A stretch of 64,000 nt of DNA from the NCBI RefSeq assembly GCF_000420945.1, contig NZ_ATVX01000006.1, positions 124,001-188,000 on the forward strand. Reading direction: 5' to 3'. Under the pieces are notes generated by a model, which saw only the letters and a program-made list of their open reading frames with translations, was not told where the DNA came from and searched no databases. Made by a program: the position numbers and the translations under genes. Source of the DNA: Butyrivibrio sp. VCB2006 (GTDB taxonomy: Bacteria > Bacillota > Clostridia > Lachnospirales > Lachnospiraceae). This document shows positions 1 through 64,000 of the stretch, piece by piece. Numbering within the stretch: the first letter of the stretch is position 1; every line of letters begins with the position of its first letter.

Positions 1-64
1 TGTTTTATTGAATCGGAAATATGTCGATGTGTGTATTTCTTGATAAAATGATTGGAGATTAAAA

Positions 65-559
65 ATGGCACTTGCAAGTTTCAAAAATACAATTCTTCAT
101 AATCTTGTGTCAAAGCCTAAGACAAGGAAGGTTGAAAAGGAGTATCCTGTTGGTACAAGAGGACAAGTAGTAAATGACATGGATGTGTGTGTACTTTGTG
201 GTCTTTGTTCAATCAAATGCCCTACACACGCTATCACAGTAGATAAGGCTGAAAAGACCTGGTCAATCAGACCTATGAGCTGTATTCAGTGCAGATGCTG
301 CGTTGATAACTGCCCTAAGAAGTGTCTTTCAATGGGAACTCGTTTCCAGGAGCCTGGTTCTGATAAGGTTACCAAGACCTTCCATCAGTCTGAAAAAGCT
401 ATTGCTGCTCAGGAAGCCCTTATGAAGGCAGCTAAAGAGAGAGCAGCCGCAGCAGCTGCTGCAAAGGCAGCTCAGGCAGCCGCAGCAGGAAACGCACCTG
501 CACCTGCAGCTCAGCCTGCACCTGCAGCTAAGGCAGAAGAGAAAACAGAAGAGAAATAA
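65..559 (+). CDS. echF: Ech-type hydrogenase ferredoxin-like subunit (EchF/NuoI-like), 164 aa
   Basis: Small electron-transfer subunit predicted to carry electrons between ferredoxin and a membrane-bound NiFe hydrogenase. Two complete 4Fe-4S motifs are visible: C42-x2-C45-x2-C48-x3-C52-P and C73-x2-C76-x2-C79-x3-C83-P. The N-terminal 38 residues resemble the membrane-peripheral arm of NuoI/EchF proteins. From about residue 113 the protein continues into an Ala/Pro/Lys/Glu-rich low-complexity tail that is not part of the ferredoxin fold. The ATG at 65 has GGAGAT upstream at 54-59. The stop shares one base (559) with the hypF start, so translation is probably coupled. The hyp genes downstream support a hydrogenase role; the other hydrogenase subunits would lie left of the window. 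A generic dicluster ferredoxin is the alternative. Confidence 0.8.
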   Translation: MALASFKNTILHNLVSKPKTRKVEKEYPVGTRGQVVNDMDVCVLCGLCSIKCPTHAITVDKAEKTWSIRPMSCIQCRCCVDNCPKKCLSMGTRFQEPGSDKVTKTFHQSEKAIAAQEALMKAAKERAAAAAAAKAAQAAAAGNAPAPAAQPAPAAKAEEKTEEK

Positions 560-2937
560 TGATTTCTAAAATCACAGTTAAAGGGGCGGTACAGGGTGTT
601 GGTTATCGCCCCTTTATATTAAAAAAGGCAACTGAATACGGTTTACAAGGGTTTGTACGAAATATTGGAGCAGCTGTAGATATACTTGTTAAGGGTGACG
701 AAGAAACTATTCTTAAGTTCACTGAAATGATTAAAGGCGAGTATCCTTCAGGTGCTTTTATTTTGAATGTAGAAAAATGTGAGCTAAGTAATGAAGAATA
801 TACAAAATACCTTAGTTCTTTAAATATACAAGGTGATTTTGAAAAATTTGAAATAATTACCAGTGGGGAGATTGATCTTCCAAGCGAACTTCCTGTGTTT
901 TTACCGGATATAGGTATTTGCCCTGATTGCATGTCGGAAATGCTGGATCCTAAAGATAGAAGATATCATTATCCTCTTATAAGCTGTGCAGGGTGTGGGC
1001 CAAGAATATCCATATTAAACATGCTTCCTTACGACAGGGACACTACCACAATGATAGATTTTGAAATGTGTCCTGAATGCGCTGCTGAGTATACTTTAGG
1101 GAGAAGAAGACATGCGCAGACTATATCCTGCCATGACTGTGGCCCTCAATATATCCTGATTGATTTCACTCAGAAAAGTTATTCTCAATGTAATACTAAA
1201 GATATAACAAAAATTATACGCAATGATAGCACTGATAACAGTTTAACTATCGAAAGGGCAATTTCTCTTTTACGAGATAATAAGATAATTGGCCTTAAGG
1301 GTTCTTCCGGATATCAGCTTGTATGTAAGCCAAATAATAATGCTGCATCCAATTTAAGACACACCAAAGGTCGTGAGAAAAAGCCATTTGCCGTTATGTT
1401 TTCCAATATAAAAGCCATCGAAGAATACTGTTATGTAAATGACATGGAAAAGGAGCTTCTTGAAAGCTCAGCTCGTCCCATAGTTCTTTTAAATGTAAAA
1501 AAAGCCTTCGATTATGAGGTATGTAAAGATAGTAGGTACATTGGTGCATTCCTTCCATCTGTTGGAATTCACAGACTTCTTTGTGATGCGGTTGGGCCGC
1601 TTATTGTCACGAGCGCTAATAAGTCTGATGAACCAATTATCATAGATGATGACGTTTTTCTTACTGAATTCAAGGGTAAAGGTGTGGATGCAGTTCTAGT
1701 CCATAAACGTAAGATAAATATGCCACAGGATGATTCTGTTATGTTTGTGGCAGAGCTTAAAGATGGAAAATACCTTAGCCTGTTTAACAGAAGGGCCAGA
1801 GGGTATGTGCCGCTTCCGATTTTCGTAAAAGAATCTAAGGATAACAATAATTCAGTAAAGGTACTGGCCTTTGGTGGCGACCTCAAGAGCACTTTTTCTT
1901 TTGGCTATAAAGATAAGATAATCCCATCACAGTATCTTGGGGATCTAAAAGACTTTGGCGTTAATGATAACCTCAAAAAGCTTCTTGCTTCTTACGAGGA
2001 TATTTTCAAATTTAAGCCGGAAAGTATTGTTTGCGACATGCATCCTCTTTATGAGTCAGGAAGACTTGCTAAAGAGTATTCAAATAAGTATAATTTGCCC
2101 ATATTTGAGGTTCAACATCATCATGCCCATATTTTATCAGTTATGGCTGAAAAGAGCTTAAAAAGCTGTATAGGTGTTTCTTTTGACGGAACAGGCTATG
2201 GGACCGATGGAAATATATGGGGCGGAGAATTCCTGTACTGTAACGGATCCGAATTTGAAAGATGCGGCCATATGAGTTATATTAAGCTCTGCGGCGGAGA
2301 TAATGCATCAAGAAATGCAAAACTTGTAAAAGAGTGTTATTATAATGCAGCAAAGAATTCTAAAGAAGTACCGGGGCTGGTAAAAGCTGCTCTTGATAAC
2401 AACATCAATGTGTTTAATGCATCTAGTGTAGGAAGGCTCTTTGACTGTGTTTGTGCGCTTCTTGGAATTAAAGAAGAAAACTCTTTTGAAGGAGAATGCG
2501 CTATAGCCCTTGAAAAAGAGGCATGGAATTATCTTGAAAGTCATAAAGAGGACGCAAGTAACGGAAGTTATTATAAGCTTTCATTTGAAATAACTAAGGG
2601 AGACGAAGGAAAATATATTCCTGATCAGACAGCTCTTTTTACTGATATTTGTTATGCCCTTTATGAGAAAAATATTCCTGCAGATGAGCTTTCGTATTCA
2701 TTCCATATGGCCCTTTCTGATGTGATAGTCAGGGTCTGCGAATATATAAAAGAAAATAAGAAGGAGTCCAAGGTTTGCCTCTCAGGAGGCGTTTTTGGTA
2801 ACAGACTTCTTTTGACAAATACATATCAGAAGCTGTTAGAAAGCGGCTTTGAAGTATTTGTAAATGAACTTGTTCCTGCAGGAGATGCGGGAATATCAGT
2901 AGGTCAGGCTTATTACCTGATGCTTAAGGAGGATTAA
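559..2937 (+). CDS. hypF: Carbamoyltransferase HypF (NiFe hydrogenase maturation), 792 aa
   Basis: Converts carbamoyl phosphate to carbamoyl-adenylate and transfers the carbamoyl group to the HypE C-terminal cysteine, the first step towards the cyanide ligands. Domain order is the family standard. An acylphosphatase-like domain (about 1-92) carries GAVQGVGYRPF. Four zinc-binding Cys pairs follow (CPDC, CAGC, CPEC, CHDC, about 115-195). Next come a YrdC-like domain (about 215-400) and a Kae1-like C-terminal domain with the metal-binding HHHAHIL motif near residue 520 and SFDGTGYGTDG shortly after. Length is normal and no key motif is missing. The ATG is in a TAATG overlap with echF; AGGAGG near the 3' end serves hypC. 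Confidence 0.95.
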   Translation: MISKITVKGAVQGVGYRPFILKKATEYGLQGFVRNIGAAVDILVKGDEETILKFTEMIKGEYPSGAFILNVEKCELSNEEYTKYLSSLNIQGDFEKFEIITSGEIDLPSELPVFLPDIGICPDCMSEMLDPKDRRYHYPLISCAGCGPRISILNMLPYDRDTTTMIDFEMCPECAAEYTLGRRRHAQTISCHDCGPQYILIDFTQKSYSQCNTKDITKIIRNDSTDNSLTIERAISLLRDNKIIGLKGSSGYQLVCKPNNNAASNLRHTKGREKKPFAVMFSNIKAIEEYCYVNDMEKELLESSARPIVLLNVKKAFDYEVCKDSRYIGAFLPSVGIHRLLCDAVGPLIVTSANKSDEPIIIDDDVFLTEFKGKGVDAVLVHKRKINMPQDDSVMFVAELKDGKYLSLFNRRARGYVPLPIFVKESKDNNNSVKVLAFGGDLKSTFSFGYKDKIIPSQYLGDLKDFGVNDNLKKLLASYEDIFKFKPESIVCDMHPLYESGRLAKEYSNKYNLPIFEVQHHHAHILSVMAEKSLKSCIGVSFDGTGYGTDGNIWGGEFLYCNGSEFERCGHMSYIKLCGGDNASRNAKLVKECYYNAAKNSKEVPGLVKAALDNNINVFNASSVGRLFDCVCALLGIKEENSFEGECAIALEKEAWNYLESHKEDASNGSYYKLSFEITKGDEGKYIPDQTALFTDICYALYEKNIPADELSYSFHMALSDVIVRVCEYIKENKKESKVCLSGGVFGNRLLLTNTYQKLLESGFEVFVNELVPAGDAGISVGQAYYLMLKED

Positions 2938-2939
2938 TT

Positions 2940-3158
2940 ATGTGCGTAGCACTTCCTGGAAAAGTTGTTGAGCTTAATGGCAACATGGCAACTGTAGATT
3001 TTAGCGGAAATAAGGTTATTGCTGATTCAGGGCTTGTGGATGTTAAGGTTGGCGATAACGTTCTTGTACATGCAGGCTGTATTATCCAGAAGATGGATGA
3101 TGAGCTTGCCTGTGAAATCAATGAACTATTTAACGAAATAGAGGGCCTTAGTATTTAA
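2940..3158 (+). CDS. hypC: Hydrogenase assembly chaperone HypC/HupF, 72 aa
   Basis: Small chaperone that carries the Fe(CN)2CO unit with HypD and delivers it to the hydrogenase large-subunit precursor. It begins MCVALPGKV, matching the family signature; Cys2, exposed once the initiator Met is removed, is the essential iron ligand. AAGGAGG lies just upstream of the ATG at 2940, two bases after the hypF stop. hypD begins one base after the stop. Confidence 0.95.
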   Translation: MCVALPGKVVELNGNMATVDFSGNKVIADSGLVDVKVGDNVLVHAGCIIQKMDDELACEINELFNEIEGLSI

Positions 3159-3159
3159 T

Positions 3160-4200
3160 ATGATGGATTTAAAAGAGATAGTTAAGGCATTAAAAGAATA
3201 CGATGGCGAGGAAGTTCGCATTATGGAGGTTTGCGGAACCCATACTGCGTCTATTTCCGAAAATGGCATTCCATCTATGCTTTCAGATAAGATAAAGCTT
3301 ATATCAGGTCCTGGATGTCCTGTTTGTGTCACTGTAACTGCCGTGATAGACAAGCTTGTTGAGCTATCCATGAGAGAAGATACAATTGTGCTCACCTTTG
3401 GCGATCTGATCAGGGTAAAGGGCTCATCTAAATCGCTTGCTGATGCAAAGGGAGATGGAGCTCATGTTAAGATGGTCTACTCTCCAATGGAAACTGTTAA
3501 GCTTGCTGAAGCTGATCCTGACCACACCTATGTTTTTGCTGCAATTGGTTTTGAGACTACAACTCCTGTATATGCCATGGTACTGGAAAAGGCCATAGAG
3601 AAAGGCCTTAAGAATCTTAAGCTTTTGACTTCACTTAAGACAATGCCGCAGGTAATAAGATGGGTAGTAAATAATGGCGGTGGAATCGATGGATTTATCG
3701 CTCCCGGTCATGTGGCTACAATTACAGGAAGTAATGAGTATAAAGAGCTTTCTGAGGAGCTTGGAATACCCTTTGTTGTTTCTGGTTTTGAAGGACCACA
3801 GCTTCTTACTACTATCTATGCACTTGTTTCCATGAAGGGTAAAACCGGCGTGAGAAATATGTATAAAGGTGCGGTTACTGAGTCAGGTAACAATAAGGCC
3901 AAAGAGATCGTAAATAAGTACTTTGTTCCATCTGATGCTTCCTGGCGAGGCATGGGCAAAATCCCAGGCTCAGGAATGGTACTTAGAGATGAATACAGGA
4001 TGTTTGATGCAGGAAGCTATGACCTGGATGAAGACCATATGCCGGTTGGATGTTGCTGCGCAAGCGTTTTGGTAGGCAAAATAAAGCCTTGCGACTGTCC
4101 TCTGTTTGGAAAAAGCTGCACTCCGGATAATGCACACGGAGCCTGCATGGTTTCAACGGAAGGAAGCTGCTATAACTACTTTGTTTCCGGAAGGAAATAA
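3160..4200 (+). CDS. hypD: Hydrogenase maturation protein HypD, 346 aa
   Basis: Iron-sulfur scaffold on which the Fe(CN)2CO group is assembled together with HypC. Diagnostic motifs are present: C25-GTHT, GPGC53-PVC56, and a C-terminal Cys-rich segment starting with CCCASVL and continuing CDCPLFGKSC, which ligates the 4Fe-4S cluster. Length fits the family. Two consecutive ATG codons (3160 and 3163) are possible starts; no strong ribosome binding site is close, so coupling to hypC is likely. Confidence 0.95.
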   Translation: MMDLKEIVKALKEYDGEEVRIMEVCGTHTASISENGIPSMLSDKIKLISGPGCPVCVTVTAVIDKLVELSMREDTIVLTFGDLIRVKGSSKSLADAKGDGAHVKMVYSPMETVKLAEADPDHTYVFAAIGFETTTPVYAMVLEKAIEKGLKNLKLLTSLKTMPQVIRWVVNNGGGIDGFIAPGHVATITGSNEYKELSEELGIPFVVSGFEGPQLLTTIYALVSMKGKTGVRNMYKGAVTESGNNKAKEIVNKYFVPSDASWRGMGKIPGSGMVLRDEYRMFDAGSYDLDEDHMPVGCCCASVLVGKIKPCDCPLFGKSCTPDNAHGACMVSTEGSCYNYFVSGRK

Positions 4201-4218
4201 TTTTATTGGAGAAATATA

Positions 4219-5229
4219 ATGAAGATAACAATGGCTCATGGAAGCGGCGGAGAATCAACTTCTGCGCTTATAAGAGATGTATTTGCCAAACACTTTCATA
4301 ATGAAATATTAGATAAATTAGAGGATTCTGCAGTTGTTCCCGGAGCAGGAAGACTTGCTGTAACTACTGACAGTTTTGTAGTTACACCTATTCTTTTTCC
4401 CGGTGGGGACATAGGAAGACTTTGCGTTTGCGGAACAGTAAACGATCTTCTTATGAGCGGCGCAAGGCCTATGTACTTAACCTGCGGCTGTATCCTGGAA
4501 GAAGGTCTTGATATCGATGTACTTGATAAAGTTATCGCTTCAATGGCTGAAACTGCTAATGAAGCAGGTATTAAGATTATTACCGGTGATACTAAGGTTA
4601 TAGAAAACAAAGGCGGCGAGCCTGGACTTATTATCAACACATCAGGTGTTGGTTTTATAGATGATAATCTTGATGTTCCGGGTCCATTTAAACTTCAGGA
4701 TGAAGATCAGATCATTATTTCAGGCAATCTTGGAGATCATCATGCCGCAATTCTTGGTACCAGAATGGGCATAGAATCCAATATTGTATCAGATGCAGCA
4801 CCTCTTTGTGAGATGGTTAATAAGCTCCTTAATGAAGGTATCAGAGTTCATGCTATGAGAGATGTTACAAGAGGCGGCCTGGGAACAGTTCTTAATGAAT
4901 TTAGTTCTTCTTCTAAATGTACAATTGAACTGGAAGAGGAGGCACTTCCAGTATCCCCCGCAGTTAGAGATTTTTGCGGAATACTGGGGCTTGATCCAAT
5001 GTATATGGGTAACGAAGGAAAAATGGTTCTTGCTGTTCATAAGGATGATGCTCAGAAGGCAGTTTCTCTAATAAAAACATCAAAATATGGCGAAAACTGC
5101 TGCATTATCGGTAAGGTTTCGAAATTAGAGGAATCATCCGATAATAATAGTGTGGTCCTTAATACTAAAATAGGCGGAAAACGTATAATTGGTCTGATGT
5201 ACGGAGAAGGTCTTCCAAGAATTTGTTAA
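4219..5229 (+). CDS. hypE: Carbamoyl dehydratase HypE, 336 aa
   Basis: ATP-dependent enzyme of the PurM/AIRS fold that dehydrates the HypF-delivered thiocarbamate to a thiocyanate on its own C-terminal Cys. The protein ends GLPRIC, so the essential terminal cysteine is intact. The N-terminus MAHGSGGE is the usual ATP-binding start of the family. TTGGAGAA precedes the ATG with about 7 nt spacing. This is the last hyp gene here; hypA and hypB are not in the window. Confidence 0.95.
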   Translation: MKITMAHGSGGESTSALIRDVFAKHFHNEILDKLEDSAVVPGAGRLAVTTDSFVVTPILFPGGDIGRLCVCGTVNDLLMSGARPMYLTCGCILEEGLDIDVLDKVIASMAETANEAGIKIITGDTKVIENKGGEPGLIINTSGVGFIDDNLDVPGPFKLQDEDQIIISGNLGDHHAAILGTRMGIESNIVSDAAPLCEMVNKLLNEGIRVHAMRDVTRGGLGTVLNEFSSSSKCTIELEEEALPVSPAVRDFCGILGLDPMYMGNEGKMVLAVHKDDAQKAVSLIKTSKYGENCCIIGKVSKLEESSDNNSVVLNTKIGGKRIIGLMYGEGLPRIC

Positions 5230-5299
5230 ATGATGTAAAATAGGTTTTGAATTTTAAAAAGAGATTTTTCCCGTTCTATTGAAAGGAATTATATATTTA

Positions 5300-6184
5300 A
5301 TGGAGTTCAAGAGAATTAATAAAGATACAGTAACATGTATTATTACTGAAGATGATATGGATGAACAGGGCATTAAGCTTGAGGATCTTTTCGAGAAAAA
5401 GAAGGAAGCTATGGATTTCCTTCACGAGGTCATGAGAAAAGCCGAGGAAGAGGTAGATTACAAGCCAACCGGTTCTTTTATGCCTATGCAGATTACAGTA
5501 CTTCCTGATCATTCCATTTCACTTACATTATCAGAGAATGCTTCCGCTTCCTTTGGTGAGATCCTTCGTAACCTTACTGACAAGGCCGGAATCAAGATTC
5601 CTAAGAATGTTCTTGAGGATCTTGGAGACTCAGTTGATGAAGAACGTATCAACAGACTTAACGAATATCTTAAGAGCCTTAAACAGCTTACCAATTCTGT
5701 TAAGAACATCATGGAAGAAAACGGAATTGCCAAAGATCAGGATAGTAGCGAGAAGATAGAGATCAATCAGAATGCCAGCGTAGAAGATGGCAAGAAGAAA
5801 GCTGCGCTTATTTCAAATGGCGTATCAAGACAGCCACAAGCTCATTCTCCTGAGGATAAAGAGAAGCGTGATGCAAACAGACTTAAGTTCCATGAGTATG
5901 TATTCACCTTCAATGATATCCGCACAGTGATTTCTTTCTGTAGTAAAGCTCCTGCGGATCTTAAGATTAAGAGTTCTCTTTACAAGAATTCAGTTGATGG
6001 CAAGTACTATCTTGACCTGCAGAGAGAGAACGAGGATCCTAAGGCTTTTGCAGCTCTTTTCACGATGGCTTATGAGTTTGGACATTTCCAGGCTACCAAT
6101 CAGCATGTTATAGCTCATTACAAAGAGAATTTTGAATGCATTATTGAGAATAATGCACTGTATGAGCTTGCTAAAGCTTGTTAA
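5300..6184 (+). CDS. mecA: Adaptor protein MecA, about 294 aa
   Basis: MecA-family adaptor that, in Bacillus, delivers substrates such as ComK to the ClpC/ClpP protease and promotes ClpC assembly. The N-terminal domain starts MEFKRINKDTV and has ITEDDMDEQGI; the C-terminal adaptor domain (about 200-294) follows an acidic, poorly conserved linker. The longest frame begins at a TTG at 5279, but GAAAGGAA at 5281-5288 overlaps that codon and is well placed for the ATG at 5300, which I use. No terminator separates it from hypE (gap 5230-5299 is AT-rich). Confidence 0.85.
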   Translation: MEFKRINKDTVTCIITEDDMDEQGIKLEDLFEKKKEAMDFLHEVMRKAEEEVDYKPTGSFMPMQITVLPDHSISLTLSENASASFGEILRNLTDKAGIKIPKNVLEDLGDSVDEERINRLNEYLKSLKQLTNSVKNIMEENGIAKDQDSSEKIEINQNASVEDGKKKAALISNGVSRQPQAHSPEDKEKRDANRLKFHEYVFTFNDIRTVISFCSKAPADLKIKSSLYKNSVDGKYYLDLQRENEDPKAFAALFTMAYEFGHFQATNQHVIAHYKENFECIIENNALYELAKAC

Positions 6185-6208
6185 ACTTGTTTTAGGCACA
6201 TAATATGG

Positions 6209-6243
6209 AGCGGTTTAGATTTATGCTGAGCCGCTTCTTTTTT
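6209..6243 (+). terminator. Rho-independent terminator after mecA
   Basis: Stem AGCGGTT (6209-6215) pairs with AGCCGCT (6229-6235) with one G-U, followed by a T-rich run. It lies between mecA and the following pseudouridine synthase. Confidence 0.7.
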
Positions 6244-6259
6244 ATATAAGGATAAGAGA

Positions 6260-6976
6260 ATGCGATTAAATCAATATATAGCGGCCTGTGGTGTTTGTTC
6301 CAGAAGAGAAGCAGACAAACTTGTAGCTGCAGGAAGAGTTAAGGTTAACGGTAGTATCCCTCAGCCCGGACTTCAGGTTGAAGAAACGGATGAAGTTTAC
6401 GTAGATAACAAAAAGATAAGCCTGGTTATCGAGGATGTTGTTCTTGCGTATTATAAACCAATCGGAGTCGTATGTACTGAGAAGGACTCCCATGCTGAGA
6501 GATGCGTAACTACTGAAATTAATTACCCTACAAGAGTTACTTATGCCGGCAGACTAGATAAGGATTCTGAGGGACTTCTGATTCTTTCTAATGATGGAAA
6601 TCTCATCAACGCAATGATGAAATCCTCCAATAAGCATGAAAAAGAGTATGAAGTGGAAGTTGATAAGGAAATAAACGGTGACTTTCTTAAGAAGATGGCG
6701 AATGGCGTCTATCTTGAAGAACTTGACAGAACTACAAGAGGCTGTAAGATTACAAAGACAGGCAAAAAGAGCTTTCGAATCATACTTACACAAGGTCTTA
6801 ACAGACAGATCAGGCGCATGTGCCAGGCACTTGGCGCCAATGTAGTGAAGCTAAAAAGAATACGAGTTATGACAGTCAAGCTCGCAGATTATGAGCTTAA
6901 GCCCGGGCAGTACAAAGAACTGGATAATAGAGCAAAAGATGATTTGTACAGAGCTTGTGGCCTATTAAAGAAATAA
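6260..6976 (+). CDS. rluF: 23S rRNA pseudouridine synthase, RluF-like, 238 aa
   Basis: RsuA/RluB/E/F-family enzyme that isomerises a uridine in 23S rRNA. An S4 RNA-binding domain (about 1-60) begins MRLNQYIAACG. The catalytic loop GRLDKDSEGL (near residue 98) contains the nucleophilic Asp. GLNRQIRRMC near residue 180 is closer to RluF than to RluB. GGATAAGAGA precedes the ATG. The exact target base is inferred from the subfamily motif only. Confidence 0.85.
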   Translation: MRLNQYIAACGVCSRREADKLVAAGRVKVNGSIPQPGLQVEETDEVYVDNKKISLVIEDVVLAYYKPIGVVCTEKDSHAERCVTTEINYPTRVTYAGRLDKDSEGLLILSNDGNLINAMMKSSNKHEKEYEVEVDKEINGDFLKKMANGVYLEELDRTTRGCKITKTGKKSFRIILTQGLNRQIRRMCQALGANVVKLKRIRVMTVKLADYELKPGQYKELDNRAKDDLYRACGLLKK

Positions 6977-6983
6977 TAATTAG

Positions 6984-9038
<2,055 letters not shown>

Positions 9039-9063
9039 TTGCAATAAAAACAATGATAAATAC

Positions 9064-9072
9064 TGATATAAT
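9064..9072 (+). promoter_or_regulatory. Extended -10 promoter candidate for metAA
   Basis: TG-A-TATAAT forms an extended -10 (TG at 9064-9065, hexamer at 9067-9072) in the 69-bp gap between ligA and metAA. No good -35 hexamer is visible at 16-18 bp. The gap is too short for an S-box or SAM riboswitch. Confidence 0.5.
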
Positions 9073-9107
9073 CATAATAATAGTTACTTGCAACGAGGTG
9101 AAAAGAC

Positions 9108-10085
9108 ATGCCAATTAAAATCCAAAATGATTTACCGGCTAGAGAAATACTTGAACAGGAGAATATTTTCGCAGTAGACGAAAACAGAGCTCTGCACCAG
9201 GATATCAGATCTCTTCAGATTTGTATTCTCAACCTGATGCCTCTTAAAGAGGAAACTGAGCTTCAGCTTCTGCGCTCCATGTCCAATACACCTCTTCAGA
9301 TTGATGTATCCTTTATGCAGATGAGTTCTCATCATTCTAACAACACATCGCCTAACCATCTGAACAGATTCTATAATACTTTTGATGAACTTAAAGATAA
9401 CACCTATGACGGACTTATTATCACAGGTGCTCCAGTTGAGCAGATGAAGTTCGAGGAAGTGGACTATTGGGACGAGCTTTGCAAAGTATTTGAGTGGTCC
9501 AAGACAAATGTAACTTCAACCTTCCATATTTGCTGGGGCGCTCAGGCCGGAATATATTACCACTATGGTATCGACAAGAAACCCCTGGATGAGAAATTGT
9601 TCGGTATTTTCAAACACAGGGTAATGAACAGAAAAGTGCCTCTTGTGCGTGGATTTGATGACGCTTTTTATATGCCTCATTCCAGACATACAGAAACTCC
9701 AGCCTCAGAAATTGAAAATTGCGATGATCTTGTTGTTTTGGCCAAGTCACCCAGAGCAGGTATTTTCCTTTGCATGAATAAGACCGGAAGTCAGATTTTT
9801 GTAATGGGCCATGCTGAATATGACAGACTTACTCTTGATTCCGAGTATAGAAGAGATCTTTCAAAGGGGCTTAAAATCCACGTTCCGGACAACTATTATC
9901 CCGATGATAATCCTGATAATAAACCTGACCTTTTGTGGCGTTCTCATGCCAATAACCTTTATACAAACTGGCTTAATTACTATGTATACCAGAACACTCC
10001 GTATAAATGGGGCCAGATTCTTGATGATGAAAAGATAAAGATGGCTTCCAAAGCACTGACCAAGAAGGTAGAAGATAATGGATAA
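9108..10085 (+). CDS. metAA: Homoserine O-acetyltransferase, MetA family, 325 aa
   Basis: Acylates homoserine in methionine synthesis. The nucleophilic Cys is C142 in HICWGAQAG, and the catalytic His lies in MPHSRHTE. Residue 111 is Glu (GAPVE111). Structural and mutational work on MetA (Bacillus cereus) ties Glu at 111 to acetyl-CoA and Gly to succinyl-CoA, so I call it an acetyltransferase despite the family's homoserine succinyltransferase name. GAGGTG precedes the ATG by 7 nt. The 3' end overlaps the following deacetylase gene by 8 bp. Confidence 0.9.
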   Translation: MPIKIQNDLPAREILEQENIFAVDENRALHQDIRSLQICILNLMPLKEETELQLLRSMSNTPLQIDVSFMQMSSHHSNNTSPNHLNRFYNTFDELKDNTYDGLIITGAPVEQMKFEEVDYWDELCKVFEWSKTNVTSTFHICWGAQAGIYYHYGIDKKPLDEKLFGIFKHRVMNRKVPLVRGFDDAFYMPHSRHTETPASEIENCDDLVVLAKSPRAGIFLCMNKTGSQIFVMGHAEYDRLTLDSEYRRDLSKGLKIHVPDNYYPDDNPDNKPDLLWRSHANNLYTNWLNYYVYQNTPYKWGQILDDEKIKMASKALTKKVEDNG

Positions 10086-10908
10086 GAAACTTAGGAATAT
10101 ATACACTGCTTTTCCTGAAGGAAAGCACAAAGTACTTACACTTAGTTATGATGATGGAAAAATACCTGATAAGAGGCTTGTAGCTCTTTTTAATGAGTAT
10201 GGACTTAAAGGCACCTTTAATCTTAACGGTGGTCTTGAGAAGGCTCCCTTTAAAGAGTTCTATCAGGAGCATATTCCGCTATCTGAAATAAAAGAGGTAT
10301 ATGAAGGCCATGAAATCGCCTGTCACACCTTTACACATCCGACCATCGCAAGATGCCCCAAGGAACAGATAGCGCAGCAGGTTTTGGAAGACAGAAAGGT
10401 CCTTGAAAAAATCCTTGGAAAGACCGTAAGAGGAATGGCCTATCCCAATGGCTCTTTTGACGACAAGGTAGTTGAAGTTTTTAAGAGCTGCGGAATTGTT
10501 CATGCCAGAACTGTTAACCAGACACTTTCTTTTGAGCTTCCTTCAGATTTTATGAAATGGAATCCTACATGCCGTCATGCAGATCCAAGTCTCGAAGATC
10601 TCTGCAAGGATTTTACTAACTTCCATAAAACTCAGTACCTTCAGATGTTCTATGTTTGGGGCCACAGTTATGAGTTTGACAGAGATAATAACTGGCATAT
10701 CATTGAGAAATTTGCCAAGGATATGGGTGGCCACGAGGATATCTGGTATGCAACCAATATAGATATAGTTGATTATTTGGATGCTTCAGACAGAATCCAG
10801 GTTTCTGTAGACGGAACCTTTGCATATAATCCAAGTGCTATACCGGTTTGGATTGAAGTTGATAAAAAACCTGTTAAATTATTACCAGGTAAATACACAG
10901 AAATTTAA
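10078..10908 (+). CDS. Polysaccharide deacetylase family protein (NodB fold), 276 aa
   Basis: Predicted metal-dependent carbohydrate esterase 4 family hydrolase. The NodB domain has SYDDG (D25/D26) near the N-terminus and the metal-binding HTFTHPT near residue 82. There is no signal peptide or membrane segment, so it is probably cytoplasmic, which is unusual for a peptidoglycan or chitin deacetylase. Its start ATGGATAA overlaps the metAA stop, implying translational coupling. The substrate cannot be told from sequence. Confidence 0.75.
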   Translation: MDKKLRNIYTAFPEGKHKVLTLSYDDGKIPDKRLVALFNEYGLKGTFNLNGGLEKAPFKEFYQEHIPLSEIKEVYEGHEIACHTFTHPTIARCPKEQIAQQVLEDRKVLEKILGKTVRGMAYPNGSFDDKVVEVFKSCGIVHARTVNQTLSFELPSDFMKWNPTCRHADPSLEDLCKDFTNFHKTQYLQMFYVWGHSYEFDRDNNWHIIEKFAKDMGGHEDIWYATNIDIVDYLDASDRIQVSVDGTFAYNPSAIPVWIEVDKKPVKLLPGKYTEI

Positions 10909-10918
10909 TAATAATTTA

Positions 10919-10953
10919 AGGTATAAATGCCTATTTTATGGCGTTTATACCTT
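10919..10953 (+). terminator. Terminator after the metAA-deacetylase operon
   Basis: A 13-bp stem, AGGTATAAATGCC (10919-10931) with GGCGTTTATACCT (10940-10952), has one G-U pair and an 8-nt loop, followed by a broken T-run. Confidence 0.75.
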
Positions 10954-11045
10954 TGTTGTTATCTTGTCTTTTACTAAAAAATACGATAAAATATTATTGT
11001 TAAGTCGATAATTTATTTGTGTTTTTTAACAGGGAGACTTTTATT

Positions 11046-11528
11046 ATGGGCCTTACAATGGATAACGAGGATGTTGAAGTAAAAAGCACTGAAACCAAGA
11101 AAAAGCCAACTAAAAAGACAAAAGAAATGCTTGAAGAAAATGCAAATAAGATAGAGGAGCTCAAAAAAGAGCAGGTTGATTTAAATGCTGCGCTTTCTGA
11201 TCTGGATAAAGAGGAGAGTGCGTTAGGCGATAAATCAGCCCTTAAAATGAAGGTTACTCATAAGAAATTTGGCGATGGCGAAGTTATAACTCAGGATGGT
11301 AAATACATCGAAGTTAAGTTCGCTGACGTAGTTAAGAAATTTGTTCTTCCGGGATGTATCGCTGACAAGTTCCTTGAAGTAGCTGATGAGTCTGTCTACG
11401 AATACTACGTTAAGAGTAATGAGATACATAAAAAGCGCATGAATACTGAACTCAAGATTAAATCTGCTGAGTTTGCTATTCAGCGTCATGAAGATGCCAT
11501 TGAAAAGCTCAATGCAAAATTGAAATAA
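11046..11528 (+). CDS. Uncharacterised coiled-coil protein with a Tudor-like central segment, about 160 aa
   Basis: Not recognised as a named family. Two Lys/Glu-rich coiled-coil stretches (about 15-60 and 125-160) flank a compact central segment (about 68-115) beginning VTHKKFGDGEV. Its pattern, a basic strand, FGDGEV, then VKFADVVKKFVLP, resembles the small Tudor-like C-terminal domain of PcrA/UvrD helicases, which binds RNA polymerase in some bacteria. The frame opens at a GTG (11019), but AGGGAGA at 11031-11037 places the start at the ATG 11046. It is monocistronic, with terminators on both sides. Confidence 0.7.
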   Translation: MGLTMDNEDVEVKSTETKKKPTKKTKEMLEENANKIEELKKEQVDLNAALSDLDKEESALGDKSALKMKVTHKKFGDGEVITQDGKYIEVKFADVVKKFVLPGCIADKFLEVADESVYEYYVKSNEIHKKRMNTELKIKSAEFAIQRHEDAIEKLNAKLK

Positions 11529-11541
11529 TTACATGGATGAA

Positions 11542-11573
11542 AAAGGCACACTTTGGGAAGGGGTGTGCCTTTG
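11542..11573. terminator. Terminator, probably bidirectional
   Basis: Perfect 10-bp stem AAAGGCACAC (11542-11551) and GTGTGCCTTT (11563-11572). A's run on the left side, giving a T-run for the minus strand, so it may also stop transcripts of the convergent asparaginase gene. Confidence 0.75.
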
Positions 11574-11645
11574 CTTGTGAGATATAACTATTCGCAAAAC
11601 ACATGTTTAACGAACAATTAAAGCAAAAGACATAACAAAGCGGAA

Positions 11646-12650
11646 TCATGCGATTCCGCCACCAAGTTCTCCTGCAATATTTATAGAATAATAATCGCGA
11701 ATCTCTGAAATGTCACTGGTCATGCCAAGAATCCACATAAGCTTGGTAAGGGCTGCTTCGCCTGTCATGTCGTGTGCCTCAAGTGCACCGATTTCGAGAG
11801 CTCTTTTACCAGTTTCATAGACATCCATCTTGGAACCTTCGTATCTACACTGGGTTCCAACAACGACCGTCATGCCGTTTTGAATGAGTTTATCGAGTGT
11901 TCCTATGAAATCATGCTTCAAAAATGGCATTCCGCCGATTCCGTAGGCTTCGATATATAGGCCTTTGTAGCCCTGATCAGCGATGGATTCGATCAAGCTG
12001 CGGTGAATCCCAGGAAACATCTTAATCATGCAAACTTTGTCTGAATAGGAATTTGTAAGCTTGAAAATTCCCGTTCTTTCAGGCACTGAAGCTGTATCGA
12101 TTTTCATTCCCAGAGAGCTTATGGTTGCTATATTAGGATAATTTATGCTCTCAAAGGCATCAAAATTCAAGGATCTGACCTTGGAAGCCCTGCATCCAAG
12201 CATTACTTTTCTGTTAAAAGCTACAAACACGCCTGGAATCTGGCTTGCAGCCATGTGTATCGCGCATCTGCAGTTTTCCATAGCATCCGCCACAGGATTT
12301 GTGATGGATAGCTGTGAACCTGTGATAACCACAGGAATTCCGATGTTTCTTAGCATAAAAGAAAGCATCGAGGAAGTATAGGCCAAAGTATCCGTTCCGT
12401 GAATTACAACGATGCCATCATAATCATTTCTGCAATCGCTTATCCGCTGGGCAAGCGCGCTCCAGTCCTCCGGAAAAATATTGGCGCTGTCCAGGGAACA
12501 GAAATCTTCTATCTCGATGTCTGTATCTCCGGATACCATCTTTAGCTCTTTTTGCATATCGTAGATGGAAAGCCCTGGAATCAGGCCATTTTGCTTCATT
12601 ACAGCGGACAAGGTGCCGCCAGTATTGATAATCAGAATTTTCTTTTTCAA
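11646..12650 (-). CDS. ansA: L-asparaginase, type I (AnsA-like), about 334 aa
   Basis: Hydrolyses asparagine to aspartate and ammonia. Two signature threonine motifs are visible: NTGGTLSA near the N-terminus and VIHGTDTLAYTSS near residue 85-97. No signal peptide, so cytoplasmic type I. The frame can start at an ATG at 12659, but AGGAG (12664-12660) directly abuts that codon with no spacer. The TTG at 12650 has 9 nt spacing, so I prefer it. A glutaminase-asparaginase reading of the family is possible, but the N-terminus begins right at the catalytic motif as in cytoplasmic asparaginases. Confidence 0.88.
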   Translation of the reverse strand: MKKKILIINTGGTLSAVMKQNGLIPGLSIYDMQKELKMVSGDTDIEIEDFCSLDSANIFPEDWSALAQRISDCRNDYDGIVVIHGTDTLAYTSSMLSFMLRNIGIPVVITGSQLSITNPVADAMENCRCAIHMAASQIPGVFVAFNRKVMLGCRASKVRSLNFDAFESINYPNIATISSLGMKIDTASVPERTGIFKLTNSYSDKVCMIKMFPGIHRSLIESIADQGYKGLYIEAYGIGGMPFLKHDFIGTLDKLIQNGMTVVVGTQCRYEGSKMDVYETGKRALEIGALEAHDMTGEAALTKLMWILGMTSDISEIRDYYSINIAGELGGGIA

Positions 12651-12670
12651 AATGCTCATCTCCTAAATTC

Positions 12671-12705
12671 AAAAATGAGCCGCTATCCCCGTCCTAGGGC
12701 TCATT
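12671..12705 (-). terminator. Terminator between the C39-like gene and ansA
   Basis: Inverted repeat AATGAGCC (12674-12681) and GGCTCATT (12698-12705); read on the minus strand the second arm is followed by TTTTTG. It sits in the ansA leader, so it could attenuate read-through into ansA. Confidence 0.6.
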
Positions 12706-12763
12706 CTGGGCGACAAAAGCTGCCATTATCTTGTCTCTTACGAGTTTATTGTACTATTCAACC

Positions 12764-13375
12764 TTATTCATGCCAAACACATCTTATTGAATAAATTCTG
12801 TTGCTGTAATCACTGAGTGTTGTGTAACCATCCTTAAGCGGATCTATGCAGATATATTCACCGTTTTCACTGCCAACGATCAGAACAAAATGATGATAAC
12901 TAAACAAGCTCTTTCTGTGGACTTTTACGATTGGGTATCTGCCCTGAGACAGGCACTCATCGATAAAGGCCTTGTCCAAAGTGTTGTAAACCTCAACTCC
13001 GAAGCCGTCTATAGCATCCAGCATTCCCCACTGCATATTTCCTGCGCCATCGTAAACTCTTTTCTCTGTCAAAAGAGTTAGAAGCTGGCCTGGGTCCATA
13101 GGCTGTGAGCTTTCTGAAATGGCTGATGCAATGCAAGAAGTTATGCAGCCCGAGGATTCCATGGTGTACTTAGAGGTGCCAAGATTTTTGTCTGCCCAAG
13201 CCGGGTCATCCTGCCTGTATAGCACAACTCCCTGTGATACTGGATATTCCTCAGTACTTTTTATGTTCAGGCCTCCGCGATTCTTGACCACCTGCGAAAG
13301 CGCTACAATACAGACAATCGCAGCAACCACCAAAAATCCGAAGAGTACTTTATTTATTCTCTTTCTTCTTTCCAT
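12764..13375 (-). CDS. Membrane-anchored C39-like cysteine peptidase family protein, 203 aa
   Basis: One N-terminal membrane anchor (about residues 10-27, preceded by a basic MERRKRINK) places the rest outside the cell. The extracellular part fits the C39-like papain fold: a candidate nucleophile in SSGCITSCIASA (about residue 75) and the second active-site block HHFVLIVG (about 160) with IDPLKDG after it. AGGAAATATT precedes the ATG. Proteins of this type may be cell-wall peptidases or papain-fold proteins that do not cleave; the substrate is unknown. Confidence 0.7.
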   Translation of the reverse strand: MERRKRINKVLFGFLVVAAIVCIVALSQVVKNRGGLNIKSTEEYPVSQGVVLYRQDDPAWADKNLGTSKYTMESSGCITSCIASAISESSQPMDPGQLLTLLTEKRVYDGAGNMQWGMLDAIDGFGVEVYNTLDKAFIDECLSQGRYPIVKVHRKSLFSYHHFVLIVGSENGEYICIDPLKDGYTTLSDYSNRIYSIRCVWHE

Positions 13376-13410
13376 AATATTTCCTCTGTATAATGCGATA
13401 TCCCAAGAAT

Positions 13411-13444
13411 ACCAGCACAGCCGCTGGTGAACATTACAATTATA
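13411..13444 (-). promoter_or_regulatory. Promoter candidate upstream of the C39-like gene
   Basis: On the minus strand a TATAAT (13444-13439) is followed, where transcription would begin, by an inverted repeat ACCAGC/GCTGGT (13411-13416 and 13423-13428). No convincing -35 is present. The rest of 13376-13477 shows nothing else. Confidence 0.35.
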
Positions 13445-13477
13445 GTCTTAAATGGAATAAGATTAAAAATCACTTAA

Positions 13478-13621
13478 TCATTTTTTCTCTCGATCTTTAA
13501 TGAGCGCATCGTGAATAGCTCTTGCTAATGCTTCCTCAGGTGCATTCTTAATCGCCCTTGCATGTGGACTTTCCTTAACCTTTATATCTTCCATTTTTTC
13601 AAGTTTTTCATTCTTTTTCAT
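13478..13621 (-). CDS. Small charged protein, 47 aa, unknown
   Basis: A short frame reading MKKNEKLEKMEDIK at the start and ending KDREKK, very rich in Lys and Glu, with an Ala-rich helical middle (APEEALARAIHDAL). No membrane segment. The ribosome binding site is weak (GGGGACATTT before the ATG). It lies downstream of a hairpin that ends the 33-codon gene, in a 470-bp stretch with no large gene. Not recognised; coding status rests on the clean frame and plausible amino-acid composition. Confidence 0.45.
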   Translation of the reverse strand: MKKNEKLEKMEDIKVKESPHARAIKNAPEEALARAIHDALIKDREKK

Positions 13622-13642
13622 AAATGTCCCCATCACACTAAG

Positions 13643-13698
13643 TAAAAATCCCATAAAGAAGACTGTAGTGCAACACTCTCAGCTTCCTCATGGGATTA
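13643..13698 (-). terminator. Terminator after the 33-codon membrane microprotein
   Basis: Arms AATCCCAT (13647-13654) and ATGGGATT (13690-13697) extend inward with AGGAAG/CTTCTT pairing. On the minus strand the stem is followed by TTTTAC. Confidence 0.6.
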
Positions 13699-13717
13699 TC
13701 ATCATATAATAGAATAA

Positions 13718-13819
13718 TTAAAATGAGAGAAAAGAACCAGCTACTGATCCAAGAACCATGGCTACTATAAGAACTAATGCCACTGTAGCAATTGCTTTAT
13801 TATATTTTTTAAGTTTCAT
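13718..13819 (-). CDS. Single-span membrane microprotein, 33 aa
   Basis: Starts MKLKKYNKAIA and has one hydrophobic helix of about 20 residues (ATVALVLIVAMVLGSVAG), ending SFLSF. A strong ribosome binding site, AAGGAAGTG, stands about 9 nt before the ATG, and a hairpin terminator follows. This is good evidence for translation despite the size. It lies just downstream of the D,D-carboxypeptidase gene on the same strand, so a link to cell-envelope work is possible but inferred. Confidence 0.65.
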   Translation of the reverse strand: MKLKKYNKAIATVALVLIVAMVLGSVAGSFLSF

Positions 13820-13849
13820 TGTAAATCACTTCCTTTGTAAAAAATCTTT

Positions 13850-14983
13850 TTAACTGGTGTAAGTATCGTAAATCTCAACGTGGTCGTAGATGCATCTCCA
13901 GGAGCTCCATGCATCGGCTGTTACGCAGATGTAATGAGTTCCGTCGTTGGAAATCTGATAGCTGGCACCGCAACATCCTGATTGTACTACAAAACCTGTC
14001 TTTGCGCCAATAACTTCTCCGTGAGTATCTTTATCTTCAATTCGGCGCATAAACCAGTTGGAAATCAATATTCCCTCGGGATGTTCGGTAGTTAAAGATG
14101 TAGTATATTTTCTGGCATTTAAAACTTCGTGGCATAGACTGTTTTCTTCTGCAGCCTTAAGTATCATAGCCATATCAAGAAGTGTACAGTAATGATTCTC
14201 GTCATAGATTCCAATGCAGTTGGTAAAATGAGCTGTATCAGAAAGGCCAAGTTCAGAAAGCTTATCGTTCATCATTTTTACAAAAGCTTCCTGGGAACCT
14301 GCGACATATTCTGCAAGGCACATGGCGGCGTCACCCCCTGAAGGAAGGATTGTTCCGTATAACATGTCTCTTACAGTAACCTTTTCGCCTACTTCAAAGC
14401 CTACAGCACTGCAGTCTTTCTTGAATACGAAATCACCAATTTCCTGAGTCATTACAAAAGTATCCTCAAGATCGGTAATATGTTCAGCAGCCACCAAAAG
14501 CGTAAGTATCTTGGTCATAGACGCCGGATTTATGCGAACTGTGCCTTCTTTTGAAGCTACTGCGGTTCCGTTATCCAAATTTACAAGAAGCGCATAGGTA
14601 CTATAAACATTCTCGCTGGCAATATAATCTGTGTTCTCGGATACTTCCACAGTATAACCGTTAAAAAAGGAATTGGCATCTTCAGACAATGCTTTAAAAG
14701 GAGATGTCTCCTCTTCTGTCTCAGACTCTTCTACTACTGTATCAATTATTTCTAATACAGAAGAAGCTTCAGATGATGCATCCGTTGCCACATTCTCACT
14801 TGTAGTATCATTTTTATTTATATGACGGTGAACTACTGCAGATATAATCAGCACCAGGACCAGCACTATAGATATAATGCCAAGGGCGATTCTTCTTGTG
14901 ATTTCTCTTTTTCTTCTTGCTTTATATTCAGAAATGGTCAGTCTTTGACCATCTCTTTTTCTATAATTACATTTTCTTTCCAA
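13850..14983 (-). CDS. D-alanyl-D-alanine carboxypeptidase (S11 family, PBP5/DacF-like), about 377 aa
   Basis: Trims the terminal D-Ala from peptidoglycan stem peptides. The three penicillin-binding motifs are present: SMTK, an SGGDA motif in the SxN position, and KTG in GAKTGFV. A basic N-terminus followed by one membrane helix (about 33-52) anchors it, then a Ser/Thr/Glu-rich spacer. The longest frame begins at GTG 14995, but that codon is inside the GGTGGAG ribosome binding site; the TTG at 14983 lies 6 nt downstream and is the better start. Unlike PBP5, the anchor is N-terminal. Confidence 0.88.
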   Translation of the reverse strand: MERKCNYRKRDGQRLTISEYKARRKREITRRIALGIISIVLVLVLIISAVVHRHINKNDTTSENVATDASSEASSVLEIIDTVVEESETEEETSPFKALSEDANSFFNGYTVEVSENTDYIASENVYSTYALLVNLDNGTAVASKEGTVRINPASMTKILTLLVAAEHITDLEDTFVMTQEIGDFVFKKDCSAVGFEVGEKVTVRDMLYGTILPSGGDAAMCLAEYVAGSQEAFVKMMNDKLSELGLSDTAHFTNCIGIYDENHYCTLLDMAMILKAAEENSLCHEVLNARKYTTSLTTEHPEGILISNWFMRRIEDKDTHGEVIGAKTGFVVQSGCCGASYQISNDGTHYICVTADAWSSWRCIYDHVEIYDTYTS

Positions 14984-15019
14984 AATGATCTCCACCCAAC
15001 AAATTATTCGAACTCTGAA

Positions 15020-15049
15020 ATTTTACCATTTTTATCAAATTGCAATCAA
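15020..15049 (-). promoter_or_regulatory. Promoter candidate for the D,D-carboxypeptidase gene
   Basis: On the minus strand TTGATT (15049-15044), an 18-bp spacer and TGG-TAAAAT with the hexamer at 15025-15020 form a plausible extended -10 promoter. Confidence 0.45.
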
Positions 15050-15108
15050 TCCATATATTTTACAGAATTAAAACCTTCAATTTGTGCACTTTGAAAGTAC
15101 TAATTTTA

Positions 15109-15151
15109 GTGGTATCCTCAATAGTAAACACTAGTTGTGGTATACTAAATA
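15109..15151 (+). promoter_or_regulatory. Extended -10 promoter and tandem repeat at the xerS-like gene
   Basis: Two copies of GTGGTATnCTnAATA, at 15109-15123 and 15137-15151, are 28 bp apart. The second contains TG-G-TATACT, an extended -10 whose hexamer (15141-15146) ends only 6 nt before the ATG at 15153. The transcript may therefore be leaderless or nearly so. No ribosome binding site is seen. Confidence 0.5.
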
Positions 15152-15152
15152 C

Positions 15153-16220
15153 ATGCAAAACAATATTGGAAATGATGAAAAATATTATAATGAGCAGGAC
15201 AAGATAAACATTATAAGGATGCGTGAAGTTCTCGATACGCTTCCTAAGTTCTGCAGGCAGTTTTTTAGAGGTATAGAGCCTACTACATCTGCCAGAACTC
15301 GTCTTGGGTACGCCTATGATCTCAGGACTTTCTTTGAGTACCTTCATAGTCAAAATCCTTCCCTTAGAAAAATTGAAATAAAGGATTTTAGTATAGGAAT
15401 CCTGGACCAGATAGAACGAGAGGATATCGAGGAATATCTTGAGTATCTTTCTCTTTATGAGAAAAAAGACAAAGAAATAACCAACGCAGAACAGGGTAAA
15501 AAGAGAAAAATGTCTGCCCTTAGATCTATGTATAGTTTTTTCTATAAGGCAGAATTGGTAACCAGAAATACGGCTGAACTTGTTAATATGCCCAAGCTCC
15601 ATGAACATGAAATTGTAAGGCTAGAGCCAAATGAGGTTGCAACTCTCCTTGATCAGGTTGAAGCCGGCGATAAACTTACTAAGGCTCAGCTTCGATACCA
15701 TGAAAAGACTAAGCTAAGAGATGTAGCGCTTTTAACTCTCCTACTTGGTACCGGAATACGTGTTTCTGAGTGCGTTGGAATTGATTTTGACGATATCGAT
15801 TTTGATACTAATGGTCTTAGAATCCATCGTAAGGGCGGATATAACACCGTAGTATATTTCCCTGAAGAAGTAAGAACCGCGCTTATTGATTATATTGAGC
15901 AGCGTAAAACCATTATTCCCGAGGAAGGTAGTGAGAACGCTCTGTTTCTTTCTCTTCAGAATAAGAGAATTACTGTAAGAGCTGTTGAGAAGCTGGTAAA
16001 AAAATATGCTCAAAATGTTACTACACTTAAAAATATAACTCCTCATAAGCTTCGAAGTACCTTTGGTACAAATCTATATCAGGAATCCGGGGATATTTAT
16101 CTTGTAGCTGACGTTCTTGGACACAAGGATGTAAATACAACCCGTAAGCATTATGCTGCTCAAGATGATGCAAACAGGCGAAGAGCTGCCAAAATGGTGC
16201 ATCTTAGAGAAAATAAATAA
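15153..16220 (+). CDS. Tyrosine recombinase, XerS-like, about 355 aa
   Basis: Site-specific recombinase probably resolving chromosome dimers. The N-terminal SAM-like DNA-binding domain covers about 15-155. The catalytic domain holds the Arg in TGIRVSE, a Lys in HRKGG, the HKLRST box (H-x-x-R), the GHKDVNTT box and the nucleophilic Tyr in RKHYAA. Length and the segment around EKLVKKYAQ next to TPHKLR look more like the single recombinase XerS of streptococci than like XerC/XerD (about 300 aa). The frame is open from TTG 15135, but that codon lies in the promoter, so the ATG at 15153 is used. No neighbouring mobile genes. Confidence 0.85.
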   Translation: MQNNIGNDEKYYNEQDKINIIRMREVLDTLPKFCRQFFRGIEPTTSARTRLGYAYDLRTFFEYLHSQNPSLRKIEIKDFSIGILDQIEREDIEEYLEYLSLYEKKDKEITNAEQGKKRKMSALRSMYSFFYKAELVTRNTAELVNMPKLHEHEIVRLEPNEVATLLDQVEAGDKLTKAQLRYHEKTKLRDVALLTLLLGTGIRVSECVGIDFDDIDFDTNGLRIHRKGGYNTVVYFPEEVRTALIDYIEQRKTIIPEEGSENALFLSLQNKRITVRAVEKLVKKYAQNVTTLKNITPHKLRSTFGTNLYQESGDIYLVADVLGHKDVNTTRKHYAAQDDANRRRAAKMVHLRENK

Positions 16221-16231
16221 CTTTAAATAAC

Positions 16232-16278
16232 AAAAACCTAGCATTTTAGCCATGGACTAATCTGCTAGGTGATTTTTA
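16232..16278. terminator. Bidirectional terminator between convergent genes
   Basis: Stem ACCTAGCA (16236-16243) with TGCTAGGT (16263-16270). T-rich flanks stand on both sides, serving the recombinase (+) and the DHH protein (-). Confidence 0.75.
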
Positions 16279-16279
16279 T

Positions 16280-17803
16280 TTATACGAGTTTATAAGTTTT
16301 CTTGAATACGCCTTTATCTACGATAAATATATCATGAATATCGTCCTGACTGACGGCAAGATAGTCGCCTTTCTGTCCGATCATGTATTTATCTGTGTCC
16401 CAATAAGTGAAAAGTTTGGTTGTCTTTGTAAGTTTCTTGGCATATATCTTTATGTCACTTGTGGACTCACAGCTCTTTGCCAGCGGAAGCAGTGAGAAAG
16501 ATTTACCTGTGTCTGCATTCTTAATTGTTGGAATATAGTCACTGGTAAACTTAAATTTCTTGCGAGACTTTTTGAAACTAGAATTAAACTTTTCAGATGA
16601 TATTGCTTTTACTTTTCCCTTGGAATCAAGAATAAGAATAGTGTTATCTCTAATCTCAATATTAGTATCGCCTTCCATAGACCTTATAATTGCCATATTT
16701 CCGGTAGGAACACATTCGTGAGGCTCTACATATGCAAGATTCATTGGTGCTCTCTCATACTTTGACATATGAGACAAAACAAGTGTTGTATCGTTAGCAT
16801 GTATGATTTCAGCATTTTCAAAGTAATCCGCCATTCGTTCCTTGATGATATTGGAAATTGAATGCTGAGCGGAATCATCATCAATCTCAATATAATCAGG
16901 ATATTGCTTGATGATCAGTTCATTTTTGAGAATTCCGCCGGCCTTCTCAGTATGTCCACCGCCGGAGCCTATCTTCTGAGCAAGGAATGTAGCAAGTTCA
17001 TCAGCTCTTGTCTCTTTGGAACAACTTCTGATAGAAAACTTAACTCCAAAAGAAAGAATACTATAAACAAGACATACATCTATATCATCAACAGCAACAA
17101 TAAAATCACCAATGAGACCTAGAATATTAGGATCGCAGGGATCCGTCCTAAGAATTGCATACTTATTCTCTGCATGATAATCAATGCCAAGCATGGCAAC
17201 CCCTGCAATCTTGGCCTCTTTAAGAGTGAGATTCATATTCTTGAGCTTCATAATAAGGCATTTATTATAATTTAGAGACTCAATCATATCTCGATCAAGA
17301 GGGTGCGACATCTCAGAAAAGGCATTGGTATCTGAATAAAGTCCATAATAAAGAGCAGTTGCAATATTCTTATCTACAAGATCCTCTTCATCTTCTATCT
17401 TGAGCAGATTCCATATTACTGAACAACAGCTTCCAAGATTACTTCTTACTTCATTGAGCTTAGGAAGTGTGCTATAAACCTGATGATGATCAATTACAGC
17501 TATTTCCTTGGCCGGAAATTTTTTGACATTACCTTCTCCGTACTGGCAATCAGTTAATAGAAGTAAATCCGGCTTGTTCTTAAGATTGCTGACAAATTCA
17601 ATGGGAATCTTAAGTTCCTTGATCAGATAAACCAGATTACTCTTACTGATCTTGAAATTTCCGGAGTAAATAAGCCTGGCCTTTATTCCATGTTTAAGGA
17701 AATATCTATATAGAACATACCCTGAACAGATAGCATCTGCATCAGGGTTGTCATGACACTGAATCACTATAGATTTATATTTTAGAAGTAAAGAAAGTTT
17801 CAT
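16280..17803 (-). CDS. DHH-family phosphoesterase with an extra C-terminal domain, 507 aa
   Basis: Predicted Mn-dependent phosphodiesterase or nanoRNase-like enzyme. The DHH domain has HDNPDADA (about 17-24), an internal Asp in LLLTDCQ and VIDHHQ near 105; the DHHA1 domain carries GSGGGHTEKAGG near 280. About 190 further residues do not belong to the DHH core. Their end (MIGQKGDYLAVSQDD then a KTY tail) looks like a PGDYG-type motif. AAGGAG precedes the ATG and lies within an 11-bp inverted repeat. The substrate (nanoRNA, c-di-AMP breakdown product or other) cannot be decided. Confidence 0.75.
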   Translation of the reverse strand: MKLSLLLKYKSIVIQCHDNPDADAICSGYVLYRYFLKHGIKARLIYSGNFKISKSNLVYLIKELKIPIEFVSNLKNKPDLLLLTDCQYGEGNVKKFPAKEIAVIDHHQVYSTLPKLNEVRSNLGSCCSVIWNLLKIEDEEDLVDKNIATALYYGLYSDTNAFSEMSHPLDRDMIESLNYNKCLIMKLKNMNLTLKEAKIAGVAMLGIDYHAENKYAILRTDPCDPNILGLIGDFIVAVDDIDVCLVYSILSFGVKFSIRSCSKETRADELATFLAQKIGSGGGHTEKAGGILKNELIIKQYPDYIEIDDDSAQHSISNIIKERMADYFENAEIIHANDTTLVLSHMSKYERAPMNLAYVEPHECVPTGNMAIIRSMEGDTNIEIRDNTILILDSKGKVKAISSEKFNSSFKKSRKKFKFTSDYIPTIKNADTGKSFSLLPLAKSCESTSDIKIYAKKLTKTTKLFTYWDTDKYMIGQKGDYLAVSQDDIHDIFIVDKGVFKKTYKLV

Positions 17804-17810
17804 AAAAAAT

Positions 17811-17844
17811 CTCCTTGCTGAATATATTATATATCAGCAAGGAG
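17811..17844. repeat. Perfect 11-bp inverted repeat containing the DHH gene ribosome binding site
   Basis: CTCCTTGCTGA (17811-17821) and TCAGCAAGGAG (17834-17844) flank a 12-nt A/T loop. On the minus strand one arm supplies the AAGGAG of the DHH gene, and the loop contains TATAAT (17831-17826). It may be a ribosome-binding-site-blocking hairpin or an operator around a -10. 17845-17926 shows nothing else. Confidence 0.6.
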
Positions 17845-17926
17845 GATTTTATTAAGTGTATATTTGAATTTTCTGTTAAATTATTTACAGTTTTCTGAAA
17901 AATGTAGCTAATTTTTTGATGAAATA

Positions 17927-18346
17927 TCATTTGTACTCAGTTGAATAATAAGGAATTATGAGACTTTCTCCTGCATTAAGAACACTGTCAGTGTCCATCT
18001 TATTAAGCTTACAGATTTCCATAATATAAGAATTTAGGTCCTTGTAATGATCCTTGGCAAAATTATCATTGGCAATACTCCATAGAGTATCTCCTGAATG
18101 AACTGTTATAGATGTGTAATATTTGAATTCAGGTTGATACTTATCGGATTGTGCTCCTGAGTAAAATGAAGAACACATAAATATTACTGTAAAGAGAACC
18201 AATGTTACAAGCACTATAGTCGCAGAAAGCTGCATTTTAAAAATTCGTTGTCTCCTGGCTCTGTTAGCTCTGATACGAACTTCACTCTTACTAAGAAAAC
18301 GTGGATCGTTGTAAAGACTTGCGGCAGCATACATAGCATTAGTCAT
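17927..18346 (-). CDS. LysM-domain membrane protein, YneA-like SOS division inhibitor, about 139 aa
   Basis: Basic N-terminal region, one membrane helix (about 40-60), then a LysM domain (about 80-137) beginning ITVHSGDTLWSIA. The architecture and the divergent position next to lexA match YneA of Bacillus, which delays division during the SOS response. The promoter carries LexA boxes (see separate entries). The first ATG (18352) is only 2-3 nt from AGAGG; the second (18346) has 8 nt spacing and is preferred. Sequence identity to YneA is not claimed; the assignment is by architecture and context. Confidence 0.8.
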   Translation of the reverse strand: MTNAMYAAASLYNDPRFLSKSEVRIRANRARRQRIFKMQLSATIVLVTLVLFTVIFMCSSFYSGAQSDKYQPEFKYYTSITVHSGDTLWSIANDNFAKDHYKDLNSYIMEICKLNKMDTDSVLNAGESLIIPYYSTEYK

Positions 18347-18392
18347 GGCCATATCCTCTTACTCTAAACTCGATAAATACAATAGTTCCATA

Positions 18393-18419
18393 CGAACACT
18401 TGTTGCGAACAACTGTTCT
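18393..18419. promoter_or_regulatory. Tandem LexA (SOS) boxes 1 and 2
   Basis: CGAACACTTGTTGC (18393-18406) and CGAACAACTGTTCT (18406-18419) both match the Gram-positive LexA core GAAC-N4-GTT; the second is a full GAAC-N4-GTTC. They lie at the predicted transcription start of the YneA-like gene. Confidence 0.85.
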
Positions 18420-18425
18420 GAAATA

Positions 18426-18454
18426 ATAATACAAAACAAATGTTTGGTTGTCAA
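18426..18454 (-). promoter_or_regulatory. Promoter of the YneA-like gene
   Basis: Minus-strand TTGACA (18454-18449), exactly 17 bp, TATTAT (18431-18426). A LexA-like site AAAC-AAAT-GTTT (18434-18445) fills the spacer. Confidence 0.8.
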
Positions 18455-18462
18455 CAAAAATC

Positions 18463-18514
18463 GAACATATTTTCCGAACAAACATTTGCTTAATTCTTAT
18501 AATGATGATATACT
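18463..18514 (+). promoter_or_regulatory. lexA promoter with degenerate LexA boxes
   Basis: TTGCTT (18486-18491), 17 bp, TATACT (18509-18514). Two further GAAC half-boxes, GAAC-ATAT-TTTC (18463-18474) and GAAC-AAAC-ATTT (18476-18487), each one mismatch from the core, overlap or precede the -35, suggesting autoregulation. Confidence 0.7.
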
Positions 18515-18571
18515 ATAGACATGCTAATAAGCTTGACTAAGCTATTTTGAAATAACACTTAGGAGGTCAAT

Positions 18572-19189
18572 ATGGAAAAAGGTAATATATCCAAGAAGCA
18601 ACAGGAGATCCTTGACTATATCAAGGAGCAGACCCTTCAGAGAGGATTTCCTCCTGCTGTAAGAGATATTTGCAAGGCTGTTAATTTGAAATCCACATCC
18701 TCTGTGCACTCTCACTTGGAAACATTGGAGAAGAACGGATATATCAGACGCGATCCTACTAAGCCTCGTGCTATAGAAATTTGTGATGACGGTTTTAATA
18801 TGGTCAGAACTGAAATCGTAAGTATTCCTGTTGTCGGCCAGGTTGCAGCCGGAATGCCGATTCTTGCTGAGGAGAATATTGATTCATACATCCCTATTCC
18901 TGCCAGCATGTGTCCAAAGGGAGCTGATGCCTTTATTCTCAAGGTAAAGGGTGATTCAATGATCAATGCCGGTATTTATAACGGAGATCAGATATTTGTT
19001 CAGCAGTGTAACACGGCTAAGAATGGCGACCAGGTTGTAGCACTTATAGATGATTCTGCTACTGTTAAGACCTTCTACAAGGAAGACGGACATATCAGAC
19101 TTCAGCCTGAAAACGATACTATGGATCCAATCATAGTAGACGACTGTCAGATCCTCGGTAAGGTATTCGGAGTTATGAGATTTTATTAA
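18572..19189 (+). CDS. lexA: SOS repressor LexA, 205 aa
   Basis: Represses DNA-damage genes and cleaves itself when RecA filaments form. The winged-helix DNA-binding domain spans about 1-70. The self-cleavage site is A93-G94 in VAAGMP. The catalytic pair is Ser129 in GDSM and Lys166 in ATVKTF. TTAGGAGGTC precedes the ATG. Multiple LexA boxes in the divergent promoter support autoregulation and control of the YneA-like gene. Confidence 0.97.
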   Translation: MEKGNISKKQQEILDYIKEQTLQRGFPPAVRDICKAVNLKSTSSVHSHLETLEKNGYIRRDPTKPRAIEICDDGFNMVRTEIVSIPVVGQVAAGMPILAEENIDSYIPIPASMCPKGADAFILKVKGDSMINAGIYNGDQIFVQQCNTAKNGDQVVALIDDSATVKTFYKEDGHIRLQPENDTMDPIIVDDCQILGKVFGVMRFY

Positions 19190-19238
19190 TTTATGAATTA
19201 ATTTCTATCTTATAACCTTTATATTTTTGCAAAAATTA

Positions 19239-19274
19239 AAGCAACCGATTTATTTGTTCCTAAATCGGTTGCTT
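19239..19274. terminator. Bidirectional terminator between lexA and rsfS
   Basis: Perfect 14-bp stem AAGCAACCGATTTA (19239-19252) with TAAATCGGTTGCTT (19261-19274), 8-nt loop, T-rich flanks on both strands. Confidence 0.85.
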
Positions 19275-19304
19275 ATTATTATGCTTTATTACAAGATCTG
19301 AAAG

Positions 19305-19667
19305 TTAAGTTAAATCTTCTTTTGATATACTCTTTCCATCTCTCCAGATTCTCTCAAGATCATAGAATAATCTATTCTCATTATCAAATACATGAACGAT
19401 AATATCACCAAAATCAAGGAGAATCCAGTTTCCTGTGTCGTAGCCTTCAACATTTTTGGTCAGGTGGCCTGCTCTTCCGAGAACTTCCTGAACATTATCA
19501 GCCATAGCCTGAACCTGATTGATGTTTGTTCCACCTGCAATAATAAAGTAGTCTGCAAGAGTAGAAATCTCACTGATATCAATAACTCTTACATTCTCTC
19601 CCTTTCTATCCTCAAGAGCATCTACAGCCATAAGGGCCATTTTCTTAGAAACACTAATATCTGCCAT
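19305..19667 (-). CDS. rsfS: Ribosomal silencing factor RsfS, about 120 aa
   Basis: Binds L14 and blocks joining of the 30S and 50S subunits in slow growth. Family hallmarks include the central IISEI-like region, here DISEISTLADYFIIA, and the C-terminal YDLERIW. The frame opens at GTG 19673, but AAGGAAGG overlaps it; the ATG at 19667 is better spaced. It is last in a co-directional run behind yqeK and nadD, the usual Firmicute order nadD-yqeK-rsfS. Confidence 0.93.
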   Translation of the reverse strand: MADISVSKKMALMAVDALEDRKGENVRVIDISEISTLADYFIIAGGTNINQVQAMADNVQEVLGRAGHLTKNVEGYDTGNWILLDFGDIIVHVFDNENRLFYDLERIWRDGKSISKEDLT

Positions 19668-19678
19668 TTGCACCTTCC

Positions 19679-20260
19679 TTATGTGTAAAACTTTTTGTAG
19701 TATTCGTAAGCATCCATTGTAGCTTCATCGCATTCTTTTCCGATTGTCTTAAGATAAATGACTGAATCATGAAGAATATGCGCAAGACATTTATCGATAT
19801 CAGTAAATGCCTCTTTCCTAATTACATCCATACCCTCAAGAGGTTTCCTATTAGGTTCAATGAAATCAGCTATGTATACAATTTTCTCTAAAAGAGACAT
19901 ATCTTCTCTGCCAGTAGTATGCCATCTGATAGCATTTAAAACTTCAGTATCATAAATATCATACTTAGTTCTTGCGAGATACATACCTACTTTGGCATGT
20001 AAAAGAGAATGATTTCTTCTCTCTACATCTGAAATATCAATCTTATTCTTTTCACAGACCTTGATCTGTTCATCATGGCTCATACACTTTGCACAGTCAT
20101 GAAGCATACCGGCAATAAGTGCCTTCTCAACATCAGCACCATGAACAAAGGCCATATTCGCAGCTGTGTAAGCAACTCCAAGAGTATGGTCAAAACGATC
20201 AGGCTTGAGTTCTTTTTGTAGTTCCTTGCGAAGTTTCTGTGAGATTTCGATTGTTCTCAT
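19679..20260 (-). CDS. yqeK: HD-domain hydrolase YqeK, 193 aa
   Basis: Predicted symmetrical diadenosine tetraphosphatase. HD-motif residues are visible: H25 in FDHTLG, the HDCAK pair near residue 54, and an IRWHTTG block near 110 followed by IADFIEPNR. AAGGGG lies upstream of the ATG. The start overlaps the nadD stop by 4 bp. Confidence 0.92.
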   Translation of the reverse strand: MRTIEISQKLRKELQKELKPDRFDHTLGVAYTAANMAFVHGADVEKALIAGMLHDCAKCMSHDEQIKVCEKNKIDISDVERRNHSLLHAKVGMYLARTKYDIYDTEVLNAIRWHTTGREDMSLLEKIVYIADFIEPNRKPLEGMDVIRKEAFTDIDKCLAHILHDSVIYLKTIGKECDEATMDAYEYYKKFYT

Positions 20261-20865
20261 TTATATAACCCCTTAATACAAATATACTCGATAACTCCGT
20301 CTGGAAGCATATATCTTACGCTTCTGCCAATTTTGATTCTCTGTCTTATATCCGTAGCTGAAATATCGATTCTATTGAAGGTAAGAAACCTTATATCTGC
20401 ATTGCAAAAATTCTTAAGTTCGCGTCGCTTCTTATCAAGCTTAGCTATATCGTCATCCTCACGTATAGCAGCAAGAATAGTTACGGACTGCAAAAGATCT
20501 TTGGCTCTGTACCATGAATCAATACCAATTACAGAATCTGCACCCAGAATAAGATAAAGCTCATCTCCCGGATACATTCTCTTGAGATCCTCGATTGTAT
20601 CGATTGTATAACTGCCCTCAGGTTTATCAATTTCAAGACGAGAGCATGTAAAATAGGGATTATCATTAATTGCCAGTTTAACCATCTGATATCGGTCCTC
20701 TGTACCTGATATCTCCTTACGGTTTGGCATATGCGCAAGATTATTGGGGATGTAGATTACTCTATCAAGCCCAAATTGCTCTCTTGCAGACTCACCTAGT
20801 AACAGGTGAGCGTTATGAATAGGGTCAAATGTTCCTCCAAGTATACCAATCTTTCTGCATTCCAT
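20257..20865 (-). CDS. nadD: Nicotinate-nucleotide adenylyltransferase NadD, 202 aa
   Basis: Adenylates nicotinic acid mononucleotide in NAD synthesis. The nucleotidyltransferase motif GGTFDPIHNAH is at residues 10-20, and the C-terminal signature ISATDIRQRI (SxTxIR type) is near 167-176. GGAGG precedes the ATG by 6 nt. It overlaps yqeK by 4 bp. Confidence 0.95.
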   Translation of the reverse strand: MECRKIGILGGTFDPIHNAHLLLGESAREQFGLDRVIYIPNNLAHMPNRKEISGTEDRYQMVKLAINDNPYFTCSRLEIDKPEGSYTIDTIEDLKRMYPGDELYLILGADSVIGIDSWYRAKDLLQSVTILAAIREDDDIAKLDKKRRELKNFCNADIRFLTFNRIDISATDIRQRIKIGRSVRYMLPDGVIEYICIKGLYK

Positions 20866-20904
20866 ATCGAGCCTCCTAATGGTATAAACATGTCAACAGT
20901 TCAT

Positions 20905-21216
20905 TTAAGCCTTTTTGATTGCCTTAGGTAATATAATTTTAGGTTCATCCTTGAAAGGCTTGTATAATACAAACTTTCTTCCTATAACCTGCACAAGTTC
21001 TGAACGTGTACGTTCAGAAACAGTTACAGCAACTTCCTTAACATCTTCAAGACAGTTCTTGAGAACTGTAATCTTGACAAGTTCATGTGTATTAAAGGTT
21101 TCTGCAATAGCATTTGTTATTTCAGGACTAACACTTGACTTACCAATCTGAAATACCGGCTCCATGTCAGCAGCCAGACTCTTTAAATATGCTCTTTGCT
21201 TACTTGTTAAGTTCAT
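20905..21216 (-). CDS. yhbY: YhbY-family RNA-binding protein (CRM domain), 103 aa
   Basis: Small KH-like CRM-domain protein associated with the 50S precursor. Begins MNLTSKQRAYLKS and has the GKSSVSPE element in the position of the family's GKxG loop. It overlaps the obg stop by 4 bp and is followed by nadD after 39 bp, a common ribosome-assembly gene order. Confidence 0.92.
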   Translation of the reverse strand: MNLTSKQRAYLKSLAADMEPVFQIGKSSVSPEITNAIAETFNTHELVKITVLKNCLEDVKEVAVTVSERTRSELVQVIGRKFVLYKPFKDEPKIILPKAIKKA

Positions 21217-22556
21217 TCTTCTTCATCCTCTTCGTAATCGCCGGGTACTGTATCGGCATTTCTATAATACTCAAAACTAAAGCCATACATACGTACAGTA
21301 TCGCCTTCCTGAATATGTAACTTCTCAAGCTCATCCAAAATACCATTATCTGCCATGAACTTCTGGAAGAAAGCAAATCCTTTTTCAGATTCAAGGTTGG
21401 TATAACCAAGCATCTTCTCAATCTTAGGACCTTCTACTACATATTCCTTGGCATCTGAATCATATTCTACTGTGTAAGCTTCATCCATAGTTTGAACCAT
21501 TGTCTCAGGGAAGAATTCCTGCTCAAAGACAACAGGTTTTTCATTGATTTCTGAAAGTACCTTACTAATATAGTATAACAGTTCCTGAATACCTTGACCA
21601 GTCAGGGTAGATGTTGCGAACACCTTAACCCCAAGAGGCTCATACTTTTCTCTGATCTTGGCAATTATCTCTGCCTGCTCACCTTCAGGAAGCATATCAA
21701 TCTTATTAGCTGCAATAACCTGTGGTTTCTTGGTTATATCAGCATTATAGTTCTTGAGCTCATTATTGATGGCTTCAATATCTTCAAAAGGATCACGTCC
21801 TTCTGTAGAAGCAGCATCAACAACATGAATCATAACACGTGTTCTTTCAATGTGTCTTAAGAATTCATGTCCAAGGCCTGCACCATCAGATGCTCCCTCA
21901 ATAAGTCCGGGGATATCTGCAACTACAAAGCCTCTGGCATCATTAAGATCCACAACGCCAAGCATAGGTGATAATGTAGTGAAATGATAATTAGCGATCT
22001 TAGGCTTAGCGTTAGATACCTTAGAAAGGAATGTAGACTTTCCTACATTAGGGAATCCTACAAGCCCAACATCTGCGATGACTTTAAGTTCCAAAAGAAC
22101 TTCCAACTCTATAGCAGGCTGACCAGGCTGGGCATATTTAGGTGCCTGCATTGTTGATGTAGCATAATGCATATTACCGTTACCGCCACGTCCGCCTTTT
22201 AATATAACAGCTTCCCTGTTATCGCCACTCATATCTGCAATAACTTTTCCGCTGGCTGCTTCCTTAATTACTGTTCCTTCCGGAACCTTTATGATAAGGT
22301 CAGATCCATTTTTGCCATGGCAACGTCTCTTATTACCATCCTGACCGTTTTCTGCTTTATATTTACCGCCATAATGAAAGTCGGAAAGAGTATTAATTCC
22401 CTCATCAACTTTAAAAATGACGTCTCCGCCTTTACCGCCGTCGCCGCCATCTGGGCCACCGTTATTTACAAACTTCTCTCTTCTAAAGGAAATATGGCCA
22501 TCGCCACCTTTTCCACTCTGTATAAAGATTTTCGCTTTATCTACGAATACAGGCAT
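21213..22556 (-). CDS. obg: GTPase Obg/CgtA, 447 aa
   Basis: Essential GTPase for late 50S assembly and stress signalling. The glycine-rich Obg domain (1-158) contains GKGGDGHISFRREKF. The GTPase domain (about 159-330) has G1 GFPNVGKST, G3 DIPGLIEGA and G4 NKID. The C-terminal OCT domain (about 345-430) is followed by an acidic DYEEDEEE tail. AAGGAG stands 4 nt before the ATG. A terminator separates it from rpmA. Confidence 0.97.
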   Translation of the reverse strand: MPVFVDKAKIFIQSGKGGDGHISFRREKFVNNGGPDGGDGGKGGDVIFKVDEGINTLSDFHYGGKYKAENGQDGNKRRCHGKNGSDLIIKVPEGTVIKEAASGKVIADMSGDNREAVILKGGRGGNGNMHYATSTMQAPKYAQPGQPAIELEVLLELKVIADVGLVGFPNVGKSTFLSKVSNAKPKIANYHFTTLSPMLGVVDLNDARGFVVADIPGLIEGASDGAGLGHEFLRHIERTRVMIHVVDAASTEGRDPFEDIEAINNELKNYNADITKKPQVIAANKIDMLPEGEQAEIIAKIREKYEPLGVKVFATSTLTGQGIQELLYYISKVLSEINEKPVVFEQEFFPETMVQTMDEAYTVEYDSDAKEYVVEGPKIEKMLGYTNLESEKGFAFFQKFMADNGILDELEKLHIQEGDTVRMYGFSFEYYRNADTVPGDYEEDEEE

Positions 22557-22587
22557 ATTACTCCTTTTTTAACATCTGCTAAAGTTT

Positions 22588-22621
22588 GAAAAAGGGCTTC
22601 AAACGCAATTGTTTGAAGCCC
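22588..22621 (-). terminator. Terminator between rpmA and obg
   Basis: Perfect 11-bp stem GGGCTTCAAAC (22594-22604) with GTTTGAAGCCC (22611-22621). Read on the minus strand it is followed by TTTTTC, ending the rplU-prp-rpmA transcript. Confidence 0.85.
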
Positions 22622-22638
22622 GATTTGACATAAAATAA

Positions 22639-22926
22639 TTACTTATTCTCTACAGGATGAACGCTAGCCTGCTTTTTATCTCTGCCCTTGCGCTCAAATC
22701 TAAGAACACCATCAACAAGTGCAAATAATGTATCATCGCTACCGATGCCTACGTTTACACCAGGATGAATGTGTGTTCCACGCTGTCTGTATAAAATATT
22801 ACCGGCCTTTACGAATTGTCCGTCAGCTCTTTTTGCTCCGAGTCTCTTGGATTCAGAATCTCTACCATTCTTTGTTGATCCAACACCCTTCTTATGAGCA
22901 AAAAATTGAAGGTTCATATTCATCAT
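22639..22926 (-). CDS. rpmA: Ribosomal protein L27 with a Prp-cleavable N-terminus, 95 aa
   Basis: Large-subunit protein near the peptidyl-transferase centre. It carries the Firmicute N-terminal extension MMNMNLQFF before AHKKG; cleavage between F9 and A10 by the Prp protease is required in Staphylococcus aureus and is expected here. The ribosome binding site GGAGGG is formed by the last codons of prp, so the two genes are tightly coupled. Confidence 0.97.
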
Positions 22927-22929
22927 GAC

Positions 22930-23259
22930 TTATTCCCTCCTAAATTTAATGTTCAAAAATTTCTTACCATACTGTCTGAATATACTATCTACACCTAATT
23001 CAAATGATCTAAGGAGCAAATCTGCATCATGAGATGGAACTGTCTCAAATCTTAATCTGATAAGGCCAATCTCCTCGTCCTGCTCAATATCAAACTTATC
23101 ATCAGTCAAATTCTCAACCGAATTAGCAAGATTGATAGTTAAAACAGAAACTGCGGCACATACAATATCTTCACCATATTCAGCAAAACCTGCATGTCCC
23201 TTGCATTCAATGCATTTGTAGGCATCATCAGATGTCTTTGTAATAGTTATAGTAGTCAT
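22930..23259 (-). CDS. prp: Ribosomal-processing cysteine protease Prp, 109 aa
   Basis: Removes the L27 N-terminal extension. Catalytic residues H22 (KGHAGFA) and C34 (DIVCAAVS) fall at the same positions reported for the S. aureus enzyme. It is encoded between rplU and rpmA as usual. The upstream ribosome binding site is weak (GTCGGAATAGT before the ATG). Confidence 0.95.
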   Translation of the reverse strand: MTTITITKTSDDAYKCIECKGHAGFAEYGEDIVCAAVSVLTINLANSVENLTDDKFDIEQDEEIGLIRLRFETVPSHDADLLLRSFELGVDSIFRQYGKKFLNIKFRRE

Positions 23260-23282
23260 ACTATTCCGACTTTGTTAAATAA

Positions 23283-23591
23283 TTACAGTGTGATCTTGTC
23301 AATCTTAACAAGTGTGAAAGGCTGTCTGTGGCCATTCTTTTTGTGATAGCCAGTCTTTCTCTTGTACTTGTAAACAACAACTTTTTTAGCACGGCCCTGC
23401 TCTACAACTGTAGCGCTAACCTTTGCTGAGCTAACATCGCCAGCAACCTTAAGTGCCTTTCCGTCGTTTACTGCGATAACATTATCAAATGTTACTTCTT
23501 TTCCAGACTCGACATCGAGCTTCTCTACTCTGATCTCGTCGCCCTCGGAAACTTTGTACTGCTTACCACCAGTTACAATAATTGCGTACAT
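23283..23591 (-). CDS. rplU: Ribosomal protein L21, 102 aa
   Basis: Large-subunit protein. MYAIIVTGGKQYKVSEGD is the family start, and a Lys-rich GYHKKNGHRQP segment lies near the C-terminus. AAGGAGGT precedes the ATG. It heads the rplU-prp-rpmA operon and has its own promoter and structured leader. Confidence 0.97.
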   Translation of the reverse strand: MYAIIVTGGKQYKVSEGDEIRVEKLDVESGKEVTFDNVIAVNDGKALKVAGDVSSAKVSATVVEQGRAKKVVVYKYKRKTGYHKKNGHRQPFTLVKIDKITL

Positions 23592-23672
23592 AAGTTACCT
23601 CCTTCTTCAAAAAACTCGCTAACTTTGGCGGAGAACGAATCTCACTTAAGCCTAGTTAAGCGGCATACTCTG
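23592..23672 (-). ncRNA. Candidate L21 5' leader RNA
   Basis: The roughly 80-nt leader from the predicted start (about 23668) to the rplU ATG has short hairpins: GAGA-TTCGT-TCTC, and CGCCAA with TTAGCG. It ends with AAGGAGGT. Firmicute rplU genes often have an autoregulatory leader; I infer rather than recognise the exact Rfam type. Confidence 0.4.
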
Positions 23673-23674
23673 AC

Positions 23675-23703
23675 ACTATAACACGCTTAACATCTATTGT
23701 CAA
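23675..23703 (-). promoter_or_regulatory. rplU promoter
   Basis: Minus-strand TTGACA (23703-23698), exactly 17 bp, TATAGT (23680-23675). The -35 sits inside the last codons of the upstream RNase G gene. Confidence 0.85.
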
Positions 23704-24853
23704 CAGTATTTTCTACTTCATGCAAAATTTCTTTTAATGATTTATCGTTTTTGTTCCTTGTAAGCTCCATTATGCCAAGTCCGGTTATATCAATATAATT
23801 GGTATGTACCTGATCCTGCCTGCACAATTTTTTCATATGAGCTATCAGTTTTTCATAATCTTCATCGGATTTCATATTTATAAAATCAATTAAGATCATT
23901 CCTGTCAGATTGCGAAGCCTTATCTGACGCATCAGTTCACCAGCTGCTTCCATATTAACATCAAGAGAAATATTGTTCTTACCTTTAATTGCTTTTCCGG
24001 TGTTTACATCAATGGCGTTAAAACTCTCAACCTGTTCAATGATAATAAATGCACCACTCTTTAGCCAAATTCTGTTTTGCCTAAGTTCATCGATTTTGGA
24101 CTTTATTCCATGGATGCCATTGTCTTCAATTATATTTATAGCAGACTCATCGATACCGGAATTTTTCAAAAATGTCTTTGCCTTATCAATCGCATTTTTT
24201 TCAGCATGATGAAGGCATGTATAAATAGTTCTGGTTCTGCCTTCGGATAATATAGATGAAAGTCTCTGAATGCAATCTTTGATATCATCTGATATTATAC
24301 GGTCATATTCCATAGGATCTATATCAGAAGCATTCGTCCTGACAATGAGCCCGATATCCGTTCCATAAATATTATCTTTATAAGTATCTTTTATAGCCTC
24401 AAAAAGAGGTCTTGTCCTGTCAATAAAGCTTTTTCTTATCTCATCGGATAGTTTGACAGAGGCTCCAACTCCATTTCTTCCCAGGGTTATAACAGAATAC
24501 TTTCCGGATATGGAAATTGCTGTGGAAAGCTTTGCCTTCTTTGTTTTGACCGCTTCCGATTCAAGTTGAACAATTACTTCATCACCATTTTTCAGAGAAC
24601 CGTCTTTATCAATTTCTCTATTTAGAACGCAGGCACCGGATATCTTATTAAAAGGGAGATATCCGATATTTTCGCCGTCATACTTAATAAATGCAGCATT
24701 TAAATTCTTGACAATATGATCTACTTTCCCGACATAAATATTATTAAGCTGGCTATCTCTATCAAAGGATAAAAACTCCATTCTGCCATCAATAAACCCT
24801 GTAACAACAGGAGTTTCTTTGTAATTAGATAGAATTATCTGTCCATCAGGCAT
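23687..24853 (-). CDS. rng: Ribonuclease E/G family protein, 388 aa
   Basis: Endoribonuclease of the RNase G type. An S1-like RNA-binding segment (about 38-120) contains NIYVGKVDHI. The catalytic DNase-I-like domain has the two metal-binding aspartates in AIDVNTG and LIDFINM. At 388 aa it is shorter than E. coli RNase G (489 aa). It stops soon after GLGIMELTR and lacks the CPxC zinc-link; only a final Cys (NRC) remains. It overlaps DUF2344 by 8 bp. This position next to rplU/obg is widely conserved in Clostridia. Confidence 0.9.
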   Translation of the reverse strand: MPDGQIILSNYKETPVVTGFIDGRMEFLSFDRDSQLNNIYVGKVDHIVKNLNAAFIKYDGENIGYLPFNKISGACVLNREIDKDGSLKNGDEVIVQLESEAVKTKKAKLSTAISISGKYSVITLGRNGVGASVKLSDEIRKSFIDRTRPLFEAIKDTYKDNIYGTDIGLIVRTNASDIDPMEYDRIISDDIKDCIQRLSSILSEGRTRTIYTCLHHAEKNAIDKAKTFLKNSGIDESAINIIEDNGIHGIKSKIDELRQNRIWLKSGAFIIIEQVESFNAIDVNTGKAIKGKNNISLDVNMEAAGELMRQIRLRNLTGMILIDFINMKSDEDYEKLIAHMKKLCRQDQVHTNYIDITGLGIMELTRNKNDKSLKEILHEVENTVDNRC

Positions 24854-25574
24854 TTAAATAAAACCTCGTAGAAATATCATTTGTTATAAATGGCTCAACA
24901 TAGGATTCATTAGCATCTTCACAGAGTTTATAAATATCAATTCTGTGAAGATCAAGAGCAGCACTATTAAGTTCCTGCCCCATTGAATTCATGAAGCCGG
25001 TAAATAAAAGTGATGGTTTAAGGGTCGCAAGTGACGACATACTTAAAAGCAGTGTTACAGACTCATCTTCTTTGTCCAAGGAATAGTCAAAGATCATAGG
25101 CTTCATATCAATTTCTTTTTCACCGCTCTTAGTCTTCTTCATAGCAGGTAACTTGTCCTTTGAAAGATACTTTTCAAATTCGCTTACCCAGTCAAAGTCA
25201 GGCTTTAAAGATTCCCTAAACCTAATCTTATACTTAGCCGCATATGCTGCAGTCATGGCTTTTTCATCAGAATCAGACAGTTCCTGAATAGCCGTGATTG
25301 TGATTCCCTCATGCATAACAGAATTAAGACTGTTCATAACATCAGTCACACTAGTCAGCGAATTGACTGTCATATCCATATATTCGCCTTCACTTGTAGC
25401 TCCAACGCTAAGTGGCTGAGCAAAAGAGATTACCTGGTGAGGGCTAAAGCCTTCAGAATACTTTATATCTATCTCTGCTCTTCTAATTGCTTTCTGAAAA
25501 TATCTCATTACATCAAGGTGTCCAATGAACTTAATAGGACCAACCTTTGTAAATTTAAGTCTAAGTTTATGCAT
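24846..25574 (-). CDS. Radical-SAM-linked protein, TIGR03936/DUF2344 family, about 242 aa
   Basis: Conserved partner of the TIGR03960 radical SAM protein, sometimes fused to it in other genomes; function unknown. Features seen are the start MHKLRLKF, FIGHLDVMRYFQKA and a SEGFSPHQ motif (about 45-52). The frame extends to a GTG at 25598, but GGAGGG with 8 nt spacing selects the ATG at 25574. It overlaps the radical SAM gene and rng at either end. Confidence 0.9.
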   Translation of the reverse strand: MHKLRLKFTKVGPIKFIGHLDVMRYFQKAIRRAEIDIKYSEGFSPHQVISFAQPLSVGATSEGEYMDMTVNSLTSVTDVMNSLNSVMHEGITITAIQELSDSDEKAMTAAYAAKYKIRFRESLKPDFDWVSEFEKYLSKDKLPAMKKTKSGEKEIDMKPMIFDYSLDKEDESVTLLLSMSSLATLKPSLLFTGFMNSMGQELNSAALDLHRIDIYKLCEDANESYVEPFITNDISTRFYLNA

Positions 25575-27447
25575 TCTTCTTGCCCTCCACACATACACCT
25601 ACTCCATAGGTTCCGGCACCGCAGCCAAGACATCCGAGTCTGCAGTTAGTGGATGGTTTTCCTGAAAGAGCAGTCTTCCATTCTCTAAGAAGAAATGCCT
25701 TAGTAACACCACAATTCAATATATCCCATGGGAATATCTCATCCTCAGAGCGTTCTCTTGTGGTATAGAAAAATGGATCAATACCACATTCCTTAAATGT
25801 GTCCATCCAAACATCAAAATGGAAATATTCACTCCAGGCATCAAATACACAGCCCTTTTCGTAGGCCTTGAGAATAACCTTGTTAAGTTTTCTGTCTCCT
25901 CTAGCAAATATACCTTCCATCATGCTGGCATCTGCTTCATGCCAGTTATATTTAATGTGCTTCTGATTAAGCTGAGCCATAATACCTTTACGGGTCTTGT
26001 TGGCTTTCTCAAGGAATTCTTCCTTGGTATTCATAGGTGCCCACTGGAAAGGAGTAAAAGGCTTGGGGACAAAGAAAGAGGTGCTGGCAACAATATCAAT
26101 TGTTCTTCCATTTCTCTTTTCCTTAGGCACGGTTTCAAAGTATTCTACTGCGACCTTATTAGCTATATCGCCTATTCCGAGGATATCCTCATCAGTTTCT
26201 GTAGGAAGTCCAAGCATAAAGTAAAGTTTAACCTTATTCCAACCTCCCAGGAATGCTTCATGAGATCCTCTGAGAATATCTTCTTCAGTAAGACCTTTGT
26301 TTATAACATCACGCATTCTCTGGGTTCCGGCTTCAGGCGCAAAGGTAAGAGAACTCTTTTTTACATCCTGAACCTTACTCATAACATCAAGAGAAAATGC
26401 GTCTATTCTTAGAGAAGGTAAAGAAATATTTGTTTTCTTGTTATTACATTCTTCAATCAGGAAATCCAAAAGCTCAGGAAGCTTTGAATAATCACTGGAG
26501 CTTAAGGAACTAAGGGATATTTCTTCATAACCGGTGTTTTTTAATAACTCAATAGCGTGCTGCTTAAGGTATTCTATATCTTTTTCTCTGAGAGGCTTAT
26601 AAAGCTGACCGGCCTGACAGAATCTGCAGCCTCTTATGCAGCCACGCATAACTTCAAGGACTACTCTGTCCTGAGTAATCTTAATGTATGGAACGACAGG
26701 TTTTGTTGGATAAAATTCTTTAGAAAGATCTGTACACATTTCCTTGTATACAGTCTCAGGAACATCCTCATAAATAGGCTTCATAGAGGCAATTGTTCCA
26801 TCTTCCTTGTACTGAACATTGTAAAGTGATGGCACATACATTCCAGGAATATGACTAAGCTGTCTTAAAAATTCCTGTCTTGAAATGCCATCTTTTCTTG
26901 CCTTTTTGTAGAGATCAAAGATTTCCCTGTATCTAGTCTCGCCTTCTCCTATATAGAAAAAGTCAAAGAAATAAGTTATAGGCTCAGGATTATAAGTACA
27001 TGGACCACCGCCGACAACAATAGGATCATCCCATGTCCTGTCACCAGCCAGAAGAGGTATGCCTGACAAATCAAGTACCTGAAGTATATTTGTGTAGCAC
27101 ATCTCATATTGAATTGTAAAGCCTAGGAAATCAAAGCTTTTTACCGGATCCTGTGATTCCAGTGCAAAAAGAGGGATCTTTTTGTCCCTAAGAAGCTTGT
27201 CCATATCAGTCCAAGGTGAATAAACACGCTCGCACCAGACATCCTCATAAGAGTTAAAAAGTCCATAAAGAATCTGAATACCAAGATGAGACATTCCTAT
27301 TTCGTAAACGTCGGGAAAGCACATGGCAAACCTGATATCAACAGAGTCTTTATTCTTGTAAACGCTGTTAACCTCATTGCCAATATATCTCTCCGGCTTC
27401 TCAATACTTAGGAGTGTCTCATCTGAAAGAGCTAAATTATAATTCAT
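25567..27447 (-). CDS. B12-binding-domain radical SAM protein, TIGR03960 family, 626 aa
   Basis: Predicted radical SAM enzyme with an N-terminal cobalamin-binding-like domain. The CxxxCxxC cluster motif is in CIRGCRFCQAG (about residue 266). Further cysteines (NCRLGCLGCGAG) near the C-terminus could bind a second cluster. AAGGA precedes the ATG. The gene overlaps its DUF2344 partner by 8 bp. The reaction is unknown; position beside rng, rplU and obg suggests RNA or ribosome modification, which is inference. Confidence 0.9.
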   Translation of the reverse strand: MNYNLALSDETLLSIEKPERYIGNEVNSVYKNKDSVDIRFAMCFPDVYEIGMSHLGIQILYGLFNSYEDVWCERVYSPWTDMDKLLRDKKIPLFALESQDPVKSFDFLGFTIQYEMCYTNILQVLDLSGIPLLAGDRTWDDPIVVGGGPCTYNPEPITYFFDFFYIGEGETRYREIFDLYKKARKDGISRQEFLRQLSHIPGMYVPSLYNVQYKEDGTIASMKPIYEDVPETVYKEMCTDLSKEFYPTKPVVPYIKITQDRVVLEVMRGCIRGCRFCQAGQLYKPLREKDIEYLKQHAIELLKNTGYEEISLSSLSSSDYSKLPELLDFLIEECNNKKTNISLPSLRIDAFSLDVMSKVQDVKKSSLTFAPEAGTQRMRDVINKGLTEEDILRGSHEAFLGGWNKVKLYFMLGLPTETDEDILGIGDIANKVAVEYFETVPKEKRNGRTIDIVASTSFFVPKPFTPFQWAPMNTKEEFLEKANKTRKGIMAQLNQKHIKYNWHEADASMMEGIFARGDRKLNKVILKAYEKGCVFDAWSEYFHFDVWMDTFKECGIDPFFYTTRERSEDEIFPWDILNCGVTKAFLLREWKTALSGKPSTNCRLGCLGCGAGTYGVGVCVEGKKNA

Positions 27448-27456
27448 ATTTTTTCC

Positions 27457-28758
27457 TTATCGTCTAGATAGTTCGTCAGTTATCTCCTCCCAGCTGACAT
27501 TCTTTTCAGCCATGAGGACCATCATATGATACAGGAAATCAGACATTTCGTAAACTATTTCATTGGAGCCTTCATTTTTGGCGGCTATAACCATCTCAGT
27601 TGCTTCTTCTCCAACCTTTTTAAGAATTTTATCAAGGCCTTTGTCAAACAAGTAATTGGTATAGGAGCCCTCTCTTGGATTGACCTTTCTGTCCTGGATT
27701 ACCCCAAACACATTATCCAATACCTTCTGTGGATTCTTTTCAGAATAATCCTTGGAAGCTATTTCGTTGAAAAAGCAGGAGTAACTTCCAGTGTGACAGG
27801 CAACGCCAATCTGCTTAACCTTGGCCAGGATAGTATCAAGATCACAATCCGCAGTCAAAGACATTACATACTGATAGTGAGAACTGGTTTCGCCCTTTAT
27901 CCAAAGTTCGTTTCTGCTACGACTAAAATATGTCATCTTACCTGTTCTTAGAGTTTTATTATAAGCCTCTTCGTTCATATAAGCCAGCATAAGAACCTGA
28001 TCCGTACGATAATCCTGAACAATTACAGGAACCATTCCATCAGAGTTCTTTTTAAGATCGGCAAAAGAAAAATTGGGAACAAGTCTGTTTATATCAATCC
28101 CTATATCGATGCAAGTTTCTTTGTAATCAGATATAGACTTGATATTCTGGTTTATAATATCGCCTGATATTCCATAAACAACAGGTGAATCTGAAAACAA
28201 CAGATATGGCTTTTCAATTGAAGTATTATTCTCGAGCACAGTCACAGGAAGCCCAATTTCTGGTAAAACTGTTTTATCCAGTCCTTCAAATCTTACGCAG
28301 ATAAGTTCACCTGCATATTTACATATCTCATCTTTATTATCTGTTACGGATTGAGAATCACTAAAACAAATGACAATCTTGTCTTTTCCGAATTTATCAG
28401 ATACTTCCTTTAAGATTTCAACATTACCTTCTTTGCTAAAATTAAGGCAGGCTTTTTTGCAACCAGCATAGAGAAGTTTTTTAATATCCTCCATCCTCTT
28501 GACATTTCCCGCACCAACAACAGGGACATCAGAGGCTTTACAAATATCCTTAATAATATCAAGCGCTTTTTCATGAGCCTTGTCATTACCGTTTGCAGAA
28601 AGATCAAAAACTATTATTTCATCAATTCCGCCATTTGAATATTCTGACGCTAAAGACGCAGGATCATCGCAAATAACAGTAGAATCAGTTAAAGACTTAA
28701 CAGCCTTTTCATCCTTTAAATAAATTGATGCTAAAAATCTTTTCTTGAACATAGACAT
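27457..28758 (-). CDS. hisIE: HisIE bifunctional enzyme with an N-terminal degenerate HisF-like barrel, 433 aa
   Basis: Three regions. Residues about 1-215 resemble the HisF/HisA barrel, but the usual CLDVKDG is ASIYLKDE and the second catalytic Asp is replaced by VICFSDS, so both HisF aspartates are lost. Residues about 230-340 are phosphoribosyl-AMP cyclohydrolase (HisI), with MLAYMNEEA, TADCDLD and ACHTGSYSC metal-site motifs. Residues about 345-433 are phosphoribosyl-ATP pyrophosphohydrolase (HisE), with KVGEEATEMVIAAKN. AAGGAG precedes the ATG, which shares one base with the hisB stop. True hisA, hisF, hisH and hisC are not in this operon. Confidence 0.9.
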   Translation of the reverse strand: MSMFKKRFLASIYLKDEKAVKSLTDSTVICDDPASLASEYSNGGIDEIIVFDLSANGNDKAHEKALDIIKDICKASDVPVVGAGNVKRMEDIKKLLYAGCKKACLNFSKEGNVEILKEVSDKFGKDKIVICFSDSQSVTDNKDEICKYAGELICVRFEGLDKTVLPEIGLPVTVLENNTSIEKPYLLFSDSPVVYGISGDIINQNIKSISDYKETCIDIGIDINRLVPNFSFADLKKNSDGMVPVIVQDYRTDQVLMLAYMNEEAYNKTLRTGKMTYFSRSRNELWIKGETSSHYQYVMSLTADCDLDTILAKVKQIGVACHTGSYSCFFNEIASKDYSEKNPQKVLDNVFGVIQDRKVNPREGSYTNYLFDKGLDKILKKVGEEATEMVIAAKNEGSNEIVYEMSDFLYHMMVLMAEKNVSWEEITDELSRR

Positions 28759-29348
28759 TAAAGTGCTCCTTTTGTGCTAAGTACATCAGTAATTCTAGGA
28801 TCTATAGTTGTGGCCTCATCTAAAGCCTTCGCAAAGGCTTTGAAAAGAGCTTCAATCTTGTGATGATCGTTAAGACCGGTTAGAATCCTAAGATGCAAAT
28901 TCATTCCGGCGCTATAAGATATTGCATAAAAGAACTCTCTTACCATCTGAGTATCAAAGTCTCCCACCATTGGAGATGTAAATTCTCCATCCATTACGAA
29001 ATATGGTCGTCCACACAGGTCCACAGCGCACATGACTAAAGTCTCATCCATTGGAAGGATTATGCTTCCATAGCGCTTTATTCCCTTTTTGTCACCAAGG
29101 GCTTTGGCTATAGCCTGTCCAAGAACAATTCCTGTATCCTCAACGGTATGGTGGCAATCTACATTAAGATCTCCCTTAGCCTTAACATTAAGATCAAATA
29201 AACCATGTCTTGTAAAGCCTTCAAGCATGTGGTCAAAGAATCCATTTCCGGTTTCTATGTTTCCTACACCAGAACCATCAATTTTAAAAGAGATTGCAAT
29301 ATCAGTTTCCTTTGTTTTTCTTGCAACTTCTGCAAATCGTCCATCCAT
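28758..29348 (-). CDS. hisB: Imidazoleglycerol-phosphate dehydratase HisB, 196 aa
   Basis: Sixth enzyme of histidine synthesis, Mn-dependent. Metal-binding motifs FFDHML, CHHTVED and the later NDHHKIEA block are all present. Monofunctional, without the phosphatase domain found in E. coli. AAGGAG lies 9 nt before the ATG. It overlaps hisIE by one base. Confidence 0.96.
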   Translation of the reverse strand: MDGRFAEVARKTKETDIAISFKIDGSGVGNIETGNGFFDHMLEGFTRHGLFDLNVKAKGDLNVDCHHTVEDTGIVLGQAIAKALGDKKGIKRYGSIILPMDETLVMCAVDLCGRPYFVMDGEFTSPMVGDFDTQMVREFFYAISYSAGMNLHLRILTGLNDHHKIEALFKAFAKALDEATTIDPRITDVLSTKGAL

Positions 29349-29530
29349 AAGTTGTGTCTCCTTAAATTAACCTTACAAAATCTTGTTAAATTAATCTTAT
29401 AAAAATTAAATAACTTGCAGTTTATAATCAGTTTAGAAAGTTAACTTGCAATTTTAAAATAATTCTTTTAAATCACATCTGCTATTAAACGTCATTTAAT
29501 ATATCGCATTATATGATAACATTTATATTT
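29349..29530 (-). promoter_or_regulatory. AT-rich gap between hisD and hisB with a repeated TGCAAGTTA
   Basis: A 182-bp gap inside an otherwise tight operon. On the minus strand TGCAAGTTA occurs twice, in TTGCAAGTTAAC and CTGCAAGTTATT, about 30 bp apart; TTGCAA with an 18-bp spacer and TTATAA could be an internal promoter. No hairpin terminator is visible. Confidence 0.3.
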
Positions 29531-30820
29531 TTACTCAAATCTCACAGCAATTGAATTAGCATGTGCAGTTAACCCCTCTTCTTTGGCAAAAAGCTCAATA
29601 TCCTGGTGAACTTTGGCAAGAGCTTCTCTTGAATATGAAATAATGCTGCTCTTTTTTACGAAGTCGTCAACATTTAAAGGCGAGAAGAATCTTGCAGTTC
29701 TGTTTGTCGGAAGGATATGATTTGGTCCTGCATAGTAATCTCCAAGAGGTTCTGAAGAATACTCACCAAGGAATATCGCACCGGCATTTTTTATTTTGGT
29801 CATAGTCTCGTAGGGATTTACAGTGATAATTTCAAGGTGCTCAGAAGCAACAGCATTTGCAGCATCTATTGCATCTTCCATACTATCCGCTATAAAAATA
29901 TAACCATAATTTTCCAATGACTTCCTGATGATATCCGCTCTGGAAAGAGTCTTGAGAAATTCATCAATTTCTTTGGATACTTCCTCTGCAAGTCTCTTGG
30001 AAGTGGTAACTAAAATTGCGCTTGCAAGTTCATCATGTTCTGCCTGTGAAAGTAGATCAGCCGCAACGTATCTGGCGTTGGCACTATCATCTGCAAGAAC
30101 AAGAATCTCACTGGGACCAGCAATAGAATCAATGGAAACATATCCAAAGCATGCCTTCTTGGCAAGGGCAACAAATATATTACCGGGACCTGTTATCTTG
30201 TCTACCTTAGGAATACTCTCAGTTCCAAAAGCCATAGCAGCAATTGCCTGTGCTCCGCCTACTTTATAAACCTCGTCTACTCCGGCTATATCAGCTGCAA
30301 CCAAAGTTCCAGGATTAACACAACCATCTGCACCAGGAGGTGTACACATAACAATTCTCTCCACACCTGCAACTTTGGCAGGAACAACATTCATAAGAAC
30401 ACTGGAAGGATAAGCTGCCTTTCCGCCGGGTACATAAACACCTGATATTTCGATTGGAATAATTCTCTGGCCAAGGATGCTTCCATCTTCCCTTGTTTCA
30501 ATCCAGGTATTTCTCTTTTGCTTTTCGTGAAATACTCTGATATTCTCCGCACTTTTTTTCATCACTTCAACAAATTCTGGAGAAAGTTTTGCATAAGCAG
30601 CCTCAATTTCATCTCTTGTAACTTTAACCTTGGATGCATCAAGCTCACACTTATCAAACTTAAACGTATATTCAAAAAGTGCCTTATCTCCGTTGGTTCT
30701 TACATTATCAATTATTTCATTTACGGTATTTTCATACTGAGTGTAGCTTCCGGGATTTCTTCCAAGTAGATTACCAAGAAGCTCCTGTTTATTTTTATCA
30801 TTAAGCTCTAAAGTTCTCAT
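29531..30820 (-). CDS. hisD: Histidinol dehydrogenase HisD, 429 aa
   Basis: Last two oxidation steps of histidine synthesis. The family signature runs from GPGNIFVALAKK through IAGPSEI to LLSQAEHDELA. The catalytic region SEHLEI is present. Starts immediately after the hisG stop (no gap), with AAGGAG inside the hisG 3' end. Confidence 0.97.
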   Translation of the reverse strand: MRTLELNDKNKQELLGNLLGRNPGSYTQYENTVNEIIDNVRTNGDKALFEYTFKFDKCELDASKVKVTRDEIEAAYAKLSPEFVEVMKKSAENIRVFHEKQKRNTWIETREDGSILGQRIIPIEISGVYVPGGKAAYPSSVLMNVVPAKVAGVERIVMCTPPGADGCVNPGTLVAADIAGVDEVYKVGGAQAIAAMAFGTESIPKVDKITGPGNIFVALAKKACFGYVSIDSIAGPSEILVLADDSANARYVAADLLSQAEHDELASAILVTTSKRLAEEVSKEIDEFLKTLSRADIIRKSLENYGYIFIADSMEDAIDAANAVASEHLEIITVNPYETMTKIKNAGAIFLGEYSSEPLGDYYAGPNHILPTNRTARFFSPLNVDDFVKKSSIISYSREALAKVHQDIELFAKEEGLTAHANSIAVRFE

Positions 30821-31459
30821 TTAAACTAAATTCTCCTTCATGTCATTAATAAGTTTTCTGATTCGCTCAGTTTCCATCTGCATACTAACCTGATTAACAA
30901 TCATTCTTGCAGATAATGGACAAATTTCTTCCAGGACTTCAAGACCATTTTCTCTAAGTGTTGAACCGGTCTCAACAATATCAACAATAACATCTGATAG
31001 GTTTACAATAGGCCCCAGTTCTACAGAGCCGTTAAGTTTTATGATATCTACAGTCTGATGTTTCTTGTTAAAGAAATAGTCTTTAGCTATATTGGGATAT
31101 TTACTTGCAACTCTGATCATTTCACGATGGGCAAGGAGTTCCTTGGCTTCATGAGGTCCGCATACACACATTCTGCATTTGCCAAAGCCAAGGTTCAAAA
31201 CCTCATATACTCTTCTGTTTTCCTCAAGGATAGTATCAGCGCCAACAATACCAATATCTGCAGCACCATATTCTACGTAAGTAGGTACATCAGGCCCCTT
31301 TGCCAAAAAGAACTTAAGCTTAAGCTCCTCATTGGTAAATATAAGTTTTCTTGTCTTCTTATCCAATATCTCTTCACAGGAAATACCGCATTTATTAAGG
31401 AGTTCCATTGTGGAATCCACCAGTCTTCCTTTTCCGAGAGCAAATGTTAAATATCTCAT
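30821..31459 (-). CDS. hisG: ATP phosphoribosyltransferase HisG, short form, 212 aa
   Basis: First step of histidine synthesis. The short form lacks the C-terminal regulatory domain and needs HisZ, encoded directly upstream. FALGKGRL at the N-terminus and the PRPP-binding block around DIVETGSTLREN are visible. GGAGG precedes the ATG by 5 nt. Confidence 0.96.
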   Translation of the reverse strand: MRYLTFALGKGRLVDSTMELLNKCGISCEEILDKKTRKLIFTNEELKLKFFLAKGPDVPTYVEYGAADIGIVGADTILEENRRVYEVLNLGFGKCRMCVCGPHEAKELLAHREMIRVASKYPNIAKDYFFNKKHQTVDIIKLNGSVELGPIVNLSDVIVDIVETGSTLRENGLEVLEEICPLSARMIVNQVSMQMETERIRKLINDMKENLV

Positions 31460-31469
31460 AAATCCTCCG

Positions 31470-32579
31470 TTACTGGGCCTTAAGTACTACGTTCTTGCCG
31501 CTTTGTCTAAGCTCACTGGCTTTCTTAAGCGCATTCTCAAAATTATCTTTAGTATAGGTTACAGTTTCAATTTCAGAGAGGTTTCCGGCTCCGATATCCT
31601 GCCTGTATAAAGCTGACATAAGATCATCGATTACAATTGAAAAGCCAATTGATGGAGCATCCTTACCATATTTGCCAAGAAGATTGTCATATCTTCCTCC
31701 CTTGGCAATAGCATCACCTACGCCATAGGTATAAGCACTAAAAATAACACCAGTATAGTAATTAAACCTGCTCAGTATACCAAGATCAAAGGATACATAT
31801 TTTTCAACGCCATAGAAGGTTAATACATTATAAAGCTCTTTGAGCCTTTTAACTGCAGCAATAGATCTTTCGTTGGTTACCTGCCCCATAGCTTTATCTA
31901 AAGCGTCATCCGAACCAATAAACTCAGAAACCTTAACAATAAGATCAATATACTTATCAGGGATATTCTTTTCCCTCATTATGGACTCTGCAGCAAAATA
32001 GTTTTTACCTATGATCTGTTCCCTTATTTCCTCTTCGGTTTCAGGAGTGATATTAGCATCCTCGCAGATTCCCTTATAATAATCCGCGTCTCCAACACTG
32101 ATCTGAAAATCCTTAAGGCCGCTGCATTTAAGAGTTTCGATCAAAAGAGCTATAATCTCTGCATCAGCGTATACAGAAGGATCATTCATAAGCTCTACGC
32201 CTATGTTATAGTTTTCCTTAAGCTTACCTTGAAGATTGGATACATTAAGAAAAGAATTGCCTTCATAGCAGACTCTAATAGGATCACCATTTTCAAGCAT
32301 TACCTTGGAGGCACATCTTGCAATTGAAGGTGTAAAGTCAGGCCTAAGGACCAGCGTATTTCCTTCCGTATCAAAAAACTTATAAAGCTGTTTGGTATCA
32401 GAAGCATTGATTTCTTCTGCAAAGACATCGAAGAACTCAAAGGTAGGTGTCTCGATATCCTGATAGCCAAAGCTTTTCATCTTATCATGGATCTTACCTG
32501 TAATATATTTTCTATCACTGCACTCCTTGCCATAGATATCTCTTACTCCGTCAGGAGTATGCAAAAGAATTTTACTCAT
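31470..32579 (-). CDS. hisZ: ATP phosphoribosyltransferase regulatory subunit HisZ, about 369 aa
   Basis: Catalytically inactive HisRS-like paralogue that activates short HisG. The class II synthetase fold is visible: TPDGVRDIYG, FEFFDVF, LRPDFTPSIAR and a motif-3-like ending AKGGRYDNLLG. No anticodon-binding domain follows. The frame opens at GTG 32585, but AAGAGG with 5 nt spacing favours the ATG at 32579. Confidence 0.93.
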   Translation of the reverse strand: MSKILLHTPDGVRDIYGKECSDRKYITGKIHDKMKSFGYQDIETPTFEFFDVFAEEINASDTKQLYKFFDTEGNTLVLRPDFTPSIARCASKVMLENGDPIRVCYEGNSFLNVSNLQGKLKENYNIGVELMNDPSVYADAEIIALLIETLKCSGLKDFQISVGDADYYKGICEDANITPETEEEIREQIIGKNYFAAESIMREKNIPDKYIDLIVKVSEFIGSDDALDKAMGQVTNERSIAAVKRLKELYNVLTFYGVEKYVSFDLGILSRFNYYTGVIFSAYTYGVGDAIAKGGRYDNLLGKYGKDAPSIGFSIVIDDLMSALYRQDIGAGNLSEIETVTYTKDNFENALKKASELRQSGKNVVLKAQ

Positions 32580-32602
32580 AAACACCTCTTAATCTGTTTG
32601 AA

Positions 32603-32630
32603 GTAGCACTTTATTGCTGCGCAGTGCTAC
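32603..32630 (-). promoter_or_regulatory. Hairpin in the hisZ leader
   Basis: Perfect 8-bp arms GTAGCACT (32603-32610) and AGTGCTAC (32623-32630) around a 12-nt loop between promoter and start. No T-run follows, so it is not a standard terminator; an operator or a regulatory RNA hairpin is possible. Confidence 0.5.
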
Positions 32631-32656
32631 CTTGCTAATTTGGTATCATAGTAAAA

Positions 32657-32685
32657 AGTGTAACCTATAACAAAAACCATGTCAA
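32657..32685 (-). promoter_or_regulatory. his operon promoter
   Basis: Minus-strand TTGACA (32685-32680), exactly 17 bp, TACACT (32662-32657). The leader is about 75 nt, too short for a T-box riboswitch. Confidence 0.8.
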
Positions 32686-32694
32686 TCAAAAAAA

Positions 32695-33231
32695 TTATCT
32701 TTCATCCAGGTCCTTTTGAATCAGGTCCAAATATGGAATGAGAATACCGTTCTCCCCGGGAGAGTTGATTACATAATCATCGGATAGCTCATCTCTTCTA
32801 AAGCTTTTTCTGCCGCCATTTTCAGCTCTTTTCCTAAATTCTTTAAGCTTTCTGAAGGGCAAATAATAAAATTCATTAAGTGAAGTAAAATAAATGAGAA
32901 AAAACGCGATTCCATCCTGTTTTTCAAAGTCTTCCATGAATCTGACCTGATGAGGATGGATATTTTCGAGAGTAAAAGTTGTAGAGGCACATTCTTTTGC
33001 ATCGAAACAGACAGGAATTCCCTGCACTGCCCCTATGTAATCTACGGTACTCTTTTGATCAAAGTACGCCAGAGTAATGTGCCTTGTTTCCTTTTCTATA
33101 TTGATGGGTGTAATAGGAGTTGGAATTTTCTGAATAAGAGCAAGCTCCAGTTCCTGATAGCGTTCATTGGAACGATTAATTAGTTCCTCTAAAGTTGAAC
33201 CACGTAGACCCCTTGATTTCCAAGTAGGCAT
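32695..33231 (-). CDS. recU: Holliday junction resolvase RecU, about 178 aa
   Basis: Resolves recombination intermediates with RuvAB in Firmicutes. Begins MPTWKSRGLRGS, then EELINRSNERY. The catalytic acidic cluster lies around VDYIGAVQG and CFDAKE. The open frame runs 35 codons further upstream into the preceding gene, but homology begins at the ATG 33231, which follows the previous stop by one base and has AAGGGG upstream. Confidence 0.92.
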   Translation of the reverse strand: MPTWKSRGLRGSTLEELINRSNERYQELELALIQKIPTPITPINIEKETRHITLAYFDQKSTVDYIGAVQGIPVCFDAKECASTTFTLENIHPHQVRFMEDFEKQDGIAFFLIYFTSLNEFYYLPFRKLKEFRKRAENGGRKSFRRDELSDDYVINSPGENGILIPYLDLIQKDLDER

Positions 33232-33232
33232 G

Positions 33233-34273
33233 TTACCCCTTTCCGATAAGCTTCTCAAAAGTATCTGGAAGCTGACAGATAAATTCTTTTCCGGATATGT
33301 CACCAAGCTCCTTATCCAGGTTATCAGGTAAAACAAGTTTGTAGCTGTGAAGAAGCTGATAGTTAAGCCCCTTTATGGGTTTACCACCATATTTAACATC
33401 TCCGATAATAGGATGTCCAATGCTCTGAAGGTGAGCCCTGATCTGATGAGGCTTACCGGTGATAAGCTTTACCTCCAAAAGAGTCATATCGCTATCTTCA
33501 TAATATTTAACCGGAGTATACTCTGTTTCTATATACGAATATCTATCATCTTGGGGATCAGTTTTCTTAACAAAAACCTTGTTTTTCTTTTCATCCTTAT
33601 AAAGAAATCCCTTTAAAGATGAAGAATCGGTAATCCTGCCTGTGACTATTGTTCGATAGTACTTGTGAAGAGACCTGTCTTTAAGCATCTTATTCATTAC
33701 TCTTGCTCCATATAAAGACTTGGCGCAGATAACAAGACCGCTGGTGTTACGGTCCAATCTATTGCAAATAGATGGTTTGTAAGTATCAAGCTCAGCAGGA
33801 GTAATATCTCCTTTTTCAAGCAAATATCCAATTAACCAGTCATTAAGGCTATTATCTTTGTATGTTGATTTTTGTGATAAAAGACCTGCAGGCTTATCTA
33901 CAAAAAGAACATCCTGATTCTCATAAATAATATTTAAACTACCTATTTTTTTATACGATGTAATATAGCTTTGCGAAGCTATGCCAATACTCTTCTTTTC
34001 GTTATTAGAATTATTGTTAGTATCTTTTAAATCATTAATGACTTCAGAACTGATTCCTCTGAATTTATCCAAAGTCTCATCCGCAAAAAAGATGCATATC
34101 TTATCATCAAAAGATAACTTCTCGGTTCCTGAAGCCTTCTTCCCATTCAAAGTAATATTCTTTTTCCGTAGCATCTTGTAAATAAAGCCCATGGATGCAT
34201 TTGGAAGATATGCTTTCAGAAAGCCGTCAAGCCTCTTATCTATCTCATTTTTACCAATTACAATTTCCTTCAT
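33233..34273 (-). CDS. RluA-family pseudouridine synthase, about 346 aa
   Basis: Modifies uridine in rRNA or tRNA. N-terminal S4 domain (about 8-70) and catalytic RluA domain with NRLDRNTSGL (Asp nucleophile), then KPHQIRAHLQSIGHP and GDVKYGG. A charged insert of about 40 residues (NNNSNNEKK) lies between the domains. The frame is open to 34342, but GAGGAA and homology support the ATG at 34273. Closest to RluC/RluD types; the target base is unknown. Confidence 0.9.
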   Translation of the reverse strand: MKEIVIGKNEIDKRLDGFLKAYLPNASMGFIYKMLRKKNITLNGKKASGTEKLSFDDKICIFFADETLDKFRGISSEVINDLKDTNNNSNNEKKSIGIASQSYITSYKKIGSLNIIYENQDVLFVDKPAGLLSQKSTYKDNSLNDWLIGYLLEKGDITPAELDTYKPSICNRLDRNTSGLVICAKSLYGARVMNKMLKDRSLHKYYRTIVTGRITDSSSLKGFLYKDEKKNKVFVKKTDPQDDRYSYIETEYTPVKYYEDSDMTLLEVKLITGKPHQIRAHLQSIGHPIIGDVKYGGKPIKGLNYQLLHSYKLVLPDNLDKELGDISGKEFICQLPDTFEKLIGKG

Positions 34274-34280
34274 AAATTCC

Positions 34281-34883
34281 TCATAACGATATGGACAAAA
34301 GAACTGCTGCAGGAGTCTGCACTGTTCCGGGAACCCAGTCATCTTCTATCTTAAACGGATCAATATTTTTATCGGCGCGAAGCTTTTCTAGCTGGTCAAG
34401 ACGATCACAGAATTTACCTAAATCATCAAATACCTTGATGCTGTAGCTGGAATAACCACTTGCTGCCACCATCTTTTTTATATGCTTCTCGCAATCTAAA
34501 GTATCAAGATTCTTATCCGCCGAGTAACAGCAAATATTCTTATCAAGAACTGTAGAAGCATTAACATAAAAATTCTTGTCGTATGAAGTAATAATGTGGT
34601 CATAATGAATAAGCAGGCTGCCTGCATGTTCAAGAATGGTCTTATGATCGGAATCACTGCACTCCTTAGCCTTAAGGAGCATAATCATATTTACTGCGCT
34701 CCAGCCTGTAGGAAGGCATCCAAGGGCTGCAATAATACTAAAAACGCTTTTCTGGGAATGATGAATCAAAAGACCTACAAGAAAAATGCCCACAGTAATT
34801 GCAAGACAGACAACTGTCCTTATAACCGCAACCTTTCTTCCATGTTTAATATATCCAAAATCCCCTTTGTAAACTCTTTTCAT
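34281..34883 (-). CDS. Unknown membrane protein with two helices, 200 aa
   Basis: Not recognised. A basic N-terminus (MKRVYKGDFGYIKHGRK) is followed by two membrane helices (about 22-42 and 48-68), then a cytoplasmic-looking domain of about 130 residues with several Cys and a His (HYDHIIT, CEKHIKKM). AGGAG is 14 nt from the ATG, longer than usual, but no other start is in frame. It sits between two pseudouridine synthase genes. Confidence 0.7.
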   Translation of the reverse strand: MKRVYKGDFGYIKHGRKVAVIRTVVCLAITVGIFLVGLLIHHSQKSVFSIIAALGCLPTGWSAVNMIMLLKAKECSDSDHKTILEHAGSLLIHYDHIITSYDKNFYVNASTVLDKNICCYSADKNLDTLDCEKHIKKMVAASGYSSYSIKVFDDLGKFCDRLDQLEKLRADKNIDPFKIEDDWVPGTVQTPAAVLLSISL

Positions 34884-34892
34884 AACTATAAA

Positions 34893-35621
34893 TCAAACTC
34901 CTAACTGCTTTAATTCGTCCTCTGTAAGCGGTCTATAATCACCGGGCTCAAGACTTTCATCCAGAACAAGTGGGCCCATGGACAAACGCTTCAGGAAAAG
35001 AACTTCATTTCCAACCGCTTCCATCATTCTCTTAACCTGATGGAATCTGCCTTCATGAATTATCAAATGAACCACTGGTCTGCCTTCCTTGTCGCAGTCT
35101 TTAATTTCAACCTTGGCAGGAAGCGTATAATCAATTTCGCCGTTATCCTTGGTATCGCCGATATTAACCCCTTTTTCCAAAGAAGCTATATCCTTGTCAG
35201 AAAGCTCATGATCAAGATGCACTTCGTAAACCTTGTCCACGTGCTTTTTAGGAGAAAGAAGCCTATGAATAAGTCCTCCGTCGTCAGTTAAAAGAATAAG
35301 GCCTTCCGTATCTATATCAAGGCGCCCTGCCGGACTAAGTCCCTTTACGTTCTCGTCCTGTAGAAGATCCAGGACCGTAGTATTCTTACCATCTGTAGTG
35401 GCAGAAACGACGCCCTGTGGCTTATAAAGCATAAAGTAATGAAATTTACTATATCCAAGAACATTTCCGTCAAAAGATATCTCATCAGTATTTTCATCTA
35501 CATGGATATCAGCTTTGGATACAACAACTCCGTTTACACTGCATCTTCCATTCTTAACATATTCTTTTATCTGCTTACGGGTACCGATATCAAAAAGTCC
35601 CAAAAATTTATCTAGTCTCAA
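34893..35621 (-). CDS. rsuA: 16S rRNA pseudouridine synthase RsuA-like, 242 aa
   Basis: S4 domain (1-60) then catalytic domain with AGRLDIDTEGL (Asp nucleophile). EGRFHQVKRM and PGDYRPLTEDEL match RsuA more closely than RluB/E/F, so 16S position 516 is the likely target. The start is TTG at 35621, with GAGGT 6 nt upstream inside the amidase gene; the two genes overlap by 14 bp. Confidence 0.9.
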   Translation of the reverse strand: MRLDKFLGLFDIGTRKQIKEYVKNGRCSVNGVVVSKADIHVDENTDEISFDGNVLGYSKFHYFMLYKPQGVVSATTDGKNTTVLDLLQDENVKGLSPAGRLDIDTEGLILLTDDGGLIHRLLSPKKHVDKVYEVHLDHELSDKDIASLEKGVNIGDTKDNGEIDYTLPAKVEIKDCDKEGRPVVHLIIHEGRFHQVKRMMEAVGNEVLFLKRLSMGPLVLDESLEPGDYRPLTEDELKQLGV

Positions 35622-36660
35622 TAGCTACCTCATTACTTTGTTTAAATAATTCATAATTGTTATACGCTCTGCAGACAATTCTTGATGAAGTAACGCCTGC
35701 AGGTATATTGATATTAAATGACTGGGTATTCTTGGTCCTATCCCACATCTGCAAGGTGCTGAAGGTTACACCACCATCATAGCTGTAAGAGAAGTAAATA
35801 ATAGGACTCTGAGAATCCTTGGTAGTCATTTCTACAAGAGCATTTCTGCTACCTGAGTCAAAAGCAAGTACTTTTATCTGGCAGGTATCAGGATCTGTAG
35901 AATCATGCCATACCTTATTGGCAGGCTTTTTTACTGATTTGTAAGTATAATTTGTAAAGTTATTGCCATTTACAGATGACTTTAGTTTAAAGTACTTGGC
36001 GACAGCGGTTGCATCAGCAACACCAAGTCTATTAATAAAGTCAGCATCTTTTAAGTACTGAACATCATATGCATGATCAAGATAACAATGCTCAATAATA
36101 TCACAAGGGATTCCCCTTGTAACACACTGTCTGATTATTCCGTAATAGTCATTACCGGAGCTTCCAATCTTAGTCTTTACCCCCTTCTGATAAAGACCGA
36201 GGGCTGCAAGTTCATCGCTTTCAATCAGTCCAAAGGTCTGGCCCTTTTGATAATAGTTTCCAAAAGCAGATGTCCAGACTTCAGATCCATAAAAATTATG
36301 TTCAGAAGAAGCATTAAAATGGATGCTAAATACAAAATCCGCATTAATGCTCTTGGCAAACTTAGCTCTATCCTCAAGAGACACTATTGTATCCGTAGTT
36401 CTGGTAAGATACACAGTAACATTTTCATATTTTTCAAGCTCAGTTTTCATAGCTGATGCTACACGCATTGTCAGCTCTTTCTCAGAAAAACCGTTATACT
36501 GAGCTCCTAAATTCCTATCCCCGGTTCCACCATGCCCGGGATCAATAACTATAATATAGTTCTTGGTCGCTGCCTCAGCACAAATACTGCCACCGCCTAC
36601 CCAAAGAGCACTGCATACTGATAAAAACAATATCATAAGAAAAGACAATACTTTTTTCAT
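35608..36660 (-). CDS. N-acetylmuramoyl-L-alanine amidase (Amidase_3), secreted, about 350 aa
   Basis: Zinc-dependent cell-wall hydrolase. Signal peptide at 1-29 (MKKVLSFLMILFLSV core). The amidase domain carries the zinc ligands in IDPGHGG, the Glu in FSEKELT, IHFNAS, and the catalytic Glu in DIIEHCYL. A C-terminal beta-rich domain of about 100 residues (FSYSYDGGVTF) may bind wall. GAGGGCG before the ATG at 36660 decides the start; the longer frame adds nine codons. Confidence 0.9.
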   Translation of the reverse strand: MKKVLSFLMILFLSVCSALWVGGGSICAEAATKNYIIVIDPGHGGTGDRNLGAQYNGFSEKELTMRVASAMKTELEKYENVTVYLTRTTDTIVSLEDRAKFAKSINADFVFSIHFNASSEHNFYGSEVWTSAFGNYYQKGQTFGLIESDELAALGLYQKGVKTKIGSSGNDYYGIIRQCVTRGIPCDIIEHCYLDHAYDVQYLKDADFINRLGVADATAVAKYFKLKSSVNGNNFTNYTYKSVKKPANKVWHDSTDPDTCQIKVLAFDSGSRNALVEMTTKDSQSPIIYFSYSYDGGVTFSTLQMWDRTKNTQSFNINIPAGVTSSRIVCRAYNNYELFKQSNEVAIETR

Positions 36661-36691
36661 AACGCCCTCACAAAAAATAAAAGTCATTGAA

Positions 36692-36724
36692 TAAAAGTAA
36701 AGCTGCCGCGGTCTGCGACAGCTT
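36692..36724 (-). terminator. Terminator upstream of the amidase gene
   Basis: 10-bp stem AAGCTGCCGC (36700-36709) with GCGACAGCTT (36715-36724), one G-U pair, then a T-rich stretch on the minus strand. It ends transcripts of the coiled-coil gene. Confidence 0.7.
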
Positions 36725-36733
36725 ATAAATCTG

Positions 36734-37432
36734 TTAATTAAGCATATCCAAATTCAAAGCAGCCGGTTCTGGCAATTCACCAGTAGCTTCAGTTGGCATA
36801 TTTGCTGCAACATCTGTCTTCATAACTTCCGGTGGCCTTAAATCTGATCTGTTTGATCTGACAACTTCACTGTACTGTGTCAGAGCTGAAAGAATACTGT
36901 CATTACTCTGGTTAACAGAATTGATCATATTCTCACTGTTCTGTTTGATAGATGCAATTATGTCGTCATTGTTCTTGCTGGTTGCATCGATAGACTGAGA
37001 AATAATGTCCTCTACACCTGCAAGAAGCTGGTCTGTATACTGAACAGCTGCAGCCTTCATATCATTGGCTTCAAGCATTGCTCTGTCAAGAATCTCCTTG
37101 GCCTGGGCAGCTGCCTGAGATACTACCTCATTAGCCTGTGCGTAGGCCTGTTTCATAATCTCGTGTTCGTCAATAAGCTCATTGGTATGAGCTGTGGCTT
37201 CATCAATAAGATTCTGAGCTTTCTGCCTGGCATCATTAAGGATTGCTTCCTTATTGCTGATGATCTTCTGATATCTCTTAATCTCTTCAGGAGTCTTGCT
37301 GCGAAGCTCACGAAGGAGCTCGTCAATCTCCTCTTTATTAACAATAATCTTGGTCTGAGAAAGTGGCTGAGGCTTGCAGTTATCAATATATGTCTCTATT
37401 TCATCAATAAGCTGCTCAATCCTGCTTGTCAT
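36734..37432 (-). CDS. Coiled-coil protein (DivIVA / V-ATPase subunit H-like), 232 aa
   Basis: Long helical protein with heptad-type Ala/Glu/Gln repeats from about 50 to 185, then a flexible Pro-rich tail (ELPEPAALN). Databases often label such clostridial proteins ATPase or V-type H subunit, but no catalytic motif is present. A structural or division-site role like DivIVA is possible. It follows coaD directly (18-bp gap). Confidence 0.6.
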   Translation of the reverse strand: MTSRIEQLIDEIETYIDNCKPQPLSQTKIIVNKEEIDELLRELRSKTPEEIKRYQKIISNKEAILNDARQKAQNLIDEATAHTNELIDEHEIMKQAYAQANEVVSQAAAQAKEILDRAMLEANDMKAAAVQYTDQLLAGVEDIISQSIDATSKNNDDIIASIKQNSENMINSVNQSNDSILSALTQYSEVVRSNRSDLRPPEVMKTDVAANMPTEATGELPEPAALNLDMLN

Positions 37433-37450
37433 ATAATTTATTCCCCCTAC

Positions 37451-37948
37451 TTAAGCTTTTTTTCTATCATGTCCAAATTTGGTATATAAAGCATCTGCTA
37501 CAAAATCAGGAACGCAAGGAGTAATATCCCCATTATAACTTGCGATTTCTTTTACAACAGAACTACTAAGATACGAATACTTAAGGTTCGTAGTTAAAAA
37601 TACCGTATCAACCTCATTGTGAGAAAGTTCCCTGTTGGTCTGAGCTATTTGTAGTTCGTATTCGAAATCGGTAATAGCTCGAAGGCCTCTGACAACAATA
37701 TGAATATTCTTATCTTTACAATAGTTGATAAGAAGTCCATCGAAAGACTCAATGATTACATTGTCCAGGTCTTTTACAGACTCTCTAATCATTTTAACAC
37801 GTTCATCAAGCGTAAACAATGGAGTTTTCGCGGAATTGCACATTACAGCAACAATAACCGTGTCAAACATACGGGATGCACGCCTTATAATATCCAGATG
37901 GCCGTAAGTTACTGGATCGAAACTACCTGGGTAAACCGCAGTCTTCAT
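37451..37948 (-). CDS. coaD: Phosphopantetheine adenylyltransferase CoaD, about 165 aa
   Basis: Penultimate step of coenzyme A synthesis. The nucleotidyltransferase motif GSFDPVTYGHLDI is near residue 8-20, and the ISSS-like YLSSSVVKEI block is near 127. The ATG at 37948 follows the rsmD stop by 2 nt; a GTG six bases upstream overlaps that stop. AAAGG gives better spacing to the ATG. Confidence 0.96.
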   Translation of the reverse strand: MKTAVYPGSFDPVTYGHLDIIRRASRMFDTVIVAVMCNSAKTPLFTLDERVKMIRESVKDLDNVIIESFDGLLINYCKDKNIHIVVRGLRAITDFEYELQIAQTNRELSHNEVDTVFLTTNLKYSYLSSSVVKEIASYNGDITPCVPDFVADALYTKFGHDRKKA

Positions 37949-37950
37949 AG

Positions 37951-38502
37951 TCACGCCTTTCTATAAACAAATACATGTTTATTTGATTTATACTCTTTCT
38001 CTCGCCTAACCTCAAATCCAAGATCATCGACAAAAGAAAAATCCATTTCCAGCGGGCTCTCAATAATAATCATAGTATGCTCGGTAACAAAGTTCATACC
38101 TGAAAGCTGAGAAAGTGTTCGCTCGTAAAGATCTTCATGATAAGGAGGATCAATAAAAATAATGTCAGCCTCCTCTTCATGGATGTTTCTAAGGCCAATT
38201 ACCACATCCTGCTTAAGAACCGTAGCTTCATCTTCAAAATGAGTAGTCTTAAGATTTGCGGTAATGCACTTATAGCTGCTCATGGAATTATCGATAAAAT
38301 AAGCCTTCTTGGCACCTCTTGATAATGCTTCAATTCCAATGCCGCCACTTCCCGCATACAGATCAATAAATACCGATCCCGGCACCTGCATCTGAATCAT
38401 ATTAAACAGAGTTTCCTTGATTCTGTCCTGAGTAGGTCTTGTATCATTTCCCTCAGGAGTAACCAGTTTAAGTCTTCTTGCACTTCCTGCAATTACTCTC
38501 AT
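37951..38502 (-). CDS. rsmD: 16S rRNA (guanine(966)-N2)-methyltransferase RsmD, 183 aa
   Basis: SAM-dependent methylation of G966 in 16S rRNA. The start [10 protein letters not shown], the SAM-binding DLYAGSGGIGIEAL and the catalytic DPPY motif in IFIDPPYHE are all present. Overlaps the topoisomerase A gene by 4 bp; rsmD-coaD adjacency is common. Confidence 0.95.
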   Translation of the reverse strand: MRVIAGSARRLKLVTPEGNDTRPTQDRIKETLFNMIQMQVPGSVFIDLYAGSGGIGIEALSRGAKKAYFIDNSMSSYKCITANLKTTHFEDEATVLKQDVVIGLRNIHEEEADIIFIDPPYHEDLYERTLSQLSGMNFVTEHTMIIIESPLEMDFSFVDDLGFEVRREKEYKSNKHVFVYRKA

Positions 38503-40736
38503 AATCTCACCTTTGTTCCCTTTGTATCACGACTTGTAACCTTCAGATGGCCAAGCTCTAATGTCTTATCATTGTGCTCAATAGCCTTTTCTTCCATGTC
38601 ATTAAGGTAAAAGACATCTCTAACATAGTCATTTTTGCCAAGTCTCATACCTCTTACGCCCACAGCAGCCTTCTTTTTCTCAGGAATTGTATCAACATAG
38701 AACCTGAGGAAGAAACCATCGTTAGATCTAAGTATTACAGTCTTTTGTGTATGGAGAACCTCAACATTAACAACTTCATCATCATCCATAAGCTTGGTCG
38801 CAGCAACGGTTCTCTTGGATACATCAAATTCTCCGCCATCAACAATCTTCATCATAGACATCTTGGTTGTAAAAAGAAGTCTGTAAAGATTGAGATCTGA
38901 CTGGCTGGCAGCAAGGACAATTGTTTCCTTGGAAGTATCAAAATTACTGATATTATCGATAGGAACGCCCTTATCTCTCATTTTGCCCTGAGGAAGATCC
39001 ATAGCCTTAACAGTATGGAGATTTCCTGTATTGGTAAAGAAGCATACCTTACCGGTATTCTTCATAACAAAAGAATACTTGAATTCAGCTTCTATTGTCT
39101 CTTTGTTCTTTTCATAGGTTCCGGCATCAATTGTCTTGGCATAACCAAATCTATCCATGATAAAGGCTACGTCCATCTCTTCAACCGGTTTTTCCTCATA
39201 AACAGCATTTTCTCTGTTATCTATAACTGTTTTTCTTGCTGCCTGGAATTCTTTTTTAATCTTGTTAAGATCAGACTGGATTACCATGGCCATAGAGTCA
39301 TGATTTTCAAGAATATCCTCATATTTGTAGATATTAGCAACAGTCTGCTCATGCTCTTTAACAAGAGCTTCAAGCTCAAGACCAATAAGTTTATAAAGTC
39401 TCATCTCCAAGATAGCATCAGCCTGTGCTTCAGTGAAAAGAAGCTGTGCAGCCATTGCCTTGGATTCTCTGGACTTAAAGTTGATGCCCTCTGTCTCGCC
39501 ATTAACAAGACAGTTCTTGGCCATTGCTCTATCCTTGGAGCCACGAAGGATCTCAATTACAAGATCGATTACATTGCAGGCCTTGATAAGACCTTCCTGA
39601 ATCTCTTTCTTGTCCTGTTCCTTTTTAAGTAGTGTAGTATATTTTCTTGTTGCTGTCTCAAACTGGAAGTCAGCGCAGGCACGCATGATCTCTCTAAGAG
39701 ACATGGTCTCTGGTCTTCCATTATCAATAGCAAGCATGTTAACACCGAATGTATCTTCAAGCTTGGTCTTCTTGTAAAGAAGATTTGTAAAGTTCTCTAC
39801 GTTAGTATCCTTTTTTAGCTCAATTACAATACGGATACCTTCCTTGGAAGACTGGTTGGAAATATCAACGATATCATTAGTGATCTTCTTTTCAGCAAGC
39901 TCAGCAACATCAGACATGAACTTACCAATTCCCATACCGATCATAGTATAAGGAATCTCAGTAATAACAAGGTTGATATGGCCATTTTTGCCCTTCTCGG
40001 TCTCAACCTTACCACGAATTCTGATCTTACCAACACCTGTCTCATAAATCTCAAGAAGCTCGTCCTTGTTGATGACGATACCACCAGTAGGGAAATCAGG
40101 TCCCTTGATATACTTCATAAGATCCTTGGTTGTAAGAGAATCATCCTGCATATAAGCAATCTCAGCATCAATAACCTCAGCAAGGTTGTGAGGTGGTGTG
40201 CTTGTTGCCATACCAACAGCAATACCCTCAGATCCGTTAATAAGGAAATTAGGTATCTTAACAGGGAGAACTGAAGGCTCTCTTTCTGTCTCATCAAAGT
40301 TGGGAACAAAATCTACAACATTCTTATCAAGATCCTCAAGAAAGTTCTCCTGAGTGATCTTGGATAATCTAGCCTCTGTATATCGCATAGCGGCATGAGA
40401 ATCACCTTCAATATTACCGAAGTTACCATGTCCGTCAACAAGAGGAAGAATCTTTTTGAAGTCCTGAGTCATAACTACAAGACAGTCATAGATTGAGCTA
40501 TCACCGTGAGGATGATATTTACCCATGGTATCGCCGACAATTCTGGCGCTCTTTCTGTATGGTCTGTCGTAGCGAAGTCCCAGTTCATACATGTCATATA
40601 AGGTTCTGCGCTGTACAGGCTTAAGTCCATCTCTGACATCAGGAAGTGCACGAGCTACAATTACGCTCATGGCATAGTCAATGAATGACTTCTGCATAAT
40701 ATCAGAGTATTCGGTTTTAATAATTCTATCTTCCAT
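38499..40736 (-). CDS. parC: Type IIA topoisomerase subunit A (ParC/GyrA-like), 745 aa
   Basis: DNA-cleaving subunit. The catalytic Tyr is Y119 in AMRYTEARL. The quinolone region [10 protein letters not shown] has wild-type Ser80 and Asp84. Winged-helix and tower domains are followed by beta-propeller repeats (about 500-745). No GyrA-box (QRRGGxG type) is visible, which favours topoisomerase IV over gyrase; the corresponding loop reads [14 protein letters not shown] precedes the ATG. Function as the organism's gyrase cannot be excluded without the other pair. Confidence 0.85.
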
Positions 40737-40786
40737 TTATTTTCCCCAAACAATTACTGGTATTCAAAATAGGCCTGGTACAAGCC

Positions 40787-42709
40787 TTAGATATCAAGCT
40801 CAGCATCTGTTGCATGCTGATGGATAAATTCTCTTCTAGGTGGTACGTCTACACCCATAAGAAGCTCAGTGATTTGTGATGCCATCTTGGCATCTTCGAT
40901 TTCTACAGCCTTAAGTAGTCTTCTTTCAGGATCAAGCGTAGTCTCCCAAAGCTGCTGAGCATCCATCTCACCAAGACCCTTATATCTCTGAAGAGTAAAG
41001 CTTCCCTTGTGAGTTGCTCTATACTTGGCAAGCGCAGAATCATCATACAGATACTCTTCCTTGCCTCTTGCTGGCATAGCCTTATAAAGAGGAGGCATAG
41101 CCACATATACATGTCCCTGATAGATCAGTTCAGGCATAAATCTGTAGAACAACGTCAAAAGAAGTGTCGAAATATGCTCACCATCTACGTCCGCATCGGC
41201 CATGATAATAATCTTGTCATAGCGAAGTTTGCTTATATCAAAGTCATTGCCGTAGCCCTCTGAAAAGCCACATCCAAAGGCATTGATCATAGTCTTGATC
41301 TCAGCGTTGGCAAGAACTTTATCAATGCTGGCCTTCTCAACGTTAAGAATCTTACCTCTTATAGGAAGAATTGCCTGGAAGTTTCTGTCTCTTGCCATCT
41401 TGGCACTTCCACCCGCGGAATCACCCTCTACGATAAAGATTTCGCACTTAGAAGCGTCCTTGCTGATACAGTTTGCAAGCTTACCATTTGAATCAAAAGA
41501 ATATTTCTGCTTGGTAAGCATATTAGTCTTAGCTTTTTCTTCAGTTTTCCTGATCTTGGCCGCTTTTTCAGCACAGCCGATAATCGCCTTAAGAGTTTCA
41601 AGATTTCTGTCAAAGAACCTTGTCATCTCATCATTGGTGATCTTGGAAACAACCTTTGTAGCGTCCTGATTATCAAGCTTGGTCTTGGTCTGGCCTTCAA
41701 ATCTTGGATCAGGATGCTTAATAGAAATAACTGCAGTCATACCGTTTCGAACATCGGTACCAGTGAAGTTATTATCCTTTTCTTTTAATATATTAAGTTC
41801 CCTTGCGTACTGGTTGATAATGTTGGTAAACATTGTCTTGAAACCGGTAATATGGGTTCCGCCCTCAGCATTGTAGATATTATTACAAAAGCCGAGAACC
41901 TCTTCATGGAACTCATTGACATACTGGAAGGCAACCTCAACCTCTACGCCTTCACTTTCCCCGCTAAAAGAAACAACGTCATGAACAGCTTCCTTGGACT
42001 TGTTCATATCCTTGATAAAGCCGGTAATGCCGTCAGGCTCGTGAAATTCAATATATTCCTCTACTCCCGGTCTCTTATCCTGGAAAATTATGGTTAAAGA
42101 AGGATTAAGATAAGCTGTCTCATGAAGTCTTGACTTAATATCATCCTCTTTGAATCTTGTCTTTTCAAAGATTGTGTCATCCGGTAAAAAGTTGATTGTA
42201 GTACCGGTCTCTTTGGTGTTTCCTACAGGAGTAAGAAGACCATTTGCAAGCTTGGTTGTAGGTATACCTCTCTCATAGGAATCCTCATAAATAAATCCAT
42301 CTTTTTTGATACGAACGCTCATCCTGGTTGAGAGCGCGTTAACAACTGATGAACCTACACCATGAAGTCCACCACTTGTCTTGTATGCATTATTATCAAA
42401 TTTACCGCCGGCATGAAGCATAGTAAGAACTACACGCTCAGCTGTAATGCCCTTAGCGTGCATTCCTACAGGAATACCTCTACCGTTATCTTCTACTGTC
42501 GCTGAACCATCAGCCTCAAGAGTAACATGGATTTGTGTGCAGAAACCTGCCAGATGCTCATCCACAGCGTTATCAACTATCTCGTAAACAAGATGGTTGA
42601 GACCACGTGTGGTAACACTTCCAATGTACATACCCGGGCGCTTTCTTACTGCCTCAAGTCCCTCTAATACGGTAATACTGGAAGCATCATACTGTTCAAA
42701 TGAAGCCAT
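40787..42709 (-). CDS. parE: Type IIA topoisomerase subunit B (ParE/GyrB-like), 640 aa
   Basis: ATPase subunit. The GHKL motifs EIVDNAVDE, DNGRGIP and GGLHGVGSSVVNAL are at the N-terminus. The TOPRIM domain has EGDSAGG and DADVDG; QRYKGLGEM and a C-terminal PRREFI follow. AAGGGG lies 8 nt before the ATG. It forms an operon with the A subunit (50-bp gap). ParE versus GyrB is decided mainly by its partner. Confidence 0.88.
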   Translation of the reverse strand: MASFEQYDASSITVLEGLEAVRKRPGMYIGSVTTRGLNHLVYEIVDNAVDEHLAGFCTQIHVTLEADGSATVEDNGRGIPVGMHAKGITAERVVLTMLHAGGKFDNNAYKTSGGLHGVGSSVVNALSTRMSVRIKKDGFIYEDSYERGIPTTKLANGLLTPVGNTKETGTTINFLPDDTIFEKTRFKEDDIKSRLHETAYLNPSLTIIFQDKRPGVEEYIEFHEPDGITGFIKDMNKSKEAVHDVVSFSGESEGVEVEVAFQYVNEFHEEVLGFCNNIYNAEGGTHITGFKTMFTNIINQYARELNILKEKDNNFTGTDVRNGMTAVISIKHPDPRFEGQTKTKLDNQDATKVVSKITNDEMTRFFDRNLETLKAIIGCAEKAAKIRKTEEKAKTNMLTKQKYSFDSNGKLANCISKDASKCEIFIVEGDSAGGSAKMARDRNFQAILPIRGKILNVEKASIDKVLANAEIKTMINAFGCGFSEGYGNDFDISKLRYDKIIIMADADVDGEHISTLLLTLFYRFMPELIYQGHVYVAMPPLYKAMPARGKEEYLYDDSALAKYRATHKGSFTLQRYKGLGEMDAQQLWETTLDPERRLLKAVEIEDAKMASQITELLMGVDVPPRREFIHQHATDAELDI

Positions 42710-42764
42710 GCTAAAAACCCCTTTTTAAAACTTTTTTCATACAAATAATAATCTAAGTGAAGAC

Positions 42765-43634
42765 TTAGAAATGGACCTTCCTGGTCACTGTAACAGCCAA
42801 TGCACCGGGGCCGATATGACATGCAACGGAAAGAGACAAAGGATCCATGTTGATGCTGACACCAGGGAACGCCTCGTCAAGTTCCTTCTTCCATGCATTT
42901 GCAGATTCCAGATCCTTGGTATAAGCACAGGAAATCCAGAAATCTTTATTGTCCCATCCGCCAAATCTGTTCTCAATATCAGATTTGATGGCATTAATCA
43001 TTATAGTCTTGCCCTGTGAGCTTGTTCTTGCCTTGGCAAAAGCATCAAGCTTCTCGCCCTGAATCTGAAGAACGGGCTTAAGGCGAAGAAGTGTTCCGAG
43101 AGCTGCAGCTGCGGGAGTAATTCTGCCTCCCTTTTTAAGATAATATAAAGTATCCAGCATAATATAGATACTGGATTCAAACTTATTATCCATGAGCTTT
43201 TTAACTATTTCCTCAGCAGAAAGACCTGCATCAGCCATAGCTTTGGCATCAAGAGCTGACTGTCTCTGTGTAACAGAAATACGCTGATTATCTACTACAA
43301 ATACTTTTCCTTCGTATTCCTCATTGGCAATCATCATTGCACTCTGGCAGGAGCCTGAAAGTCCACTGCTCATAGGAATATAAATAATCTGATCATAGTC
43401 TGCCAGAGTCTTGTCCCACAATGTCATCAGCGAATCCGGTGATGGCTGACTGGTTGAAACGCTGGCATCCTCAGCAAGTTTATTATAAAACTCATCCTGT
43501 GTAAGGTTTATATCTTCAAAATAGTCTTCGTTATTGATTGTAAAAGGCATTGGAACAACAAAAACGCCAAGTTCACTAGCCTGTGATTGTGTTATTCCGC
43601 TGTTACTATCAGTTATAATTGCTATCTTAGACAT
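42765..43634 (-). CDS. DegV-family fatty-acid-binding protein (FakB-like), about 289 aa
   Basis: Binds a fatty acid and presents it to a FakA kinase for phosphorylation. Starts MSKIAIITDSNSGI, then STSQPSPD, and the fatty-acid-binding region around PMSSGLSGSC. AGGGGATAAG precedes the ATG at 43634; a longer frame adds 17 codons with no support. FakA-like and Asp23 genes are two and three genes upstream, consistent with a FakAB system. Confidence 0.85.
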   Translation of the reverse strand: MSKIAIITDSNSGITQSQASELGVFVVPMPFTINNEDYFEDINLTQDEFYNKLAEDASVSTSQPSPDSLMTLWDKTLADYDQIIYIPMSSGLSGSCQSAMMIANEEYEGKVFVVDNQRISVTQRQSALDAKAMADAGLSAEEIVKKLMDNKFESSIYIMLDTLYYLKKGGRITPAAAALGTLLRLKPVLQIQGEKLDAFAKARTSSQGKTIMINAIKSDIENRFGGWDNKDFWISCAYTKDLESANAWKKELDEAFPGVSINMDPLSLSVACHIGPGALAVTVTRKVHF

Positions 43635-43702
43635 CTTATCCCCTGTCCCGGCAAATGCCGATAATACACCTATTTTCATATTCAACTAAAGATATCTTAC
43701 TT

Positions 43703-45772
43703 TTATAAAGTGGCAAAGTCAACCAAATTTGCAGATTTTGTGGCTATTTTATCTTTAAGCACACTATATTGTGGAAGTGACAATTCAGGATCGGAAGATA
43801 AAATTCTGTCCGCGTCCATAGCTGATTCTTTTACCAGATCCGCATCATGATATATATCTCCAAGCCTGAAATTCAAGTCTCCGCTTTGCCTAACGCCGAA
43901 CAGATCCCCGGGCCCTCTTTGAAGAAGATCTTCTTCTGCTATTTTAAAACCGTCATTAGTTTTATTCATGATTTCAAGGCGCTTTTTGGCATCGTCTCCT
44001 TCAGAGGTATTAAGGAATATACAATAAGATTGATGCTTACCTCTTCCAACACGTCCCCTTAGCTGATGAAGCTGGGAAAGTCCGAATCTTTCAGCATTTT
44101 CAATCATCATTACTGTAGCATTCGGCACATTAATGCCAACCTCGATAACAGTTGTAGATACAAGAACATCAATATCTCTTCTGGCAAATGCCTCCATTAT
44201 TGCATCCTTCTCTGCAGGCTTCATCTTTCCATGGAGCATTGCCACATTTATACTAGGTGGAAGATTATCTTTTAACACCTGAGTATAATCTGTAACATTT
44301 GTAACTCCATCCATTTCACCCTCTTCAATCATAGGGCAGATCACATAGGCCTGGCGTCCAGCTTCCACCTGATCTTTGATGAACTTATAAGCTGTTGGTC
44401 TATACTCTGTTCCTACAACGCAGTTCTTAATCGGAAGTCTTCCACCCGGAAGCTCATTGATAACAGATATATGAAGGTCTCCATAGAGAATGATTGCCAG
44501 TGTTCTGGGAATTGGAGTGGCACTCATAGCAAGTACATGAGTATTTAAGCCTTTTCCGGCAAGTGCTTCTCTCTGCCTTACGCCAAACCTGTGCTGCTCA
44601 TCCGTTACAACTAAAGCCAGATTCTTATAATTTACCTTAGCCTGAATAAGCGCATTAGTTCCTATAATGCAGTTAGCTTCACCTTCACTTATCTGCCTTT
44701 GCGCTTCTTTCTTGTCCTTGGCGGAAAGAGCTCCCGTTAAAAGAACCGGCTTAAGATGCTGAATATTGTATTTCTCAATAAGCTCTTTAAAGCTTTCAAA
44801 ATGTTGGGCAGCAAGAACTTCCGTTGGAGCCATAAGAGCTCCCTGATAACCATTGGCAGCCGCTGTTAAAAGAGCTAAAAGTGCAATTACAGTTTTACCG
44901 GAGCCCACGTCACCCTGAATTAGTCTGTTCATTACAGAACTTCCTGATATATCACTCAATATGTCATTCCAGGCGGCCATTTGGGCACCTGTCAGCTTAT
45001 AAGGAAGCTGCTCTAACAACCTTCTAGTTTCGGATACCTCAACCATGGGGAAAGAATTAGAGATTTCCTCCTGTGTCATCTTAAGAAGACGAAGCTTAAG
45101 AACAAACAATAGGAACTCATCATAAGCAAGTCTCCTTCTGGCATCCTCAAGTCTTTTGTCATTCTCAGGAAAATGGATACATCTGAGAGCATCAAAATAG
45201 TTTATCAAAGAAAGTCTATCAAGAATATCTGAAGGAACATACTCATCAAGAGAACCAACGTTAATAAAAGCCTGTTCCATAGCCTTGGTAACAGCATTAT
45301 TGGTAAGTCCCTTAACAAGAGGATACCTGGGCATGAGACGTCCAGAAAGCGACGCATACTCCTCCTGGGAATACATTTTAGGCTGATCCATTGTATAAAA
45401 AGAGCCCTTCTTTTGCACCATACCTCTGAATATATGTGTAGTTCCGCTTTTAAGAGAAGATGCAAGATACGGAGCATTGAAATATGTCATTTTAATCTTT
45501 CCTGTCTGATCTCCTGCTTCAAAGGCAATAATTGATAAATTACGAACTCTTCTTTTTACAATAGAACCAATGATGGTAAGCTTAACGGCATTCATCTGCC
45601 CCGGCCTTACATCGCAGGCTCTTACAGGCGCATCAAATCCATCGTAGCAACGAGGATAATAGGATAAAAGATCTCCCACTGTCCTCACACCACATTTTTC
45701 AAAAAGCTTAGATGTCTTTTCACCAACACCTTTTAAATTTGAAATATGCTCATTTAAATAGTTATTCCCCAT
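43703..45772 (-). CDS. recG: ATP-dependent DNA helicase RecG, 689 aa
   Basis: Remodels stalled forks and branched DNA. The N-terminal wedge (OB) domain covers about 1-150. Helicase motifs follow: Walker A GDVGSGKT, DEQHRFGVRQR, MSATPIPRTL, and the C-terminal QLRGRVGRG. GGGGGAATT precedes the ATG. Its place between fakA and degV is typical of Clostridia. Confidence 0.96.
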   Translation of the reverse strand: MGNNYLNEHISNLKGVGEKTSKLFEKCGVRTVGDLLSYYPRCYDGFDAPVRACDVRPGQMNAVKLTIIGSIVKRRVRNLSIIAFEAGDQTGKIKMTYFNAPYLASSLKSGTTHIFRGMVQKKGSFYTMDQPKMYSQEEYASLSGRLMPRYPLVKGLTNNAVTKAMEQAFINVGSLDEYVPSDILDRLSLINYFDALRCIHFPENDKRLEDARRRLAYDEFLLFVLKLRLLKMTQEEISNSFPMVEVSETRRLLEQLPYKLTGAQMAAWNDILSDISGSSVMNRLIQGDVGSGKTVIALLALLTAAANGYQGALMAPTEVLAAQHFESFKELIEKYNIQHLKPVLLTGALSAKDKKEAQRQISEGEANCIIGTNALIQAKVNYKNLALVVTDEQHRFGVRQREALAGKGLNTHVLAMSATPIPRTLAIILYGDLHISVINELPGGRLPIKNCVVGTEYRPTAYKFIKDQVEAGRQAYVICPMIEEGEMDGVTNVTDYTQVLKDNLPPSINVAMLHGKMKPAEKDAIMEAFARRDIDVLVSTTVIEVGINVPNATVMMIENAERFGLSQLHQLRGRVGRGKHQSYCIFLNTSEGDDAKKRLEIMNKTNDGFKIAEEDLLQRGPGDLFGVRQSGDLNFRLGDIYHDADLVKESAMDADRILSSDPELSLPQYSVLKDKIATKSANLVDFATL

Positions 45773-45794
45773 AATTCCCCCGGAACTATTGTTA

Positions 45795-45824
45795 TAAATA
45801 AAGCCGGGCCAAAATAGCCCGGCT
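45795..45824 (-). terminator. Terminator after the fakA-like gene
   Basis: Perfect 8-bp GC-rich stem AGCCGGGC (45802-45809) with GCCCGGCT (45817-45824), 7-nt loop, followed on the minus strand by TTTATTTAT. Confidence 0.75.
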
Positions 45825-45838
45825 CCAAAGTTTACAAC

Positions 45839-47614
45839 TTATTCAGCAGAAACAATATAGTAATAAATTGGCTGACCGCCAAACTGAAGCTCAACATCAC
45901 ACTGAGAGAACTTCTCACTGATTCTGTCTCTCAAAGATTCAGCGTCTTTCTCATCAACGTCACTTCCGTAATAGATACTGATGAGCTCGCGATCCTCACT
46001 CATCATCTTATCAAGCATATCAAAGGTTACATCAGCAATCTCTCCGCCAACTGCAAGAATTCCGGCATCGCCGATTCCCATGTAGTCGCCCTGCTTGATC
46101 TCAACATCATCAATCTTGGTATCTCTTACAGCATAGGTAACTTCACCTGTGCTTACAGTTGAAAGAGATTCTGTCATAGCTGCTACGACGTCTCCAACTG
46201 GTGTCTCAGGTACATAGTTAATAATTGCTGTGATTCCCTGAGGAACTGTCTTACTTGGTACAACAACAATCTTCTTGCCATCCTCATTATCCTCAGACAT
46301 AATAGCAGCCTGATTAGCAGCCAGGATAATGTTCTTATTATTAGGAAGAACAATAACAGTATCTGCATTAACCTTGTCTACTGCATCAAGAATATCTGCT
46401 GTACTAGGGTTCATGGTCTGACCACCCTCAATTACGTAGTCAACACCAAGACCTCTGAAGAGCTCAGCAAGTCCTGAACCAGCACAAACAGTAACGAATC
46501 CGATTTCCTTACGAGGCTCTGCAGGAGCTTCCACCTTCTTGTCGCCGAATTCAACAGGCTTTCCAAGTGGAATATCATCATCCTTGGAATATGTAGGTGT
46601 AAGTTCAGCGGCACCATTTATCTCTGTCTTAATCTCTGCCCAAGAGCCGTCATTATTCTCATGGAAGAGTTTCTCTCTGTGCTCCATTCTCATGTTGTCA
46701 ATCTTCATATTAGAAAGCTGACCATACATAAGAGCTCTCTGTATAGCAAGTCCAGGATCATTTGAATGAACGTGAACCTTACAGATCTCATCATCTGCTA
46801 CAAGAACAATACTATCTCCGATAGATTCAAGGAATCCCTTGAAATCAATTTCCTGCTTAACATTAAGAGGTTTATTAAGAAGAACAATAAACTCAGTACA
46901 ATAACCGAATTTTATATCTTCTTCCTTGGCCTCTGCCTTGGTTCTGGCGCCGGGAGTAACCTGCTCTTCTGGAATAGAAAGGTCAATCTCTTTGCCAAGG
47001 AAACCATCAAGGGCTCCCTTCAGAACCTGCATAAGTCCCTGTCCACCTGAATCTACAACACCAGCCTGTTTAAGTACTGGAAGCATATCAGGAGTCTTGG
47101 CAAGAACTTCATCAGCGTACTTGATTACTTCCTCACCGAACTTCTCGATATCATTAACACCCTCTACTGAGAGTTCATGAGCCTTTTCAGCTGCACCCTT
47201 AGCTACAGTAAGAATTGTACCTTCCTTAGGCTTCATAACTGCCTTGTAAGCAGTCTCTACAGCCTTATCAAAAGCTTCTGCCAAAATCTTAACGTCAACT
47301 TCGTCGTGAGTCTTAACAACCTTGGTAAATCCTCTAAGAAGCTGGGATAAAATAACTCCCGAGTTACCTCTAGCTCCGCGAAGTGATCCGGATGAAATTG
47401 CCTTGCAGATAGCTTCCATGCTTGCACTCTCACCAAGTCCACTTACTTCCTTGGCTGCAGACATGATAGTCATCGTCATATTTGTGCCAGTATCGCCATC
47501 AGGAACAGGGAAAACATTAAGTTCATTGATCCATTCCTTTTTAGCCTCAAGGTTCTTGGCACCGGTCAAAAACATTTTTGACAGCATCTTAGCGTCAATA
47601 GCATTGTTACTCAA
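45839..47614 (-). CDS. fakA: DhaL/DAK2-domain fatty acid kinase FakA-like (YloV), about 591 aa
   Basis: Phosphorylates fatty acids bound to DegV proteins. The N-terminal DhaL-type kinase domain has NVFPVPDGDTGTNM; a middle domain and a C-terminal DegV-like domain follow. The frame runs to 47653, but that codon overlaps the Asp23 gene; AGGAGG with 8 nt spacing selects the TTG at 47614. Fixed neighbours are Asp23 upstream, recG and degV downstream. Confidence 0.9.
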   Translation of the reverse strand: MSNNAIDAKMLSKMFLTGAKNLEAKKEWINELNVFPVPDGDTGTNMTMTIMSAAKEVSGLGESASMEAICKAISSGSLRGARGNSGVILSQLLRGFTKVVKTHDEVDVKILAEAFDKAVETAYKAVMKPKEGTILTVAKGAAEKAHELSVEGVNDIEKFGEEVIKYADEVLAKTPDMLPVLKQAGVVDSGGQGLMQVLKGALDGFLGKEIDLSIPEEQVTPGARTKAEAKEEDIKFGYCTEFIVLLNKPLNVKQEIDFKGFLESIGDSIVLVADDEICKVHVHSNDPGLAIQRALMYGQLSNMKIDNMRMEHREKLFHENNDGSWAEIKTEINGAAELTPTYSKDDDIPLGKPVEFGDKKVEAPAEPRKEIGFVTVCAGSGLAELFRGLGVDYVIEGGQTMNPSTADILDAVDKVNADTVIVLPNNKNIILAANQAAIMSEDNEDGKKIVVVPSKTVPQGITAIINYVPETPVGDVVAAMTESLSTVSTGEVTYAVRDTKIDDVEIKQGDYMGIGDAGILAVGGEIADVTFDMLDKMMSEDRELISIYYGSDVDEKDAESLRDRISEKFSQCDVELQFGGQPIYYYIVSAE

Positions 47615-47645
47615 AATAAAATTCCTCCTAGAACTTGCAATCGAA

Positions 47646-48008
47646 TTAGTCAATTACACGGACGCCTTCGATGTAGATATTGATCTTCTCGATTTCAAGC
47701 CCCGTAAATTCCTCTACCTTATATTTAACTGTATCAATAAGATTTTCTGACACAGCAGAAATGCTAACACCATAAGCTACTATAACATGGAAGTCAAGTC
47801 TTAACTTGTTATTATCATCAAGAGTTACATTGATGCCTCTGGTCATAGAGTCAAGCTTCAAGAGGCTTACAAGTCCGTCCTTGACATTAACATTTGCCAT
47901 GCCGACTATTCCAAAACACTCCATGGCAACTGCGCCTGCGTACTGGGCAATAACTTCATTATCAATAGAAATATTTCCCATATGCGTATTCACTATAGAA
48001 GCCTTCAT
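47646..48008 (-). CDS. Asp23/Gls24-family envelope stress protein, about 120 aa
   Basis: Small alkaline-shock-type protein, here the YloU-like form found beside yloV/fakA. MGNISIDNEVIAQYAG is followed by the conserved GIVGMA. AAGGAGGAATT precedes the ATG at 48008; eight further codons upstream lack a binding site. A candidate extended -10 (TG-C-TATTAT) lies at 48063-48055 on the minus strand. Confidence 0.92.
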   Translation of the reverse strand: MKASIVNTHMGNISIDNEVIAQYAGAVAMECFGIVGMANVNVKDGLVSLLKLDSMTRGINVTLDDNNKLRLDFHVIVAYGVSISAVSENLIDTVKYKVEEFTGLEIEKINIYIEGVRVID

Positions 48009-48054
48009 ATAATTCCTCCTTAATAATGCCATTTTTTCGCATACATATAGTATT

Positions 48055-48063
48055 ATAATAGCA
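48055..48063 (-). promoter_or_regulatory. Extended -10 candidate for the Asp23-fakA transcript
   Basis: Minus-strand TG-C-TATTAT (48063-48055), about 50 nt before the Asp23 start. No clear -35. Confidence 0.4.
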
Positions 48064-48102
48064 GTTTTATAAAAAAACCACCATATTTTTTGAAATATTT
48101 GC

Positions 48103-48131
48103 TTGCATTATGAATTACTTTCTGCTAATAT
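48103..48131 (+). promoter_or_regulatory. rpmB promoter
   Basis: TTGCAT (48103-48108), 17 bp, TAATAT (48126-48131) with TGC immediately before the -10. Confidence 0.7.
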
Positions 48132-48204
48132 ATCAATGTTGCGGATAAACACGCACGTTAGTTATTAGATTTAAACATTACATGGCTTATAAGGAGGTGT
48201 CAAA

Positions 48205-48390
48205 ATGGCTAAATGTGATATTTGTGGCAAGGGCGTTCATTTCGGAAACAACGTAAGCCATTCTCATAGAAGATCTAATAGAGTTTGGAAGTCAAACGTT
48301 CAGCACGTTGCTTGTAAGGTTAATGGCTCTACTAAGAGAATGCACGTTTGCGCAAGCTGTCTTAGATCAAATAAAGTAGAAAGAGCTTAA
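48205..48390 (+). CDS. rpmB: Ribosomal protein L28, zinc-binding form, 61 aa
   Basis: Large-subunit protein. MAKCDICGKG and the later CASCLRS supply four cysteines, making this the zinc-containing (C+) form. AAGGAGGTG precedes the ATG. Monocistronic, with its own promoter and terminator, divergent from Asp23 as in many Firmicutes. Confidence 0.97.
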   Translation: MAKCDICGKGVHFGNNVSHSHRRSNRVWKSNVQHVACKVNGSTKRMHVCASCLRSNKVERA

Positions 48391-48414
48391 TCTACTGATT
48401 TGAATCAAAAAATT

Positions 48415-48442
48415 ACCACCTGATAATTCAGGTGGTTTTTTT
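48415..48442 (+). terminator. rpmB terminator
   Basis: 9-bp stem ACCACCTGA (48415-48423) and TCAGGTGGT (48428-48436), TAAT loop, followed by seven T's. Confidence 0.9.
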
Positions 48443-48495
48443 ATGCTCAAAATTCGAATTAAATAAGATAAATACTTATCTTCTATTATCTTTTA

Positions 48496-48912
48496 TCAAA
48501 CAGAAAATCCAAACAAAGCAAGTTTAGATATTATAAGTTCCCTTATTATAATCCCCTCTTTTAATTTATCTTCAGGAGAAATCTTGGAAAGCTGCTCTAT
48601 AGTATATACTTTTTCCTTAAAGCCCTTAGCCTGGTTATCCGGATTCTTGTACTGTGACACTCTTACTTTGGCCCTTAGCTGTTTGTAAATCCTATAATCA
48701 TATTTTTCATTAGTAATATAAAAAAGATGACTTTCAAGAGTAGTATCATAATCAACATCATCTTTTATATATTTGGTTATGATAGTCTTGAATTTAAAAG
48801 GAACCATCTCATTATTAAGGAGCTCGTTATAATCATACCGGGCTCCAAAATAATATCTCTCTATGTCTTGCATGTAATACTTAAAATCGTCTTCGTTAAC
48901 TATATTATTCAT
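48496..48912 (-). CDS. Unknown protein, 138 aa, overlapping the sigma-like gene
   Basis: Not recognised. Acidic and Tyr-rich N-terminus (MNNIVNEDDFKYYM) with helical segments, ending RELIISKLALFGFSV. No membrane segment or metal motif. It overlaps the sigma-like gene by 8 bp and has a poor binding site of its own, so it probably depends on coupling. Its constant partner status here suggests a role with the sigma-like protein, which is inference. Confidence 0.7.
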   Translation of the reverse strand: MNNIVNEDDFKYYMQDIERYYFGARYDYNELLNNEMVPFKFKTIITKYIKDDVDYDTTLESHLFYITNEKYDYRIYKQLRAKVRVSQYKNPDNQAKGFKEKVYTIEQLSKISPEDKLKEGIIIRELIISKLALFGFSV

Positions 48913-49681
48913 TCTGTTTCTTCTTATCTTCGCCGCTGTCCAAATCTTCTATATTGTCACCGCTAAACTTAATAGCGCTTCTAATCTTATCTTCATCCCA
49001 ACCAGTCTCATCCATAAGCTCTTTGACAGAAACTTTTCTTCTAAGATCCTGGGCAAGTTCACTGGCCTTATCGGCAACTTCCTGAACAAGGTCAAGAACC
49101 TTCTTCTCTCCTGCGTCCTCTGCCAAATTATTTTCAATAACTGCCTCCATGGCGTCTAACATCAGTTTGTACAAAAAGCTCTCAACTTCAGAAGGCTCTC
49201 CCACTGCATCCAGCATAGTAACGCCCTTGGTAAGTGCAAAGTTTCCTTCACCGATAAGATCTTCCAAATATACGCCCTGTTCTGTATACATCTTGGCTAC
49301 ATCAACCACAAGGGGAAGATACATTTCAATAAGCTTATTCTGAGCATCCTTGTCTCCCGAAATAGCAGACATTGAAATTGCAGTCTTTTCTCCCTCATTA
49401 TATGTCGGAAGTTCTTTTAAACTTTCAAGATAGGAATTAAGGTAGTTGTGCTCCTCATCTGTAAGCACTTCCTCATCAAAAACAGCCTCTTCGTCCACTC
49501 CGATTTTGTGGCTCTTTAAGTATTCAAATACCATTTCAAACTGCTTGTCATCAAGTTCAAGCTCTGCAAAAGCATCCCTAACCTGCTGGCTTGAGATGAT
49601 ATTTTTATTTTCTCTTGCGGTCCTTGTTACAAGCTTTAAAATTTCCGCAAATTCTTTTTCCTTATTATCAATATTTCCCAT
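48905..49681 (-). CDS. Sigma-70-like protein lacking region 4, 258 aa
   Basis: The N-terminus (about 8-62) resembles region 1.1 of primary sigma factors. A region 1.2 and 2.1/2.2-like stretch follows (about 80-155), with LVVDVAKMYTEQG and DLIGEGNFALTKGV as in core-binding sigma helices. The normal 2.3/2.4 DNA-melting and -10 helix with WWIRQ is missing. A region-3-like helix pair (KVSVKELMDETGWDEDKI) ends near 240, and the protein stops in an acidic tail without region 4. No ribosome binding site is within 12 nt of the ATG. It may bind core RNA polymerase but not a normal promoter. Confidence 0.75.
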   Translation of the reverse strand: MGNIDNKEKEFAEILKLVTRTARENKNIISSQQVRDAFAELELDDKQFEMVFEYLKSHKIGVDEEAVFDEEVLTDEEHNYLNSYLESLKELPTYNEGEKTAISMSAISGDKDAQNKLIEMYLPLVVDVAKMYTEQGVYLEDLIGEGNFALTKGVTMLDAVGEPSEVESFLYKLMLDAMEAVIENNLAEDAGEKKVLDLVQEVADKASELAQDLRRKVSVKELMDETGWDEDKIRSAIKFSGDNIEDLDSGEDKKKQNE

Positions 49682-49711
49682 ATATATTAAACTGTCATAA
49701 ACCTTTCTGTT

Positions 49712-50584
49712 TTAATTAACATGCTGATGCGTAAAAAGATGATCCTGACAATACTCATAGTTACCGTTACACTTTGAGCAGAATCTAAACTCAAGATCAG
49801 GATTGGTTTCTTCAGTTCTTCCGCAAACAGCGCATTTATGTCTTGTTACGCCTCTCGGCATAATCTTGGCATTCTTTTGGAACTCAGTTCTTCTCTTAAC
49901 TTCCTTAGGTTTAAATCTGAACAGTTTTCCAAGCTGCAAATAGAAAAGAAACAGATTCAGAAGCTGTGAACCAATAGCAAAGAAAATACTGTAGTTATGA
50001 TTTATAAGTCCTGATACGCCTTCCCAAACAAGAAGTGCTCCATAGGCAATACCCATGTACTTAACCTTGATAGGAATAATAAACATCAAAAGAACCTGCA
50101 CATTAGGATACAAAATCGCAAAAGCCAAAAATACAATCTGCTGGATGTAGTAAACATTAAAATATGATGATGTGTACAGCATCACCTCTGCAGCCTGAAG
50201 GGGCCAGAAAATGCTATAGATACCATAGGCAGCAAACGCACCTATTATCATCAGTATTATTCCGGAAAAGATAAACAGATTATATCTAAAGGTTCCTATG
50301 GTTCTCTCCATGTTGGAACCTACAAAATAATAGAAAATCAAAGTAATGATAACAAGAAGACTTACAGCGGTTGGCGGTATAATAAGCCATGAAACCAGTC
50401 TCCATACCTGTCCGTGAAGTATTCTCTCAGGATTAAGAGATAAATAATACGGAAGATTAAGGCTGGATGGAGCAAATCCCACAAGCACATATCCAATCGC
50501 ATAAAGAGCTACGATATACATTGAAAGATTTGGAATCGCATACTTTCCAAATTTTCTTTCAAGATCGTTTATAAACTTATTCAT
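49712..50584 (-). CDS. Rhomboid-fold membrane protein, probably inactive, with a C-terminal zinc ribbon, 290 aa
   Basis: Six membrane helices in rhomboid order. SNMERTIGTFRYNLFI matches the helix-2/3 loop of rhomboids. The segment aligned with the catalytic GxSG helix reads IQQIVFLAFAILYP, and helix 6 (GSQLLNLFLF) has no His, so both catalytic residues are missing. After helix 6 a soluble tail carries CAVC, then CSKC, plus later Cys/His (CQDHLFTHQH), fitting a zinc ribbon. GAGG lies 8 nt before the ATG, 12 bp after the sensor-like gene. Confidence 0.75.
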   Translation of the reverse strand: MNKFINDLERKFGKYAIPNLSMYIVALYAIGYVLVGFAPSSLNLPYYLSLNPERILHGQVWRLVSWLIIPPTAVSLLVIITLIFYYFVGSNMERTIGTFRYNLFIFSGIILMIIGAFAAYGIYSIFWPLQAAEVMLYTSSYFNVYYIQQIVFLAFAILYPNVQVLLMFIIPIKVKYMGIAYGALLVWEGVSGLINHNYSIFFAIGSQLLNLFLFYLQLGKLFRFKPKEVKRRTEFQKNAKIMPRGVTRHKCAVCGRTEETNPDLEFRFCSKCNGNYEYCQDHLFTHQHVN

Positions 50585-50596
50585 TAATATACCTCT

Positions 50597-52837
50597 TTAA
50601 ATTTTTTTGAAAACATCTGCTGTCACTGCAATCATAGGGATACTTGCCTTATCCCTATCCTCAAGATTACGAATCTGTCTTGCAGCCTCATAACCTTCGG
50701 TGTTAGGAGCCTGAATATCCATAAGTATAAAATCAAAATAATTCGCAGGTGCAGCCTTAATAATAGCAACAGCCTCTGAGCTGTCAGTAGCAATCTTTAC
50801 TTCAAAACCGCTTTCCTTAAGCAGCCTGGCAGCAGCTACTCTGACATCTTCTATACTGTCAACTATTAGAATTCGCTTACCATAGAAATTATACTTCCCA
50901 ATTGTGTCGATTATGTTTTCAGATGATGAATTTTTCAGATCATTTATAAATTCTCTGAATTTAATATTCTGATTATCGCTTAAATACTGGCCACTTTCAA
51001 CACTGCTGAAGTCATGAATATCATCTATAAGCCATAAGAGATGCTCACAGGATTTGTTTACTCTGTCCAGGAAAGAAGTTGCATTTGGATCATCAACATG
51101 CTCATAGGCAATGTTAACATTTGCAGCAATACCTTCTACAGAGCCTCTCATGTCCTCAGACAATCTAGTCAGGAAAACAGTTTTAGATCTATTAGCATTT
51201 TCCATATCAATTCTTGCAGACTCTTTTTCTTTTAACACCTGAATAGATCTGGACTTATCCCTTACATGGAAAGCGACTATAAGAATAACTATTATGGTAA
51301 CAAGTATAGTAACAATCCAAAGATTATCAATTAACTTGTCAATAAACGAAACTTTATAAAGCTTTTCCGAATATTGATAAGCTAGATTAAGGGCATAATC
51401 CTGCCCCAGAATACTGATGCCCCTGTTAAAGAGCTTTAACAGGCCTTCGTTACCAATCTTAACGCCAAAGCATCTGTTATCACTGTATGAAAGCTGCCTG
51501 AAGGAAAGCTTTCTGTAAGCTCTGTTTTTGAGAAGATCATTGGTTCTAAGGCCGTTAAGGGTTGTACATTTAACACTTCCGTCTGTTACAGCTTTAAGAC
51601 AAGCCTCAGTAGAAGGATAAAAAGATATAGTAGATTCCGGATAATGGGTTTTGACATAGTAATACTGCATTTTATTGTTCTTATTAACTGCAAAATCAGA
51701 GATGGAGCTACTGATATACTTGTTGCTGTAAATAAGGTTTGTTATAGAAGACAGAACCGGGTTGGACAGGTTCATACCATCTTCCTCTGAGTAAAACAAT
51801 CCTCCACCCACGGGAAAAGCTATATCTATAGCTTCATTACCAAGGGCAGTTGTCATATCATCATAATTGTCAAAGCCCGTATATGTTACTTCAAGATTGC
51901 TTATACCCAAGTTCTTAAGAAGCTCCGGAACAAGATCCGTAACAATGCCTTCTGCGCTGCCATCCTTGGAAGTATTACTGTAAGGAAGATAATTGTTAAG
52001 ATATCCAACCTTTAAAGAAGTATTTGTATTAAGCCAATTTTTTTCAGTCTGAGTAAATGCTTTACTGGATAGGCTAACCGCAAAATACTTATTTTTAAGA
52101 AGACTTGTAAAATCAGGTTCCTCTATAAAAAGCTGATTTTGAGCCTCATTTAACTCTTTTAACAGATCAGGTTTATCCTTACTAACACATAAGTAATAAT
52201 CAAGAGAAGCAAAGCTTGTCATGACTTCTGCATGACTTCTGCTGTAAGTGCCATCGGTTTCGCCGGCAATCACGTCCAGTTCTCCCTTGTCAAAAGCTGC
52301 ATAAAGTTCATCATAATCATTAAAGGTAACAATATTAGCATTAACCTTATTTTCATCAAGATATATAACAAGAGAATCAAAAATGTTACTGTTAAGAACA
52401 CCTATAGTTTTATTATTAAGTGTCGATGGCATGGATGTAATCGTGTTATCAGACTCATGCTTAATAAGACTATAGGTTTCTGATCCCATAGGTCTTGCAG
52501 GATAAAGCATAAGATCACTTCTATCCGGTGTATACGCCAGCCCGGCAATTACATCAACCTTGCCTTCAAGAAGCATCTGATAGGCAGATACAAAGTCTGC
52601 ATAAACATACTCATACTCCCAGCCTGTATATTCTGAGATTTTACGATAGTACTCGTAGGCATAACCATTTTTAATGGCACCTTCAGACGCACCTTCTTCA
52701 AAGACCTCGTTCTCATAGTATCCTACTCGCACAGTCTTCTTATTATCACCGGATGCACTTGTAATTTTGGGAAAAGAAATTAAGCTGATTGCCATTGAAA
52801 GCATCAGCAGAAATATAAAGCCAATCCTTTTTTTCAT
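50597..52837 (-). CDS. Degenerate hybrid sensor: two solute-binding domains, dead HisKA-like helix, truncated receiver, 746 aa
   Basis: A signal peptide or first helix (1-28) is followed by two extracellular SBP_bac_3-type domains (about 33-265 and 270-500), a membrane helix (about 505-527), and a HisKA-like dimerisation helix. Where hybrid kinases have SHDIRTP this reads SEDMRGS, so the phosphoacceptor His is Glu. No HATPase domain follows. A receiver-like domain (ILIVDSIEDV, then FILMDIQAP with the Asp) stops at AVTADVFKKI before the conserved Lys. GGAG precedes the ATG. It looks like a ligand-binding sensor without kinase output. Confidence 0.8.
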   Translation of the reverse strand: MKKRIGFIFLLMLSMAISLISFPKITSASGDNKKTVRVGYYENEVFEEGASEGAIKNGYAYEYYRKISEYTGWEYEYVYADFVSAYQMLLEGKVDVIAGLAYTPDRSDLMLYPARPMGSETYSLIKHESDNTITSMPSTLNNKTIGVLNSNIFDSLVIYLDENKVNANIVTFNDYDELYAAFDKGELDVIAGETDGTYSRSHAEVMTSFASLDYYLCVSKDKPDLLKELNEAQNQLFIEEPDFTSLLKNKYFAVSLSSKAFTQTEKNWLNTNTSLKVGYLNNYLPYSNTSKDGSAEGIVTDLVPELLKNLGISNLEVTYTGFDNYDDMTTALGNEAIDIAFPVGGGLFYSEEDGMNLSNPVLSSITNLIYSNKYISSSISDFAVNKNNKMQYYYVKTHYPESTISFYPSTEACLKAVTDGSVKCTTLNGLRTNDLLKNRAYRKLSFRQLSYSDNRCFGVKIGNEGLLKLFNRGISILGQDYALNLAYQYSEKLYKVSFIDKLIDNLWIVTILVTIIVILIVAFHVRDKSRSIQVLKEKESARIDMENANRSKTVFLTRLSEDMRGSVEGIAANVNIAYEHVDDPNATSFLDRVNKSCEHLLWLIDDIHDFSSVESGQYLSDNQNIKFREFINDLKNSSSENIIDTIGKYNFYGKRILIVDSIEDVRVAAARLLKESGFEVKIATDSSEAVAIIKAAPANYFDFILMDIQAPNTEGYEAARQIRNLEDRDKASIPMIAVTADVFKKI

Positions 52838-52944
52838 GAAATACTCCGCCCCATAAATTTCATATAAATTTATAATAACACAAAAGAAGACGCTTATGTC
52901 CTTTATTTTCGCATTCTTTTATATTTTACGCAATCTATTTTTAA

Positions 52945-52973
52945 TTGATTTTTAAGATTCTCTGCATTATAAT
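52945..52973 (+). promoter_or_regulatory. Promoter of the activase-like gene
   Basis: TTGATT (52945-52950), 17 bp, perfect TATAAT (52968-52973). The leader of about 70 nt ends in GAGGTG before the ATG. Confidence 0.75.
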
Positions 52974-53047
52974 CATAGAGATTGTCTTTTTACGACATAT
53001 TATAGAAGAAAAGCAATCAAAAAGTATTCATGAGGTGATTTTTTATA

Positions 53048-56000
53048 ATGATTTCTAAGGATTACACACTTGGCATTGATATTGGATCAACTACTGTTAA
53101 AATTGCGCTTTTGGACGCAGATCATAATATCATTTTTTCCGATTATAAAAGACATTTTGCCAATATCCAGGAAACCCTTTCCGATTTATTACAGGAGGCG
53201 GTTAAGGTAAGCGGTAATGTTACTCTTCATCCTGTAATCACAGGTTCCGGCGGACTTACATTGGCTAAGCATCTTGAAGTTCCATTCGTACAGGAGGTTA
53301 TTGCAGTATCTACTTCTCTTAAGGAGCTTGCCCCCAAGACTGATGTAGCTATCGAGCTTGGTGGTGAGGATGCCAAGATAATCTATTTCGAAGGCGGAAA
53401 CGTTGAACAGCGTATGAATGGTATCTGTGCCGGTGGTACAGGATCCTTTATTGATCAGATGGCAGCTCTTTTACAGACTGATGCCTCCGGTCTTAATGAT
53501 TATGCCAAAAATTATAATTCTCTCTATACTATTGCAGCTCGCTGCGGTGTATTTGCAAAATCTGATATTCAGCCTCTTATTAACGAAGGTGCAACCAAAG
53601 AGGATCTGGCAGCTTCTATATTCCAGGCTGTGGTTAACCAGACTATTTCAGGTCTTGCCTGCGGTAAACCAATCAGAGGACACGTTGCGTTTTTAGGTGG
53701 TCCTCTTCACTTCCTTGACCAGCTTAAGGCTTCATTTGTCAGAACCTTGAATCTGGACGAGGAACATACTATCGATACAGACAATTCTCATTTGTTTGCA
53801 GCCATTGGATCAGCTCTTAACGCCAAGGAAGAGACTTTCTATACAATGGACGAAATGGTCGGCAAGCTTTCACATAAGATTGTGATGGATGCTGAGGTTT
53901 CCAGACTTGATCCTCTTTTCAAAAATGAGGAAGACTACAAGGAATTCAGAAACAGACAGGATCAGTATAAGGTTAAGACAAGAAAGCTTGATTCATACAA
54001 GGGTAAGGCTTTCCTTGGAATTGATGCCGGATCAACAACAACTAAGTGTGCTCTTATAAGTGAGGACGGAGATCTTCTTTACTCTTTCTATTCAAGCAAT
54101 AATGGAAGTCCTCTTAAGACAGCTATATCTTCAATTCAGGAGATTTACAAGCTGATGCCACAGGGCGTAGAGATAGCCAGAGCCTGCTCAACAGGTTACG
54201 GCGAAGCTCTTCTTAAATCTGCTCTCCTTCTTGATGATGGCGAAGTCGAGACAATTGCCCACTACAATGCTGCTGCATTCTTTGATCCCGAAGTTGACTG
54301 CATCCTTGATATCGGTGGTCAGGATATGAAGTGCATCCATATCAAAAATCAGTCCGTTGATTCCGTTCAGCTCAATGAAGCATGTTCTTCAGGCTGCGGT
54401 TCCTTTATTGAGACCTTCGCCAAGTCTCTTGATTATAGTGTTCAGGATTTTGCCAAGGTTGCACTTTACGCAAAATCTCCTGTAGATCTTGGTACAAGAT
54501 GTACAGTATTTATGAACTCAAGAGTTAAGCAGGCCCAGAAGGAAGGCGCAGATGTTGCCGATATCTCCTCCGGTCTTGCATATTCAGTAATTAAGAATGC
54601 TCTTTTCAAGGTTATTAAGGTTTCAGATGCCAAGGATCTTGGAAATCACATCGTTGTTCAGGGTGGTACCTTCTATAACGACGCTGTACTCAGAGCTTTT
54701 GAGATTATATCCGGTGCTCAGGCTATTCGCCCTGACATTGCAGGAATCATGGGTGCTTTCGGTGCTGCTCTTATTGCAAGAGATAGATTCTCCGTGACCG
54801 AAGGCTATAAAACAACCATGCTCTCTATTGACCAGATCAATAGTCTTGAGTATACAACCAGCATGACTACCTGTCAGGGATGCACCAACCACTGCAGACT
54901 TACTGTCAACAAATTTACAGGCGGCCGTCAGCACATTTCCGGTAACAGATGTGAAAGAGGTATCGGTAAAGTAAAAAATGCGGAAGGCATTCCAAACCTT
55001 TTCGATTACAAATATAAGAGACTCTTTGGATATGAACCTCTTACAGCTGACAAAGCTCCAAGAGGTACTGTAGGTATTCCAAGAGTACTTAATTTCTACG
55101 AAAACTATCCATTCTGGTTTACATTCTTTACAAAGCTTGGTTACAGAGTTGTTCTCTCACCTCGTTCAACTCACCAGATTTACGAGCTTGGTATTGAGTC
55201 CATTCCTAGTGAATCAGAGTGTTACCCAGCCAAAATCAGCCACGGTCATATTGAATGGCTGATCAAGCAGAAGGTTGACTTCATCTTCTACCCGGGTCTT
55301 TTCTATGAACGTGAAGAAGTTGAAGGTGCAACCAACCATTACAACTGCCCTATCGTTACTTCATATTCAGAGAATATCAAGAACAACGTAGAGGCTATTA
55401 CGAACGGCGATGTTAAGTTAAGAAACCCATTTATGGCCTTCACATCACTTGAGACTGCTACTACAGCACTTGTTAAGGAGTTCAAAGAAATCCCTGCTGA
55501 AGAAATCATTGCTGCAGCTAAGGATGGCTGGGATGAAATGAATAAGGCCAGAAAAGATGTCCAGAAAAAGGGTGAAGAAACCCTTAAGTGGATTGAAGAA
55601 AACGGCAAGCATGGTATAGTTCTTGCAGGACGTCCATATCATATTGATCCTGAGATTAATCATGGTATTCCTGATATGATCTGTTCTTATGGTGTAGCTG
55701 TTCTTACAGAGGATAGTGTTTCACACCTTGGACACCCTGACAGGCCGCTTATTGTATCCGACCAGTGGATGTATCATTCAAGACTGTATGCGGCAGCAAG
55801 CTTTGTAAGAACCAGAGAAGATCTTGACCTTATCCAGCTTAATTCCTTTGGATGTGGTCTGGATGCTGTTACTACCGATCAGGTTAACGACATTCTTTCC
55901 GGATCAGATAAGATTTATACCTGCCTCAAAATTGATGAAGTTAACAATCTTGGAAGCGCACGTATCAGAGTTCGTTCTCTTCTTGCAGCTATTCGTGTAC

Positions 56001-57298
56001 GCAAGCAAAAGAATAAAGTAAGAACAATAAATGAGACAGCTAATCACAGAGTACTGTTTACAGAGGATATGCGTAAGAATTACACACTTCTCTGCCCACA
56101 GATGTCTCCTATACACTTTGACATTTTAGAGCCGGCCTTTGCAGCTTGCGGTTACAACTTTGTTGTAATGCAAAACGACAACAGACATGCAATTGATATG
56201 GGACTTAAGTACGTTAATAATGATGCCTGCTACCCTTCACTTTGGGTTGTTGGACAGATTATGGACGAGCTCCATTCAGGTAAGTATGACCTTAACAGAA
56301 CTGCTGTCATTATGTCTCAGACAGGTGGCGGATGTCGAGCAACTAACTACGTAGGCTTTATCAGAAGAGCCCTCAAGAAAGCCGGAATGGAACAGATTCC
56401 AGTAGTTTCTCTTAACCTTAGTAAGCTGGAGTCTAATCCAGGCTTCCATATTAACTTTGAAATGCTTGAAAGAGCTGCTTACGGCACAGTATTCGGAGAT
56501 ATTTTCATGAGATGTGTTTATAGAATGCGTCCTTATGAAAAGGTTAAGGGTTCCGTAGATGCCTGCCATGAGAAATGGCTTCCTGTTGTAAAAGAATTCG
56601 TTACAGCTAAGCACATGTCTTTTATTAAGTTCCAGAGACTGTGCAGACAGATTATCGAAGACTTTGACAGAATTGAAATTACAGATGAAGTTAAACCAAG
56701 AGTAGGTGTTGTTGGTGAGATTCTTGTTAAATTTGCTCCTGCAGCCAATAACCATCTTGTTGAACTTTTAGAAGCAGAAGGAGCCGAGGCTGTTGTTCCT
56801 GATCTTATTGACTTCATGCTCTACTGCTTCTACAACCAGATTTATAAGGCTGAGGAACTTGGTACCTCCAAGAAGACAGCCAAACTTATGAAAGCATCAA
56901 TCTGGGCAATAGAGAAACTTCGCAGTGGTGCTTCGAAGGCCTTCGAAAGAAGTGTACACTTCGAGCCACCGACAAGCATTTACAAGCTTGTTGAATATGC
57001 AGAGCCTATCGTATCAATCGGTAACCAGACCGGTGAAGGATGGTTCCTGACAGGAGAAATGGTAGAACTTATCAAGGAAGGCGCCACAAATATTGTATGT
57101 ACACAGCCATTTGGTTGTCTTCCTAACCACGTAGTTGGTAAGGGTGTTATCAAACAGATGCGTCATATGTATCCGGGTTGCAACATTGTTGCTATCGATT
57201 ACGATCCTGGTGCTTCAGAAGTTAACCAGCTCAACCGAATCAAACTTATGCTCTCTACCGCTCAGCGTAAAGTTGACGAAGAGAAAAAGATAGTATAA
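53048..57298 (+). CDS. Giant 2-hydroxyacyl-CoA dehydratase activase-related protein, 1416 aa
   Basis: Two tandem ASKHA ATPase domains (BcrAD/BadFG type) begin with GIDIGSTTVK (residue 9) and GIDAGSTTTK (near 326). Each keeps the two cysteines that in HgdC bridge a 4Fe-4S cluster at the dimer interface: C127 (NGICAGGTG) and C166 (AARCGVF) in domain 1, NEACSSG and GTRCTVF in domain 2. A Cys-rich linker (TTCQGCTNHC) leads to a DUF2229-type and a dehydratase-like region (about 660-1400) with SECYPAK and NNDACYPS motifs. Predicted ATP-driven low-potential electron transfer; substrate unknown. GAGGTG precedes the ATG. Confidence 0.85.
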   Translation: MISKDYTLGIDIGSTTVKIALLDADHNIIFSDYKRHFANIQETLSDLLQEAVKVSGNVTLHPVITGSGGLTLAKHLEVPFVQEVIAVSTSLKELAPKTDVAIELGGEDAKIIYFEGGNVEQRMNGICAGGTGSFIDQMAALLQTDASGLNDYAKNYNSLYTIAARCGVFAKSDIQPLINEGATKEDLAASIFQAVVNQTISGLACGKPIRGHVAFLGGPLHFLDQLKASFVRTLNLDEEHTIDTDNSHLFAAIGSALNAKEETFYTMDEMVGKLSHKIVMDAEVSRLDPLFKNEEDYKEFRNRQDQYKVKTRKLDSYKGKAFLGIDAGSTTTKCALISEDGDLLYSFYSSNNGSPLKTAISSIQEIYKLMPQGVEIARACSTGYGEALLKSALLLDDGEVETIAHYNAAAFFDPEVDCILDIGGQDMKCIHIKNQSVDSVQLNEACSSGCGSFIETFAKSLDYSVQDFAKVALYAKSPVDLGTRCTVFMNSRVKQAQKEGADVADISSGLAYSVIKNALFKVIKVSDAKDLGNHIVVQGGTFYNDAVLRAFEIISGAQAIRPDIAGIMGAFGAALIARDRFSVTEGYKTTMLSIDQINSLEYTTSMTTCQGCTNHCRLTVNKFTGGRQHISGNRCERGIGKVKNAEGIPNLFDYKYKRLFGYEPLTADKAPRGTVGIPRVLNFYENYPFWFTFFTKLGYRVVLSPRSTHQIYELGIESIPSESECYPAKISHGHIEWLIKQKVDFIFYPGLFYEREEVEGATNHYNCPIVTSYSENIKNNVEAITNGDVKLRNPFMAFTSLETATTALVKEFKEIPAEEIIAAAKDGWDEMNKARKDVQKKGEETLKWIEENGKHGIVLAGRPYHIDPEINHGIPDMICSYGVAVLTEDSVSHLGHPDRPLIVSDQWMYHSRLYAAASFVRTREDLDLIQLNSFGCGLDAVTTDQVNDILSGSDKIYTCLKIDEVNNLGSARIRVRSLLAAIRVRKQKNKVRTINETANHRVLFTEDMRKNYTLLCPQMSPIHFDILEPAFAACGYNFVVMQNDNRHAIDMGLKYVNNDACYPSLWVVGQIMDELHSGKYDLNRTAVIMSQTGGGCRATNYVGFIRRALKKAGMEQIPVVSLNLSKLESNPGFHINFEMLERAAYGTVFGDIFMRCVYRMRPYEKVKGSVDACHEKWLPVVKEFVTAKHMSFIKFQRLCRQIIEDFDRIEITDEVKPRVGVVGEILVKFAPAANNHLVELLEAEGAEAVVPDLIDFMLYCFYNQIYKAEELGTSKKTAKLMKASIWAIEKLRSGASKAFERSVHFEPPTSIYKLVEYAEPIVSIGNQTGEGWFLTGEMVELIKEGATNIVCTQPFGCLPNHVVGKGVIKQMRHMYPGCNIVAIDYDPGASEVNQLNRIKLMLSTAQRKVDEEKKIV

Positions 57299-57302
57299 AA
57301 AG

Positions 57303-57331
57303 AAAAGTGGCCTTATGGCCACTTTTCTTTT
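57303..57331. terminator. Bidirectional terminator between convergent genes
   Basis: Perfect 10-bp stem AAAAGTGGCC (57303-57312) and GGCCACTTTT (57317-57326), TTAT loop, T-rich on the plus strand (CTTTTTA) and on the minus strand (CTTTTTATA). Confidence 0.9.
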
Positions 57332-60135
57332 TATCTGGAATGTCTACGATGAGATCTTCTGATTCTCCAGAGGTTTATATAACAAATAAGTGCAAGTACC
57401 AGTGCAACGAGTATCACAATGATAAGCTGGAGTACTAGTTTATTAACATTTACCGCTTCGTAAGCTATAGAATACTCAGAGAACTTGTCTGTTCGGAAAG
57501 TGATCGTATCCGGATTATAATCAAGGTCTCTTAGGATATCTACTGTACCGTTGTGGTTACGAAGAATACAGTATTCTCTTCCATTCTTTTTGTATTCTTC
57601 AGGAATAGGAAGAGTTACAAGAAGCTCTGCTCCTGTTCTTGTTAATACTTCGCTATTACCATTTTCTGATTTCATAATAAAGAAATCAAAGTAACAAAGC
57701 GGCTTATAGCCTATCTTGGACTGCATAAGTTTCTTGTTCTTGGCATCAACAGTAGCAGTATTATCTGTAATACTAACATTAAAGAGAATTGGATTTCCGC
57801 TAAGTACTGCAATCTTCTCATCATCAGAAAGTGATGCTGAAACAACAGTCTCAAAGTTAATAAGGGATGGATTATCGTAGTAAAGTCCCTGTGTGGTTTC
57901 CTGTGTATAAGAAGCAAAGGTATTATTTACAGTAACTTGAAGAGTACCTATCTCGTATGCTTCTTTTAACAGCGCCATCTCAGCATTATCATTAATGAGC
58001 TTTCTAACCTGAGCATCATCAAGTCCGTATTTAGCCATAATACTGTTTGACGGAGGCTCGATCTCACCATCAATTACAGCAGGTGTTTCTTCTAGAGGAA
58101 CAAAAGTATCTTCAATATATGTTTCCCCATCCAGTTCTTCTATTTCTTCCTTAGCTTCTTCTTTAACAACATTCTGTTCAGGAAGTGCACCCTGATTGGC
58201 TGTATCTTCATTATATTCTGTCTTTTTAGTCTCCTGCTTTTTGGGAGCTACCGACTGCTGCTTAGAAGTATTATTCTGCTTGGCTGGAGCAGTCTGAATC
58301 TTTTCAAAGGTAGCTGTTATTGAATGCCCCTGGCCAATCTTGTTAAAGGTATAACTTCCTGCCTGTCCAATGTTCTTTCCATCTACTGTAACATTCTTTA
58401 CCGTATAGCCACTATTAGGAACGATCTGATAAGTTACACTTCCGCCTTCAGCCACTACATATTCACCGCTTGGGACTATTGCACCACCCTCATTGGTAAT
58501 TCCGGATACAAGCTTATAGGTCTTGGCTTCTTTCTTTCTAAAGCTGGCAGTAATATTCAAATCATTTTCAATGTTATTTATAACATATTCGTCATTATAA
58601 GAAACTATCTGGCCATTTATTATCCAGCCTGCAAATTCGTAGCCATCATATGCTCTTTGCTTAATTACAACCTTTTTCCCCTTATCATATTTACCTGCAC
58701 CTTCGTATGTACCAGTATCCTGAGGTGTAACACCAACATAAACGTTGTACTGATTACGAACAAAAACTGCAGTGATATTTCTATCAGAGGTTACATTGTT
58801 AAGCTGGATTGAACTAGATGTGCTAAGAGTCTTATTATTTTCTACAAATTCCTTAAAAGCAAATCCTGACTTTGCCTTGGCAGTAATTGTAACTGCACCG
58901 CCGCTCTGGATTGTACAACTGTCTGTAACAGTTCCACCATCTGAATTATTTACGATTGTTTTGATATAGCAGGTAGTTCTATTAAACTTAGCAACAATCT
59001 TCCTGTCTGAAGTGATGTTGGTCAGATCAAAAGCAGGAGATGTAGAAATCAGATTTGAGCCCTCATACCAGCCGCTAAAACTAAAGTTATTATTTGGTGA
59101 AGCAGATACTCTTACAGATCCGCCATTTCTTACCGCACCACCACCGGCAACCGCACCTGCTCCTACAGGATCAGCAGATACGCTAACCATATGATCAACT
59201 TGCTGAAGATTTACTATCGCGCTTGCATAATACCTGGAGTCCTGCTTGGATGTTGCAATTACACCTATTGTAGAGGATGTTTCACTTGCATCAACTTTAA
59301 GGATTCCATCTGAACTAATACTTGTTTTATTTGTATTATTTCCTGTAATTGACCAGTTTACTTTAGAATCATAATTGTTACCGCCGGTAACTTTAGCTGT
59401 AAATTGGTATGATTTTCCGCAAGGCAGCGTAATGTTTGAAGGAATTATCTCTACGCTTGTAATATACGGAGCATTCTTTTTAATGGTCATAGTAACAGTA
59501 ACTTTAACCCTGTGATGCTGCCTTATATCATCACCTGAATAAAAAACGTAATAAGCGGAATACTCACCTTCAGGAAGATCTGTATATGCAGTTATATAAA
59601 ATGGAACCTGTGAACCGGGAACTGTATTAAGATCGCCACCGGGCGCTATCTCAAGTTCAAAGGCTGTAGATGGATCATACTCATCCCAGGTAAGGAAGAA
59701 TGCATTATCACCTGTGTTGACAATACTGAATCTTTGGTAATCAACATAATCATTCTGGTATACTGTTCCAAATTTAAGATTCGGAGTGTAACAGGTAAGA
59801 TCGTAATCAAAAGGATCAGGTTCAGAACTCTGCTGTGGAGTATCAGTATTCTCTGTTCCATCTGATGAGCCACTATCGCCATTATTGTTATTCACATCAG
59901 GCTCCTGAGGTTCTTCCAGCGCAGGATCCGGCTCTACATACTGTTCCATAGAATATTCGTCGATTTGAAAATCTGAACTATTATAGCTTTCCCCTTCATC
60001 AGCCTCGACTAAAAGTAAAATACCGCCATTATCTCTAGCATATACCACGCACAACTGAAGAGTACAAACAGCTGTAAGAAGCAGGCAAATGGCTAAAACA
60101 ATGGCGTTTACCCTAACAAAGAAATTCTTTTTCAT
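57331..60135 (-). CDS. Membrane-anchored surface protein with InlB-type B-repeats, 934 aa
   Basis: Signal peptide (about 1-34), an acidic low-complexity linker (45-108), an Ig/ASPM-like beta domain (about 110-225) and a Big_2-like domain (about 230-320). Four divergent InlB-type B-repeats follow (about 325-620), recognised by recurring GWYEG/AGWII-type aromatic cores and ITSDRxIxAxF strands. Then a Lys/Gln-rich linker, a C-terminal domain, one membrane helix (about 895-915) and the basic tail RIRRSHRRHSR. No LPxTG sortase motif. Likely adhesion or surface interaction; the ligand is unknown. Confidence 0.85.
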   Translation of the reverse strand: MKKNFFVRVNAIVLAICLLLTAVCTLQLCVVYARDNGGILLLVEADEGESYNSSDFQIDEYSMEQYVEPDPALEEPQEPDVNNNNGDSGSSDGTENTDTPQQSSEPDPFDYDLTCYTPNLKFGTVYQNDYVDYQRFSIVNTGDNAFFLTWDEYDPSTAFELEIAPGGDLNTVPGSQVPFYITAYTDLPEGEYSAYYVFYSGDDIRQHHRVKVTVTMTIKKNAPYITSVEIIPSNITLPCGKSYQFTAKVTGGNNYDSKVNWSITGNNTNKTSISSDGILKVDASETSSTIGVIATSKQDSRYYASAIVNLQQVDHMVSVSADPVGAGAVAGGGAVRNGGSVRVSASPNNNFSFSGWYEGSNLISTSPAFDLTNITSDRKIVAKFNRTTCYIKTIVNNSDGGTVTDSCTIQSGGAVTITAKAKSGFAFKEFVENNKTLSTSSSIQLNNVTSDRNITAVFVRNQYNVYVGVTPQDTGTYEGAGKYDKGKKVVIKQRAYDGYEFAGWIINGQIVSYNDEYVINNIENDLNITASFRKKEAKTYKLVSGITNEGGAIVPSGEYVVAEGGSVTYQIVPNSGYTVKNVTVDGKNIGQAGSYTFNKIGQGHSITATFEKIQTAPAKQNNTSKQQSVAPKKQETKKTEYNEDTANQGALPEQNVVKEEAKEEIEELDGETYIEDTFVPLEETPAVIDGEIEPPSNSIMAKYGLDDAQVRKLINDNAEMALLKEAYEIGTLQVTVNNTFASYTQETTQGLYYDNPSLINFETVVSASLSDDEKIAVLSGNPILFNVSITDNTATVDAKNKKLMQSKIGYKPLCYFDFFIMKSENGNSEVLTRTGAELLVTLPIPEEYKKNGREYCILRNHNGTVDILRDLDYNPDTITFRTDKFSEYSIAYEAVNVNKLVLQLIIVILVALVLALICYINLWRIRRSHRRHSR

Positions 60136-60205
60136 TATATTCCCTCCTCATCGAAATAAAACTTCACTCTCCTATGATAACATTTATAAATGCACTAAAT
60201 TATAA

Positions 60206-60241
60206 AAAAATCCTGAAAGTTTTTTAGCTTTCAGGATTTTT
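60206..60241. terminator. Bidirectional terminator
   Basis: 14-bp stem AAAAATCCTGAAAG (60206-60219) with CTTTCAGGATTTTT (60228-60241), 8-nt T-rich loop. It ends the 194-aa gene on the minus strand and separates it from the surface protein. Confidence 0.85.
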
Positions 60242-60268
60242 ATACGAATATGAAATTAAATTGGAAAT

Positions 60269-60853
60269 TTATTCTGTTGCTGTTTTGGCAGATACTATAT
60301 TTTTAACCAATGCATCCATTGACGTATCTGTGTAAGATTGTCCATTAATATCAGCAAAGAAATTAATCTTTCCATCCTTACCAAGACGGATTCCAAAATT
60401 GGAAATCTCATCTTTATCATCGGTATTTTCACCGATCTTTTGGTTCAGATCAGATATCTTATTCATAGCATCATCAATCTGTCCCATCAGCTTATCTTTA
60501 GCCTCCTTATCTTTTGGATCGTCAGAAGCAAGAAGCTTCATCTCATCCTCAGATAAGATAATACTGTACTCCAGATCTCCGCCAATCTGAGACAAATCAT
60601 CATTAGGTCCTGCTACGAATACATCGGCATTGTCATATTTCTTTTGCAAAAGATCTACAACCTTGCCATACATCTCAACTTCCGGCGAAAACTCAACCTT
60701 GGCGCTCTCGCCAAATTTACTAGCCACACTGGAAGCCTTCTTTTCTGCTGTATCTTTTCCCGGGCCTCTGATCTTGTTACCAGCCACCCTGTCTCTGGAG
60801 TTGTCAACACCACGATACAGGCTGCTAATGTTACCATTAACGTTATTAGCCAT
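60269..60853 (-). CDS. Unknown soluble protein, about 194 aa
   Basis: Begins MANNVNGNISSLYRG and is rich in Asp, Lys and Asn. It has a disordered, basic first 45 residues, then a mixed domain with FSPEVEMYGKVVDLL, a glutamate-rich helix (EDEMKLLASDDPKDK) and a beta end (KINFFADINGQSYT). No signal peptide or membrane span. AAGGAGGAAAG before the ATG at 60853 decides the start; the longer frame adds eight codons. It resembles uncharacterised Lachnospiraceae proteins of similar length, but I give no family name. Confidence 0.75.
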   Translation of the reverse strand: MANNVNGNISSLYRGVDNSRDRVAGNKIRGPGKDTAEKKASSVASKFGESAKVEFSPEVEMYGKVVDLLQKKYDNADVFVAGPNDDLSQIGGDLEYSIILSEDEMKLLASDDPKDKEAKDKLMGQIDDAMNKISDLNQKIGENTDDKDEISNFGIRLGKDGKINFFADINGQSYTDTSMDALVKNIVSAKTATE

Positions 60854-60876
60854 AGCTTTCCTCCTTGAATAATACA

Positions 60877-60894
60877 CGTAGAATCCTTTCTACG
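60877..60894 (-). promoter_or_regulatory. Small hairpin in the leader of the 194-aa gene
   Basis: CGTAGAA (60877-60883) and TTCTACG (60888-60894) around a TCCT loop (AGGA on the RNA), directly upstream of the ribosome binding site. It may shield or shape the translation start. Confidence 0.35.
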
Positions 60895-61009
60895 GGACAA
60901 AACACCATAAGGACATACTATTCCATTACAGTTTTCCTTATACTTAAGTTCACCGTAACATCCCAGAAGGCAAATAACAATTAAAACTTTATTAAATTAA
61001 ACCCTAAAC

Positions 61010-61046
61010 GAAAAAAACTTCCAGATAAAAAAGTTTATCTGGAAGT
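61010..61046 (-). terminator. Terminator of the cytidylate-kinase-like gene
   Basis: Perfect 13-bp stem ACTTCCAGATAAA (61017-61029) with TTTATCTGGAAGT (61034-61046); on the minus strand it is followed by TTTTTTTCG. Confidence 0.85.
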
Positions 61047-61071
61047 AAAATTTCAATATATCAAAAAAGCC

Positions 61072-61704
61072 TTATTTTCTCTGAAACTCAAAGTCTTCAA
61101 CATACTGAGTAATGAACTTAACAGTACCCTCAATTCCAAGAATGCTGGAATTGATAGAAAGATCATAGCTGTCAGCTCTTCCCCACTTCTTGGATGAGTA
61201 ATAATTGTAGTAGCTCTGACGCTGCTTGTCCTTTTTGCTCATCATATCTCTGGCCTGATCATCAGTCTTAACATCTGCAAAGCGCTCTTTAATTCGCTTG
61301 ATCTTAGTCTCTTCATCAGCATGAATAAAGATATTAAGAACATTATCAAAGTCACTCAGAGCATAATCTGCGCAACGTCCAACAATTACGCATGGACCTT
61401 CTTCAGCAATTTTCTTGATTGTATCAAACTGAGCAAGGAAAACCTTATGGCTGATAGGCATATCAACAAAGCTTGAAGCATTATAGCCAAAAGAATATGT
61501 ATCCATTACCAGGTTATACAAAAATGAATTCGTGGGTCTCTCGTCATGGTTCTGGATCATTTCTTCGCAAAATCCGCTTTCCTTGGCAGCTCTGCTAAGA
61601 AGCTCTTTATCATAGCATTTAATGCCATAATTCTTGGCCAGCATCTCGCCGATTTCTCTTCCTCCGGATCCAAACTGTCGTCCAATCGTAATAATTGTAT
61701 TCAT
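61072..61704 (-). CDS. Cytidylate-kinase-like family protein, 210 aa
   Basis: P-loop kinase of the Cytidylate_kin2 type. The ATP-binding loop GRQFGSGGREIG is at about residues 8-19 and VGRCADYAL near 105; a Lys/Arg lid (IKRIKERF) follows. These proteins are distinct from canonical Cmk and their substrate is not established. AGGGGTG precedes the ATG by 5 nt. Confidence 0.8.
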   Translation of the reverse strand: MNTIITIGRQFGSGGREIGEMLAKNYGIKCYDKELLSRAAKESGFCEEMIQNHDERPTNSFLYNLVMDTYSFGYNASSFVDMPISHKVFLAQFDTIKKIAEEGPCVIVGRCADYALSDFDNVLNIFIHADEETKIKRIKERFADVKTDDQARDMMSKKDKQRQSYYNYYSSKKWGRADSYDLSINSSILGIEGTVKFITQYVEDFEFQRK

Positions 61705-61752
61705 ACACTCACCCCTTTTATCTCAATAAGAAAGCCTTTTCTTTATTTTAAC

Positions 61753-62682
61753 TTATTTAAGAACATTCAGCAAATGATTAAAATACTCAGGTAGAGGCGC
61801 ATCAGTCTCTACATACTGACCACTGGAGGGATGAACAAATCCCAAAGTCTTGGCATGAAGGCACTGGCCCTGCGTTTTAAACTTAGAATGTCTTCCGCCG
61901 GCGTATACTTCGTCCCCGAGAAGCGGATGTCCAATATGTGCCATATGAACCCTTATCTGATGAGTTCTGCCTGTCTGAAGCTTACATTCAATATAGGTAA
62001 ATCCGTCCTCCGGAAATCTCTTAAGCACCTTATAATGTGTAGATGCATATTTTCCATTAGGAACCACAGCCATCTTCTTGCGGTCAGTAGTACTTCTTCC
62101 TATGGGAGCTGTTATATCTCCTTCGTCATCCCCTAGAACACCATAACAGATAGCATGATAAACTCTGTTTATGGAATGATCCTTAAGCTGCTGAGCAATT
62201 TCCTTGTGAGCATTATCATTCTTACAGATAATTACAGAACCTGTAGTGTCTTTATCAATTCTATGAACAATTCCCGGCCTCATAACACCATTTATACCGG
62301 AAAGATTGTCCTTACAGTGGTACATAATGGCATTAACCAAGGTGTCTGTGTAATGCCCTGCTGCAGGGTGAACCACCATATCCTTGGGCTTATTGACCAC
62401 AACTACATCTCCATCCTCATATATGATATCCAAAGGGATGTCTTGAGGAAGAATCTGGGGTATTTCAACAGGTGGTATCTCCATGACAATCTCATCGTTT
62501 TCAGACACATGATAACTGGCCTTCACCACTTTACCATTACAGGAAACCTTCTTGTCATCAATAAGCTTTTTGATATAGGTTCTGGATAAGGAATCTATAA
62601 GCTCACTGATAAGCTTATCAATTCGCATTCCATCGTATTCATCTGTAACCAGAAATTCAAATAACTCACTTTTTTGATCCAT
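61753..62682 (-). CDS. rluD: 23S rRNA pseudouridine synthase RluD/YlyB-like, 309 aa
   Basis: S4 domain (about 14-75) and RluA catalytic domain with GIVHRIDKDTTG (Asp nucleophile) and TGRTHQIRVHMAHIGHP. The lspA gene directly upstream overlaps it by 17 bp, the same order as lspA-ylyB in Bacillus. The start overlaps the lspA 3' end, with AGGGAATT as binding site. Confidence 0.92.
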   Translation of the reverse strand: MDQKSELFEFLVTDEYDGMRIDKLISELIDSLSRTYIKKLIDDKKVSCNGKVVKASYHVSENDEIVMEIPPVEIPQILPQDIPLDIIYEDGDVVVVNKPKDMVVHPAAGHYTDTLVNAIMYHCKDNLSGINGVMRPGIVHRIDKDTTGSVIICKNDNAHKEIAQQLKDHSINRVYHAICYGVLGDDEGDITAPIGRSTTDRKKMAVVPNGKYASTHYKVLKRFPEDGFTYIECKLQTGRTHQIRVHMAHIGHPLLGDEVYAGGRHSKFKTQGQCLHAKTLGFVHPSSGQYVETDAPLPEYFNHLLNVLK

Positions 62683-63220
62683 TATTAAATTCCCTAAATT
62701 TGTTGTGCTGTCTAAAACTCAGGAAGTTAAAATCACTTTCCTTGTAATAGAACAGGAATAAAAAGACAAATACAAATGTGGCAACAGTTACATAAATATC
62801 AGCGACATTGAATATTGGAAAGTTGATAATGACAAAGTAAATAAAATCAACAACATAGTCGTTCTTAACTCTGTCAATCATATTTCCGGCAGCACCACTT
62901 GCAATAAATACAAGCAGTATGTGTAATATGTCATACTTTTTATCATCAGGAAGTCTGAATAATACATAGGCAATAATAAAAAGAATAAGTATTGCCACCA
63001 GAACAAAGAATACCTTCTGATTCTGAAGCATACCAAAGGCTGCACCTGAATTCTTGAGGAAGTTAAGCTCTAATACTCCGTTTATAATATTAAAAGCAGG
63101 TTTGTCCTGAAGGTGAACCACTGCAAGATGCTTGGTAAACTGATCCAAAAATACTAAAAGCACAATAAGAAGGGCATCTACTGCCAAAAAAATCTTCTTT
63201 TTCTTAGAAATCTTATTCAT
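62666..63220 (-). CDS. lspA: Lipoprotein signal peptidase LspA, 184 aa
   Basis: Aspartic protease that cleaves prolipoprotein signal peptides. Four membrane helices. The catalytic aspartates lie in GNMIDRV and FNVADIYV. LDQFTKHLA and NSGAAFGM are further signatures. The cytoplasmic ends are rich in Lys. AAAGGA is 10 nt upstream of the ATG. Confidence 0.95.
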   Translation of the reverse strand: MNKISKKKKIFLAVDALLIVLLVFLDQFTKHLAVVHLQDKPAFNIINGVLELNFLKNSGAAFGMLQNQKVFFVLVAILILFIIAYVLFRLPDDKKYDILHILLVFIASGAAGNMIDRVKNDYVVDFIYFVIINFPIFNVADIYVTVATFVFVFLFLFYYKESDFNFLSFRQHNKFREFNNGSKK

Positions 63221-63238
63221 GAAACCATGTTCCTTTAC

Positions 63239-64000
63239 TTAGTCATTGTTCTCGATATAGATAATTTCTTCAAGAGCTTTCCTCATCTCATCTTCTGAGA
63301 CATCAGTACTGATAAATGCCTTACCAATACCCTTAAGCAAAATAAATCTAATTTTATTGCTGTCCGCTTTTTTATCAGATTTAGTAAGCTCAATTACTTC
63401 ATCTGCATTAACATTCTCAATAGAAATAGGAAGATTGAACGGAACAAACATATCTCTTATCTCATAATACTCTTCCATAGAGATAAGCTCTTTTTTCCAG
63501 GAAATAAAAGCTGCAGCCACACAGCCAAGAGCAACACATTCGCCATGGTAAAGCTTAAATTCCTTGGACTTTTCAATAGCATGCCCAAGAGTATGGCCAA
63601 AGTTAAGAAGCGCTCTGTCACCCTTTTCTGTAGGATCCTTTTCTACAACAGCCTTCTTGATTTCGCAGCTGTGCTTAACCATTTCCATGGTTACTTCAGG
63701 ATCTTTATCACTAATTTCGTACATGTTCTCGATAAGCCATGAGTAGAAATTCTGATCCTTAATAAGCCCATGTTTCATTACTTCTGCAAAGCCGGAAGCA
63801 AATTGTCTGTCACTCAAAGTATTAAGTGTAGAAATATTTGTATATACAAGACGAGGCATATAGAAAGCACCTACCATGTTCTTGTAACCATTATAATCAA
63901 CACCGGTTTTACCGCCAATACTACTGTCAGTCTGTGCCAAAAGTGTTGTTGGAACCTGAATATAAGCAATTCCTCTAAGATATGTGGAAGCTGTAAAACC
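63239..64000 (-). CDS. aroB: 3-dehydroquinate synthase AroB, 3' part (254 codons)
   Basis: Second step of the shikimate pathway. Visible are VPTTLLAQTDSSIGGK, the NAD-domain boundary, metal ligands in GHTLGHAIE and a HGE motif in LYHGECVA. The frame is open to the window edge (64000), so the N-terminal NAD-binding half is missing here. An apparent start at 63940 is an internal TTG in conserved sequence, not the true start. Confidence 0.95.
   Translation of the reverse strand, partial: GFTASTYLRGIAYIQVPTTLLAQTDSSIGGKTGVDYNGYKNMVGAFYMPRLVYTNISTLNTLSDRQFASGFAEVMKHGLIKDQNFYSWLIENMYEISDKDPEVTMEMVKHSCEIKKAVVEKDPTEKGDRALLNFGHTLGHAIEKSKEFKLYHGECVALGCVAAAFISWKKELISMEEYYEIRDMFVPFNLPISIENVNADEVIELTKSDKKADSNKIRFILLKGIGKAFISTDVSEDEMRKALEEIIYIENND

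Follow-up and report, generated by a model that had tools for sequence, protein, structure and literature searches.

RsoA-SigO of Bacillus subtilis is a split sigma factor and includes a sigma protein cut down to its region 2 part. A sigma-like protein unable to initiate is also part of the PhyR-NepR-EcfG system; according to two published accounts (PMC4814048 and PMC5830050), sigma mimicry operates there between PhyR and NepR, and PhyR joins a receiver and a sigma domain in one protein. Among rhomboid-fold proteins, the Derlins and other rhomboid pseudoproteases have no catalytic dyad, and YqgP, a bacterial rhomboid of B. subtilis, is reported to serve as an FtsH adaptor independently of catalysis (PMC7231995).

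A minus-strand cassette in the stretch of Butyrivibrio sp. VCB2006 DNA analyzed here (64 kb, the window) resembles each of these systems in part. Its rhomboid-like protein, RHOM, shares with the Derlins the rhomboid fold, a W-R pair, and the missing catalytic dyad, and may share with YqgP a catalysis-independent adaptor role, but it differs from both in an eight-ligand C-terminal tail and in having a sigma-like neighbor gene in one clade, and from the Derlins also in being bacterial. The sigma-like protein, SIG, is collinear with the group 1 sigma factor SigA/RpoD from region 1.1 to region 3.1 but has no −10 melting tryptophans and no region 3.2 or 4, is strongly acidic, and carries the substitutions Q406G and L402E. 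It differs from PhyR in its SigA origin and in having no fused receiver and no recognized NepR-like partner, and from RsoA-SigO in the lost melting residues and the absence of a region 4 partner from its module. The third protein, small, shares its predicted fold over its whole length with the FAD_binding_5 subunit of the xanthine dehydrogenase family but has no pyrophosphate-binding glycine loops and is not detected by the Pfam FAD_binding_5 profile. The fourth, SENS, has the domain order of SBP_bac_3 hybrid histidine kinases but no phospho-acceptor His, no HATPase, and a receiver clipped before the conserved Lys. No published description of the RHOM-SIG-small module was found among the top matches listed from the open-licence PMC literature; a paper elsewhere is possible.

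Architecture and conservation of the cassette

The features of the cassette are as follows.

50597-52837, minus strand: SENS, 746 aa; double periplasmic solute-binding sensor with a TM segment, degenerate HisKA, and clipped receiver; Butyrivibrio accessory gene
50990-51184, minus strand: degenerate HisKA of SENS, aa 552-616; E 0.0014, under the cut-off; phospho-acceptor His missing in alignments
50615-50872, minus strand: clipped receiver of SENS, aa 656-741; Pfam Response_reg, E 4.2e-12, profile positions 1-79 of 111
49712-50584, minus strand: RHOM, 290 aa; rhomboid-superfamily pseudoprotease whose C-terminal tail carries eight ligands
49715-49840, minus strand: C-terminal tail of RHOM, aa 249-290; metal-ligand pattern C251, C254, C269, C272, C279, H282, H286, H288
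48905-49681, minus strand: SIG, 258 aa; SigA-derived, regions 1.1 to 3.1 only
49454-49633, minus strand: region 1.1-like segment of SIG, aa 17-76; Pfam Sigma70_r1_1, E 0.0017, under its cut-off
49232-49288, minus strand: region 2.1/2.2 core-binding segment of SIG, Y132-L150, with EDLIGEGN; equivalents of D403, E407, and N409 conserved
48496-48912, minus strand: small, 138 aa; FAD-binding-domain fold of molybdenum hydroxylases, FAD loops missing
48730-48741, minus strand: TLES of small, aa 58-61, where FAD subunits have the T-x-G-G FAD loop; hhalign register, conserved columns of A6 and A5
48415-48436, called on both strands: terminator-like hairpin of 9 pairs that separates the cassette from the plus-strand ORF 48205-48390

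An earlier note on this DNA had described four tightly packed minus-strand genes, and the ORF coordinates bear this out: SENS and RHOM are separated by 12 bp and RHOM and SIG by 30 bp, and small is translated in an 8-bp overlap with SIG. The minus strand upstream of SENS, at 52838-53047, yielded no sigma-70-like promoter call, and Rfam and tRNA scans found nothing in the window.

The same note had made its proposal depend on a kept gene order, which holds for RHOM-SIG-small but not for SENS. Of the 77 named loci with >1 kb upstream, 76 have RHOM immediately before SIG, and of the 79 with room downstream, 78 have small immediately after it. The sole exception to the former, L237, carries SIG and small with RHOM absent from its 1.8 kb upstream; part of RHOM is present in L253, which lacks full room upstream. 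By contrast, only 15 of the 80 named loci, every one of them titled Butyrivibrio, have SENS ahead of RHOM; the sequence before RHOM exceeds 2.3 kb in 67 of the 80. RHOM also adjoined SIG on the same strand in all 38 same-genus loci read (51 genomes of the genus carry SIG) and in all 16 loci with a whole SIG in other genera. In a 17th other-genus locus, the contig ends within SIG, next to RHOM, and in one genus it is present in two pieces beside RHOM. The small gene was missing from 6/38 same-genus loci and present in 11/17 other-genus loci; it was detected in 13 of 120 sampled genera, all 13 of which have a RHOM-linked SIG.

RHOM, usually present as one strong match per genome, was found in 113 of the 120 sampled genera of Lachnospiraceae and is thus far wider than the module, a linked SIG being present in 18 of 119 other genera. 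That RHOM has no adjacent SIG in most genera indicates a RHOM function that does not need this SIG. SIG sequences form one clade (support 96/94) and were found only in Lachnospiraceae among 291 Clostridia genomes sampled, six of which gave matches at E <1e-90; the next best, at 1e-33, were open frames of RpoD length. RHOM-SIG linkage is strongly clustered on the RHOM tree, requiring 4 changes against a shuffled mean of 24.9, with none of 500 shuffles as low. All four cassette genes are under purifying selection, with dN/dS of 0.03-0.13 in comparison with RGIG2449, where dS is high (1.4-2.8), and of 0.01-0.10 in the closer pair L202-L203 (dS 0.19-0.36). The low dN/dS, the RHOM-SIG adjacency across genera, and the clustering on the RHOM tree together indicate that the cassette is more than a chance arrangement. 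In at least some genera the unit continues into the PreP, DUF4349, Era, RecO, and GlyRS genes, so a housekeeping gene string may account for part of the conservation; in Butyrivibrio, the downstream neighbors vary and RHOM-SIG-small still stays together. The evidence for RHOM-SIG-small as a gene module is good. Its likely functional unit is the RHOM-SIG pair, in most cases joined by small, and the cassette is this conserved core plus a recent addition, SENS.

Motif losses and predicted folds of the four proteins

The three recognizable proteins had been read as signaling proteins stripped of catalytic or DNA-binding parts: a sensor without His and ATPase, a rhomboid without Ser and His, and a sigma-like protein without regions 2.4 and 4. 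Domain, motif, and alignment data agree with this description on all three counts, as set out below.

SIG aligns with SigA up to region 3.1 only. Its best PDB matches are SigA proteins, 7ckq_F being aligned over profile positions 4-239, and it gave no Sigma70_r4 match. SIG lengths range from 243 to 272 aa; the last tail residues of two SIG sequences were aligned to the RpoD end by MAFFT, which was taken as an alignment artifact. Regions 1.1-2.2 and 3.1 are kept, and the aromatic residues of regions 2.3/2.4 are gone. Among core-binding equivalents (sigma-70 numbering), D403, L404, G408, and N409 are kept in 54/54 sequences and E407 in 53/54, whereas Q406 is replaced by Gly in 54/54 and L402 by Glu in 53/54. 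Another sigma of the same genome, FliA/SigD-like, reads DDLVGYG at the altered positions. None of W433, W434, Q437, and T440 is present in any of the 54 sequences. Averaged over SIG sequences, the 2.3-3.0 segment carries a charge of −7.3, versus +4 in RpoD, and the overall charge of the window SIG is −31. Compared with a functional sigma-70, SIG thus retains the region 2.1/2.2 segment but lacks region 4 and the melting and −10 residues of regions 2.3/2.4. No receiver domain was found in SIG. A defense system was considered and set aside, as PADLOC matched nothing beyond the sigma part of MzaA and, weakly, SduA at the receiver.

The AF2 model of RHOM (pLDDT 90.8) matched GlpG (6pjp_A) with a VIA Z of 12.4 over 164 aa at 3.8 Å, 7y4w_W with a Z of 12.4, and Derlin-1 (7czb_A) with a Z of 12.2. 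The comparison took in residues 16-222 only, and helical models can reach a Z of ∼13 by common arrangement, although unrelated proteins here began at 6.0, after the rhomboid, Derlin, and iRhom matches. A Foldseek search by itself gave only weak matches (best E 0.44). The window RHOM matched neither Pfam Rhomboid nor DER1, but at E 0.1 the former was matched by 16 of 74 family members (best 3.7e-7) and the latter by six (best 8.1e-6). A GlpG-like rhomboid/Derlin membrane fold is therefore predicted for RHOM. W61 and R62 are present in all 74 sequences and correspond to the first-loop W-R motif of Derlins; the GxxxG in TM6, a further Derlin feature, was not found in these sequences, whose TM6 mostly reads S207-L-L-N210-x-x-x-F214. 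The candidate catalytic Ser positions are N143 and I150 in the window RHOM (Ser in 50/74 and 58/74 of the family, respectively), and position 207 in TM6 is His in none of the 74 relatives (S 50, Q 11, A 7, V 3, P 3). With positions mapped by motif and helix, RHOM is predicted to lack the catalytic dyad of an active rhomboid protease, i.e. the GxSG serine of TM4 and the histidine of TM6.

The RHOM tail is probably cytosolic and metal-binding. All eight ligands are invariant in 26 sequences, and among 34 tails seven are invariant and the eighth is kept in ≥90%. The spacing resembles that of an AN1 zinc finger, although zf-AN1 matched only 7 of the 34 tails, all weakly (best E 2.8). In the PDB, a profile of the tail matched nothing better than E 0.12, and the proteins found were all eL43 ribosomal, zinc-finger, or other small ones. 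The tail was also considered as a Gin/CsfB zinc anti-sigma, for which no support was found: PF10764 gave a weak match at E 0.1 in 7 of 60 genomes, over the cut-off in none, and no place among those listed was RHOM.

The fourth gene, left unassigned by the earlier note, can be placed by fold. The AF2 model of small (pLDDT 92.4) matched 1t3q_C with a VIA Z of 12.4 over 124 aa at 3.3 Å and 4zoh_B with a Foldseek E of 7e-4. Comparison by hhalign with 25 FAD subunits gave E 0.0021 (A3) and 0.0066 (A5), at low probabilities of 5.7 and 13.4%, and three other profile comparisons gave 0.15, 0.16, and 0.34. Given the structure match, the collinearity, and the better E than in those three comparisons, the predicted fold of small is that of the FAD domain of molybdenum hydroxylases; on this fold, small was rejected as a region 4 partner of SIG. 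PF00941 (FAD_binding_5) had no match to small in its own genome at E 0.001 and was matched by none of 41 members at E 1. The T-x-G-G loop is replaced by TLES, and the first GG loop of FAD subunits precedes the sequence-aligned part of small, which appears to lack both FAD glycine loops. No molybdenum or iron-sulfur partner genes were seen beside it.

In SENS, Pfam recognized SBP_bac_3 twice, HisKA below threshold, and a receiver domain, with no HATPase match at E 1; the phospho-acceptor His of a histidine kinase is missing as well. The C-terminally clipped receiver had not been mentioned in the earlier note. Of the 15 SENS loci, one encodes an apparently intact hybrid kinase, two retain the ATPase, and 12 do not. 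SENS derives from a hybrid histidine kinase that lost its kinase core step by step, and its degenerate HisKA and receiver parts are still under purifying selection.

Possible roles of the module in transcription

We tentatively prefer a reading in which SIG binds RNA polymerase without being able to initiate, under the control of RHOM and small. Docking would most likely occur on the β′ clamp helices of the core enzyme via the kept region 2.1/2.2, with region 1.1 facing the DNA channel. Being unable to melt or recognize a promoter, SIG would act either by competing with genuine sigma factors or by keeping the polymerase inactive. On a membrane or metal signal, RHOM would most likely tether SIG or release it, or else deliver SIG or a membrane client to a protease. 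The small protein would most likely bind SIG directly as an FAD-less scaffold, and in some Butyrivibrio a kinase-less ligand sensor has been added upstream. The conserved core-binding residues favor modulation of RNA polymerase, but with Q406G and L402E the ability to bind polymerase may instead have been lost.

Those same two substitutions, and the loss of promoter-melting residues from a protein that keeps region 2.1/2.2, also fit a decoy that binds an anti-sigma factor and not polymerase, the true sigma being freed when RHOM or small releases SIG. Sigma mimicry has its precedent in PhyR-NepR, but PhyR carries a receiver that SIG does not have, no recognized anti-sigma gene lies within the conserved unit, and the kept region 1.1 is not obviously needed for anti-sigma binding; we regard this alternative as unlikely. 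That SIG is half of a split sigma, completed by a region 4 protein encoded elsewhere, would explain why it spans regions 1.1-3.1 only. This is very improbable, however, given that the module contains no region 4 protein, small having the FAD-domain fold, and that W433 and W434, expected in a working region 2, are absent in 54/54 sequences.

A different possibility is that the adjacency reflects a housekeeping gene string, with RHOM a Derlin- or YqgP-like membrane quality-control adaptor and SIG and small having unrelated duties. The near-universal occurrence of RHOM, the continuation into PreP through GlyRS, and the L237 locus are all consistent with this, yet RHOM-SIG-small stays whole in Butyrivibrio where the downstream neighbors differ, and among the loci read that have room, L237 is the only one in which SIG of this clade does not adjoin RHOM. 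On balance, we consider it somewhat unlikely. The earlier note had instead joined all four genes, SENS included, in one pathway from ligand sensor to polymerase. The 12-bp SENS-RHOM gap and the purifying selection on SENS fit such a pathway, but the scarcity of SENS and its series of intact-looking, ATPase-bearing, and ATPase-less forms are those expected of a decaying neighbor. This proposal is decidedly improbable, and a sensor-to-polymerase pathway would be at most a Butyrivibrio elaboration.

Under the preferred reading of SIG as an initiation-dead polymerase ligand, the module suggests membrane-linked control of RNA polymerase. A more specific route, made up entirely of former enzymes, which we hold to be unlikely, is that a Derlin-like pseudoprotease binds or senses a membrane client and gates the initiation-dead SIG in the polymerase clamp and DNA channel, with the FAD-less small as partner. 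If true, SIG would inhibit RNA polymerase as a sigma derivative linked to a rhomboid pseudoprotease, and we know of no second example. A sigma remnant with a polymerase-docking face but no promoter-melting face would be a natural dominant-negative transcription regulator. At this locus, kinase, protease, sigma, and flavodomain scaffolds have been retained under selection after loss of activity. RHOM-SIG-small is found in many species, and RHOM is near-universal among the genera sampled from a family that is abundant in gut and rumen; having a Derlin-like pseudoprotease in bacteria, together with its conserved neighbor gene, would offer research on rhomboid pseudoproteases a tractable system.

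Gene order and distribution of the unit

The four genes encode a ligand sensor (SENS), a rhomboid-like pseudoprotease (RHOM), a SigA-derived sigma remnant (SIG) and a small partner protein (small). Their open reading frames are arranged in the window as listed here, with 12 bp between SENS and RHOM, 30 bp between RHOM and SIG, and an 8-bp overlap of SIG and small.

50597-52837, minus strand: SENS, ORF of 746 aa
49712-50584, minus strand: RHOM, ORF of 290 aa
48905-49681, minus strand: SIG, ORF of 258 aa
48496-48912, minus strand: small, ORF of 138 aa
48415-48436: terminator-like hairpin of 9 pairs

Promoter prediction for the minus strand gave no sigma-70-like promoter at 52838-53047. InlB B-repeat and Big_2 domains occur in a 934-aa repeat protein encoded elsewhere in the window, at 57331-60135.

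In the genus of the window, 38 loci were read from the 51 genomes with SIG; in all 38, RHOM immediately precedes SIG and shares its strand, and small was found in 32. Other genera gave 16 loci in which SIG is whole, all 16 with RHOM adjoining it, and a 17th (L044) in which the contig end truncates SIG beside RHOM; small was seen in 11 of the 17. At least 565 stretches encoding a relative turned up among 84,980 species genomes, and in the best 80 of these stretches RHOM was adjacent to SIG in 76 of the 77 loci with more than 1 kb of upstream sequence. The sole exception among the 77, L237, carries SIG and small with no RHOM match in the 1.8 kb upstream, and two loci with less upstream room (L253 and L272) show the end of RHOM. 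Of the 79 loci with room among the same best 80, 78 have small no more than 400 bp downstream, and L271 has it 950 bp away; a SENS-like gene lies upstream in 15 of the 80. Mapped on a 74-row RHOM tree, the SIG-linked label required 4 changes, against a shuffled mean of 24.9, and none of 500 shuffles was as low.

The unit is followed in the sampled genome G140 by PreP (M16C), DUF4349, Era, RecO and a class II tRNA synthetase, which we take to be GlyRS. The PreP proteins of L076, L082 and L084 form one BLAST cluster, and further loci have frames that match in size only at the place of this string. The genes downstream of the unit vary in Butyrivibrio. In G041, a genome of the same genus as the window, a FIST-GGDEF gene comes after SIG (L069:5966-7726). 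In another family, RHOM overlaps a response regulator gene (Response_reg and Trans_reg_C) by a few bases (L177:7084-8558).

Of 61 genomes sampled from the genus, 51 carry SIG of this clade (E <= 8.3e-41), and all ten genomes without it are less than 90% complete. Among the 119 other Lachnospiraceae genera sampled, 17 have the gene whole or truncated at a contig end, and one more (G147) has it in two pieces. These two pieces adjoin RHOM (contig C3, ~35474-37075), and a recent loss is possible. A survey of Clostridia placed SIG in 6 of 291 genomes, all six belonging to Lachnospiraceae; E then jumps from 1e-97 to 1e-33, from which point the matches have RpoD-length open frames. RHOM was present in 113 of the 120 genera sampled from the family and in 68 of the 291 class genomes (E 0.001), five of these 68 being weak matches (E 1e-7 to 1e-4) that may be true rhomboids. 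The gene for small was detected in 13 of 120 family genera, in each case with a linked SIG.

Conservation of RHOM, SIG and small, and predicted folds of RHOM and small

The predicted RHOM model (pLDDT 90.8) gave weak Foldseek matches (best E 0.44). Comparison by VIA-align yielded Z 12.4 with GlpG (164 aa, 3.8 A), 12.4 with chain W of a human ERAD complex and 12.2 with Derlin-1, against Z <=6.0 for unrelated rows, with the caveat that helical models may score ~13 through common arrangement alone. The RHOM profile matched GlpG 2nr9 at E 0.00098, and the Pfam families Rhomboid and DER1 were matched by 16 (best 3.7e-7) and 6 of 74 members, respectively. Residues W61, R62, E93, G97 and P171 are invariant in all 74. 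Judged from sequence, RHOM lacks the catalytic dyad: none of the 74 has His at the inferred TM6 catalytic position. A TM4 Ser is often present in the family (position 150 in 58/74); the protein of the window has I150 and N143, with Ser at neither. The tail carries eight candidate metal ligands (C251, C254, C269, C272, C279, H282, H286 and H288), and the last 42 residues hold 15 of the 28 invariant columns among 26 sequences. Tails from other families of the class are 44-57% identical to that of the window, and the tail is absent from some class relatives of about 229-241 aa in other families (L143-L145, L147, L151 and L158). The anti-sigma factor CsfB binds zinc; comparison gave no support for a relationship between it and the RHOM tail.

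Over regions 1.1 to 3.1, the SIG profile is collinear with SigA (7ckq_F; profile positions 4-239). Residue numbers here follow E. coli sigma and were placed on the genome's own RpoD. D403, L404, G408 and N409 are kept in all 54 distinct SIG sequences and E407 in 53, and the changes Q406G and L402E occur in 54 and 53, respectively. Glycine at position 406 does not conflict with a sigma identity, because another sigma of the same genome, presumably FliA/SigD-like, reads DDLVGYG at this place. W433, W434, Q437 and T440 are kept in none of the 54 and Y430 in three. Across the 2.3-3.0 segment, SIG averages a charge of -7.3, versus +4 in RpoD, and the whole SIG protein of the window has a charge of -31. 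For a further, more divergent group of sigma remnants (clade B; 12 loci, L050-L061), the flanks examined, up to 1.5 kb, contain no RHOM; a tree that included 4 RpoD rows shows this group as paraphyletic to RpoD and SIG. W433 and W434 are also lost in 16 clade-B proteins, 15 of which keep Q406. Some clade-B remnants from elsewhere in the family (L050, L051, L058 and L060) have His- or His/Cys-rich C-termini that look metal-binding.

No significant Pfam match or PDB sequence match was obtained for small, and Pfam FAD_binding_5 gave no match in its own genome. The top Foldseek matches of its predicted model (pLDDT 92.4) were FAD subunits of molybdenum hydroxylases (4zoh_B, 7e-4, TMq 0.63). VIA-align gave Z 12.4 with 1t3q_C (124 aa, 3.3 A) and Z >=8 for 71 of 876 chains. 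Profile comparison of small with 25 FAD subunits from the family gave E 0.0021 (A3, 107 columns, collinear) and E 0.0066 (A5), compared with 0.15, 0.16 and 0.34 in three other comparisons of profiles. In the aligned register, TLES in small stands where FAD subunits have the FAD loop T-x-G-G; their first GG loop precedes the aligned part.

SENS, a kinase-dead accessory sensor

SENS comprises a double SBP_bac_3 sensor, a degenerate HisKA and a clipped receiver. Among the 15 upstream homologues, L205 alone has both the His and HATPase, L197 and L198 keep HATPase with the His gone, and twelve are without HATPase. In six of them Asn replaces the receiver Asp, and L196 has no receiver. At this one Butyrivibrio locus upstream of RHOM, the homologues grade from a hybrid histidine kinase that looks intact to sensors whose kinase is dead.

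Truncated forms are under purifying selection. Against RGIG2449 (L193), dN/dS at high dS was 0.126 overall, and 0.092, 0.184 and 0.165 for the sensor, HisKA remnant and receiver, respectively; the pair L202-L203 gave 0.093, and no ratio was obtained for certain other pairs, whose dS was saturated. SENS is a retained but kinase-dead sensor and not a pseudogene, and it lies outside the conserved core.

A possible mechanism

No paper on the RHOM-SIG-small module was found in the open-licence PMC literature. A catalysis-free adaptor role, with FtsH, is documented for the bacterial rhomboid YqgP (PMC7231995), and anti-sigma binding to sigma region 2 for CsfB (PMC4383634). Beyond the anatomy, predicted fold, conservation and selection, which the analysis shows, we infer that SIG would bind RNA polymerase without initiating, that small may bind SIG, and that RHOM could tether or gate SIG, or pass on a client.
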